NCBI GenBank assembly: GCA_027061785.1 | Contig: JAMOVA010000131.1 | Coordinates: 1-37,285 of the forward strand | Origin: Thermoproteota archaeon | GTDB taxonomy: Archaea > Korarchaeota > Korarchaeia > Korarchaeales > Korarchaeaceae | Reading direction: 5' to 3' | DNA length: 37,285 nt | Part shown: piece after piece, positions 1 through 37,285 of the stretch | How the letters are laid out: each line of letters starts with the position of its first letter | Numbering within the stretch: position 1 is the first letter of the stretch | Notes under the pieces: model-generated | Database searches by the model: none | What the model was told of the DNA's origin: nothing | What the model saw: only the letters and a program-made list of their open reading frames with translations | Made by a program: the position numbers and the translations under genes

Positions 1-1
1 T

Positions 2-1144
2 TACAACGGCATGACCACGGGAATCGACACCAAGGGGATTTTCAGCATGGTGATACAGCAGGAGATCATTGACAGTGAGAGGAACATAGAGACCTTCGAG
101 CAGTTCATTAACTCCTTCCTGAGCGGACTCATGCCCTTCATCATAATGACCCCCTTGATGCTCGTGCTCCTGGGCGGAGTTGCCAACATGCCCTTCATCG
201 AGTACCTCTTCATCAACCTCGCCTTAGGGCTGGGCGTCGGCCTCATCCTCTTGTTCTCCGAGAACAAGTTCCTATATTATCCCGAGCAGATAATGTTCAA
301 TGGTAAGCTCTTCCTCATCCAGCTGGTCTTCGCCGTTCTGGTCTCTGTTGCCGCCTATTTCGTCATAGGCACATACTCGCTCTTCTTGGGGGTCCTGACC
401 TTCTTCATAATCGGGTACCTTGCCACCAAAGATTACATAGGGCTCAGGAAGGACACCTACACGTTCCTTCCCGTCTTCCTAGCCGACTTGGGTGGGAGGA
501 TAAGCATCGGACAGACTTTCACGGAAGCGGTTACCTCCATGCCCCTAGACATCTACGGCAAGTTCTCAAGGGTCCTCAAGTTCAGCCTGGGTAACTTAGT
601 CAATGTGGGAGAGATACCGGAGAAGAAGGACTTCGAGAGAATATACGTTTACAAGATATACAAGAAGCTGATAACCGATCTGCAGAAGGGTATTTACGGT
701 TACGAGGCGCTCCTGAACGTGAGGACGATAATATCCCTCATGTCTACGGTGTACGAGAAGATTAGGGGGACCTTATCGATGAACAGTTTCCTTATGGCCG
801 TCAGCCTCTCCTTCAGCATGCTCTTCGTGGATCTCATGGCCTTCCTCGGTGAGAAGGTATCAGAGTCCATGGCCCAGGTGCAGCACGCTGGGACCCAAGT
901 GGCGACGGGGATGCAGGGGATGCTCATGCTGCTCTCCTTCCTGAAGGCTAAGAGCTGGATAATAGATGTCTACTTCCTGTTCGCCGTCATATTCATCTTC
1001 ATATTCGGGATCTTCACGAGCAGCGTCTCCGACGGTACCAGGCATGGGAATGTCCAGAGCATCGTCTATGCGATAGTCTCGATGATAATGATAGTGGTGA
1101 TCCACTCCCTAGTGTCGCCAGCCCTCTTCGCGCTGTACCGCTGA
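2..1144 (+). CDS. TadC/FlaJ-type pilus assembly membrane protein, 5'-truncated
   Basis: This is a polytopic membrane protein of the type II secretion F-domain (TadC/FlaJ) kind, the inner-membrane platform of archaeal type IV pili and archaella. What is seen: hydrophobic helix pairs near the N-terminus and in the middle, a long soluble segment at about residues 185-245, then further helices and a short tail ending in FALYR. That layout fits archaeal FlaJ/TadC proteins. The frame is open to the window edge (codons precede the ATG at position 11), so the true start is probably upstream and a partner ATPase may lie there. A small anchored protein follows after 14 nt on the same strand. Substrate type (archaellum, adhesion pilus or secretion) cannot be told. 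Family assignment is by overall pattern, without a diagnostic motif. Confidence 0.72.
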   Translation, partial: YNGMTTGIDTKGIFSMVIQQEIIDSERNIETFEQFINSFLSGLMPFIIMTPLMLVLLGGVANMPFIEYLFINLALGLGVGLILLFSENKFLYYPEQIMFNGKLFLIQLVFAVLVSVAAYFVIGTYSLFLGVLTFFIIGYLATKDYIGLRKDTYTFLPVFLADLGGRISIGQTFTEAVTSMPLDIYGKFSRVLKFSLGNLVNVGEIPEKKDFERIYVYKIYKKLITDLQKGIYGYEALLNVRTIISLMSTVYEKIRGTLSMNSFLMAVSLSFSMLFVDLMAFLGEKVSESMAQVQHAGTQVATGMQGMLMLLSFLKAKSWIIDVYFLFAVIFIFIFGIFTSSVSDGTRHGNVQSIVYAIVSMIMIVVIHSLVSPALFALYR

Positions 1145-1158
1145 GGGGGTGAGCTGTA

Positions 1159-1671
1159 ATGGAGACCCCGGAGAACCTGAGCTGGATCGCGATAGTGCTG
1201 GCCGTGGCCATAATAGTGGGCCTTTTCATAGCATACCAGACTTCAATATCAGCTAAGGAGCTGGGCCAGGGCATATATGTGAGGATCTTGAGATCAGAGT
1301 ACCTCTCCCAGCCTCCTTTCCTCCATGGAGATGGAGGAATCTACAGCAGCGGGTCGTCAGGATACTCTGGAGGTTCCTTTGAAGGTGCGTCAGGAGGATA
1401 CGCTATAGACCTGAGGATCGGAAACATGGAGAGCTCCCCCATAGTGAGGATCAAGTTCAAGACTGTAGGGTTCGGACACGGTGAGATCTACCTCATGACT
1501 GGTGAGAACATAACCGATGGCTACCTCCTAGAGGATCCCTTGGATCCGAAGGAGAGTCTAGAGCTCTCTGTGTTTATACCATCGAAGTACGTACCCAGTG
1601 GAAAGGTCTTGGTGGTGGAAGGTTTGCTTGAAGATGGCAGAACCACATCTAGGTGCGCTAGAGTCCCATGA
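1159..1671 (+). CDS. Pilin-like N-terminally anchored surface protein
   Basis: A 170-residue protein not recognised by name. It has a short polar N-terminus, one hydrophobic helix at about residues 8-26, then a Gly/Ser-rich stretch (about residues 55-76) and a beta-rich C-terminal domain. This is the plan of FlaG/FlaF-like or pilin-like archaeal surface proteins, but I see no clear class III signal-peptidase site (Lys/Arg followed by Gly/Ala), so pilin status is an inference. It begins 14 nt after the TadC/FlaJ-like gene, with a GGGGGTGAG ribosome site in front of the ATG, and is probably cotranscribed. It could be a minor pilin, a stator-like protein or a simple membrane-anchored exoprotein. 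Confidence 0.6.
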   Translation: METPENLSWIAIVLAVAIIVGLFIAYQTSISAKELGQGIYVRILRSEYLSQPPFLHGDGGIYSSGSSGYSGGSFEGASGGYAIDLRIGNMESSPIVRIKFKTVGFGHGEIYLMTGENITDGYLLEDPLDPKESLELSVFIPSKYVPSGKVLVVEGLLEDGRTTSRCARVP

Positions 1672-1680
1672 ACGTTGAGC

Positions 1681-2268
1681 TTAAGGGAGGATCAGCTCGT
1701 CCCCTTCCACCTTGAGTCTCCCTGACCCTTGCGTAACCAGCAGATAACTGCCCGGATTGAGCCTAATAGTCCTGTGGGGAGAAAGCAGCTCGCCCCCGGT
1801 AGGGAGGGAAACGAAGTATATTGAGAGCTCCCCTTTGTAGAGCACCTTCCCCCTGACGTTCAGGCCGAGCTCCTGCATCTCCCCCTCCTGAGCTATCTCC
1901 AAGTACGCTGGGAGATCCCGTCCTTTCTCACAGGGCAGTCTGAGTTTCCTACCCTTGAGCCCCAATTCGCATGATCCGTGCACGATGAGGAAGGGCTCCG
2001 ACTTGGGGATGGGCGTGCCACTCAAAGACATCGAAATCGGATTGCCGCAAACATCCACCTCAACTCGAGAGGGGAGGGTCGGTAAGGAGGAGACAACGGC
2101 CAGAGAGACGCAGGTGGGAGCGGGGGTAGAGGGGGAGGATGTGCATCCTAAGGTCAGGACATCCACTCTGTAGCCTGAGGAGGAGAGCATGCATCTGGGG
2201 CTTGGCTTCAAAGACAGATCGGCCTTCAAACGGATGATGTCAGCTTTCTCCTCACCCAAGACATCCAC
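1681..2268 (-). CDS. Hypothetical protein downstream of MglA-like GTPase
   Basis: Function not recognised. The 195 residues contain several cysteines in the first half and a beta-rich C-terminal half, ending in a segment that resembles a small beta sandwich. No membrane helix or signal peptide is visible. It overlaps the end of the upstream GTPase gene. A GTG start at 2268 gives a 43-nt overlap, while an in-frame TTG at 2229 forms a TTGA stop/start overlap with the GTPase stop codon and is an attractive alternative. Either arrangement implies translational coupling to the GTPase, so a role with it (partner or regulator) is a reasonable inference. The gene ends 10 nt from the convergent pilin-like gene. 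Confidence 0.6.
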   Translation of the reverse strand: MDVLGEEKADIIRLKADLSLKPSPRCMLSSSGYRVDVLTLGCTSSPSTPAPTCVSLAVVSSLPTLPSRVEVDVCGNPISMSLSGTPIPKSEPFLIVHGSCELGLKGRKLRLPCEKGRDLPAYLEIAQEGEMQELGLNVRGKVLYKGELSIYFVSLPTGGELLSPHRTIRLNPGSYLLVTQGSGRLKVEGDELILP

Positions 2269-2870
2269 CTTGGCTCCTTCCTCTCGACGACTCTCTCCGA
2301 TATGGATTTAGCGAGGATGCTCCTCCTCACCTCCTTGAGGAATTGAATGATGCTCTCCTCAACGTTGATTCCCTTCAATGCCGATACAGGGACTACCTTG
2401 CTCTTTATGCCCAGAAGAGAGGCTATGGTCTCGGCGCTCTTCGCCTGCGGGAGGTCCTGCTTGTTCGCGAGTATTATGAGGGGTACGGAGCCAGCGGCCT
2501 CCCTCGCCTCCCTGTACTGGCTCAAGGCGTAGACCATCTGCACCGGACGGGCGCTGTCGATCACCAATATCACGCCATCCTTGCCTCTCGCGAGCACCTT
2601 CCTCACGGGGGCGAAGGCCACCTGCCCCGGGGTTCCGGTTATGGTGACCTTCCAGATCTCATTCGAGGGATCCACCAAGTCAAGCTGATTCTTCCTGTAT
2701 ATTTTGTTCTCGGTAGCATCCCAGATGATTATACCGTAGTCGAAGCCCACGGTTGTGGAGAATGTCCCCTTGGAGTAGTCCATCCTGACGGCCCACGGGT
2801 CGAGCCTATGAATCAAGGTGGACTTGCCAGCCTGGTGCGGGCCCATCACCACTAGCCTCATCTTTCTCAT
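2226..2870 (-). CDS. MglA/Arf-related small GTPase
   Basis: A Ras-superfamily small GTP-binding protein. Counted from the ATG at 2870, the P-loop GPHQAGKST is at about residues 10-18, a switch-I threonine pair precedes VGFD at about 39-44, switch II reads GTPGQ at about 79-83, NKQD is at about 136-139 and VSAL at about 162-165. A TPGQ switch II in place of DxxGQ is typical of archaeal and bacterial MglA/Arf-related GTPases. A basic tail of about 35 residues follows the G domain. GGGTGG lies in front of the ATG; a GTG at 2882 is the longer alternative. The start lies inside the end of the coiled-coil gene upstream, and the stop overlaps the next gene, so three genes form a tight operon. Likely role: a switch for a surface or polarity machine, inferred from the neighbours. 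Confidence 0.85.
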   Translation of the reverse strand: MRKMRLVVMGPHQAGKSTLIHRLDPWAVRMDYSKGTFSTTVGFDYGIIIWDATENKIYRKNQLDLVDPSNEIWKVTITGTPGQVAFAPVRKVLARGKDGVILVIDSARPVQMVYALSQYREAREAAGSVPLIILANKQDLPQAKSAETIASLLGIKSKVVPVSALKGINVEESIIQFLKEVRRSILAKSISERVVERKEPRWMSWVRRKLTSSV

Positions 2871-4491
2871 CGGGCATCCCACCCTTGAGAACTCTCAGGG
2901 CCCTCTCTATGCCCTCCTCAACTTCCTTCAGTAACTTTTCCCGATCCTCACCTCCGTAACTGGGGTCCATCAGGAGGGCCAACTTCTTCTCGAGGGAGTC
3001 AAGGTACTGCTCGCTTATTCCGGCCTTCTGGAAGATGGGCTTCATGTCCTCGTAAGTATCCTTGAGGAACTCGAACTTCATCCTCAGCTTCCTGAGCTCG
3101 GAGCTGGGAGCCCTAGGTAGTATCTTCCCGTCGGAGACCGTGATCAGTCCCTCCTCCTCCAAGTTGGAGATGAACCATTCCCTCCACATCTCGGGTATGA
3201 AGGACAGTTCGTCTATCTCCAGGTAACCCTTCTCCTCCAGTTGTTCCCTCACGTATTCCCTCCATCTCGGATAAAGGGAGAGGAGCTCCTCCATTAGCCC
3301 AGGTAGGGAGTAAGCTGTGCTTGGAAGGCCTCTGGAGAGTCTGAATGCCCTGAGGGTCTCAATGAGGCTCCTGAGGAAATCAGGCTCGGTCCTATATGAC
3401 AGCTTCTCCGGCTGGAACTTGATCTCGTCGGTGAAGTGATCCAGCTCGCTGCTGAGCTCTTTAAGGGCGCTCACCGTGTCCCCAAGCCTGGAAACCTCGT
3501 ACCTCAAACTGGCTATCTCCTCGGGCATGGAGATGATGCATGGAAGCCTGGGGGAGCTAAGCCCTATCATGGATATGGTCTCAGTGAGGTGGGGCATCTT
3601 CTGGCTGATCTTGTCCAAGACCTCCCTCTTGACCGCCTCTAGCTCGGACCTCAGGTTCAGCAATCTGATTGATGTGGAGAGAAGTGTTTCAGAGTCATCG
3701 GATAGTCTCCTTATCATCTTGAGGAGGTACGTCACACCGTAGGACTCCTTCCCGAAGTTGGAGGAGAGCCAGTTCAGGATCTGATCCTTGAGGGAAGATA
3801 CCTCCGAGAGGAGGAGGAACGTGCAGCCCCTCAGCTCCAGCTCCTTCCTGTTGTCCTCCATCCTCGCGAGAGCTTCGAGTATCTCGTTGAGCAGATCGTC
3901 AGTTATCAGCACCGCTTCCTCGCCCCTCCTCACCTGTCCCTGGGATTTGGTCCCGTCAACGGCCTTTTCCAGCTCGGGCTTTATCTCATTCCATATCTTC
4001 TTTGCTATGTTCAGGTCCTGAAGCGTTTTTATCTCGTATATCTCCGACTTGAGCTTCTCGTCCTCTATTCCCAGAGATTCCAGCGTCTTGAGAAGTACCC
4101 CCCTCACTGCCTCCAAGAGACGAGCCTCCGTTTCCTCCAGCTCTTCCTCCGTGGATATGAGTACCTCCTTCAACCTCTTGGCCTTCGACTTCTTTCTGAA
4201 GAAGCTCCTCATATATGACTTATCCACGGAGAGATTTGCTAGAGATGTGAGGACGAAGTTCCTGACTATGCTGACCTTATGGGAGATCTCCTTGGAGACA
4301 TCGGCCATGCCACCGAGGCTGGAGATCTCCTTGAGCGCCTCCTCCAATGACTGGCACTTGTTGAGGACCCTCGCTATTACATCCAAGACTCCATCCTTCT
4401 TGAGCAGGTCAACGAACCTGTTTATCCTCTCGGGAGGAAGACCTGAGTTTCGCAGGTGATCGAGTATCTCCTCCAAGGTCTTCGGTTCCAT
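2806..4491 (-). CDS. Large coiled-coil protein, operon with MglA-like GTPase
   Basis: A 561-residue soluble protein dominated by charged helices with long heptad-like stretches (for example residues 105-250), so a coiled-coil scaffold is likely. Residues around 385-440 (EEKGYLEIDELSFIPEMW and following) look like a small winged-helix segment. A PEKLSY motif near residue 347 is shared with the divergent 247-residue gene at 4551 (PAKLSY). No family is recognised. The gene starts at an ATG 59 nt from that divergent gene, shares an AT-rich promoter region with it, and overlaps the GTPase start by about 65 nt. It could be an effector or scaffold for the GTPase; this rests on gene order only. Confidence 0.72.
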   Translation of the reverse strand: MEPKTLEEILDHLRNSGLPPERINRFVDLLKKDGVLDVIARVLNKCQSLEEALKEISSLGGMADVSKEISHKVSIVRNFVLTSLANLSVDKSYMRSFFRKKSKAKRLKEVLISTEEELEETEARLLEAVRGVLLKTLESLGIEDEKLKSEIYEIKTLQDLNIAKKIWNEIKPELEKAVDGTKSQGQVRRGEEAVLITDDLLNEILEALARMEDNRKELELRGCTFLLLSEVSSLKDQILNWLSSNFGKESYGVTYLLKMIRRLSDDSETLLSTSIRLLNLRSELEAVKREVLDKISQKMPHLTETISMIGLSSPRLPCIISMPEEIASLRYEVSRLGDTVSALKELSSELDHFTDEIKFQPEKLSYRTEPDFLRSLIETLRAFRLSRGLPSTAYSLPGLMEELLSLYPRWREYVREQLEEKGYLEIDELSFIPEMWREWFISNLEEEGLITVSDGKILPRAPSSELRKLRMKFEFLKDTYEDMKPIFQKAGISEQYLDSLEKKLALLMDPSYGGEDREKLLKEVEEGIERALRVLKGGMPDEKDEASGDGPAPGWQVHLDS

Positions 4492-4518
4492 TCAATATCA
4501 GGAAGTCGGAGCCTACCC

Positions 4519-4530
4519 AAAATATAAATG
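4519..4530. promoter_or_regulatory. Shared TATA region of divergent coiled-coil genes
   Basis: AAAATATAAATG lies between the two divergent coiled-coil genes. On the plus strand its centre is about 27 nt before the ATG at 4551, predicting a leaderless transcript. On the minus strand the same element is about 34 nt before the ATG at 4491, giving a leader of only a few nucleotides. One element may serve both directions. Confidence 0.6.
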
Positions 4531-4550
4531 CATCCTAGTGTCCCTTACGC

Positions 4551-5294
4551 ATGATGTTGGAAAGATACCTAGAGGAAGATGAAGCGAAAAAGTTGGAAAT
4601 GAAGCTTCTCACCTTATCACTCTACGAGGACGTTTATTACATGGTGAACGATCTCAGGAGAGCAGATAGCCTCCTCAAGGCTTCGAGTCCCCTCCTCAGG
4701 AGGAGCTTCGACAGAGAGCTCAATGATCTGGAGAGGGAGGTCTCCTTACTCGTAAACGAGATGAGCAAGGTCCTCAATCGTTCCGACGACCAACCTCCGA
4801 AGAGGGAAGAGTTGAGAAGGCTCAGGGATGACATCAGGAGAATGAGGAACAGGATAGGAGATCTACTCACCCAGATAGGGAGGGAGATAGAGTTGGCGAC
4901 ATCCGTCTTGGGGGAGGTGTTAAGACGCATGCCGGATGCTGGTGCGGAGATAAGGTTCCTGGCGGCCAGGGTGAACGAGGCTCCAGCCAAGCTCAGCTAC
5001 ATGCCCAGCAACTATCTGGAGATGCTTATGGAGTTGATGAGGGACATCCTCCCGCCCTATGACGGGGATGTGGAGCGCATAGCCGAGAAGCTCGATGAGA
5101 TAGGGGAGGTGCTCAGGGAAGTTTACAGTGATTTCGAGGAGAAGGAGATCGCCAATAAGATCAAGGACCTGATGGAGATCCTGGGATATCTCAGGTTCCT
5201 GGTGGGGAAGTACAGGCAGCTGGCTCCCGGCGTGGCAAAATATCTGGACGAGCTGAGGAGCAGCTCTGTCATCTTCCCGCGTGGTGGTGAGTGA
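4551..5294 (+). CDS. Coiled-coil protein with PxKLSY motif, coupled to Roadblock gene
   Basis: A 247-residue soluble, highly charged helical protein; function not recognised. Helical heptad stretches cover about residues 30-110, followed by a motif region with PAKLSY near residue 145 and a second helical half. The PxKLSY motif followed by a leucine-rich helix matches the large coiled-coil protein encoded divergently, suggesting a shared domain or distant paralogy. Its stop overlaps the start of the Roadblock gene as TGATG, so the two are translationally coupled. A TATA box about 27 nt upstream predicts a leaderless mRNA. Likely a partner in the GTPase/Roadblock module, by context only. Confidence 0.72.
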   Translation: MMLERYLEEDEAKKLEMKLLTLSLYEDVYYMVNDLRRADSLLKASSPLLRRSFDRELNDLEREVSLLVNEMSKVLNRSDDQPPKREELRRLRDDIRRMRNRIGDLLTQIGREIELATSVLGEVLRRMPDAGAEIRFLAARVNEAPAKLSYMPSNYLEMLMELMRDILPPYDGDVERIAEKLDEIGEVLREVYSDFEEKEIANKIKDLMEILGYLRFLVGKYRQLAPGVAKYLDELRSSSVIFPRGGE

Positions 5295-5680
5295 TGCCCG
5301 AGTTGACGAGGGAATTCAGAACCATACTCGAGAGATTCGCGGGTGATGTGGGGGAGGACCTGCTCTTCATAGGCCTGTTCACCCCGGATGGAATCTCCCT
5401 CTACGATTCCCTCTCCGAGGAGATGGTCAAGGACTTCTTCTTGGCCTCCAGCGCCGCCATAGTTGAGATATCTCGCTCCCTCTCGGAGCACGCCGGCCTG
5501 GGAAGCTTTGATGCGTGCCTCCTCAAAGCGGCTGAGGGATACATGGTACTGGCTGCGGTGGGAGGAGATGTCTATCTGGGACTTGGAGTGAAGGACTATG
5601 AGAGAGTGAGGGAGAGGATCGACTCGTTGATCTCGGAGCTCAGATCTTATCTGGGCGGTGACGAGTCGAAAGCTGACTAA
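5294..5680 (+). CDS. Roadblock/LC7 domain protein (MglB-like)
   Basis: A small single-domain protein of about 128 residues with the Roadblock/LC7 pattern: an N-terminal helix, FIGLFTPDGISLYDS as the first beta hairpin, a long central helix (EEMVKDFFLASSAAIVEIS region), a second hairpin with GYMVLAAVGGDVYLGLGV, then a C-terminal helix. Proteins of this family dimerise and act as regulators or GTPase-activating partners of MglA/Arf/Rag-type small GTPases, as MglB does for MglA. The ATG at 5294 overlaps the upstream stop (TGATG); a GTG three bases earlier is possible. An Arf-type GTPase follows 68 nt downstream and an MglA-like GTPase is encoded 2.4 kb away. Which GTPase it serves is unknown. 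Confidence 0.8.
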   Translation: MPELTREFRTILERFAGDVGEDLLFIGLFTPDGISLYDSLSEEMVKDFFLASSAAIVEISRSLSEHAGLGSFDACLLKAAEGYMVLAAVGGDVYLGLGVKDYERVRERIDSLISELRSYLGGDESKAD

Positions 5681-5717
5681 AAATCTTTTACCCATTATCG
5701 CTCTCCTCCAGCGAAAA

Positions 5718-5727
5718 ACTATTTTTA
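5718..5727 (+). promoter_or_regulatory. TATA promoter of the Arf-type GTPase gene
   Basis: ACTATTTTTA, preceded by the purine-rich GCGAAAA as a possible BRE, is centred about 26 nt before the ATG at 5749. This predicts a leaderless transcript and separate expression from the Roadblock gene. Confidence 0.55.
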
Positions 5728-5748
5728 GGTAAACGTCACAGTATTGCG

Positions 5749-6639
5749 ATGCCCTTCGGAAGGCTCATCTCAAATCTGTTGGGCCTCTTCAGGAGGTCAG
5801 CTACTCTGGTCATTTTAGGGCTTGATGGAGCTGGTAAAACTACTCTTCTCAATTACTTGAGGAAGGGAGAGCCCGGATCGACGATACCGACGGTGGGAGC
5901 CAACTACGAGAGGCTCAGGGTCAGGAACTTGGAATTTAACGTGTGGGATCTGGGCGGGCAGAGGTCCCTCCGAAGGATCTGGGCCGAGTACGCCGAGAAG
6001 GCCGACGCCATCATATTCGTCATCGACTCGGCCGATAGGGAGAGGTTCGACGAGGCCAAGGCGGAGCTCTGGAATGTGATCTCCATGATGAAGAGGAACA
6101 TACCTCTCCTAGTGCTGGCCAACAAGGCCGATCTGGAGGATGCCGCAACGGTCATGGAGGTAATAGACTACTTCGAGCTCACCAGGCTGGAGGGGATACC
6201 CTGGCAGGTGGTCTGGACCAGCGCCCTGACGGGCTTCGGGCTGTTCGAGGCGTTCGCATGGCTCTATGAACAGCTCACGGGTGGTGAGGTCGTTCACCCC
6301 ATGAGAATCGAGGAGCTTGTGATCCTCGATGAGCAGGGCAACCCCTTGGTCTCAACGTCCTCCTCCAAGAGCCTCACCCTGAGCGCGTTCCTCTCTCTCA
6401 CGAAGAACTACACCGAAGATGCTCTGAGGGACATCCCCCAATCCATAGAGATGAAGGACAGGAAGATCGTGATAGCCTACAAGAAGGGCCTGCTCGCCGC
6501 GGCCCTGATACCCAAGAGGTCCCCCGAGAGCAAGGTCAGGGCCCTTCTAATGGATGTGATCAACAGCATATCGAAGACCAAGGACTACAGCAGGGTGAAG
6601 GACATCCTCATCGATATGATGGCCAGGTACGCCGAGTGA
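5749..6639 (+). CDS. Arf-type small GTPase with extra C-terminal longin/Roadblock-like domain
   Basis: A strikingly Arf-like GTPase. GLDGAGKTT falls at residues 24-32, the switch-I Thr at 48, WDLGGQ at 66-71 (catalytic Gln71), NKAD at 125-128 and TSAL at 157-160. The first three match human Arf1 numbering and the NKxD is one residue off. The first 17 residues (MPFGRLISNLLGLFRR) form a basic amphipathic helix, as in Arf, but residue 2 is Pro, so no Gly2 myristoylation is possible. Residues from about 180 to 296 are an addition absent from Arf: IEELVILDEQGNPLVS, then helix, strands (RKIVIAYKKGLLAAALI) and helix. This suggests a longin or Roadblock-like fold. An N-terminal helix that grips membrane in the GTP state is known for Arf; here it is inferred. 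Partners are probably the neighbouring Roadblock and longin-like proteins. Confidence 0.88.
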   Translation: MPFGRLISNLLGLFRRSATLVILGLDGAGKTTLLNYLRKGEPGSTIPTVGANYERLRVRNLEFNVWDLGGQRSLRRIWAEYAEKADAIIFVIDSADRERFDEAKAELWNVISMMKRNIPLLVLANKADLEDAATVMEVIDYFELTRLEGIPWQVVWTSALTGFGLFEAFAWLYEQLTGGEVVHPMRIEELVILDEQGNPLVSTSSSKSLTLSAFLSLTKNYTEDALRDIPQSIEMKDRKIVIAYKKGLLAAALIPKRSPESKVRALLMDVINSISKTKDYSRVKDILIDMMARYAE

Positions 6640-6700
6640 CCAACGGGGATTTCTCAGATCCCTCCCCTCTGAAATATTTGTTATTTTCCACGCTGGTATC

Positions 6701-6711
6701 CTTTTATTATT
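6701..6711 (+). promoter_or_regulatory. TATA promoter of the longin-like gene
   Basis: CTTTTATTATT is centred about 30 nt before the ATG at 6737. A GGAGG sits just before the ATG. A weaker AT-rich run (GAAATATTTGTTATTTT) lies further upstream. Confidence 0.45.
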
Positions 6712-6736
6712 TACTGGAAACGGGGAGTGGAGGATT

Positions 6737-7195
6737 ATGGGGCTTGAGTATCTGCTGCTTGCCTCGCTCGAGCCGGGAGGGCTGGAAATCATTGCTGGCT
6801 ATCCTAAGAGCTTCTCCGATGAGATGAAAGCTGTCCCCCTCAGATCCTTCCCCTTCTCGGCTAGAGGAGGGGAGATCGTAAAGTTCGCCCACGGAGGGTT
6901 CTACTTCGTCGGTATCACGCTGAAGCTGGAAGGAGAGAAGCCCAGAGCGGGAATAGCCTCCTTGCTTGCGGTCTCAAAAAGTCAAGGGGATGTCGTCAGG
7001 CTGGAGAGTGGACTAATTCAGGTTTACAGGCAGCTCAGCGAAAATAAAGCACTGACGAAGGAGCTGCTGAAGAGCATCCTCCCGGACATATTCAGGACAT
7101 TGGAGAGCTATGAGGCCTCGGGTGAGGAGAGGAAATATGATCGGGGTATAGTTGACAAGGCCCTCGAGAGATCGAGGGGTCTCTTCTTCATGTAG
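6737..7195 (+). CDS. Small longin/uDENN-like protein (tentative)
   Basis: A 152-residue soluble protein with no motif I can name with certainty. The first 85 residues alternate strand-rich segments: EYLLLASLEP, then GYP, then SFPFSARGG, then GFYFVGITLKL, then RAGIASLLAV. The order YP ... FP ... G ... FxF ... RxG ... hydrophobic strand recalls the N-terminal longin half of DENN-family proteins (AVL9/DENND6 type), which act with small GTPases. The C-terminal 65 residues are helical. This reading is inference from pattern only. The gene lies between the Arf-type GTPase and a seven-helix membrane protein, and is followed after 11 nt by the latter, so they are probably an operon. Confidence 0.6.
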   Translation: MGLEYLLLASLEPGGLEIIAGYPKSFSDEMKAVPLRSFPFSARGGEIVKFAHGGFYFVGITLKLEGEKPRAGIASLLAVSKSQGDVVRLESGLIQVYRQLSENKALTKELLKSILPDIFRTLESYEASGEERKYDRGIVDKALERSRGLFFM

Positions 7196-7206
7196 GAGGT
7201 GATATT

Positions 7207-8025
7207 TTGGCCTCTCTAATGTCTATCCTCATGGATCCCTATCCTCTGGCCCACCTAGTCGGGCTTATCACCGAGGTTATAATCTCCTTATACGTCTTCA
7301 TGGAAATAGTAAAGACTCGAGAGAGAAGGCTGCTCCTCTCCCTCGCTACCTTCATGGTGTTCGCCCTCTCAGAATTCTCCTTGATCTTCTACTACTGGCT
7401 CAATAAGGATGTGTTCCTAGTGTACGCGGAGACCACGGTAAAGATATTCAGTTGGTTCCTCGCACTGAGCTTCCTCTTACTATCCTCGGCGGCGGTGGCT
7501 ACGCTTGCAGTGTATCTGATGGAGTTCAGGGTCCTCTATTTGGTACCGGTGATGATCTTCTCTTTCGTTCTCTACGTGCTCTTCTATACCTACTACCTGT
7601 TCAGGGCGGTGTTTCTAGGATACATACGATCCATCGACATTATCAGGGTCACCGTCACCTTGGGAATCAGCATATTGTTCGCCATGGCCTTGGCAGGTGA
7701 GGTCCTCTTCGTCATCATCTATAGGAGGACCAAGAGCCTCAGGGTTCTGAGCTTTCTCATCGGAACGACCGTCATAGGTTTCATAAACTTGGGAGGGGAA
7801 TTCCTCTTGGAACTCGTCCCGATGACCCTCATAGAGGAACCCCTAGAGATTTACAGGACCTACTTAGCCATGATGAAGGGGTGGCCCCTCAATCTAGTGT
7901 ACATCGCGGTGTCGCTGATACTGCTCCTCGGTCAGATCAGGTTACTCGATGCCTTAGCTAGACTGAGGGGATTGAGGGTCAGGAGGGAGAGGTCCTGGAT
8001 AGAAAAAATGATGGAAGAGGTATGA
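7207..8025 (+). CDS. Seven-helix integral membrane protein, unknown function
   Basis: A 272-residue membrane protein with about seven predicted transmembrane helices and a short charged C-terminal tail (RVRRERSWIEKMMEEV). Not recognised; no retinal-binding lysine motif or transporter signature is visible. The TTG at 7207 is chosen because a near-perfect GGAGGTGAT ribosome site ends five bases before it; an ATG at 7219 is the alternative. It starts 11 nt after the longin-like gene and is probably cotranscribed with it. It could be the membrane receptor or anchor of the GTPase module. The gene ends just before the convergent secreted-protein gene. Confidence 0.68.
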   Translation: MASLMSILMDPYPLAHLVGLITEVIISLYVFMEIVKTRERRLLLSLATFMVFALSEFSLIFYYWLNKDVFLVYAETTVKIFSWFLALSFLLLSSAAVATLAVYLMEFRVLYLVPVMIFSFVLYVLFYTYYLFRAVFLGYIRSIDIIRVTVTLGISILFAMALAGEVLFVIIYRRTKSLRVLSFLIGTTVIGFINLGGEFLLELVPMTLIEEPLEIYRTYLAMMKGWPLNLVYIAVSLILLLGQIRLLDALARLRGLRVRRERSWIEKMMEEV

Positions 8026-8027
8026 AT

Positions 8028-9059
8028 TCACGGGACGGTCATCAGGGTAAAGACCTCCCACACCTCCACTTTTCCATCGGAGTTGGTGTCCTTCCACCCC
8101 AGCACCACGAGTACCTTGCCGCTAACTTCCTCGGGATGGTTGAGAAGGTAGAGCAGGGCAGCCCTTGTCCCGTACCTCGTTAATCCGGCCAGCCTGATGC
8201 TAAGATGCCCGTTCTCGCATTTCAGATAGATGACCGCGTAATCTTCCGATCCAAAGTGTGCGGTGAATTTGGTTCCGTTGAGCTCCAGGTTCAAGCTCAC
8301 CATTTTCACGCCGTACCTCTGCCATGGCTGAGGTTCCACTGCCTCCCTCCCTATCACTACCTGCCCAGCAGTTCCACCACCCTTCCCGAATCCGGAGAGG
8401 AGATCCCGGTTGTACACCAGATCGGCGTACATACCCGTATAGCTCAGCGACTCCGGGATGTCCTGGGGCAGGTAGCAGCCAGCTGCCTGCAGGGGTCTCG
8501 GAGAGGGCGATTTAGTCGGTACACTGGAAACGCTCTTTTTGGGATTATCTTTCACGAAATGGGCTACTATTACGTGATCCCTGTCCACCGAGATCCTTAG
8601 CACCCTAGTGGAGATCTTACGATAGCCATCAACCGTCCAGTGGTCGAACCTGTATCCGGCATTTGGGATCGCCCTCAGCACCAGCTTTCCTTCCTCCACT
8701 ACGTGTTCTCCCCTACCCAGTGGTTTCACCTCGCCTGCATAAAGTGGATCTACCTGAATTACGACCTTGTGGACTTGTTTAGGGGTGGTAGTGGGGATGG
8801 TAATAGGGGGTAGAGAGATGGTCGTCGGCGTGATGGGTATTACTGTGATGGTGGGCCTCGGGAGCGTTATCGATGTTATGGTTATGAGGGGTATTGATGT
8901 CCCGGTGACGGCCAGCCCAGTGGGTGAAGTCGGCGCAGTGAGCTTCATGAGGGGCATCGCTATCGTCGCCGGCAGAGGGGTTGCCGATGCAACGGTGTAC
9001 CCTGACAGGATGATTAGCGCGGCGAGGATCACTAGGGTCACGAGCCTACTGGACTTCAT
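8028..9059 (-). CDS. Secreted Thr/Pro-rich protein with InlB-type repeat
   Basis: A 343-residue exported protein. Residues 1-26 form a signal peptide (basic MKSSR, hydrophobic core, Ala-Ser-Ala region). Residues about 27-92 are a low-complexity Thr/Pro/Ile stalk (repeats like TIPLITITSITLPRPTIT) that would be extended and possibly glycosylated. Residues about 95-170 match the divergent InlB B-repeat pattern (GYRFDHWTVDG ... VIVAHF). The rest is a beta-rich domain with a DTNSDGKVEVWE acidic loop near the C-terminus that looks like a calcium-binding loop. GAGGTG lies 8 nt before the ATG. Likely a cell-surface or adhesion protein; ligand unknown. Confidence 0.75.
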   Translation of the reverse strand: MKSSRLVTLVILAALIILSGYTVASATPLPATIAMPLMKLTAPTSPTGLAVTGTSIPLITITSITLPRPTITVIPITPTTISLPPITIPTTTPKQVHKVVIQVDPLYAGEVKPLGRGEHVVEEGKLVLRAIPNAGYRFDHWTVDGYRKISTRVLRISVDRDHVIVAHFVKDNPKKSVSSVPTKSPSPRPLQAAGCYLPQDIPESLSYTGMYADLVYNRDLLSGFGKGGGTAGQVVIGREAVEPQPWQRYGVKMVSLNLELNGTKFTAHFGSEDYAVIYLKCENGHLSIRLAGLTRYGTRAALLYLLNHPEEVSGKVLVVLGWKDTNSDGKVEVWEVFTLMTVP

Positions 9060-9450
9060 TGTACCCGCACCTCTGGGAAAAAATTGATCGAAGTAAATTC
9101 AATAAATACCTTACCAAGATCTGAATTCTTATCCATATTCGCCCTCTTAGATCACTAACATTAAGTGCCGGTCGGTCTTGGGCAATCGGCGGCATATCAG
9201 CTCTGGCTTTCGGCTTTCAGGCCCAATCTAAAGGGCGGAGGTCATCGAACATTTTTGAGCAGGAAGTATAGGTATTGTTCCCTCGACCGTAGACCGTTCC
9301 AGGTTGATCGGCTGGTGGCCCCATTCTCGGCCCCCTCAGATGCCCCCCGATGCAGGTCCATCCTAGAAGGTTCTACCTGTACAAAAAAGCTATATCTAAC
9401 TCTGGTCACTCTCCGGGGGTGTTTCCCTGGATCTCAAGTGGAGAAGTCGT
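9060..9450. other. Intergenic region before ilvD (391 nt)
   Basis: The left part holds the promoter of the secreted protein (GGTATTTATT on the minus strand, 9101-9110). The right part holds the ilvD promoter. A small perfect inverted repeat TAGAA-gg-TTCTA (9364-9375) sits just upstream of the ilvD TATA box and may be a regulator site. I found no tRNA, no convincing small ORF and no known riboswitch in between. Confidence 0.5.
9384..9397 (+). promoter_or_regulatory. TATA promoter of ilvD
   Basis: AAAAAGCTATATCT is centred about 26-28 nt before position 9419, the predicted transcript start. This leaves only about 8-32 nt of leader depending on the start codon used. Confidence 0.5.
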
Positions 9451-11106
9451 ATGGTAACCGAGGGGCCGGAAAGAGCCCCTCAAAGATCCTTGTTCAAGGC
9501 CGCAGGCCTTGATGATGAGGACCTCAGTAAACCCCTCATAGGCATAGCCAACTCGTGGAATGAGATAGTTCCCGGTCATGTTCACCTAGACAGGGTCGCG
9601 GAAGCCGTTAAGCAGGGAGTTAGGGAGGCAGGCGGTACTCCTCTGGAGTTCAACACCATCGCGATATGCGATGGCATAGCTATGGGGCACGAGGGCATGA
9701 AGGCCCCTCTCCCGAGCAGGGAGTTGATAGCTGGTAGCGTCGAACTGATGGCGAAGGCGCACGCGTTCGATGCTCTGGTGCTGGTCACCGCATGTGACAA
9801 GATAACTCCGGGCATGCTCATGGCAGCCGCCAGGCTCAACATCCCGGCTGTCCTGGTAAATGGGGGATGCATGCTGCCCGGCACGGTGGACGGGAAGGAG
9901 ATGGCCCTGAGCCACGTGTTTGAGGCTGTGGGTCAGTACAAGGCCGGTAAAATAGGTGAGGAGGAGCTGAGGAGGATAGAGTCCATGGCAGTCCCCGGCC
10001 CGGGGTCTTGCGCGGGCCTCTACACCGCCAATACGATGGCCATAGCAGCCGAGGCGCTGGGTATGGCGCTCCCGTGGACGTCCACCATACCGGCCGTCTC
10101 GGCGGAGAGGATCAGGGCCGGGAGAGCGGCAGGGAGGGCCGTGATGGATCTGTTGAGGAAGGGAATAAAGCCCAGGGACTTGATGACGAGGAAGGCGTTC
10201 GAGAATGCCATAAGGGTCGACGTGGCCCTGGGCGGATCTACCAACGCGGTGCTCCACCTCATGGCGATAGCCAAGGAGGCTGGAGTTGACCTCCCCCTCG
10301 AGCTCTTCGATGAGATAAGTAAGGAGACGCCTCACATCACCAACCTCAACCCTGCTGGCCCGCACTACGTCAGGGACCTCCACTACGCTGGTGGCGTGCC
10401 AGCGGTCTTCAAGGAGCTCGCCGAACTGATGCACTTGGATCAGCTCACCTCTGCAGGCGAGACCTGGGCGGAGATAGTGAAGAGGGCCGAGGTGAGGGAC
10501 AGGGACGTGATAAGGCCAAAGAGCAATCCTTACCACGAGCAGGGTGGCCTGGCAATTCTCTGGGGATCCTTGGCCCCGAGGGGAGCTGTGATAAAGCAGA
10601 CAGCCGTAGATCCGGAGATGCTGGTCTTCAAGGGTAGGGCCAAGCCCTTCGACTCGGAGGAGGAGGCCGTCCAGGCTATATTCGACGGCAAGATAGCTGA
10701 GGGCGACGTGGTGGTGATAAGGTACGAGGGGCCGAAGGGAGGTCCCGGTATGAGGGAGATGCTCACCGCCACGGCTACGATAATGGGCATGGGGCTCAAG
10801 AGGGTCGCCTTGATTACGGATGGGAGGTTCTCAGGGGCCACGAGAGGGCCGGCGATAGGTCACGTCTCGCCCGAGGCTGCCGAGGGCGGACCAATAGCCC
10901 TGGTGGAGGAGGGGGACGAGATCCTCATAGATGTGCCGAACAGGAGGCTTGATCTCCTAGTGGACGAGGACGAACTGGAGGAGAGGAGGAAGAGATGGAC
11001 ACCGCCCCCTCCGAAAGAAAGCGGATTCCTAGCTATCTACTCCATGCTAGCAGCCTCAGCGGATGTTGGGGCTGTGATGAGGCCAGATCTGGACCTCACT
11101 CGGTGA
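9451..11106 (+). CDS. ilvD: Dihydroxy-acid dehydratase
   Basis: IlvD dehydrates 2,3-dihydroxy-isovalerate and 2,3-dihydroxy-methylvalerate to the 2-oxo acids of valine and isoleucine synthesis, using an Fe-S cluster and Mg2+. Family landmarks are present in order: GIANSWNEIVPGHVHL, ICDGIAMGHEGM, a cysteine in TACDKITPGM, GPGSCAGLYTANTM, GGSTNAVLHL, YEGPKGGPGMREML and DGRFSGATRGPAIGHVSPEA. Length (551) is normal. The ATG at 9451 leaves the N-terminus slightly short: in-frame codons before it read LKWRSR, which resembles the family N-terminus. The only in-frame initiator-like codon upstream is CTG at 9427, five bases after GGGGGTG. No other branched-chain gene is adjacent. The end overlaps the convergent membrane-protein gene by 11 nt. 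Confidence 0.95.
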   Translation: MVTEGPERAPQRSLFKAAGLDDEDLSKPLIGIANSWNEIVPGHVHLDRVAEAVKQGVREAGGTPLEFNTIAICDGIAMGHEGMKAPLPSRELIAGSVELMAKAHAFDALVLVTACDKITPGMLMAAARLNIPAVLVNGGCMLPGTVDGKEMALSHVFEAVGQYKAGKIGEEELRRIESMAVPGPGSCAGLYTANTMAIAAEALGMALPWTSTIPAVSAERIRAGRAAGRAVMDLLRKGIKPRDLMTRKAFENAIRVDVALGGSTNAVLHLMAIAKEAGVDLPLELFDEISKETPHITNLNPAGPHYVRDLHYAGGVPAVFKELAELMHLDQLTSAGETWAEIVKRAEVRDRDVIRPKSNPYHEQGGLAILWGSLAPRGAVIKQTAVDPEMLVFKGRAKPFDSEEEAVQAIFDGKIAEGDVVVIRYEGPKGGPGMREMLTATATIMGMGLKRVALITDGRFSGATRGPAIGHVSPEAAEGGPIALVEEGDEILIDVPNRRLDLLVDEDELEERRKRWTPPPPKESGFLAIYSMLAASADVGAVMRPDLDLTR

Positions 11107-11569
11107 GTTCCCTCGGTACTTCTCCTTTTTTCAGCTTCCTCTTGAGGTAGATCCTGAAGATCGTTATGTATGCGGTGTAGAAGAAGGTCCCGTACGCGAA
11201 CCCCAGGAAGGCCAGTCCGAGCAGTATCAGCAGGGCGCCCGCGACCCCATTGAATGCGAGCGTGGGGTATCCGAGGGCTATCAGCATGGGTTCAGTTATC
11301 AGGAGCCTCGCCAGGGGATAAGCCAGGAGCCAGGCCAGCGCGACCAACAGGTAGGGATGTCTGAGCCTCTCCGGCAGAGGAAGGGCCCTTACGATCCTGT
11401 CAAGGTAGTAAGAGAGAACGAGCAGGGGCAGGAAGCTGGCCAAGGTGTATGGAATTCCGTGGTACCCGCTTGATATCACCGTGACCACCAGAAAGGCGAT
11501 CATCGGTACTAGGGTGCACAGCAGACCTATCCATCTTATGTAGATGAACTTCGGAGGAGCCTTGTACAT
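11096..11569 (-). CDS. Small four-helix membrane protein, unknown
   Basis: About 157 residues with four hydrophobic helices (near residues 13-33, 40-56, 75-95 and 110-140) and a basic tail KRKLKKGE. No family recognised. The ATG at 11569 is preferred because a TATA element (CTTTTTAT on the minus strand, 11592-11599) is about 26 nt upstream, predicting a leaderless mRNA; the ATG at 11593 would lie inside that element. The last codons overlap the end of ilvD on the other strand. Context gives no clue to function. Confidence 0.62.
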   Translation of the reverse strand: MYKAPPKFIYIRWIGLLCTLVPMIAFLVVTVISSGYHGIPYTLASFLPLLVLSYYLDRIVRALPLPERLRHPYLLVALAWLLAYPLARLLITEPMLIALGYPTLAFNGVAGALLILLGLAFLGFAYGTFFYTAYITIFRIYLKRKLKKGEVPRELTE

Positions 11570-11614
11570 CCGGCGGACCTCCCCGACACACATAAAAAGG
11601 TGGGTGGTGGCCCC

Positions 11615-12031
11615 TCACTCCAGTATCTCGTAGGGGGACTCGGTGGGCCACTTGGGCACCAAGGGAACCATCATTATGCCGCCAACTGCCACGTACCTCA
11701 GTACCTCCTTTCCGGTGTTGTGGATCCTGTGCCTCACGCCCTCGGGCAGGAAGACCCCATAACCGGCCTTCACCGGGTATCTCTGGCCCTCTATCTCCAC
11801 CTCCCCCTCCCCCTGCAGGATGTAGTAGACCTCCTCGCACCTGTGCCTGTGCAAGGGGGTGTGGTGGCCTGGATCGACCTCCACCACTCCCAGAATGAGG
11901 GTTTTCGGGTCGGGGTCCACGTTCTCCGGATATATTATCTTCAGGTCCCTCACGGGCTTCCTCTCGCCGGCCCCCTTCTCCATGGGAGCGCCGCCGGTAA
12001 CCTCCTCGGGGCTCACCACGTACTTGGGCAT
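11615..12031 (-). CDS. Cupin-domain protein
   Basis: A single-domain cupin of about 138 residues. The metal-binding cupin motif 1 is visible as HRHRCEEVYYILQGEGEVEIEG (two His, Glu) and motif 2 as the GYGVFLPEGVRHRIHNTG region (His). The PLHRHRCEEVYYI form resembles cupins such as sugar-phosphate isomerase-like or mannose-6-phosphate isomerase C-terminal-type proteins, but substrate is not predictable. The ATG at 12031 has GAGGTG six bases in front; a GTG at 12037 that overlaps the upstream stop as GTGA is possible. It follows a second cupin gene without a gap, so the two are one operon. Confidence 0.8.
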   Translation of the reverse strand: MPKYVVSPEEVTGGAPMEKGAGERKPVRDLKIIYPENVDPDPKTLILGVVEVDPGHHTPLHRHRCEEVYYILQGEGEVEIEGQRYPVKAGYGVFLPEGVRHRIHNTGKEVLRYVAVGGIMMVPLVPKWPTESPYEILE

Positions 12032-12033
12032 GG

Positions 12034-12381
12034 TCACACCTCTCCCGTCAGATCCTTCTTCAGGAGCTCGTGCGGGGGAGAGAACACCTCCACCACGACC
12101 GTGTCCTCTAGGGCCCTGGCCTCGTGCTCAACGTCTGGGGGGATAATGTAGGCATCTCCTGGGTTGAGCTCGTGCGTCTCATCCCCTATCCTTATCCTGA
12201 GCCTCCCCCTCACGATGTAGCCTGACTGCTCGTTCGGGTGAGAGTGAGCGGGCGCTACAGCTCCTTTCTTTAGTGAAATCTCGAGGAGAAGGATCTTCTC
12301 CCCCAGCGCGAGGGCTCTTCGAGTGACGCCCGGCCAGGTCTCATATGGCTTGGCCTCGACCCTCCTGAGCATCCTGTACAT
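12034..12381 (-). CDS. Cupin-domain protein
   Basis: A small cupin of about 115 residues. Motif 1 reads AHSHPNEQSGYIVRGRLRIRIG (two His; a Glu at the expected place) and motif 2 GDAYIIPPDVEHEARA (His). It is typical of stand-alone archaeal cupins of unknown substrate. The ATG at 12381 is chosen over an upstream in-frame ATG at 12444: GGTGATG is directly in front and a TATA element (AGATTAATATCG on the minus strand, about 12409-12420) lies about 33 nt upstream. It is the first gene of a two-cupin operon. Two different cupins side by side could act on one pathway, but nothing shows which. Confidence 0.8.
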   Translation of the reverse strand: MYRMLRRVEAKPYETWPGVTRRALALGEKILLLEISLKKGAVAPAHSHPNEQSGYIVRGRLRIRIGDETHELNPGDAYIIPPDVEHEARALEDTVVVEVFSPPHELLKKDLTGEV

Positions 12382-12503
12382 GTCATCACCGCGGATAAGG
12401 GTCGGAAACGATATTAATCTTTGCCCGGGAGCTCCATGAAACATGTATGTTTCTAATAGGCGGTCTTTTCATCTTAATTATCATCAGACCCCGAACATCA
12501 CAA

Positions 12504-12516
12504 CATATATTAATAA
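12504..12516 (+). promoter_or_regulatory. TATA-like element before a candidate small ORF
   Basis: CATATATTAATAA is centred about 24 nt before the ATG at 12533. A perfect palindrome TTAACGTTAA lies just downstream at 12543-12552 and may be a regulator site. Confidence 0.4.
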
Positions 12517-12532
12517 GATTTAGGAGGAGTTC

Positions 12533-12631
12533 ATGCTGAAACTTAACGTTAAAAAGATGGCCGATTCGAATGCTGGTTCCTCATGTCGGGTAATGGGCTC
12601 AGCGGGGACCGGAGAGCCACCTTTATATTAA
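12533..12631 (+). CDS. Candidate small ORF (32 aa) upstream of the Nramp-like gene
   Basis: ATG with a strong GGAGGAG ribosome site six to seven bases upstream, and a TATA-like element in front. It encodes 32 residues beginning MLKLNVKKMADS and ending EPPLY, with one Cys and no membrane helix. Its stop codon falls inside the TATA box (CTTTATATTAAT) of the next gene. It may be a leader peptide or small protein, or the signals may be chance; there is no homology argument. Confidence 0.3.
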   Translation: MLKLNVKKMADSNAGSSCRVMGSAGTGEPPLY

Positions 12632-12632
12632 T
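12621..12632 (+). promoter_or_regulatory. TATA promoter of the Nramp-like transporter
   Basis: CTTTATATTAAT is centred about 45 nt before the ATG at 12671. The predicted transcript starts near 12652, with GGTG at 12661-12664 as ribosome site. This supports the ATG at 12671 over the GTG at 12662. Confidence 0.55.
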
Positions 12633-12670
12633 TGCCTAAGGAGTGTTAGACAACAGACAGGGTGCTAGCC

Positions 12671-14164
12671 ATGGCGAAGGAGGAAGGTGGAAGCCTCATT
12701 TTTGGTAGATTTACGAAGCCCTTTGACGTGAAGGACCTCCCAGACTTCCCAGGATGGGCTGCAATGTTCGGTCCAGGCTTGGTATGGGCGGGGCTCTCCC
12801 AGGGAAGCGGAGAGCTCATATGGTGGCCGTACATGGTGGCCAAGTACGGTCTCTTCTTCCTCGGATGGCTCCTCTTCTACGCCTCTCTCCAGTACTGGGT
12901 CAACCTCGAGATTGCCAGGTATACGATGGCCACCGGTGAGTCCATATTCGAGGGATTCCACAGGGTGCACAGGCTCTACGGGTGGTTCGCCTTCTTCGTT
13001 GCTCTCGTGGTCTACATGTGGGTAGGAGGGTACGTATCGGGCGGTGCGACGGCATTAGCCGCGTTGACGAAGTTCCCACCTGGATGGGATGCCGCGGGCC
13101 AGACGAGGTTCTGGGCAGAGGTGGCGATCTTCCTCATATGGGTCATGTTCATGATAGGGCCAGTGGCCTATAAGATAGTAGAGTACATAGAGAGCTTAGC
13201 CGCGATAGTCTCGTTCGGCGGCATGCTGATAGTGGTGCTCTTCTCCCCAGCTGTAGGTAAGGTCGTCGGCGAGTACTTCCCGGCCCTCATACCCTTCAGC
13301 CAGGGATTCAACCTGCTTCCGGCCAATTTCGACAAGGCCGACATGGGTATATTCATCACGCTGATAGCCTACACCGGAGCTGGAGGTATATGGAACCTCC
13401 TCTACAGCTTCTGGGTGAGGGACAAGAACGCGGGCATGTCGGCCCACATAGGAAGGGTCACCAGCCCGATAACGGGCGAGCCGGAGCCAATACCCGGCGT
13501 CGGAGTGGCGTTCCCCGACACGCCAGAGAACAGGAAGAGATGGAAGCAGTGGATAACCTGGCTCTGGGTTGACAACCTCTTCGGAGTGGCCCTGAACACC
13601 CTCACGATAGTGCTCACCACCATATTGACCTACGCCGTCCTCAGGCCTGAGTTCCTCCAGAAGGGAGCTGAGGCACTGCCCAAGGGCTTCAAGCTGGTGG
13701 TCGTACAGGCTGAGTGGTTCGGCCACCTCTGGGGAGACGCCGGAAGGGCCGCCCTCTACCTGATAGGGTTCTTCTTCCTTGTTGATGCGTACATAACTGC
13801 TCTGGACGGAGTCGGGAGGATATTCGCCAGCAACGCCTACACCATACCGGGCGTCCCCGAGAAGATAGAGTACAGGAAGATCTACTACTACCTGATAACC
13901 ATCTACACGGTCATAGGAGCGATAACCGTGCTGCTCCAGAGGCCCGGATTCCTGATAATACTCACGGGCGTCACCAACATGTTCATAATGGTGATCTACA
14001 CGTGGCTCTTCCTCTACCAGAACTGGTACATGCTGCCTAAGATACATCCTGCGGGCAAGGTGGTCAGGCCGACGTGGATACCGTTCATCTTCACCCTCAT
14101 AAGCGCCATAATGTTCACCTACGCCTTCGCGCTCTACCTCAACGTCCAGTTCCTCGGTGGTTGA
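12671..14164 (+). CDS. Nramp-superfamily transporter lacking canonical metal-site residues
   Basis: A 497-residue protein with about 11-12 transmembrane helices. The start of the first helix, FGPGLVWAGLSQGSGELIWW, has the Nramp layout (GPG ... G-rich unwound helix 1). Classic Nramp metal transporters have DPGN here and MPH in helix 6. This protein has GSGEL and, in the helix-6 region, AYTGAGGIWNLLYSFWVRD, so the metal-binding Asp, Asn and Met are missing. A soluble insertion at about residues 255-300 separates helices. It therefore belongs to the divergent Nramp-related carriers whose substrate is unknown, not to proven Mn/Fe importers. The gene stands alone with its own promoter. Confidence is high for superfamily and low for substrate. 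Confidence 0.78.
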   Translation: MAKEEGGSLIFGRFTKPFDVKDLPDFPGWAAMFGPGLVWAGLSQGSGELIWWPYMVAKYGLFFLGWLLFYASLQYWVNLEIARYTMATGESIFEGFHRVHRLYGWFAFFVALVVYMWVGGYVSGGATALAALTKFPPGWDAAGQTRFWAEVAIFLIWVMFMIGPVAYKIVEYIESLAAIVSFGGMLIVVLFSPAVGKVVGEYFPALIPFSQGFNLLPANFDKADMGIFITLIAYTGAGGIWNLLYSFWVRDKNAGMSAHIGRVTSPITGEPEPIPGVGVAFPDTPENRKRWKQWITWLWVDNLFGVALNTLTIVLTTILTYAVLRPEFLQKGAEALPKGFKLVVVQAEWFGHLWGDAGRAALYLIGFFFLVDAYITALDGVGRIFASNAYTIPGVPEKIEYRKIYYYLITIYTVIGAITVLLQRPGFLIILTGVTNMFIMVIYTWLFLYQNWYMLPKIHPAGKVVRPTWIPFIFTLISAIMFTYAFALYLNVQFLGG

Positions 14165-14178
14165 GGCCCACCCTCCCC

Positions 14179-14187
14179 ATTTTTTAC
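14179..14187 (+). terminator. T-rich terminator after the Nramp-like gene
   Basis: A run of six T residues (14180-14185) lies 15-20 nt after the stop codon, as in archaeal T-tract termination. No strong hairpin is seen. Confidence 0.35.
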
Positions 14188-14308
14188 CCCTTGGGTAACT
14201 TGAGATGAATAGTTTTTCATATTAGGAGGGGAAGTCTCCCTAAAGCAACTGGGCAGTTTCTATCAACGTCCCAACCAGTTTCCGCGGCTCGTTCATCCAT
14301 CTCCCCAA

Positions 14309-14321
14309 TTAACTTTTTAAT
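14309..14321 (+). promoter_or_regulatory. TATA promoter of the TerC-family gene
   Basis: TTAACTTTTTAAT is centred about 34 nt before the ATG at 14350, giving a leader of about 8 nt. Such a short leader leaves no room for a yybP-ykoY-type manganese riboswitch, which controls many bacterial TerC/Alx genes. Confidence 0.55.
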
Positions 14322-14349
14322 AGAGCTTCATTGGGGCTCATGGATTGAA

Positions 14350-15267
14350 ATGGAGGTGACCTCACCCGTCTTCTGGATAGCATTCCACGCGATGATCGTG
14401 GTCTTCCTCTACCTGGACCTCAGGCACTACAAGAAGACGGAGGTTACGCTAAAGGACAGTCTGAAATGGGTGATCATCTGGATATCCATAGGCCTAGCGT
14501 TCTCCATCTTCGTCTTGGATATCTATGGCTTAGAGGAGTTCATCAAGTACATCACCGCCTACGTCACAGAGTACACCCTGTCGATGGACAACGTGTTCGT
14601 CTTCCTCGCCATATTCACCTATTTCTCCGTACCTTATCATTCGAGGCCCTTCGTCCTCCTCCTCGGCATAATATTCGCCGCCCTCTTCAGGGGGCTGTTC
14701 ATAATCGTGGGCGTGGCGCTGCTGGAGAGGTACCACTGGATGGTTTACGTGTTCGGTGCCATACTGATCTACTCCGGGTACAAGATGGCGAAGAGTGGCG
14801 CGGAGAGCGTTGATCCGGGTAAGAACAAGATAGTTCAGTTGGCCAAGAGGTTCCTTCCCCTCACCCATGAGTACGAGGACGATCGATTCATCGTGGTAAG
14901 GAACGGTAAGAGGATGTTTACTCCTCTGGTGCTCGTGCTTCTGGCTATAGAAACTACGGACATAATGTTCGCATTCGATTCAGTTCCTGCAGTTCTTGCC
15001 ATAACTAGGGAGTTCTTCACGGCCTATACTTCCAACATCCTGGCAGTGCTGGGTCTCAGGTCCCTCTACTTCGTTCTGGAGCACGGAGTCAAGCGCCTAG
15101 AGAACCTTGGCAAGGGACTGGCTGTCTACCTTGTTTACTTGGGCGTGGCCTTCCTGCTCACGGCATTCGGGATACACATGCCCACTGGGCTCTCTCTGGT
15201 GCTGATACTGGTCATATTGGCTTGGGCCTTCCTCTCATCCAAGAGGGGAAATAAAGAAGCGGAATGA
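14350..15267 (+). CDS. TerC/Alx-family integral membrane protein
   Basis: A 305-residue protein with about eight to nine transmembrane helices and the TerC family signatures: EYTLSMDNVFVFLAIF near residue 75, a short FRG motif, and ETTDIMFAFDSVPAVLAITR near residue 200. The acidic residues in these helices are conserved across TerC/Alx proteins, some of which export Mn2+ or protect secreted metalloproteins. Length fits the Alx-type subgroup. It is a single gene between its own promoter and a T-rich end. It lies next to an Nramp-superfamily gene, which would suit metal handling, although that neighbour lacks the usual metal site. The exact ion is not known. Confidence 0.9.
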   Translation: MEVTSPVFWIAFHAMIVVFLYLDLRHYKKTEVTLKDSLKWVIIWISIGLAFSIFVLDIYGLEEFIKYITAYVTEYTLSMDNVFVFLAIFTYFSVPYHSRPFVLLLGIIFAALFRGLFIIVGVALLERYHWMVYVFGAILIYSGYKMAKSGAESVDPGKNKIVQLAKRFLPLTHEYEDDRFIVVRNGKRMFTPLVLVLLAIETTDIMFAFDSVPAVLAITREFFTAYTSNILAVLGLRSLYFVLEHGVKRLENLGKGLAVYLVYLGVAFLLTAFGIHMPTGLSLVLILVILAWAFLSSKRGNKEAE

Positions 15268-15345
15268 GGGCTTCCCTCTCACATTTTTAAACTTAGGGGG
15301 AAATCGTTATCTCCCCTTCCTCCTCCTTAATGTATGGTGACCTCC

Positions 15346-15903
15346 ATGACCAAGAAGGTCCTTATTGTGGCGGGAGATGCCGTGGAGGCACAGGAGTTGT
15401 TTTACCCGTACTGGCGTCTCAAGGAAGAGGGATTCGAGGTTCACGTGGCTGCCCCATCTAAAAAGACGCTGATGACAGTCGTTCATGATTTCGAGCCGGG
15501 CTGGGAGACCTACACCGAGAAGCCCGGATACAGGTTCGGGTGGGTGGACAAGGAGTTCAAGGAGGTGAATCCCGAGGAGTACGACGGGTTAGTCATCCCC
15601 GGCGGCAGGGCACCGGAGTACATCAGATTGGATCCAAATCTGGAGAGGATAGTCAAGCACTTCATGGAAGCCAAGAAACCGATAGCTGCGATATGCCACG
15701 GGCCACTCCTCCTCACCGGGTACAAGCTGATAAGTCCGGGCATGAAGATGACTTCCTACGTTGCTGTGAGCCCGGACGTGAAGGCCCACGGGGCCGAGTA
15801 TCTAGATCAGGAAGTGGTCGTCCACGAGAACCTCGTGACTGCTAGGGCGTGGCCCGACCTGCCAGCTTGGATGCGCGAGTTCATCAAGATGTTAAAGAGC
15901 TAA
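15346..15903 (+). CDS. DJ-1/PfpI-family protein
   Basis: A class I glutamine-amidotransferase-like protein of the PfpI/DJ-1 group, about 185 residues. Visible are the N-terminal strand KKVLIVAGDAVEAQE, a DGLVIPGGRAPEY turn, and the nucleophile elbow AAICHGPLLL with its cysteine near residue 110. Members act as peptidases, glyoxalases/deglycases or chaperones; activity cannot be told from sequence. The acidic residue that supports the cysteine in PfpI is plausibly the early Glu in GDAVEAQE. The ATG at 15346 has GGTGA five bases in front; the ATG at 15334 would add four residues. Monocistronic, with a T-rich end downstream. Confidence 0.88.
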   Translation: MTKKVLIVAGDAVEAQELFYPYWRLKEEGFEVHVAAPSKKTLMTVVHDFEPGWETYTEKPGYRFGWVDKEFKEVNPEEYDGLVIPGGRAPEYIRLDPNLERIVKHFMEAKKPIAAICHGPLLLTGYKLISPGMKMTSYVAVSPDVKAHGAEYLDQEVVVHENLVTARAWPDLPAWMREFIKMLKS

Positions 15904-15918
15904 GCCCTCTTTCCCCTA

Positions 15919-15925
15919 TTTTTCA
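15919..15925 (+). terminator. T-rich terminator after the PfpI gene
   Basis: CTATTTTTCA follows the stop codon by about 15 nt. It fits archaeal T-tract termination, and no hairpin is visible. Confidence 0.35.
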
Positions 15926-15950
15926 TGTCGATATCTCTATTCGAGCGGAA

Positions 15951-15960
15951 AGTTTTAGTC
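15951..15960 (+). promoter_or_regulatory. TATA promoter of the methyltransferase pair
   Basis: AGTTTTAGTC, after the purine-rich GAGCGGAA, is centred about 28 nt before the GTG at 15983. Predicted leaderless or with a leader of one or two bases. Confidence 0.45.
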
Positions 15961-15982
15961 TTTTCGAGCACGGGGCAGAGGG

Positions 15983-16795
15983 GTGATTTCCCTGGAGGGT
16001 TCAGAACTCGACAGCTTATACTCCCTCCTGCCCTGGTATGGAGATCCCTACACGCCTCAAGGGAGGGAGAGGTATGAGAGGGCCCTGAAGGAGTTCTCCG
16101 AACTCAAGGCCCATCCCTTCATAGAGGAATTGCCCGAGGAACCCCGCATACTCGACGTATTGAGCGGCGAGGGAATAGGAGGGGTGGCGCTATCCAAGTC
16201 CCTAGGGAGGAGGGTGAGACTCTACCTCATGGATCTCAGGGAGAGGGCACTGGAGGTGGCCAGGCGATTCTCGAGGGAGGAGCTGGGTGACGAGGCCGAG
16301 GTACTGGTCCACGACGCCATCAGGGTACACGAGGTGCTGAGAGACCTCGATTTGGTCCTAATGTACGGGCTCTCGACCCCGCACTTCGATCCCTGGAGGG
16401 CCATCCTCCTCCTGGCTTCAATAAGTGAATCGCTGAAGGACGATGGGGTTTTCCTAGTTGAGGAGACGGACAGGAGGTACTGGGTCTTCTACATGACCGG
16501 GTACAAAGATGTGATGTCGGAGTTCAGGGGAGATGAGCCCACCCTGAGCATGCATAAGGGATACGACTTCAGGAGGGGAACATTCAAGCGTGTTCACTTC
16601 TCCCTCCTGAGAGGAGAGATGGCCGAGTTCGAGGTCTATTTCTGGGGAGTCGCTGAATTCATGTCTCTGATGTGGCTCTTCTTCGAGGAGGTGGATATGC
16701 GCCCCGTGGACTACAAGAGGTTCATCCTCCTAGCGAGGCATCCGAGGAGGAGGATCAGACCCGCTGATCTGAAGCTTCCTTCCATGCTGAGGTGA
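15983..16795 (+). CDS. Class I SAM-dependent methyltransferase, tandem copy 1
   Basis: A 270-residue Rossmann-type methyltransferase. The SAM-binding motif I is ILDVLSGEGIGGVAL near residue 56, followed by an acidic strand end (LYLMDLRERALEVA) that would bind the ribose. A motif YGLSTPHFDPWR near residue 126 follows the fourth strand and is shared exactly in layout with the next gene. The C-terminal half is a family-specific extension. Substrate unknown. The GTG start coincides with a predicted leaderless start. The second copy begins four bases after this stop, so the pair is an operon born of duplication. Confidence 0.78.
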   Translation: MISLEGSELDSLYSLLPWYGDPYTPQGRERYERALKEFSELKAHPFIEELPEEPRILDVLSGEGIGGVALSKSLGRRVRLYLMDLRERALEVARRFSREELGDEAEVLVHDAIRVHEVLRDLDLVLMYGLSTPHFDPWRAILLLASISESLKDDGVFLVEETDRRYWVFYMTGYKDVMSEFRGDEPTLSMHKGYDFRRGTFKRVHFSLLRGEMAEFEVYFWGVAEFMSLMWLFFEEVDMRPVDYKRFILLARHPRRRIRPADLKLPSMLR

Positions 16796-16799
16796 TCCT

Positions 16800-17606
16800 T
16801 TGGAGGACATGAAAAGGTTCTACTCCCTCTTCCCCTGGCCGGAGGATCTGGAAGGAGTTGGTAGGGAGAGATACGGTAGGGCATTGCGATACTTCAGGGA
16901 TGTCGTAAAGCACCCGTTCTTCTCAAGAGGGTCATTCAAGGTTCTCGATCTGATGGGAGGAGTGGGAATAGGTGGTGTAGCCCTCTGTAAAGTCCTCAAG
17001 GAGGCTGGGAAGGAGGTTAAACTCACGATATTGGATCTGAGGGAGGAAGCCCTTTCCAAAGCTAAAACCTTCGCTCAAGAGGAGTTGGGGGAAGCTCCTG
17101 AGCTCATAGTGGGAGACGCTTTTCTAGCTCATGAGTTGGTGGAGAGAGCGGATGTCGTTCTGATCTACGGACTGACGATGCCTCACTTCGATCCTTGGAG
17201 AGTCTCCCTACTCCTGAACTCGGTGAGGGAGGTCGTGAGGCCGGAAGGTGCGGTCCTGATACATCACTTGGATCACATCTACTGGGAGATCTACCTGCAT
17301 CCCTCCGGAGACGTCTATCCATTCTTCTTCGACGACGATCTCACTCTGAGCTTGTTCAGGAGATATGACATGAAGAGTGGATCCATCAGGAGGGTCGTGG
17401 TCTCTCCGAGGACGGGAGATGAGGTGGAGTACGGGGTCTACGAGTGGAACATCTCTCTAATGGCCGCCCTGATCTGGACCTTCTTTGAGGATGTGGAATA
17501 CTTCCCCATCCTCCCGGATAAGAGTGCCGGGATAATAATGGGGGTGAGGCCCAGAGGGGCCTGGAGGGTGGAGGACCTGAAACTTCCTGCCCTCCTAGAA
17601 GGATGA
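16800..17606 (+). CDS. Class I SAM-dependent methyltransferase, tandem copy 2
   Basis: A paralogue of the preceding gene, same length class (268 residues). Motif I is VLDLMGGVGIGGVAL near residue 45, the ribose-binding strand LTILDLREEAL, and the shared signature YGLTMPHFDPWR near residue 123. The C-terminus again ends in the DLKLPALL pattern (DLKLPSML in copy 1). In copy 1 the residues after strand five read VEETDRRYW; here HHLDHIYW, so substrate pockets may differ. A TTG at 16800 with GGTGATC in front is used; ATG at 16809 is possible. The two may form a heterodimer or modify related substrates. No target is evident from neighbours. Confidence 0.78.
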   Translation: MEDMKRFYSLFPWPEDLEGVGRERYGRALRYFRDVVKHPFFSRGSFKVLDLMGGVGIGGVALCKVLKEAGKEVKLTILDLREEALSKAKTFAQEELGEAPELIVGDAFLAHELVERADVVLIYGLTMPHFDPWRVSLLLNSVREVVRPEGAVLIHHLDHIYWEIYLHPSGDVYPFFFDDDLTLSLFRRYDMKSGSIRRVVVSPRTGDEVEYGVYEWNISLMAALIWTFFEDVEYFPILPDKSAGIIMGVRPRGAWRVEDLKLPALLEG

Positions 17607-17614
17607 TTTATATC
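17607..17614 (+). promoter_or_regulatory. TATA promoter of the PRC-barrel gene
   Basis: TTTATATC begins right at the end of the methyltransferase stop codon and is centred about 26 nt before the GTG at 17636. Confidence 0.5.
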
Positions 17615-17635
17615 CTCTAGGAGGACCGGAACCGG

Positions 17636-17911
17636 GTGAAGGAGATGAGGGTCAAGGAGATATTAGGGGAGAAGGTCGTGGCCCTGGACGGCGAGTTCAT
17701 AGGTGAAGTGGAGGATCTGGAGCTGGACGACGATTGGAGGGTGAAGTGGCTGATAGTCAGCCTGGAGAGGAGCGTTGCCAAGAAACTGGGCTCCAAGTTC
17801 GGGTTCAGGGCCAAGGGAAGGGTCCCCGTGGAGATCGTGAAGGGGGCGAGGAAGTACGTGACCCTCTCGCTCGAGGGAGAGGAGCTCTACTCCAAGATAG
17901 AGAAGCTCTGA
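17636..17911 (+). CDS. PRC-barrel domain protein
   Basis: A 91-residue single-domain protein with the PRC-barrel pattern: EILGEKVVALDGEFIGEVEDLELD at the N-terminus (conserved Gly and Asp turns), then a strand VKWLIVSLE, and PVEIVKGARKYVTLS near the end. Archaeal stand-alone PRC-barrel proteins are common; some bind RNA-processing or cell-division (CdpB-type) partners. Which of these this is cannot be told. The GTG at 17636 fits a leaderless transcript; the ATG at 17645 follows GGTGAAGGAG and is equally possible. Confidence 0.72.
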   Translation: MKEMRVKEILGEKVVALDGEFIGEVEDLELDDDWRVKWLIVSLERSVAKKLGSKFGFRAKGRVPVEIVKGARKYVTLSLEGEELYSKIEKL

Positions 17912-17923
17912 CTCCATTGAGAA

Positions 17924-17935
17924 TGAATAAAAGTT
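17924..17935 (+). promoter_or_regulatory. TATA promoter of ppdK
   Basis: TGAATAAAAGTT is centred about 27 nt before the GTG at 17956, predicting a leaderless transcript. Confidence 0.5.
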
Positions 17936-17955
17936 CCATCCTTTCCTATTAATCG

Positions 17956-20613
17956 GTGGATGATGTGAAGAAGCTGGTATATACGTATGATGAGGCGGAT
18001 CCCCGGAACCGGAAGCTGTTGGGTGGTAAGGGCGCCGGACTCGTTCTCATGTACAAGCAGGGTCTTCCCGTACCCCCGGGATTCACCATAACGACCGAGG
18101 CTTGTAGGGAGTTCTACAGGAGGGGCGAGAAGCTTCCGGAGGGCCTGATGGATCAGGTAAGGGAGGCCATGAGGTGGCTGGAGTCGAAGACCGGGAAGAG
18201 GTTCGGGGACCCCTCGAACCCCCTCCTCGTGTCGGTGAGGAGCGGTGCTCCCGTGTCGATGCCGGGGATGATGGACACCATACTCAATCTGGGGATCAAC
18301 GACGAGATAGTCGAGTCCCTGGCCAGGATGACAGGGGATGAGAGGTTCGCCTACGACGTGTACAGGCGCTTCCTCCAGATGTTCGGCACCACCGTTCTCG
18401 GCATAGACCGCAAGGTCTTCGATGACATCTTGGAGGAGGTGAAGGCCCGCAGAGGGGTGAAGAGCGACGCCGAGCTCACGGCGGAGGACCTGAAGGAGAT
18501 CGTGAGGAGGTACAAGGAAGTTCTGGGAGACAAGTTCCCCCAGGACCCGTGGAAACAACTAGAACTGGCCATAGAGGCGGTCTTCAGGTCGTGGAACTCT
18601 CCCAGGGCCGTGTACTACAGGAAGGCCAACAAGATAACGCCGGACATAGCCGACGGGACCGCAGTGAATGTGGTGGCCATGGTGTACGGGAACATGGGCT
18701 GGGACTCCGGCACGGGGGTGCTCTTCACCAGGGATCCGGCCACTGGAGATGACGTGCTGTACGGGGAGTTCCTTCCCAACGCCCAAGGCGAGGACGTCGT
18801 CGCCGGCATAAGGACCCCCAAGAGCATAGAGGACCTGAAGAGGGAGAGGCCCGACCTCTACCAGCAGCTGTACGAGATGGCGAAGAAGCTCGAGAGGGTG
18901 AAGAAGGAGGTCCAAGACATAGAGTTCACCATAGAGAGGGGGAAAGTGTATCTGCTGCAGACGAGGAACGCGAAGATGACGCCCCTGGCGAGGGTGAGGA
19001 CCGCAGTCGCCATGGTCAGGGAGGGCCTGCTCACCAAGGAGGAGGCGCTGGCGAGGGTGAAGCCTGAGCACATCATGGGGCTCCTCTACCCGAGAATAGA
19101 TGAGAAGTACGTGAGGGAGAAGGGCATCGAGCCCATAGCCAAGGGACTGAACGCCTCGCCCGGAGCTGCCACTGGGAGGGTAGTCTTCGACGCCGATACA
19201 GCCGTGGAGTGGGCTGAGAGGGGCGAGAAGGTCATACTGGTCAGGGAGGAGACCAAGCCCGACGATGTGCATGGCTTCTACGCCGCTCAGGGCATCCTCA
19301 CCAGCAGGGGAGGTATGACCAGCCACGCCTCCGTCGTGGCTAGGGCCATAGGGAAGCCAGCTGTGGTGGGAGCGGAGGACATAAAGATAGACTTGGAGAG
19401 GAGGGAGTTCCGAGTCGGCGACTTGGTGGTCAGGGAGGGCGACGTCATAACCATAGACGGCTTCACCGGGAACGTCTACCTGGGCGAGATACCAACGGCT
19501 AAGAGCGAGCTGCCAGAGGAGTTCTTCGAGCTGCTCAGATGGGCCGACGAGGTGAGGAGGCTGGGCGTGAGGGCAAACGCGGACACGCCCGAGGACGCGA
19601 GGATTGCCAGGGAGTTCGGGGCCGAGGGCATCGGCCTGCTCAGGACGGAGAGGATGTTCAGGCAGCCGGAGAGGCTCGAGATATTCCAGCGTGTGATAAT
19701 GGCCAGGGACGAGAAGGAGAGGAGGGAGGCCCTGAAGGAGCTCGTCCCACACCTGAAGAAGGACTTCCTCGAGATATTCAGGGTGATGGAGGGGCTGAAG
19801 GTGACGGTGAGGCTCTTTGACCCACCGCTGCACGAGTTCCTGCCAAGCCCGGAGGAGCTCCTTGAGAGGATATGTGAGGCCAAGCTTAGAGGAGATCAGG
19901 CCGAGGTGGAAAGGCTAGAGGCAGTGCTGAAGAGGGTTAGGGAGCTGAAAGAGGCCAACCCGATGATGGGGCACAGGGGCGTGAGGCTCGGCGTCACTAA
20001 TCCGGAGATATATGAGGCCCAGACCAGGGCCATAGCCGAGGCCTATCTGGACCTGAAGAGGGAGGGCAAGGACCTCCACCTCCAGATAATGATACCCCAA
20101 GTCTGCGATTTCAGGGAGATAAGGTACGTCAAGGAGCACGCGATCGAGCCCGTGCTAAAGGAGCTGGGCGTGGACGCGGCTATAGGTACGATGATAGAGG
20201 TCGTCAGGGCGTGCCTCACCGCCGACAAGATAGCGAAGGAGGCCGAGTTCTTCAGCTTCGGGACCAACGACCTGACTCAGGGCACTTTCACCTTCAGCAG
20301 GGATGACGTGGAGAACAAGTTCATGCACGACTACCTGGAGAAGGGGATACTGGACTTCGATGTCTTCCAGTCCCTCGATTTCGAGGGCGTGGGCGAGCTC
20401 ATGAGGATTGCGGTGGAGAAGGGCAGGAGCACCAACCCCAACCTGGAGATAGGTATATGCGGGGAGCACGGCGGGGATCCGAGGAGCATAGAGTTCTGCC
20501 ACCGCATTGGGTTGGACTACGTGAGCGCCTCCCCATACAGGGTGCCAGTGGCCAGGTTAGCAGCGGCTCACGCGGTGTTGAGGGAGAAGGGGGTGGAGTT
20601 CCCCGCTTACTGA
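17956..20613 (+). CDS. ppdK: Pyruvate, phosphate dikinase
   Basis: PpdK interconverts pyruvate + ATP + phosphate and PEP + AMP + PPi, linking glycolysis and gluconeogenesis in the cytoplasm. The 885 residues are full length. The N-terminal nucleotide-binding part opens with LLGGKGAGLVLM and PVPPGFTITTEACREF, with SVRSGAPVSMPGMMDTILNLG near residue 95. The swivelling domain carries the phospho-histidine in LTSRGGMTSHASVVAR near residue 455. The C-terminal PEP/pyruvate barrel includes GIGLLRTERMF, NPMMGHRGVRLG and the catalytic cysteine in IGICGEHGGDP. GTG at 17956 is used, consistent with the family N-terminus. It stands alone. Confidence is very high. Confidence 0.97.
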   Translation: MDDVKKLVYTYDEADPRNRKLLGGKGAGLVLMYKQGLPVPPGFTITTEACREFYRRGEKLPEGLMDQVREAMRWLESKTGKRFGDPSNPLLVSVRSGAPVSMPGMMDTILNLGINDEIVESLARMTGDERFAYDVYRRFLQMFGTTVLGIDRKVFDDILEEVKARRGVKSDAELTAEDLKEIVRRYKEVLGDKFPQDPWKQLELAIEAVFRSWNSPRAVYYRKANKITPDIADGTAVNVVAMVYGNMGWDSGTGVLFTRDPATGDDVLYGEFLPNAQGEDVVAGIRTPKSIEDLKRERPDLYQQLYEMAKKLERVKKEVQDIEFTIERGKVYLLQTRNAKMTPLARVRTAVAMVREGLLTKEEALARVKPEHIMGLLYPRIDEKYVREKGIEPIAKGLNASPGAATGRVVFDADTAVEWAERGEKVILVREETKPDDVHGFYAAQGILTSRGGMTSHASVVARAIGKPAVVGAEDIKIDLERREFRVGDLVVREGDVITIDGFTGNVYLGEIPTAKSELPEEFFELLRWADEVRRLGVRANADTPEDARIAREFGAEGIGLLRTERMFRQPERLEIFQRVIMARDEKERREALKELVPHLKKDFLEIFRVMEGLKVTVRLFDPPLHEFLPSPEELLERICEAKLRGDQAEVERLEAVLKRVRELKEANPMMGHRGVRLGVTNPEIYEAQTRAIAEAYLDLKREGKDLHLQIMIPQVCDFREIRYVKEHAIEPVLKELGVDAAIGTMIEVVRACLTADKIAKEAEFFSFGTNDLTQGTFTFSRDDVENKFMHDYLEKGILDFDVFQSLDFEGVGELMRIAVEKGRSTNPNLEIGICGEHGGDPRSIEFCHRIGLDYVSASPYRVPVARLAAAHAVLREKGVEFPAY

Positions 20614-20616
20614 CCT

Positions 20617-20645
20617 TTTCTGGTATCCTATCCTCTTTTTCTCTT
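20617..20645 (+). terminator. T/C-rich terminator region after ppdK
   Basis: A pyrimidine-rich run with several T clusters (CCTTTTCTGG through CTCTTTTTCTCTT) follows the stop codon. It fits archaeal T-tract termination. The convergent AT-rich gene ends close by at 20662. Confidence 0.4.
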
Positions 20646-20661
20646 CTAGTCTAGCATTTTA

Positions 20662-21624
20662 TTATCTCTGTTTCGTGAAAAATTTCATTAATCTAACTAT
20701 TATCTTGTGTGGTATTTTCGCGTATAGTTTACGGAACCAGCCGCTCAGCTCTCCTTTGAAATAAAATTTAGTTATTTCATAAAGAGACGAGACCAGCAAT
20801 GTGATGTAGCCTCCTAGCGCTATTAGATATATTTGAGGAGGGAGAACGAAGCTTAACACGATATGGACGGACGTAAGAAGCAGTAGTATTAGTATCCAAT
20901 GCACTTCCATGGATGAAAAAAGTGGCGCATCCGATCCATAGAGAAATGCAAGATAACCAGAATAAAGCGAAATATATGCCAAGAGAGTTTCGCGTGGTGA
21001 GAGTTGGAAAAGAGGAGAGGTCAGTACTAGTGTAGCTGCGGTTTGTAACCAAGGTATGAAACGCAAAAAAGTAAACTTCCAATAAGGAGTTATCAAGAGA
21101 TTAACCTCCAGTTCCAATTCTCCTGAAGGAAGAATTGGATAAAACCTATATATATTAATGTCTTTTCCGTATTCTAACTTCCCGGGATCTCTGTGGAGAT
21201 CGATTTTTCTCGTGAAATCAGGGCTTCTTATCTTTAAAAAGCTTAAAGGGGAGTCATAGTAGCCATATCTTACTTTCCACCTTTTAGGTAAAACTATTTC
21301 AACGAGAACCATCCCTCCCTCGAAATTTTCTAGAAGGAAAGGGAAGTTGAATTTCGATCTCACGAGAGGAAAGTCCACATCACTACCGGTAAAGATATTT
21401 CTACTGAGTAGAATGAACTTACTATCCCTGCTACATTCGTAAACTTTGTACTTCTTCCCAGTTATTGACATTCTCTCATGCAAGAATCTGGCACTCTTTG
21501 AAAAGAAAGCCCTTTCCGATTGGATGCCAAACAAGAAGGGCTTCTCGTCCGAAGGGTCGAAGCTTATTTCTAGAGATGATGTGAAATATGGGCTATCTGC
21601 TTTCATATGTATCCGGATATCCAC
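20662..21624 (-). CDS. AT-rich orphan membrane protein, unknown
   Basis: A 320-residue protein with a soluble N-terminal part of about 190 residues, rich in aromatic and beta-strand segments, then about four membrane helices (from about residue 190 to 280) and a basic C-terminal tail. No family recognised. The DNA is visibly richer in A+T than the flanking ppdK and uppP genes, and codon choice is looser, which suggests recent transfer or relaxed selection. GTG at 21624 follows AGGTGAGG at good spacing; an ATG six codons later is possible. It may be a surface-facing sensor or a mobile-element passenger, but nothing shows this directly. Confidence 0.62.
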   Translation of the reverse strand: MDIRIHMKADSPYFTSSLEISFDPSDEKPFLFGIQSERAFFSKSARFLHERMSITGKKYKVYECSRDSKFILLSRNIFTGSDVDFPLVRSKFNFPFLLENFEGGMVLVEIVLPKRWKVRYGYYDSPLSFLKIRSPDFTRKIDLHRDPGKLEYGKDINIYRFYPILPSGELELEVNLLITPYWKFTFLRFIPWLQTAATLVLTSPLFQLSPRETLLAYISLYSGYLAFLYGSDAPLFSSMEVHWILILLLLTSVHIVLSFVLPPQIYLIALGGYITLLVSSLYEITKFYFKGELSGWFRKLYAKIPHKIIVRLMKFFTKQR

Positions 21625-21720
21625 AGCAACCTCACCTTTTGATTGCAGATTGGTATGAAGGATCTAGAGTAATGCAAGTCATTTTAGAGGCTGCTGAGGA
21701 ACCAATATTGACTAATGCTC

Positions 21721-21730
21721 CTTCTTTATA
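21721..21730 (+). promoter_or_regulatory. TATA promoter of uppP
   Basis: TTCTTTATAA is centred about 54 nt before the TTG at 21780, predicting a leader of about 28 nt that includes the GGGTGAGG ribosome site. Confidence 0.45.
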
Positions 21731-21779
21731 AAGCCGCCTGACGGAATAATTTCCAGAAAAAATATTCTGGGTGAGGCAA

Positions 21780-22565
21780 TTGGATCTTCTATGGGCTTTC
21801 CTGTTAGGTGCCTTGCAGGGAGTGACCGAGTGGTTGCCGGTGAGCAGCTCTGGACACTTGGTCATAGTTCAGAGGATGATATCTTACAGGTCTGTGCTCT
21901 TCGACGCCATGGTGCATGGAGGAACCCTCCTCGCGGTCCTCTTGGTTTTTAGGATGGAGGTCCTCAGGTTAGTGAGGGGCCTGCTATCTTTACCTCTCGC
22001 AATCGCCTCTCACAGGTCCCTAACCTCCGAGGAGAGGCTCGCTTGGTACACGGTGGTGGGCACCCTGCCGATCGTCTTAGTGGGCCTCTTACTGGCTGAC
22101 ACGGTCGAGGCGATGTTCTTTAACCCCAAGATCGCGGGGGGAGGCCTTCTTATCACAGGATTCCTTCTGCTCGCCACCAGGCGCTCCAAAGAAGACAAAT
22201 CCTTAGATCTAGGGACCTCTCTCATCGTTGGGTTAGCCCAAGCTGCGGCGATAGTCCCGGGGATCTCGAGGTCCGGTAGCACGATTTCCGCCGGCATGAT
22301 CAGCGGCCTGAAGAGGGAAGAGGCCGTCACATTCTCTTTCCTGCTGTCCGTCCCGGCTATAGCTGGAGCGTTGACTCTAGAGGTTATAAGATCTCCACTT
22401 GAGGAGGTGATGGCGCCCGCAAACCTCATGGGATTCGTTAGCTCGTTCGCAGTCGGGGTAATCGCCATCAAGGTCTTGCTCGCGGTGATCAGGAGGAGAG
22501 AGTTCCACCTCTTCGCTTACTACTGCTTCGCGCTCGGATTGGCGGTTCTCCTCCTGCTGAATTGA
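21780..22565 (+). CDS. uppP: UppP/BacA-type polyprenyl-diphosphatase
   Basis: An integral membrane phosphatase that recycles polyprenyl diphosphate carriers (undecaprenyl in bacteria; in archaea probably dolichyl-type lipid for protein glycosylation or S-layer glycans). The family signatures are clear: GALQGVTEWLPVSSSGHL at the N-terminus and PGISRSGSTISAGM near residue 165, holding the catalytic Glu, Ser, His and Arg residues. About seven to eight helices; 261 residues, normal length. The TTG at 21780 is preferred because GGGTGAGG ends four bases before it and the protein then begins MDLLWAFLLG like other family members. The GTG at 21771 lies within that ribosome site. Confidence 0.93.
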   Translation: MDLLWAFLLGALQGVTEWLPVSSSGHLVIVQRMISYRSVLFDAMVHGGTLLAVLLVFRMEVLRLVRGLLSLPLAIASHRSLTSEERLAWYTVVGTLPIVLVGLLLADTVEAMFFNPKIAGGGLLITGFLLLATRRSKEDKSLDLGTSLIVGLAQAAAIVPGISRSGSTISAGMISGLKREEAVTFSFLLSVPAIAGALTLEVIRSPLEEVMAPANLMGFVSSFAVGVIAIKVLLAVIRRREFHLFAYYCFALGLAVLLLLN

Positions 22566-22704
22566 AGGGATTTAATGAATCGACACATTCGCCCCCACGC
22601 GTGAGCAACGAAGATCTCCGTCTCGAAAACCCCTAGATCTAGTGGGCTGAGGAGATCGCCGACCGTCCGTTCTCCCTAGTTCAAGTCTGCTAGAAAACAA
22701 TAAA

Positions 22705-22725
22705 TGTTAACACTTACAGTTAACA
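22705..22725 (+). promoter_or_regulatory. Palindromic operator of the VapBC pair
   Basis: A perfect inverted repeat TGTTAAC-N7-GTTAACA between the TATA box (ACAATAAATG, 22697-22706) and the predicted transcript start near 22727. This is the expected position for autorepression by a VapB or VapBC complex. Confidence 0.6.
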
Positions 22726-22737
22726 ATCGATGTGAAC

Positions 22738-22962
22738 ATGAGCGCTGTGATAGGAGTTAGGGTCCCGAAGAAGCTCAAGGAGGAGCTGGAAAAGTTGGAG
22801 ATCAACTATTCAGAGGAGATCAGGAAATTTCTGGAGGGCTTAGTCAGGAGAAAGAGGGCAGAGAGAATAATGACGAGATTAAGGGAATTGGAGAGGTCCA
22901 TCGGGAGGGTGGAGGGTAATCTGTCCGTTGAGCTCGTGAGAGAGGATAGGGAGGACAGATGA
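22738..22962 (+). CDS. VapB-type antitoxin (ribbon-helix-helix-like)
   Basis: A 74-residue protein with a short N-terminal strand and helices (VIGVRVPKKLKEELEKLEIN, then EEIRKFLEGLVRRK) typical of VapB-type ribbon-helix-helix antitoxins of archaea, and a charged C-terminal tail that would wrap the toxin. The ATG at 22738 is used; a GTG two codons earlier is possible. It overlaps the PIN-toxin gene by four bases (ATGA), the standard arrangement. A perfect palindrome overlaps the promoter region and is the likely autoregulation site. Confidence 0.8.
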   Translation: MSAVIGVRVPKKLKEELEKLEINYSEEIRKFLEGLVRRKRAERIMTRLRELERSIGRVEGNLSVELVREDREDR

Positions 22963-23399
22963 AGGGAAAGAGAGTAGTTGTCGACTCCAACATCTTGGTG
23001 AAGTGGTTCATTCCGGAGGATTATCATGAGGAGGCAAAGGCCCTTCTGGAGGACCATCTGTACGGGAGAGTAGAGGTAGTCATACCCCGATACGCCGTTC
23101 TTGAGTTCGCGAATGTGTTGAGGAAGTACCGGATCAGGGGGATCATTGGAGAGAGGGAAATGAGGGAGGCGTTCGACCTCCTCGTGGAGTCCGCCCCGGT
23201 GATGATGGAGGAGAACGAGGAACTCGTGAGAAAGGCGCTGGATTATTCCTTAGAGATGAGTCTCACCGTGTTCGACGCCTACTACGTGGTGCTGGCCCGC
23301 GAGCTTGAGGCCATCCTATATACAGCGGATGATAAGGTCGTTCGGCAACTGGTAGGGAAGGAACCCTCAGTTAAGCACATTAGGGAGTATAGAGATTGA
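22959..23399 (+). CDS. VapC-type PIN ribonuclease toxin
   Basis: A 146-residue PIN-domain protein, the toxin of a VapBC pair. The acidic active-site residues are all visible: VVDSNILVKW (Asp near residue 9), VLEFANVLRK (Glu near 49), TVFDAYYVV (Asp near 106) and YTADDKVV (Asp near 126). PIN toxins cleave tRNA or rRNA using Mg2+. The ATGA overlap with the antitoxin gene supports coupled translation. The active site is complete, so the pair is probably functional. Confidence 0.87.
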   Translation: MKGKRVVVDSNILVKWFIPEDYHEEAKALLEDHLYGRVEVVIPRYAVLEFANVLRKYRIRGIIGEREMREAFDLLVESAPVMMEENEELVRKALDYSLEMSLTVFDAYYVVLARELEAILYTADDKVVRQLVGKEPSVKHIREYRD

Positions 23400-23539
23400 T
23401 TTAGTAACGGACAGGGGGGAAGGTTCAAGAAGGTTCTTTCCGCATGTAAAGTCCGAGATATCCCCGTCGTGGAGGCCATCGTGGGTTTTCTGGCCTTGAT
23501 GTATATCCCGTCGGGAGCAGGATGGCTCCTGCGTGGAGC

Positions 23540-23550
23540 GTAAAATATTT
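23540..23550 (+). promoter_or_regulatory. TATA promoter of the riboswitch-thiB transcript
   Basis: GTAAAATATTT is centred about 26 nt before position 23571, so the transcript would start about five bases before the first riboswitch helix. A second AT-rich run at 23553-23560 is less well placed. Confidence 0.55.
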
Positions 23551-23570
23551 CAAGTTTTACCGACACTAAG

Positions 23571-23732
23571 GTTTGGCGGGCACCGGGGGAGCTGGGGAGA
23601 ACCCGGCTGAGAGGGCGGCTAGCCTGCCGCCGACCCCTCGAACCTGATCCGGGTAATGCCGGCGTAGGGAGCGTGCCCGCGGCAGCTCCTTATGCTGGCG
23701 GCCCCTCCAGTGCCCGCTGGAGGGCAGCGGTG
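23571..23732 (+). promoter_or_regulatory. TPP riboswitch (THI element) with SD-sequestering hairpin
   Basis: The conserved THI-box parts are present in order. P1 is GCGGGCAC (23576-23583) paired with GTGCCCGC (23673-23680). The 5' strand of P2 is GGGGG. A P3 hairpin precedes CTGAGA (23607-23612). An extra hairpin follows (GGGCGGC/GCCGCC, 23613-23631), then ACCCC. The pyrophosphate-sensing arm is AACCTGATCC-GGGTAATGCCGGCGTAGGGA (23641-23670). After P1, an eight-pair hairpin CCCTCCAG/CTGGAGGG (23703-23724) contains the GGAGGG ribosome site of the ATG at 23733. The 8-mer GTGCCCGC of P1 occurs again at 23710-23717 inside that hairpin, so P1's 5' strand could pair with either copy. Likely OFF when TPP is bound, acting on translation. 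Confidence 0.93.
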
Positions 23733-24836
23733 ATGAGGTGGAGTGGGAAGGTCATCCTAACCCTAGCTATAGTCGTCATAGTCGTTTTGGGCATTTCCTA
23801 CTGGTACCTGACCTCCCAGCCCAGCGGCGAGAGGAAGCTGGTCATCTACACTTACGAGAGCCTTCTCAAGTGGGGGGACGACCCCAACGCGACGAGACAG
23901 GCCGTGTTCGGTGAGTTCGAGCGCAGGTACAACTGCAAGGTGGAGATAAGGGAGTTCGACGATGCGAGGACGGCCCTGCTAGCGATCGTACAGGAGAGGG
24001 ACAGGCCGAGGGCGGACGTAATAATAGGGATCGATAACGTGCTGATCCACGAGGCATTAAAGGAGGGAGTTTTAGAGCAGTTCAAGCCCAAGAACGCCGG
24101 AAAGATCCATGGGTGGCTCGTGAAGTCGCTAGATCCCTCCTACCACGTGGTGCCCTACGACTACGGGCTAATAGCCCTAGTCTACGACAGTAAGAGGATG
24201 CCCGAGGGTAAGATGAGGGATCTCACCTTCGAGAAACTGGCTAGCAAGGAGTACGCCTCCAAGCTAGTCGCCGAGGATCCGACGGTGAGCAGCACCGGCC
24301 TGAACTTCCTCCTATGGCAGATCGCCTACTACAAGGTGAAGGGCGGCGACTGGACCGAGTGGTGGAAGGAAGCCAAGGCCAACGGGCTGCTCGTCACCGG
24401 GAGCTGGGGTGACGCCTACGACGTCTTCCTCGACGAGAAGCAGGGCAGACCGATAGTGGTCAGCTACGGGACTGACGGGGCCTACTCTTACCACTTCTAC
24501 AATGAGACGAGGTACAAGGCGGCACTGATCACGCTCAACGGCGAGGAGTGGGGATGGCTGCAGATAGAGGGGCTCGGGGTGGTGAAGAACGCTCCTCACA
24601 GGGAGCTGGCCGAGAGGTTCGTGGAGTACTTCATCAGCGAGGAGGTGCAGAAATACATACCCCTCAACAACTGGATGTATCCGGCTAACAAGAACGTGAA
24701 GCTTCCCAAGGAGTACGTGAAGTACGCGCTCGATCCCACCAAGATAAAGCTGTTGAACGAGGTTCTACCGCCCGAGGAGGTGGGGAAGAACCTGAAGACG
24801 TGGTTGGATGAGTGGAGGAGGGCCGTGGGCTCCTAA
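23733..24836 (+). CDS. thiB: Thiamine ABC transporter substrate-binding protein
   Basis: An extracytoplasmic solute-binding protein of the ThiB/TbpA kind, 367 residues. It has an N-terminal hydrophobic anchor (about residues 7-26), then LVIYTYESLLKWG at the first strand, ADVIIGIDNVLIHEA, YDYGLIALVYDS, and SWGDAYDVFLDEKQGRPIVV, all in the order seen in bacterial thiamine-binding proteins. It captures thiamine or its phosphates for the permease and ATPase encoded downstream. The ATG at 23733 is chosen: the hairpin-embedded GGAGGG ends eight bases before it, and longer starts would run into the riboswitch. The TPP riboswitch directly upstream is independent support for the substrate. A T-rich end follows, so thiP may need its own promoter. 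Confidence 0.9.
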   Translation: MRWSGKVILTLAIVVIVVLGISYWYLTSQPSGERKLVIYTYESLLKWGDDPNATRQAVFGEFERRYNCKVEIREFDDARTALLAIVQERDRPRADVIIGIDNVLIHEALKEGVLEQFKPKNAGKIHGWLVKSLDPSYHVVPYDYGLIALVYDSKRMPEGKMRDLTFEKLASKEYASKLVAEDPTVSSTGLNFLLWQIAYYKVKGGDWTEWWKEAKANGLLVTGSWGDAYDVFLDEKQGRPIVVSYGTDGAYSYHFYNETRYKAALITLNGEEWGWLQIEGLGVVKNAPHRELAERFVEYFISEEVQKYIPLNNWMYPANKNVKLPKEYVKYALDPTKIKLLNEVLPPEEVGKNLKTWLDEWRRAVGS

Positions 24837-24844
24837 CCCCTCCT

Positions 24845-24857
24845 TATTTTTATTTTG
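24845..24857 (+). terminator. T-rich terminator after thiB
   Basis: TATTTTTATTTTG follows the stop codon by about ten bases. It fits archaeal T-tract termination, and the next gene has its own promoter. Confidence 0.4.
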
Positions 24858-24899
24858 GTTCCCACTGGTCGAATTAGATCCAGTAACCTTTATATTATA

Positions 24900-24917
24900 T
24901 GTAATCTTTTGATTACA
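24900..24917 (+). promoter_or_regulatory. Inverted-repeat operator of the ArsR-type regulator
   Basis: A perfect TGTAATC-TTTT-GATTACA repeat lies between the TATA box (CTTTATATTA, 24888-24897) and the ATG at 24931, across the predicted transcript start. It is well placed for autoregulation by the HTH protein encoded next. Confidence 0.62.
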
Positions 24918-24930
24918 GGGAAAATGATGG

Positions 24931-25233
24931 ATGACGTGCCAAGAATTGGCGAGGCTACTCTCGGCCTTGGGCCACGAGGTGAGGTTGAGGATCCTAGCAG
25001 CCCTGGCCGAGGGTGGGGAGATGTATCTCTCGGAGATAGCGGAGGTGGTGGGGGTGAGCAGGGCGTTGGCGAAGGTGCATTTGAAGGTACTGGAGAGGGC
25101 TGGGATGGTGAAGTCGAGGCTCGTGCTGAGCGAGGAGAGAGGGAAAGCCCTCCGCTACTACAGGGTAGAGGAGCTGAATCTGGAGCTGAACTTGGACAGG
25201 ATAAGGGAGGTGTGCCGGGATGATAGTGGGTGA
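24931..25233 (+). CDS. ArsR-type winged-helix transcription regulator
   Basis: A 100-residue DNA-binding protein with the ArsR/HTH_20 pattern: an N-terminal helix with LGHEVRLRILAALAEGG, the helix-turn-helix EIAEVVGVSRALAKVHLKVLE with the recognition helix about residues 44-58, and a wing around SEERGKALRYYRV. No metal-binding ELCV-type box is visible, so the signal is unknown. It likely represses itself through the inverted repeat upstream. Its end overlaps the membrane-protein gene by 14 nt, an arrangement seen for archaeal HTH/membrane-protein pairs. It lies between thiB and thiP, so a link to thiamine uptake is possible but unproven. Confidence 0.85.
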   Translation: MTCQELARLLSALGHEVRLRILAALAEGGEMYLSEIAEVVGVSRALAKVHLKVLERAGMVKSRLVLSEERGKALRYYRVEELNLELNLDRIREVCRDDSG

Positions 25234-25702
25234 ATGGGAGAGGGAAGGGATCGTCTGGGGGCTGCTCCTCCTGACGGCAGTCCTAGTGCTGGTTTTTCTC
25301 ATAGCTGCCGGCGTGGCTTACTGGGCGGGCGCCTCCGACTTGGCGATCTTATGCGGTGTAGGGGCTCTGGGCAGTGTGGTGTTCTTGCCTCTCTACGCCA
25401 TCGTGGTTCACCTGGAAAGAGTTGAGAGGGAGAAGAAGGTCGAGGAGAAGGTGGACATGGAGAAGCTGATGCTCCCCCTGATCATAGCCGGATTCCTGGG
25501 GGTCATCGCCCTCTACGCGGGGCTCCTCATGACTGGAGTTTCAATAGAGCCGGAGTTGGTAGCGATAGCCTTGGTCGGGCTGACGGCCATAGGGGTGCTG
25601 TGGGTGATCATGAAGACGCCGGAGGATATGAAGGATCTCAAAAAGACTTTACAGGAGTTGTCAGAGAAGGTAGATAGGTTAAGCAGGCTCCTCGAGGAGT
25701 GA
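25220..25702 (+). CDS. Membrane protein paired with ArsR-type regulator
   Basis: A 160-residue protein with four membrane helices in two pairs (about residues 12-33 and 40-62; 82-104 and 113-130), a charged coiled segment between them (RVEREKKVEEKVD) and a C-terminal coiled-coil tail (LKKTLQELSEKVDRLSRLLEE). Function not recognised. The ATG overlaps the regulator's end by 14 nt, so they are co-translated and probably act together, perhaps the membrane protein controlling the regulator. It is not a known thiamine transporter component. Confidence 0.7.
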   Translation: MIVGEWEREGIVWGLLLLTAVLVLVFLIAAGVAYWAGASDLAILCGVGALGSVVFLPLYAIVVHLERVEREKKVEEKVDMEKLMLPLIIAGFLGVIALYAGLLMTGVSIEPELVAIALVGLTAIGVLWVIMKTPEDMKDLKKTLQELSEKVDRLSRLLEE

Positions 25703-25735
25703 CACGCTTATCTTTTTCCCCTATTTTACCGGACG

Positions 25736-27280
25736 GTGCCTCGCGACATGGGCGGGAGGAGGGAGCACTTAGCAGCACTGGCATCCGCCTCACTAGCCCC
25801 CCTCTTGTGGGGAATCGCGTTCCTCCCGCTCGTGGCCTCGGGCGTCGCCCACCTCCCCCAAGTGTTTACGGATCCCGCCATAATGTCGGCCCTTCTCTTC
25901 TCCTTCGAGCAGGCCCTCATCGCATCCATCATCGCCATAAGCGTCGGGATCCCCTTGGGATACATCAACGCCACCTTTGAATATCCCGGCAGGAGGCTCG
26001 TTGAGGTAATTACCCTAGCTCCCTTCACCATGCCCACCGTGTCAGTGGCCCTGGCCTTCCTGCTCATAGTCAGATCCGGCCTGCTCCCTCCCGGTCTCCT
26101 GGCCATCTCCCTGGCCAACGCTTACTTCAACTTCGGCTTCTGCGCCTCCCTCGTCTCCTCCTCCCTGCTGTCGGTGGGCAAGCGCCTGGAGGAGGCTGCC
26201 GAGGTCATGGGGGCCAGCAGATGGATGGTGTGGAGGAAAGTGATAATTCCCTTGGCCTTCAGGGGCGTCTCCTACGGGTTCGCCCTCACGTTCACCCTCA
26301 GCTTCACCAGCTTCGCCGTTCCCCTGCTGCTGGGCGGCCCCGGTTCTAGGACGCTGGAGGTGGAGATCTACTCCCTCTACAAGATCTTTCTAGATGAGGG
26401 GAGGGCATCAGCGGCTGCGATCCTCCAGCTGATCGTGACCATGGCCCTGACCTTCCTGCTCACCTCGAGGGGGGTGGAGGCTAGGTCGCTGGAGGTGAGG
26501 AGGCGCCGCTCCGCCAAGGCTGGTGTCGCCCTCCTCCCCTACGCTCTGGCCCTCGTCTCCTCCTACCCCATGGCCTACCTAGTTATCAGATCCCTCTACA
26601 ACCCCTTCACTGGCGAGTTCAACCCGTGGGTGTACCTGAGGCTGCTGAGCCCTGCTTACGATCCCGCTTTAGGCGTCTCTCCCCTGAGGCCTCTCCTGAA
26701 CAGCGTTTACTACGCGGTGATGACCTCCCTCATCGTCCTCACCCTCTCCTCCGTCCTGCTCCTCTCTAGGAGGGCGATGAGGCTGGCCAGCTCCCTTTCC
26801 ATCCTCCCGCTCGGGACATCGTCCATAACACTAGCGTTGGGGCTGTTGCTGCTCAGCTACAGGATGGGGATCCCCGGCTGGATCGCGATAATCCTGAGCC
26901 ACTTCCTCATCGCCTTCCCGTTCTCCCTGAAGGTGCTGGAATCCGGGGTCTCGGGGCTGTCGCCCCATCTCATGGACGCTGCCGAGACTCTGGGGCTGAG
27001 CAGGCTCGACACGATCTTCAGAGTCGTCCTCCCGGCGGCGATGCCGGCCGTCCTCTCCTCGGCCTTCTACTCCCTGGCCATATCCCTCTCCGAGACCTCC
27101 GCGTCTACCCTTCTGGCTACCCCCGAGACCATGACCCTCACCGTCGCAGCGTTGAGGTATTCCGGTGCCAGGAGGTTCCAGCTGGCTTCGGCTGCCTCGG
27201 TCCTCGTCATGGGGCTTACCTGGCTCTTCCTCTGGGTGAAGGGCAGGGTGGAGTCCAGGTTGAGGTGGGTGAGGGAGTGA
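25736..27280 (+). CDS. thiP: Thiamine ABC transporter permease, double-domain
   Basis: A 514-residue permease with two binding-protein-dependent transport domains in one chain, as in ThiP. Each half carries the EAA loop that docks the ATPase: EEAAEVMGASRWMVWRKVI near residue 160 and DAAETLGLSRLDTIFRVVLP near residue 420. About twelve membrane helices. Together with ThiB and ThiQ nearby, a thiamine importer is the obvious assignment; iron or molybdate permeases of the same family are the alternative by sequence alone. Start is uncertain: GTG at 25736 or ATG at 25748, with a TATA-like CTATTTTA just upstream. It is cut off from thiB by the regulator pair and from thiQ by a toxin-antitoxin pair. 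Confidence 0.85.
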   Translation: MPRDMGGRREHLAALASASLAPLLWGIAFLPLVASGVAHLPQVFTDPAIMSALLFSFEQALIASIIAISVGIPLGYINATFEYPGRRLVEVITLAPFTMPTVSVALAFLLIVRSGLLPPGLLAISLANAYFNFGFCASLVSSSLLSVGKRLEEAAEVMGASRWMVWRKVIIPLAFRGVSYGFALTFTLSFTSFAVPLLLGGPGSRTLEVEIYSLYKIFLDEGRASAAAILQLIVTMALTFLLTSRGVEARSLEVRRRRSAKAGVALLPYALALVSSYPMAYLVIRSLYNPFTGEFNPWVYLRLLSPAYDPALGVSPLRPLLNSVYYAVMTSLIVLTLSSVLLLSRRAMRLASSLSILPLGTSSITLALGLLLLSYRMGIPGWIAIILSHFLIAFPFSLKVLESGVSGLSPHLMDAAETLGLSRLDTIFRVVLPAAMPAVLSSAFYSLAISLSETSASTLLATPETMTLTVAALRYSGARRFQLASAASVLVMGLTWLFLWVKGRVESRLRWVRE

Positions 27281-27292
27281 CCCCGTAAGCAC

Positions 27293-27302
27293 GTTAAAAT
27301 AG
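27293..27302 (+). promoter_or_regulatory. TATA promoter of the AbrB-PIN pair (thiP-thiQ gap)
   Basis: GTTAAAATAG is centred about 27 nt before the ATG at 27324, predicting a leaderless transcript that could also run on into thiQ. Confidence 0.5.
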
Positions 27303-27323
27303 GAATTCTCATAAGATTGACAT

Positions 27324-27548
27324 ATGGAGAGTGTTGTGAGGACTCTGGATAAAATGGGAAGAATCGCAATTCCCCCAAAATGGAGGAAAAAATGGGGGAA
27401 AAAGGTGATTCTGGTGAGGATGCCGGACGGCGAGGTGCTGATAAAGCCCCTGAGGAGGATCAAGCTTACCGAGCTGTTCGACTCAATCGAGGTGGACGCT
27501 GAGGACTTCACCGACACCGATGAGCTCAGGAGGAGTCTCTATGAGTAG
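27324..27548 (+). CDS. AbrB/MazE-type antitoxin
   Basis: A 74-residue swapped-hairpin (AbrB/SpoVT) antitoxin. The DNA-binding pattern VRTLDKMGRIAIPPKWRKKWG fills the first 27 residues and is followed by VILVRMPDGEVLIKPL. The C-terminal tail is acidic (EVDAEDFTDTDE) and would bind the PIN toxin. It overlaps the toxin gene by eight bases. It sits between thiP and thiQ. The promoter in front suggests autonomous expression. Confidence 0.82.
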   Translation: MESVVRTLDKMGRIAIPPKWRKKWGKKVILVRMPDGEVLIKPLRRIKLTELFDSIEVDAEDFTDTDELRRSLYE

Positions 27549-28002
27549 ATTCCTCGACTCTTCAGTCTTCCTGCACTCCATACTGCGACCCAAGAGACCC
27601 CTAACCCCCTCTGAAAGGGAGATCAAGGAATGCGCTAAGGAGATCGTCAGGAGGCTCGATGAGGGGGCCGAGGAATTCGTCACATCAGTGGTTCACCTCT
27701 CCGAGATCCTGAACATACTGGAGTCCAGAAGCGGATTAAGTACCGCGTTGAAGGTACTCGAGACCTTCCTCTCGCTAGATAATCTCGAGATAGTTGACGT
27801 ATCGCTGGGGGACTATCAACAGGCGCTTGTAGTGAGCGAGAGGTACGGTGTCAGCCCCAACGACTCGCTTGCAGCGGTGCTGATGAGGAAGCTTTCCTTA
27901 GAGGAGATCTATTCCTTCGATAGGCACTTCGACTCCATACCGTGGGTGAGGAGGATCGCGTGCGAGACGGGTGAGGTGCGTGGCGGAGATAAGGGTAGTT
28001 GA
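27541..28002 (+). CDS. VapC-type PIN ribonuclease toxin, between thiP and thiQ
   Basis: A PIN-domain protein of about 153 residues. Active-site acids are present: SRFLDSSVFLHS (Asp near residue 5), VVHLSEILNILE (Glu near 55), VSPNDSLAAVLM (Asp near 112) and YSFDRHFDSIPW (Asp near 128). The ATG at 27541 has GGAGG seven bases in front; a longer ORF from 27520 is less likely. It overlaps the thiQ start by about 23 nt, so a toxin gene and a transporter ATPase gene share sequence. Insertion of a toxin-antitoxin pair into a nutrient-uptake operon is unusual. Confidence 0.83.
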   Translation: MSRFLDSSVFLHSILRPKRPLTPSEREIKECAKEIVRRLDEGAEEFVTSVVHLSEILNILESRSGLSTALKVLETFLSLDNLEIVDVSLGDYQQALVVSERYGVSPNDSLAAVLMRKLSLEEIYSFDRHFDSIPWVRRIACETGEVRGGDKGS

Positions 28003-28972
28003 TGTGAGGAAGAGGTTCAGGGGTACCAAGGCACTGGACGGGGTCAATCTGACAGCTCCGGACGGGATGATAACCGCCGTTCTCGGTCCTAGCGGCTCGG
28101 GAAAGACGACCCTGCTCAGGGTGATAGCCGGGCTGGAGGTTCCGGACGGGGGCAGGGTGTACTTCGACGGGGCAGATGTGACGGACACGCCGGCCTCGGA
28201 GAGGGGTGTGGGAATGGTGTTCCAAGACCTAGCGCTCTTCCCCCACATGACGGTCCTGGAGAACGTGTCCTTCGGGCTGGAGGCCAGAGGGATGGCGGGG
28301 AGGGAGGCCAGGGCGAGGGCGAGGGAGGTGCTGGAGATGCTCAGGTTGGAGGGCCTGGAGCACCGCTACCCGCATCAGCTGTCGGGCGGGCAGCAGCAGA
28401 GAGTTGCGATTGCGAGGGCCCTAGCCCCTGACCCCAAGATACTGCTTCTCGATGAACCCTTCGGCTCGCTGGACGCCAAGCTGAGGGAGGAGCTCCTGTG
28501 GGAGATGAGGAGGTTGAGGGAGGAGAGCGGCTTCACGGCCATCCACGTTACTCACGATCAGTCGGAGGCCATGGCCATAGCCGACAGGTTGGCCGTGATG
28601 AACGAGGGGAGGATAGTTAGGGAGGGGAGCGTGGAGGAGGTTGTGAGCGACCCTCAGACGGTCTTCGTCGCCTCTTTTTTGGGAGCCAATGTGGTAGAGC
28701 TGGTAGAAGTTGCCCCGGGGGTTTACGGGGCTGGCAGGCTCACGGTCAGGTACGAGGAGGGATTGGGTAAGCTTAGGATCGGATTCTACCCGGAGGACGT
28801 GGGGCTGGGCGAGGGTCTGCCGGTCGTGGTCGAGGCAGTTTCCAGGTGGCGCTCCGGTTACAGGGTGAAGGTCAGGTCCGAGTTCTCCGAGGGAGAGATA
28901 GAGGTGTGGCTCCCCAAGGTGCCGGGGAGGGAGTTCGAGGTAGAGGTGAGGAGGTGGTTCCCCCTTTCCTGA
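27980..28972 (+). CDS. thiQ: Thiamine ABC transporter ATP-binding protein
   Basis: The ATPase of the importer, about 330 residues. Walker A GPSGSGKTTLL near residue 35, Q-loop VFQDLALFPHM near 79, signature LSGGQQQRVAIARAL near 130, Walker B ILLLDEPFGSLDAKL near 150 and the H-loop HVTHDQSEAM near 187 are all intact. A C-terminal TOBE-like domain of about 95 residues follows, making the protein longer than bacterial ThiQ and closer to CysA/PotA-type ATPases. The GTG at 27980 with GGTGAGG in front is used; a GTG at 27971 is possible. It overlaps the PIN-toxin gene. Pairing with ThiB and ThiP in this neighbourhood supports thiamine transport. Confidence 0.87.
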   Translation: MAEIRVVDVRKRFRGTKALDGVNLTAPDGMITAVLGPSGSGKTTLLRVIAGLEVPDGGRVYFDGADVTDTPASERGVGMVFQDLALFPHMTVLENVSFGLEARGMAGREARARAREVLEMLRLEGLEHRYPHQLSGGQQQRVAIARALAPDPKILLLDEPFGSLDAKLREELLWEMRRLREESGFTAIHVTHDQSEAMAIADRLAVMNEGRIVREGSVEEVVSDPQTVFVASFLGANVVELVEVAPGVYGAGRLTVRYEEGLGKLRIGFYPEDVGLGEGLPVVVEAVSRWRSGYRVKVRSEFSEGEIEVWLPKVPGREFEVEVRRWFPLS

Positions 28973-29245
28973 TACCTCTCCTCAATCCCCCTAACTTGGC
29001 TAGCCAGAAACACTTACCCACTCTCCAGCTACCCTCCTCTGCGGTGATGATAGTTTGAGGGAGAGGTGTAGATCCTAGGTTCCGAGATCTGCATCTGCTG
29101 TGAACGCAACAGCAGTATGAACAGGCAGCTCAAATCCCTAGAGGAGGATCAACTCAAGCTCGTCGGCGGGATCGAATGGTCGAGAGGGCAAGTTACCTAG
29201 AATGTGTGGGAAATTTTTTGTAAGTAGGACCCACTAGAAAGCAAG

Positions 29246-29479
29246 ATGGAGGCGGTAGTGGATAGTAAGGGAAGGATAGTACTCCCGAAGAATGTGAGGA
29301 AGAAGCTCGGCTTGAAGGAGGGCGATAAGGTAGTTATCACATTAGAGAAGGACGGGATCCTCATAAAAAAGCTAGAAGATCCGGAAAAAGTGTTAGAGGA
29401 GTTGCTAGGTGATCTGACATTCTCTAGGGAACTCAGGAGGGTAGCCGAGCGCCAGGCCCTGAAGGAGGTGTCTGTGTGA
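29246..29479 (+). CDS. AbrB/MazE-type antitoxin
   Basis: A 77-residue swapped-hairpin protein with a very typical AbrB start, AVVDSKGRIVLPKNVRKKLG, then EGDKVVITLEKDGILIKKL. The helical tail would bind the PIN toxin. The GTGA overlap with the toxin gene shows coupled translation. An AAATTTTTTG run about 30 nt upstream is a plausible TATA element. The 273 nt in front of this gene hold no recognisable gene, only a 42-codon open frame with a cysteine cluster (CICC) that I cannot assign. Confidence 0.83.
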   Translation: MEAVVDSKGRIVLPKNVRKKLGLKEGDKVVITLEKDGILIKKLEDPEKVLEELLGDLTFSRELRRVAERQALKEVSV

Positions 29480-29886
29480 TAAGGGTCCTCCTAGAAACAG
29501 GGTTCTTAGTATCCCTGAATCCCAAGGATAAGAACCATGAATGGGCAATGGATCTACTAAAGCGGGCAAAGGAGCGCGAGATAAGGATCTTCCTTTCCCC
29601 TGCGTCGCTCGTAGAGCTCTCCTTGATACTGAAGTCCAAGGGGCTATCTGAGGAGGGAATCAGCCGGGCTCTCATGGCTATGGAATCGCTGATAACGAGG
29701 TACGCCAGACCCGCCTTCCCTGACCTCACATTCGAGATCGTATCCGGCGCCGCCAAGCTGAGGATGAAGTACACCCAACTTTCCTTCTTCGATTCGATCC
29801 ATGCAGCGACAGCTCTGACGGACGACCTGGAGTATTACGACTTAGACGAGGTCATAAGGGACATTATAAGGCGTGAAAAGAGGTGA
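29476..29886 (+). CDS. PIN-domain toxin with Glu in place of the first Asp
   Basis: A 136-residue PIN protein. The first catalytic position, normally Asp in a hydrophobic-Asp-Thr/Ser pattern, is Glu here (RVLLETGFLVSL, residue 7). The others look normal: SLVELSLIL (Glu), SFFDSIHAATAL (Asp) and TDDLEYYD (Asp). It may still bind metal with a longer side chain, or be weakened. The GTG start overlaps the antitoxin stop as GTGA. It is otherwise a standard AbrB-PIN pair. Confidence 0.8.
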   Translation: MIRVLLETGFLVSLNPKDKNHEWAMDLLKRAKEREIRIFLSPASLVELSLILKSKGLSEEGISRALMAMESLITRYARPAFPDLTFEIVSGAAKLRMKYTQLSFFDSIHAATALTDDLEYYDLDEVIRDIIRREKR

Positions 29887-29890
29887 ATGC

Positions 29891-30784
29891 CTAGTAGTAC
29901 CAGGTTAGGGTGTGTTTCGGCTCTTCCCAGTACTCTCCCCTGGAATTGGATCTGCAAACTTCTGAGAAGGGACAGCTATTGCAGTGAGGGTCCTTCGTAC
30001 AGGTGGATCGGCCAAAGGGCCACAGGAAGTCATCAAGTGCGAAGGGATCCACCCCGCTCCTATTAGATACCTCCTTCCATGCCTCCCTCACGGCCATCCT
30101 CACCGTCACATCCTCCTCCCTCGTGAGCTCCCTGCCTTCACGTATCCACTCCAGCAGATCCCCAGAGGGGATGACTATACCTAACCTGATGGCTATTCTG
30201 GTGAGGTGATTGTCCACGGGCACATGCTTCTCTCCCTCAAATCTGGCTAGGCCCCTACCATCCAAGAATTTGGCTAAGAGGAAGGTCTTCTTCCTCACCG
30301 GGTCCTCGTAGGCCCTGAAGACCGACAGGTTAGATACTAGCTCCTCAACCCTATCGACGAGCAGGAGTTCAGTCAAGCTCTTGATCTTCCTCCCCAGATC
30401 CCTCAGAAGGAAAATCCTCGTGTAGAAGTCCCACACGCAGTTACCTTCGAAACAGAGCAGATGCTTGGCCTCTTCCGGGGTCAGGTGGGCCAGCCACCCT
30501 GGGGTAAACGATCCTCCATACTCATACACCCTCCTCCCCAAGTAGTAAAGGAGGTCTGCCCCTGACAGCCTCCTGCCTCTAATATCGGAGGAGAAGTCGG
30601 TGAGTTCCGTGCGGGTCCGGTGATCTATGGCGACCATGGAGAGGAAGAAACCCAGCTGCCTCTCCACCTCGTCATCTTTAGGTGGGAAGAAGAGGGGATC
30701 CTCGTAGCTGTCGCGTGAGAGTCCCAGGCCCGAGATTGAGGTGGAGACCCTGCTCACGGTCTCATCATCCACACTCAGGTACAT
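29891..30784 (-). CDS. Divergent HhH-GPD / endonuclease III-like Fe-S protein
   Basis: A 297-residue protein resembling EndoIII-family base-excision glycosylases in its last half. KHVPVDNHLTRIAIRLGIV near residue 187 matches the family's catalytic-Asp segment (VDTHVxRVxxRLGxV). The C-terminal WPFGRSTCTKDPHCNSCPF run with a further SEVC gives a CysX5CysX2CysX5Cys cluster, one residue shorter than the EndoIII spacing, probably holding [4Fe-4S]. The usual helix-hairpin-helix GVGxKTA and its catalytic Lys are not visible; the equivalent segment reads FLDGRGLARFEGEKHVP. It could be a glycosylase without lyase activity or a repurposed Fe-S protein. A TATA element (GTTATTTTA on the minus strand, 30806-30814) is 26 nt from the ATG, so the mRNA is leaderless. 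Confidence 0.68.
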   Translation of the reverse strand: MYLSVDDETVSRVSTSISGLGLSRDSYEDPLFFPPKDDEVERQLGFFLSMVAIDHRTRTELTDFSSDIRGRRLSGADLLYYLGRRVYEYGGSFTPGWLAHLTPEEAKHLLCFEGNCVWDFYTRIFLLRDLGRKIKSLTELLLVDRVEELVSNLSVFRAYEDPVRKKTFLLAKFLDGRGLARFEGEKHVPVDNHLTRIAIRLGIVIPSGDLLEWIREGRELTREEDVTVRMAVREAWKEVSNRSGVDPFALDDFLWPFGRSTCTKDPHCNSCPFSEVCRSNSRGEYWEEPKHTLTWYY

Positions 30785-30886
30785 ACTTCAGATAGGTAAG
30801 GGAGCTAAAATAACTCGTCCTTGACGGAAGTATCACTTAGCGAGCAGTAAAGCAACTTTTTAGCTTGATCCGGTGGAGGTGGTTCG

Positions 30887-31204
30887 ATGAGTAAGCTCAA
30901 CAAGTATGAGGACCTCAAAGAGGAGGTAGAGAGGGCCATAAAGCCCTTCATAAGGGTGAAGATATACCTGAAGGGCGAAGTGGAGCAAGAGAGGTTAGAG
31001 AACCTTCTCGAGAACGATTACTATCTTGAAAGGCTGGAGAGACTGACTCACCTCTTCCTCGAGAAAGAGGGATCGTCCTTCCTCATAATTCCCCTTGACA
31101 TACCTATAGAAGAGGCTAGAAGGCTTGAAAACGACGAAAAATTCTTGAAGAAGGTCGAGGAGCTGGCTAGGTCGGCCGGGGAAGCGAATGATTCACCTGA
31201 CTGA
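30887..31204 (+). CDS. Small charged helical protein before the ArsB/NhaD-type transporter
   Basis: A 105-residue soluble, highly charged protein without a recognised family. It looks alpha/beta: KPFIRVKIYLKGEV as strand, then repeated acidic helices, SSFLIIPLDIPIEEA as strand and helix. The TATA element ACTTTTTA is about 29 nt upstream and GGTGGAGGTGG precedes the ATG. Its end overlaps the transporter start by 17 nt, so the two are co-translated. It may be a cytoplasmic regulator of the carrier, but this is only context. Confidence 0.6.
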   Translation: MSKLNKYEDLKEEVERAIKPFIRVKIYLKGEVEQERLENLLENDYYLERLERLTHLFLEKEGSSFLIIPLDIPIEEARRLENDEKFLKKVEELARSAGEANDSPD

Positions 31205-32441
31205 TCCTCAGCTCGCGATCCTAGGTGTCTTCCTGCTATCGATACTCCTCCTGATCACCGAGAAGTACCACAGGGCCACCTCGGCTATGATCTCTGCAGC
31301 GATAATGGTGTACTTCGGCGCCTACGTCTACGGGCTCTTCTCGCCTGATGAGGTCTTCGACTTCATCGACTGGCACACCCTCCTCTTCATCGTGGGGGTC
31401 CTCATCCTAGTGGAGGGACTCTCCGAGTCCGGGCTCTTCCAAGCCATGGGTCTAATCGTGGCCAAGACTCTAGCGAAGAGGAGAAACCTTCTATTCGTGT
31501 CCTTCATGTACCTCACCCTGGCCGTCACCCTCTTCCTAGCGAACTTCCCTGCCATGCTGGTCATGGCCGCCATAACCACCTCATTGAGGGACCGGCTGGG
31601 CATCAACCTGAAGAAGTGGATCATCTATGAGGCCGTGATCGCCAACAGCGGGGCCATGGGTCTGATGATAAGCAGCATACCCAACCTGATAGTGGCCCTG
31701 AACTTCGGGATAAGCTTCAACGAGTTCCTCAGGGTAGCCTTGCCCCTCTCCCTCCTCCTGACGACCGTGACGGCGCTGGTTGGGGTGGCGACCGGGAACC
31801 TCTACCGAGAGGGCGGGGGAGAGCTCACCAGCACGAGAAGCTCCTTCGCGAGGGGGAAGCTCATCAGGTCCTTCCTGATCTTCTCCGCCTTCCTCGCCCT
31901 GATCGTGGCCAACCTCCCCCAATTCCCCATGGATCTCGTGGCTTTCCTCATGGCCACACTCATGCTCTGGATGGGCGGAGCTGACCCGGACGAGATATTC
32001 TCAAACGTGGACTGGTCCACCGTCTTCTTCCTGGCCTCCTTCTACGTGGTGGTGGGAGGCGTGGAGAAGGCCGGTCTCCTCAACTACATCTCCTCCTACA
32101 TGAGCGGGCTGGGAAAGTCCCCATTAACATTCCTCACCCTGACGCTGTGGTCCTCCGGTCTGTTGAGCGGGTTCGTGGACAACATACCTGTGGCCCTCAC
32201 CTTCACCTCGATACTGAAGGCGATGCCCTCCATCAGCAGGGTCCTCCCCTACGCGGTGGCGGTGGGAGCTAATATAGGCGGTAACCTAACTTACTTCGCC
32301 TCGCCCCCATCCCTCGTGGCTGTGGGGGTCCTCCAGAAGGAGGAGGGACTCAACCCGATGGAGTTCACCAAGTACGGGGCTCCACTAACCTTCCTCCACC
32401 TTATCGTGAGCGAGATCTACTTTCTCCTCCTCTTCTCCTGA
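31188..32441 (+). CDS. ArsB/NhaD/CitM-superfamily (IT) transporter
   Basis: A 417-residue membrane carrier with about eleven to twelve helices in two halves. The first half has IDWHTLLFIVGVLILVEGLS, the pattern of ArsB/NhaD/P-protein members, followed by NFPAMLVMAAITTSLRD and NSGAMGLMISSIPNLIVA. The second half repeats it with NVDWSTVFFLASFYVVVGG, FVDNIPVALTFTSI and VGANIGGNLTYFAS. The paired hairpin motifs (around N, D, N and G residues) would hold ion and substrate. Members move arsenite, Na+/H+, citrate or silicate; the choice cannot be made here. It overlaps the small gene before it and the convergent membrane-protein gene after it (57 nt). Confidence 0.83.
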   Translation: MIHLTDPQLAILGVFLLSILLLITEKYHRATSAMISAAIMVYFGAYVYGLFSPDEVFDFIDWHTLLFIVGVLILVEGLSESGLFQAMGLIVAKTLAKRRNLLFVSFMYLTLAVTLFLANFPAMLVMAAITTSLRDRLGINLKKWIIYEAVIANSGAMGLMISSIPNLIVALNFGISFNEFLRVALPLSLLLTTVTALVGVATGNLYREGGGELTSTRSSFARGKLIRSFLIFSAFLALIVANLPQFPMDLVAFLMATLMLWMGGADPDEIFSNVDWSTVFFLASFYVVVGGVEKAGLLNYISSYMSGLGKSPLTFLTLTLWSSGLLSGFVDNIPVALTFTSILKAMPSISRVLPYAVAVGANIGGNLTYFASPPSLVAVGVLQKEEGLNPMEFTKYGAPLTFLHLIVSEIYFLLLFS

Positions 32442-32963
32442 TCTCCTCGCCAATTCCTTCCCCAGCAGATCGGAGAGGGTCTCCACTAGGGATTCGAAGC
32501 TTATCTTGAGCACCGAGTAGACGGTCTTCACCAGATCGTAGACGAAGAGCAGCGAGATTAGAATGAACAGGACGGAGATCACCCTGATCACCGTGTCGGG
32601 TAGGAGCCTGAAGAAGGGAGAGAGGCCGAACCACGCCAGGGCCGTGGATAGCAGGTAGAGGAAGTCCAGACCAGCCCTCCTCAAATTCCCCTTCTCCCCC
32701 AGACCGAATCTCCTCGCGAGGATGTCACTCAACAGGTCCAAGAAGAAGAGGGAGTCCCTCAGGACCCAGTACCCGTAGTATATGATCGCCAGGAGCCTTA
32801 CTCCTCCCAGGATCTCGCTGGTGTCTAGGAGAAGGCCGAAGGCCTCGAACTTCATTCCCCCGAACAGAGCGTCGAGAGCGGCCAAGGCGATCATCGCGGC
32901 GGCCAGTTTTATCAGCGAGCCTAGGATCCTCCTTATCCTGACTTTGAGCTCCTCTCGGTTCAT
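32385..32963 (-). CDS. Small membrane protein with channel-like tail, unknown
   Basis: About 192 residues from the ATG at 32963, which sits about 30 nt after a TATA element on the minus strand (AGTATTATAAG, 32989-32999). Longer starts to 33071 or 32975 are possible but would begin at or above the promoter. It has four to five hydrophobic helices with charged loops and a glutamate-rich C-terminal tail (ARRSGEEEEKV). Not recognised; the layout is loosely like a small ion-channel or transporter subunit. Its last 57 nt overlap the convergent transporter gene. Confidence 0.6.
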   Translation of the reverse strand: MNREELKVRIRRILGSLIKLAAAMIALAALDALFGGMKFEAFGLLLDTSEILGGVRLLAIIYYGYWVLRDSLFFLDLLSDILARRFGLGEKGNLRRAGLDFLYLLSTALAWFGLSPFFRLLPDTVIRVISVLFILISLLFVYDLVKTVYSVLKISFESLVETLSDLLGKELARRSGEEEEKVDLAHDKVEEG

Positions 32964-33181
32964 TTCTACCTGCATATGGGGATCAGAGCTTATAATACTT
33001 GAGTGGCCTTTTATTGTTGGATTCCTCCTCGAAGCTCGAACCTCGGGTGTTTTGAAGCTATGCTTCGGCACGGTAACCCTTGCTGCCCAGCAGAAAAGGT
33101 ATTGATTGAATGAGATTTACACTGGAGAGAATGACCGAGGATATTTAGAAGGCTTCCCTGATCTAATCACAGGTGCCTTAA

Positions 33182-33382
33182 GTGTCTAGGGTTATACGCG
33201 TGAGATACGAGAAGGGGGTATTGAGGCCCTTGGACCGAGTCAGTTTTCGGGATGGTGAGGAGTTAGTAGTATTCGTGCGCAAGCGTAGGGTACGAGAAGT
33301 CCTAGATAAGTACATTGGAATTTTCGGTGAAGCAGACGCTGAGGAGCTTGAGATCCTTGAGGAGGAGGCTCAAGTTCAGTGA
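33182..33382 (+). CDS. DUF104-type antitoxin (AF2212-like)
   Basis: A 66-residue protein that matches the DUF104 / AF2212-like antitoxin pattern: IRVRYEKGVLRPLDRVSFRDGEE at the N-terminus (compare YENGVLKPL and EGEE in that family), then a short strand and an acidic helical tail. GTG start with a TATA-like GGATATTTAG about 33 nt upstream. It overlaps by four bases (GTGA) with the start of a PIN-toxin reading frame that is broken soon after. The antitoxin seems intact, the toxin does not. Confidence 0.75.
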   Translation: MSRVIRVRYEKGVLRPLDRVSFRDGEELVVFVRKRRVREVLDKYIGIFGEADAEELEILEEEAQVQ

Positions 33383-33480
33383 CCGGCGTATTCCTCGACA
33401 CTAACCTCCTCCACAATGTCCTCTCAGAACTCAGCTCACCGGCCGAGCTGGTGAGGTCGTTAGACGAGGACAGAGCTCAA
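33379..33480 (+). pseudogene. Truncated VapC-type PIN toxin remnant
   Basis: Only the first part of a PIN domain is here: GVFLDTNLLHNVLSEL with the first catalytic Asp (LDTN), then about twenty more residues. After that the frame continues (to 33630) as antisense sequence of the convergent metallo-hydrolase gene and has none of the later PIN motifs. The toxin has therefore lost its C-terminal two thirds, probably by deletion at the junction with the neighbouring gene. The GTG start overlaps the antitoxin stop, as in intact pairs. Confidence 0.68.
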
Positions 33481-33517
33481 AGGAATGAAGGAGGATTGAC
33501 CAGCTGCGTGATAAGAG

Positions 33518-34564
33518 CTAGTGGGCTGACGAGAGGACCACGGGCTCCTTGCCGTAATACTCAGCTACCGTTATCACGTCCACTCGTTCCTTTTCAGCCA
33601 GTTCGTATACATCCTTCAGTCTCTCCCTGAACCTGGGCTCCCTGGGGAGGTGGTGATCCAGCAGGATCAGATCGCACCCGGCTTCCCTGACTATCCTCCT
33701 CAGGTTCTCTACGGCCCTCCTCAAGTTTATCCTATTCAGCATGTATCCCAGAGTGTAAGTGGCTGGTCCGTCTATCAATGCCACCCTCGGCCTCTCCCCT
33801 ATCACCCAGTCGGCGTAATCCTCTATTATGGGTCCGTTCACGTCCGAGGTGTACAGGACCTTCTCGCCAGCCCTCTCCACCACCAGACCTACGACCCAGC
33901 CTACCCTGCTGAACTCTACGCCGTGGAACATGGGTCGGGTGAACCTCACCTCGGTCTCGCCGAAGGTGAACCCCCTCCCATCGGCGAACCTCAACCCGAA
34001 GGCCTCACCATCGTGCTCCGGTACCCTAGCATATCTCCTCCACCTCTCGACCCTCTTGGAGAACCACTTCATCCCCTTATCCAGTAGCTCCCTCTTCCTC
34101 TTCGAGTAGTCGGCGTAGTCCAGGCTCATGGCGTGTGGAATCTCCTCCAATGGGTCCCCGATCTCCAGCTGAGAGGGCTCCTCCATAACCTCATCGAGAT
34201 TGATCCCCTCCATGGAGAACAGGTTGGTAAAGAAGTGCAGGGCCCTCTCCCTCTGAGAATCGTTTATGTACTCGTTCGGGGACTTGGCCAAGATCAATCT
34301 GCCCCTGTAGAAGGACTCCTCGAAGTCCGTGTAGTGGTCGTAGTGATAGTGGGTTATGACTACCACATCTGCATCCTTCACCGCATTGGAGATGGCCTCG
34401 TAACCCTCAATCAGCCACCTCTCCTTCATCTCCCAGGATGCGGGAAAGGAGGGGTGCATTATCGCTACTCCGGGATCCACCACGATGGAGACGTCGGGAG
34501 TTCTGATGAGGGTGCAGAAGGACTTGGCTCCCAATGAATCAGCCCAGATCGGTATCAGCTCCAT
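33518..34564 (-). CDS. UPF0282-family metallo-beta-lactamase-fold protein
   Basis: An archaeal metallo-hydrolase of the UPF0282 type. It opens with IPIWADSLGAKSFCTLI and VSIVVDPGVAI, as in this family, and has the zinc-site motif VITHYHYDHYTD with His72, His74, Asp76 and His77 counted from the ATG at 34564. Further His (MFHGVEFSR), Asp (LYTSDVNGP) and His (LLDHHLPR) ligands follow. Substrate unknown. A TTTAAA element (34600-34605) on the minus strand is about 26 nt before position 34576, favouring the ATG at 34564 or 34579; a start at 34600 would fall in the promoter. It ends in the junction where the PIN toxin is truncated. Confidence 0.85.
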   Translation of the reverse strand: MELIPIWADSLGAKSFCTLIRTPDVSIVVDPGVAIMHPSFPASWEMKERWLIEGYEAISNAVKDADVVVITHYHYDHYTDFEESFYRGRLILAKSPNEYINDSQRERALHFFTNLFSMEGINLDEVMEEPSQLEIGDPLEEIPHAMSLDYADYSKRKRELLDKGMKWFSKRVERWRRYARVPEHDGEAFGLRFADGRGFTFGETEVRFTRPMFHGVEFSRVGWVVGLVVERAGEKVLYTSDVNGPIIEDYADWVIGERPRVALIDGPATYTLGYMLNRINLRRAVENLRRIVREAGCDLILLDHHLPREPRFRERLKDVYELAEKERVDVITVAEYYGKEPVVLSSAH

Positions 34565-34618
34565 GTTCCCGAGTTTCATTGCTCTTTGGGAGACCACCAT
34601 TTAAACAGCCGGATTCTC

Positions 34619-35839
34619 CTACAAAAGCCCATCGACATCGGTGGGATCGGGTTCCTCGCCTCCGCCTATCCAGAGATTGCCACCCAAGTCCAGCAGGAAT
34701 TTCCAAATGTTGGTCTCGTCCAGCAGGATCACGCCTTTCGGGTATCTCCTGTGCGGTTTTCCCGCCTTCACCTCGATCTTGAGGCCATCCGCCACCACAT
34801 CTATCTCGTAGCCGTTCCTGTAGTAAAATACACTTCCATACTTCCTGTAGACGTGTTCCTGAACCACCCATTCATAGAGGGCGGATTCAAGAAACTTCTG
34901 GCCCGCCCACTGACTGAACACCCTGGCTAGTGCAGGATCCCTGAAGAAGAACTTTCTCTCCTTCCTGTACTTCACCCCATCATCCTTTAGATAGGCTATT
35001 CCTATCAGATAGAGATCCTTCAGAAATTCCAGATATGTCTGGACGACCTTGTAAGAGTAGCCCGATGTATCGGCAGCGAGGGAGCGGTAGCTCACAGCCG
35101 ATGGGGCCTTCCTGAAAAGGGACGCCAGGATCTCCTTCACGATCTCCAGACTCCTCCCGAATCTCACCATCTCGTTCAGGTACCCGCTTATCAACTCCGC
35201 ATCGGGCATGCCGTTCATCTTGGACAGGAAACCGCCCACCTCCAAGTACTCCTGGAAGGCCCTCCTCAACTGGCTATCTGTATCTGCCCCCATTATCTTT
35301 GCGTACTCCCCGAATGAGAGGGGAACGACCTCCACCGTCCTTCCCTTTCCCCTCCTTCCTGGGAAGAAATCGACGTCCCTCCTAACCTTAATCGATGAGG
35401 AGCCGGTTGCAACTATGACATCCCCCAGAAGATCTCCCGAGTCTACTAAGACCTTGATCGGCTTCCACCATCCCTCCAGAGAGGTGATCTCATCCAAGAA
35501 AATGTAGGAGTGATCCGCTCCTTTCCTCTTCCTGAACTCTTGGTACCACCTGAGGGTCTCCAGCAAATCCCTGAAGGAGGGGAAGATCTCACAGTTAAGG
35601 TATAGAATGGATGCCGGGCTTATGGAATCAGAATTCAGGAGCTCCCTTATCAGGAGCTTGATCCCCGTGGTCTTACCTACCTGTCTGGGACCCACCACGA
35701 AGTTCAGTGAGAAGGGCTCAAGTGACAGCTTGTGTATCCAGTTAGGAACAATCTTGAAGCGAAGAGCTCTCCATCTCGCTAAAGCGGGATCTTCCTCGCC
35801 CATCCACCATGGATTGAGGGACTCGATCAGCTCCTCCAT
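34619..35839 (-). CDS. AAA+ ATPase with DUF4143-type C-terminal domain
   Basis: A 406-residue archaeal-type ATPase. The P-loop reads FVVGPRQVGKTTGIKLL near residue 50, Walker B is SYIFLDEITSLEGWW near 115, and a sensor-like VIVATGSSS near 143. The C-terminal half follows the DUF4143 pattern, with a central winged-helix part (APSAVSYRSLAADTSGYSYK) and a nuclease-fold-like end (YGSVFYYRNGYEIDVVADGLKIEVKAG). Such proteins are numerous in archaea and of unknown role; the D...E-x-K run in the tail recalls restriction-endonuclease folds. TATA CTTTTTATATAG is about 28 nt before the ATG; two matching inverted repeats flank it. Confidence 0.87.
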   Translation of the reverse strand: MEELIESLNPWWMGEEDPALARWRALRFKIVPNWIHKLSLEPFSLNFVVGPRQVGKTTGIKLLIRELLNSDSISPASILYLNCEIFPSFRDLLETLRWYQEFRKRKGADHSYIFLDEITSLEGWWKPIKVLVDSGDLLGDVIVATGSSSIKVRRDVDFFPGRRGKGRTVEVVPLSFGEYAKIMGADTDSQLRRAFQEYLEVGGFLSKMNGMPDAELISGYLNEMVRFGRSLEIVKEILASLFRKAPSAVSYRSLAADTSGYSYKVVQTYLEFLKDLYLIGIAYLKDDGVKYRKERKFFFRDPALARVFSQWAGQKFLESALYEWVVQEHVYRKYGSVFYYRNGYEIDVVADGLKIEVKAGKPHRRYPKGVILLDETNIWKFLLDLGGNLWIGGGEEPDPTDVDGLL

Positions 35840-35893
35840 TGAGAGTTATCTTGTCTCAACTATATAAAAAGCTTGAGAATTTATAATTCTCAA
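35839..35893 (-). promoter_or_regulatory. TATA box flanked by two TTGAGA...TCTCAA inverted repeats
   Basis: One repeat (TTGAGAATT-tat-AATTCTCAA, 35873-35893) is a perfect 9-base palindrome just upstream of the TATA box. The other (TTGAGA ... TCTCAA, 35839-35859) lies between the TATA box and the start codon, touching the ATG. Centres are about 34 bp apart. Candidate operator pair for the ATPase gene. Confidence 0.62.
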
Positions 35894-36042
35894 TCCTATT
35901 AAGTCGCGCCCTCCATGGGATTCCGTGCTGCGGTAGGAGTATGAGGCGATGCATATCTCTTCAAAGCTTCTGACGGGCGGGTCAAGCTACTTAGGATCGA
36001 GATCGCGCATCATTTGGAGTGTTTCATCCGTACCGGAACGCT

Positions 36043-36052
36043 CCTTTTAATT
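36043..36052 (+). promoter_or_regulatory. TATA promoter of the exported hydrolase gene
   Basis: CCTTTTAATT is centred about 39 nt before the GTG at 36086, predicting a leader of about 12 nt. Between this and the ATPase promoter (35894-36040) I see no gene or RNA. Confidence 0.42.
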
Positions 36053-36085
36053 CACCTCCATACCCGTTCTCCTGAGTGACCTTCC

Positions 36086-36985
36086 GTGAGGACGAGTGTG
36101 CTGGCGATTCTGATCGCTTTAGGGGTGATCGCACTCCTACTCCTAGCCATCTTTCTGGCGGAGCAAGGGGCTCCCAATCCAGTTCAGCCGGGTAAGGGCT
36201 GGGACGGAAGGGAGAGGGTGAGGATAAGATACGGGGAGGACAGGAGGCAGTTCGTGGACCTCTACCTCCCCGACCGCCGGGGGGTCTGGCTCGCCTTCGT
36301 GGTGCATGGTGGGGGATTCAGGGGAGGAACCGCCACGGGAACGAGCGCCAAGACCATGGCCAGCCCCTTCTTCGATAGGGGGTTTGCGGTAGCGAGCGTC
36401 GAGTACAGGGTGTGCCCCTCGGTTAAGTGGCCCACTCCCATAGAGGACATCGCCCGAGGGATAAAGGCGACCCTCTCCTACCTCGAGTCGGAGGGAGTCG
36501 AGGTCAGGGGTTCCGTATACATTGGAAGTTCCGCGGGCGCCATAGCCGGAGCTCTCCTGATATACGGCCCTGAGGCCGACAGTTACGGAGTATGGAACGT
36601 ATTCGACGGGTACATCGGCCTTAGCGGCGGATACTGCATCTCCGTGTTTCCGGAAGCTAGGTTGAGGGAGTCCAACGGTACGTATCTGCTCTGCGACGCC
36701 GAGATCAGGGAGATGTTTCCGTTCGATGACTTCATTGAGGTTAAGAGGGTCCCTGCTCTCCTCATAGCGGGCGATGAGGATCGCCTCCTCGATGGGAAGG
36801 CCGGTACTGATGGGATCAACCATCAGGCCGAGTGCTTCGCCTCTCTGCTGAGGTCCAAGGGCGTACCTGTGAGGACACTGTACGTGAAGGGAGGACACGG
36901 TGTCCCGGTGAGGAGGATCGCTGCTGGCGACGACAGGGTTCTCTCCGCAATAGATGGGTTCCTTTCGGACTTGATAGGCGGCTAA
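36086..36985 (+). CDS. Membrane-anchored or exported alpha/beta hydrolase
   Basis: A 299-residue esterase/lipase-like protein. Residues about 5-25 form an uncleaved or cleaved signal helix, so it works outside the membrane. The oxyanion motif HGGGFRGG is near residue 75, the nucleophile elbow IGSSAGAIAG near 153, the acid in IAGDEDRLLDG near 232 and the His in KGGHGVP near 271: a full catalytic triad of the HGGG-type esterase family. Substrate unknown. Several cysteines in the second half could form disulphides outside the cell. GTG start; no partner genes adjacent. Confidence 0.85.
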   Translation: MRTSVLAILIALGVIALLLLAIFLAEQGAPNPVQPGKGWDGRERVRIRYGEDRRQFVDLYLPDRRGVWLAFVVHGGGFRGGTATGTSAKTMASPFFDRGFAVASVEYRVCPSVKWPTPIEDIARGIKATLSYLESEGVEVRGSVYIGSSAGAIAGALLIYGPEADSYGVWNVFDGYIGLSGGYCISVFPEARLRESNGTYLLCDAEIREMFPFDDFIEVKRVPALLIAGDEDRLLDGKAGTDGINHQAECFASLLRSKGVPVRTLYVKGGHGVPVRRIAAGDDRVLSAIDGFLSDLIGG

Positions 36986-37092
36986 TTATCTCGGGTTCCA
37001 GCGCTGGGGGATCGGCTTAGAGACCGTCGGGTATTGAATTGAAGGTATTGGGCCCCTCGGCTGGGGAGATTCCCACCTGCGTATGCGATTAG

Positions 37093-37100
37093 GTTTTAAG
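37093..37100 (+). promoter_or_regulatory. TATA promoter of the last partial gene
   Basis: GTTTTAAG is centred about 26 nt before the ATG at 37123, predicting a leaderless transcript. Confidence 0.5.
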
Positions 37101-37122
37101 TCCGCCCTCCCGGATTATCTAG

Positions 37123-37285
37123 ATGCATTCCTTGAGCCTCCTAGTCAGAGGGACGGGTCTTTGGGGAAGATCCGTCCTGCTCTTCGCTGAAAAGCTCTCC
37201 TCTAGGCTGGGGGATCGGCTCGTCATGGTGGCGGCCCTCGATGAGGAGGAGCCCCTGCTCTACGAGAGCAACGTGCTGGTGGTGG
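37123..37285 (+). CDS. Unrecognised gene, 3'-truncated by window end
   Basis: Only about 54 residues are visible: an N-terminal strand followed by a glycine turn (VRGTGLWGRSVLLFAEKLSS) and a second strand RLVMVAALDEEE. This beta-turn-alpha-beta start could be a nucleotide-binding fold or the gamma subunit of a 2-oxoacid:ferredoxin oxidoreductase, but neither is shown. The leaderless promoter in front supports the ATG at 37123. The gene continues beyond the window. Confidence 0.55.
   Translation, partial: MHSLSLLVRGTGLWGRSVLLFAEKLSSRLGDRLVMVAALDEEEPLLYESNVLVV

Follow-up and report, generated by a model that had tools for sequence, protein, structure and literature searches.

TPP riboswitches of euryarchaea were already known from a survey published in 2007, and both antisequestor designs and designs with the ribosome-binding site (RBS) inside the aptamer have been described (PMC2258182). 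In the thiC leader of E. coli, the TPP-free ON state contains a long-range anti-P1 stem that excludes P1 as well as the RBS-sequestering stem; the strand protected in this state is C7-G16 on the P1 side (P1 probe 10-19), and the partner region is 146-154 (PMC5234074). The Rfam model of the sensor class, RF00059, excludes the expression platform. In the open-access literature that we searched, where the early comparative THI-element papers were not among the results, no description of a TPP platform from Korarchaeia was found. Sensor class and anti-P1 logic are both of known kinds; the archaeal platform of Korarchaeia seems undescribed in the open papers searched.

The TPP element of the window (the whole 37,285-nt stretch of DNA analysed) sits in the 5' leader of the thiamine (vitamin B1) importer gene thiB, in a member of the heat-loving lineage Korarchaeia. 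The closest mechanism is that of E. coli thiC, and by analogy the Korarchaeia platform would work like it: in both, one strand exchanges between P1 and an anti-P1 stem that precludes sequestration of the RBS or Shine-Dalgarno (SD) sequence. Unlike in E. coli, however, the predicted partner is the SD hairpin's own 5' arm, its loop and the start of its 3' arm, and the P2 5' strand takes part in the helix as well; in addition, a second, local helix (the anti-aptamer helix) would hold the 3' half of the aptamer, and the setting is archaeal. Common descent of the two platforms is unlikely. The RBS-in-aptamer riboswitches (PMC2258182) have the same aptamer and share the ligand-OFF behavior predicted for the window. 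In contrast to that type, the SD and start codon of thiB do not directly follow the aptamer 3' end: the SD (23719-23724) lies about 50 nt downstream of the aptamer segment, which reads GTAGGGA and not GGAGGGA, and would need a platform.

The TPP element and its genes

All features described here are on the plus strand. The aptamer was matched by cmscan to RF00059 at full length (model 1-105) at 23575..23688, with a score of 64.6 bits against a gathering cutoff of 54.3 and an E value of 1.2e-10; a match to the THI/TPP model had been predicted by the reading made from the sequence before this analysis (hereafter the sequence-only reading). This was the only RF00059 match in its genome. The full-length match above the curated cutoff and the position upstream of thiamine genes are those of the class, from which the aptamer shows no notable difference, and the element probably binds TPP. 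The P1 5' strand GCGGGCAC (23576..23583), the putative switching strand, forms 8/8 pairs with the P1 3' strand GTGCCCGC (23673..23680), which is where the sequence-only reading had placed the pairing. P1 was conserved among the relatives and itself covaried, as expected.

The second copy of GTGCCCGC occupies 23710-23717, within an 8-bp hairpin (CCCTCCAG/CTGGAGGG, 23703..23724) that would sequester the SD in the OFF state and whose 3' arm ends in the SD GGAGGG (23719..23724). This copy, the hairpin and its GGAGGG arm ahead of thiB were all found at the positions given earlier. As in the E. coli thiC type, there is thus a stem over the SD, and it was kept in the relatives: 88% of cells were paired, as counted for the SD hairpin alone, whose register shifts in some of them. 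The 3' end of the 16S RNA, located in the window's own genome, reads ...GGATCACCTCC, to which the site is complementary, so GGAGG is a proper SD sequence. GGAGGG stands 5 nt ahead of GTG 23730 and 8 nt ahead of ATG 23733, and across 17 leaders, which belong to three gene types, the SD-start spacing was 5-10 nt. Translation from another codon, GTG 23673, was considered and rejected: in 11 of the 17 leaders examined, that GTG is missing or not in frame.

The gene thiB (23730..24836, starting at GTG 23730 or ATG 23733) encodes a thiamine ABC transporter substrate-binding protein (TIGR01254, 198 bits; cutoff 93.4). Downstream are a ThiP-like ABC permease with two permease halves (25736..27280; Pfam BPD_transp_1 twice, thiP models under cutoff) and an ABC ATPase that is a candidate ThiQ of the transporter (27971..28972; ABC_tran, thiQ model under cutoff). 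The presumed transporter operon is interrupted by genes for an ArsR-like regulator, a small membrane protein and a PIN-domain protein (window 24931-25702 and 27520-28002). Upstream, we read a TATA-like box, AAAATATTTC (23542..23551), about 30 nt ahead of P1, and an A+T-rich box was seen by eye at a comparable distance across 21 leaders. The TATA-like box would put the transcription start at about 23570-23575, and therefore the P1 5' strand close to the extreme 5' end of the mRNA.

The phylum-level group of the window comprised 29 genomes. A TPP match with an E value of 0.001 or better was present in 20 of them and scored above the cutoff in 19, giving 25 loci. In one genome of the window's own family, the position of the TPP element coincides with that in the MAG INS_M34_B71, which is listed in a study of Korarchaeia (PMC10667645). 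Besides thiB, the Korarchaeia elements precede cytX (TIGR02358, 292 bits, just under the cutoff of 309.85) or thiC (NF009895, 560 bits; cutoff 410). No TPP element was found in the retrieved flanks of thiB relatives outside this group. Two of the 25 loci, L023 (in genome G022) and L024 (in G023), consist of the 3' half of a TPP element without the P1 5' strand and lie beside a cysteine synthase-like gene; the former is 1.6 kb from a full element, and both are likely remnants of a partial duplication.

The predicted switch and its folding

The leader is probably a TPP-OFF translational riboswitch controlling thiB, with an anti-P1/anti-sequestor ON state. Without TPP, the 3' half of the aptamer (23658-23672) would be captured by 23685-23699, with the P1 3' strand held in that hairpin. 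The 5' end of the mRNA (23575-23590, the P1 and P2 5' strands), once released, would pair with 23703-23718, and this pairing would dissolve the SD hairpin and make GGAGGG at 23719-23724 accessible to the ribosome. With TPP, the aptamer would form, P1 would claim 23576-23583, the SD hairpin at 23703-23724 would close and translation would fall. Both the direction of control and translation as its level are predictions of this model.

The anti-aptamer helix had no counterpart in the model of the sequence-only reading. Its 5' strand, GCCGGCGTAGGGAGC (23658..23672), is the conserved 3' segment of the aptamer, and its 3' strand is GCTCCTTATGCTGGC (23685..23699). All 15 of 15 contiguous positions pair, G-U pairs included, at -24.7 kcal/mol, a value matched by 1 of 500 shuffles, and the P1 3' strand is enclosed in the resulting hairpin. 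The P1 5' strand would thereby be free to find the second copy, even though the P1 3' strand is nearer. The segment CTCCTTATGCYGR recurs in most relatives, and in most of them the pairing beat all or nearly all shuffles; in the same shuffle test it was non-significant in L011, L019 and L021 and marginal in L002. Covariation cannot speak on this helix, because its aptamer side is nearly invariant.

In the anti-sequestor helix, 14 of 16 positions of 23575..23590 pair with 23718-23703. The 3' strand (23703..23718) consists of the 5' arm and loop of the SD hairpin and the first bases of its 3' arm, and it holds the second GTGCCCGC at 23710-23717. When the leader was cut at the ATG (23574-23735), the minimum free energy structure consisted of exactly the anti-aptamer and anti-sequestor helices, with the SD unpaired, at -96.7 kcal/mol. 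The 162-nt leader folded better than all 200 shuffles (z -3.85). For a 221-nt piece, the energy of the ON state was -117.3 kcal/mol, compared to -105.3 kcal/mol for the aptamer with the SD hairpin and -115.0 kcal/mol for the anti-aptamer helix with the SD hairpin. A gap of 12 kcal/mol is of the order of magnitude that tight TPP binding could pay. The minima of the growing transcript passed from P1 (formed up to 23690) to the anti-aptamer helix (23700) and the anti-sequestor helix (23718), an order that in the model would give TPP a time window in which to act.

The openness of the SD was calculated for leaders cut 12 nt after the second copy, folded either unconstrained (apo) or with the aptamer enforced; this short cut was a choice, made because the ribosome and the polymerase limit downstream pairing. 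The openness in the window leader (L001) was 0.87 in the apo fold and 0.00 with the aptamer enforced. Most other leaders gave 0.66-0.99 and about 0.2 or less, respectively, at 37 C. At 70 C, the apo value was 0.69 or more in all 18 leaders, and L003, L017, L018 and L022 showed the contrast between open and closed at this temperature only; the energy parameters, however, are not dependable for high growth temperatures. The cost of the aptamer state ranged from 3.5 to 13.8 kcal/mol across leaders. With about 45 nt of extra sequence, SD accessibility became mixed and the anti-sequestor helix was lost in some loci (e.g., L005, L014, L018, and L022); in the window, the minimum already shifts and this helix drops out when the 3' end is 23745 instead of 23733. 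The energies support the switching model, short of proof.

Conservation and rival explanations

The SD hairpin could also be static, or respond through the anti-aptamer helix alone, in which case the repeated 8-mer would be a by-product of a G+C-rich leader or of a past duplication. The window sequence taken by itself gives this reading some ground: the anti-aptamer helix with the SD hairpin is only 2.3 kcal/mol above the ON state, and 5 of 500 dinucleotide shuffles did as well as the -29.5 kcal/mol with which the 17-nt P1/P2 5' strand can pair within the 80 nt downstream. Evidence from conservation among relatives weighs far more than complementarity at a single locus. We compared 16 nt starting one base before P1 with the hairpin 5' arm and the second copy. 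The P1 5' strand was able to pair with the SD-hairpin segment in 20/20 Korarchaeia leaders of thiB, cytX, and thiC analysed in this register, which was set by hand for the second copy and, in the two thiC leaders, partly through its complementarity. The pairing of the P1 5' strand with the second copy, as put forward by the sequence-only reading, was therefore kept throughout and covaried, but the helix turned out larger than proposed, its 14/16 bp reaching into the P2 5' strand and the hairpin 5' arm.

Across 15 distinct leaders, 87.9% of the cells of the anti-sequestor helix were paired, compared to at most 55% in registers slid by 1-3. Changes on both sides occurred in 15 cells at 4 pair positions against a shuffled mean of 4.6, and the covariation score of 0.291 was reached by 0 of 500 shuffles, both being tests that kinship among the sequences inflates. 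On the protein tree of the cytX loci, the A-U/G-C exchange at position 8 arose at least two times (in the clade L003-L008 and in L010) and the C-G/A-U exchange at position 3 arose once; thiB and thiC leaders added others at positions 1 and 10, where the exchanges comprise A-U in thiC L021, C-G in L005, and G-C in L017. The repeated change at position 8 and the further exchanges elsewhere indicate that these changes were not a single inherited event. When the two main types exchanged their P1 5' strands, the cost was about 6-10 kcal/mol. As in the thiC type, there is thus an alternative stem, 23575-23590 with 23703-23718, that excludes both P1 and the sequestor and is supported by covariation.

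These changes count against a static hairpin, since two or more separate lineages show joint changes of the second copy and P1. In L010, the P1 5' strand is GCGGGCGC and the P1 3' strand is still GTGCCCGC, with a G-U pair, while the second copy is GCGCCCGC and matches the 5' strand perfectly, which a frozen duplication leaves unexplained. Rather than varying freely while P1 was kept, the segment at 23710-23717 changed together with P1 in the relatives. We regard the static hairpin as improbable. The conserved, covarying anti-sequestor helix, the aptamer match, and the conserved anti-aptamer complement, SD hairpin and SD-start spacing are the computed support for the TPP-OFF switch, and the translational ON/OFF control by strand exchange that had been predicted earlier is backed by the 20/20 leaders, the covariation and the folding.

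Some leaders depart from the common form. The platform of L007 (a cytX locus in G026) has diverged and contains a 12-pair match in another register; its downstream segment GGTTCGAGG is complementary to the aptamer segment CCTCGAACC, which is not the usual anti-aptamer target. In L003-L006, L008, L011, L012, L017 and L018, the second copy often differs from the P1 3' strand by two C-to-T changes (GTGTCTGC, GCGTCTTC). Such differences produce G-U pairs in the anti-sequestor helix and none in P1, and may tune the balance toward P1.

Termination of transcription by the anti-aptamer or SD hairpin upon TPP binding would make use of the strong hairpins in the leader. The hairpin, however, covers the SD, and its distance to the start codon is conserved ahead of three unrelated genes. 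No terminator-like site was found, and the stretch from 23640 to 23784 lacks any run of 4 or more T; we consider this reading very improbable. Least probable by a small step is direct occlusion, in which translation would begin at GTG 23673, within the P1 3' strand, and the aptamer AGGGAG would serve as SD, a mode that other archaeal TPP leaders appear to use. In its favor, the reading frame that begins at 23673 runs open into thiB in the window, and elements sampled from the other phylum often have GGAGGGA followed soon by a start codon. The window aptamer, however, reads GTAGGGA, and there is a better SD downstream at suitable spacing.

TPP elements in other Thermoproteota

TPP elements were carried by 68 of 398 sampled genomes of Thermoproteota, another archaeal phylum, which contains a relative named as Pyrodictiaceae. 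The literature searched agrees with the sequence-only reading that TPP riboswitches are seldom described in archaea, but with this count they are not rare in genomes. Among the 71 elements examined in this second phylum, only L078 and the similar L085, L098, L102 and L122 showed a comparable complementarity between the P1/P2 5' strand and the region downstream, where the SD hairpin lies (0-1 of 200 shuffles). The minimum folds of L085 and L078 had the same kind of ON architecture. L078 precedes an ECF-type transporter-like gene and the other four precede a different binding-protein gene; L078 and this group are possible independent cases of the same platform.

Many elements of Thermoproteota (L077, L082, L089, L105, and others; judged by eye and uncounted) have GGAGGGA in the aptamer and a start codon close after it. 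In these elements the aptamer itself seems to hold the SD, which would then be occluded directly.

We see about an even chance that the TPP-OFF switch of thiB represents a lineage-wide archaeal platform across three Korarchaeia gene families, possibly re-arisen or shared in other Thermoproteota, in which two coupled helices, the anti-aptamer and the anti-sequestor, let the mRNA 5' end open the ribosome site, and in which the logic of proteobacterial thiC was reached independently. As a rule, expression platforms vary too much to be analysed by covariation. That of Korarchaeia is conserved enough across species and three genes, and it lets the switching model be tested through comparison alone. 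It offers a concrete candidate for an archaeal translational riboswitch, for which point mutations predict opposite outcomes, and would be a case of thiC-type anti-P1 logic outside bacteria.
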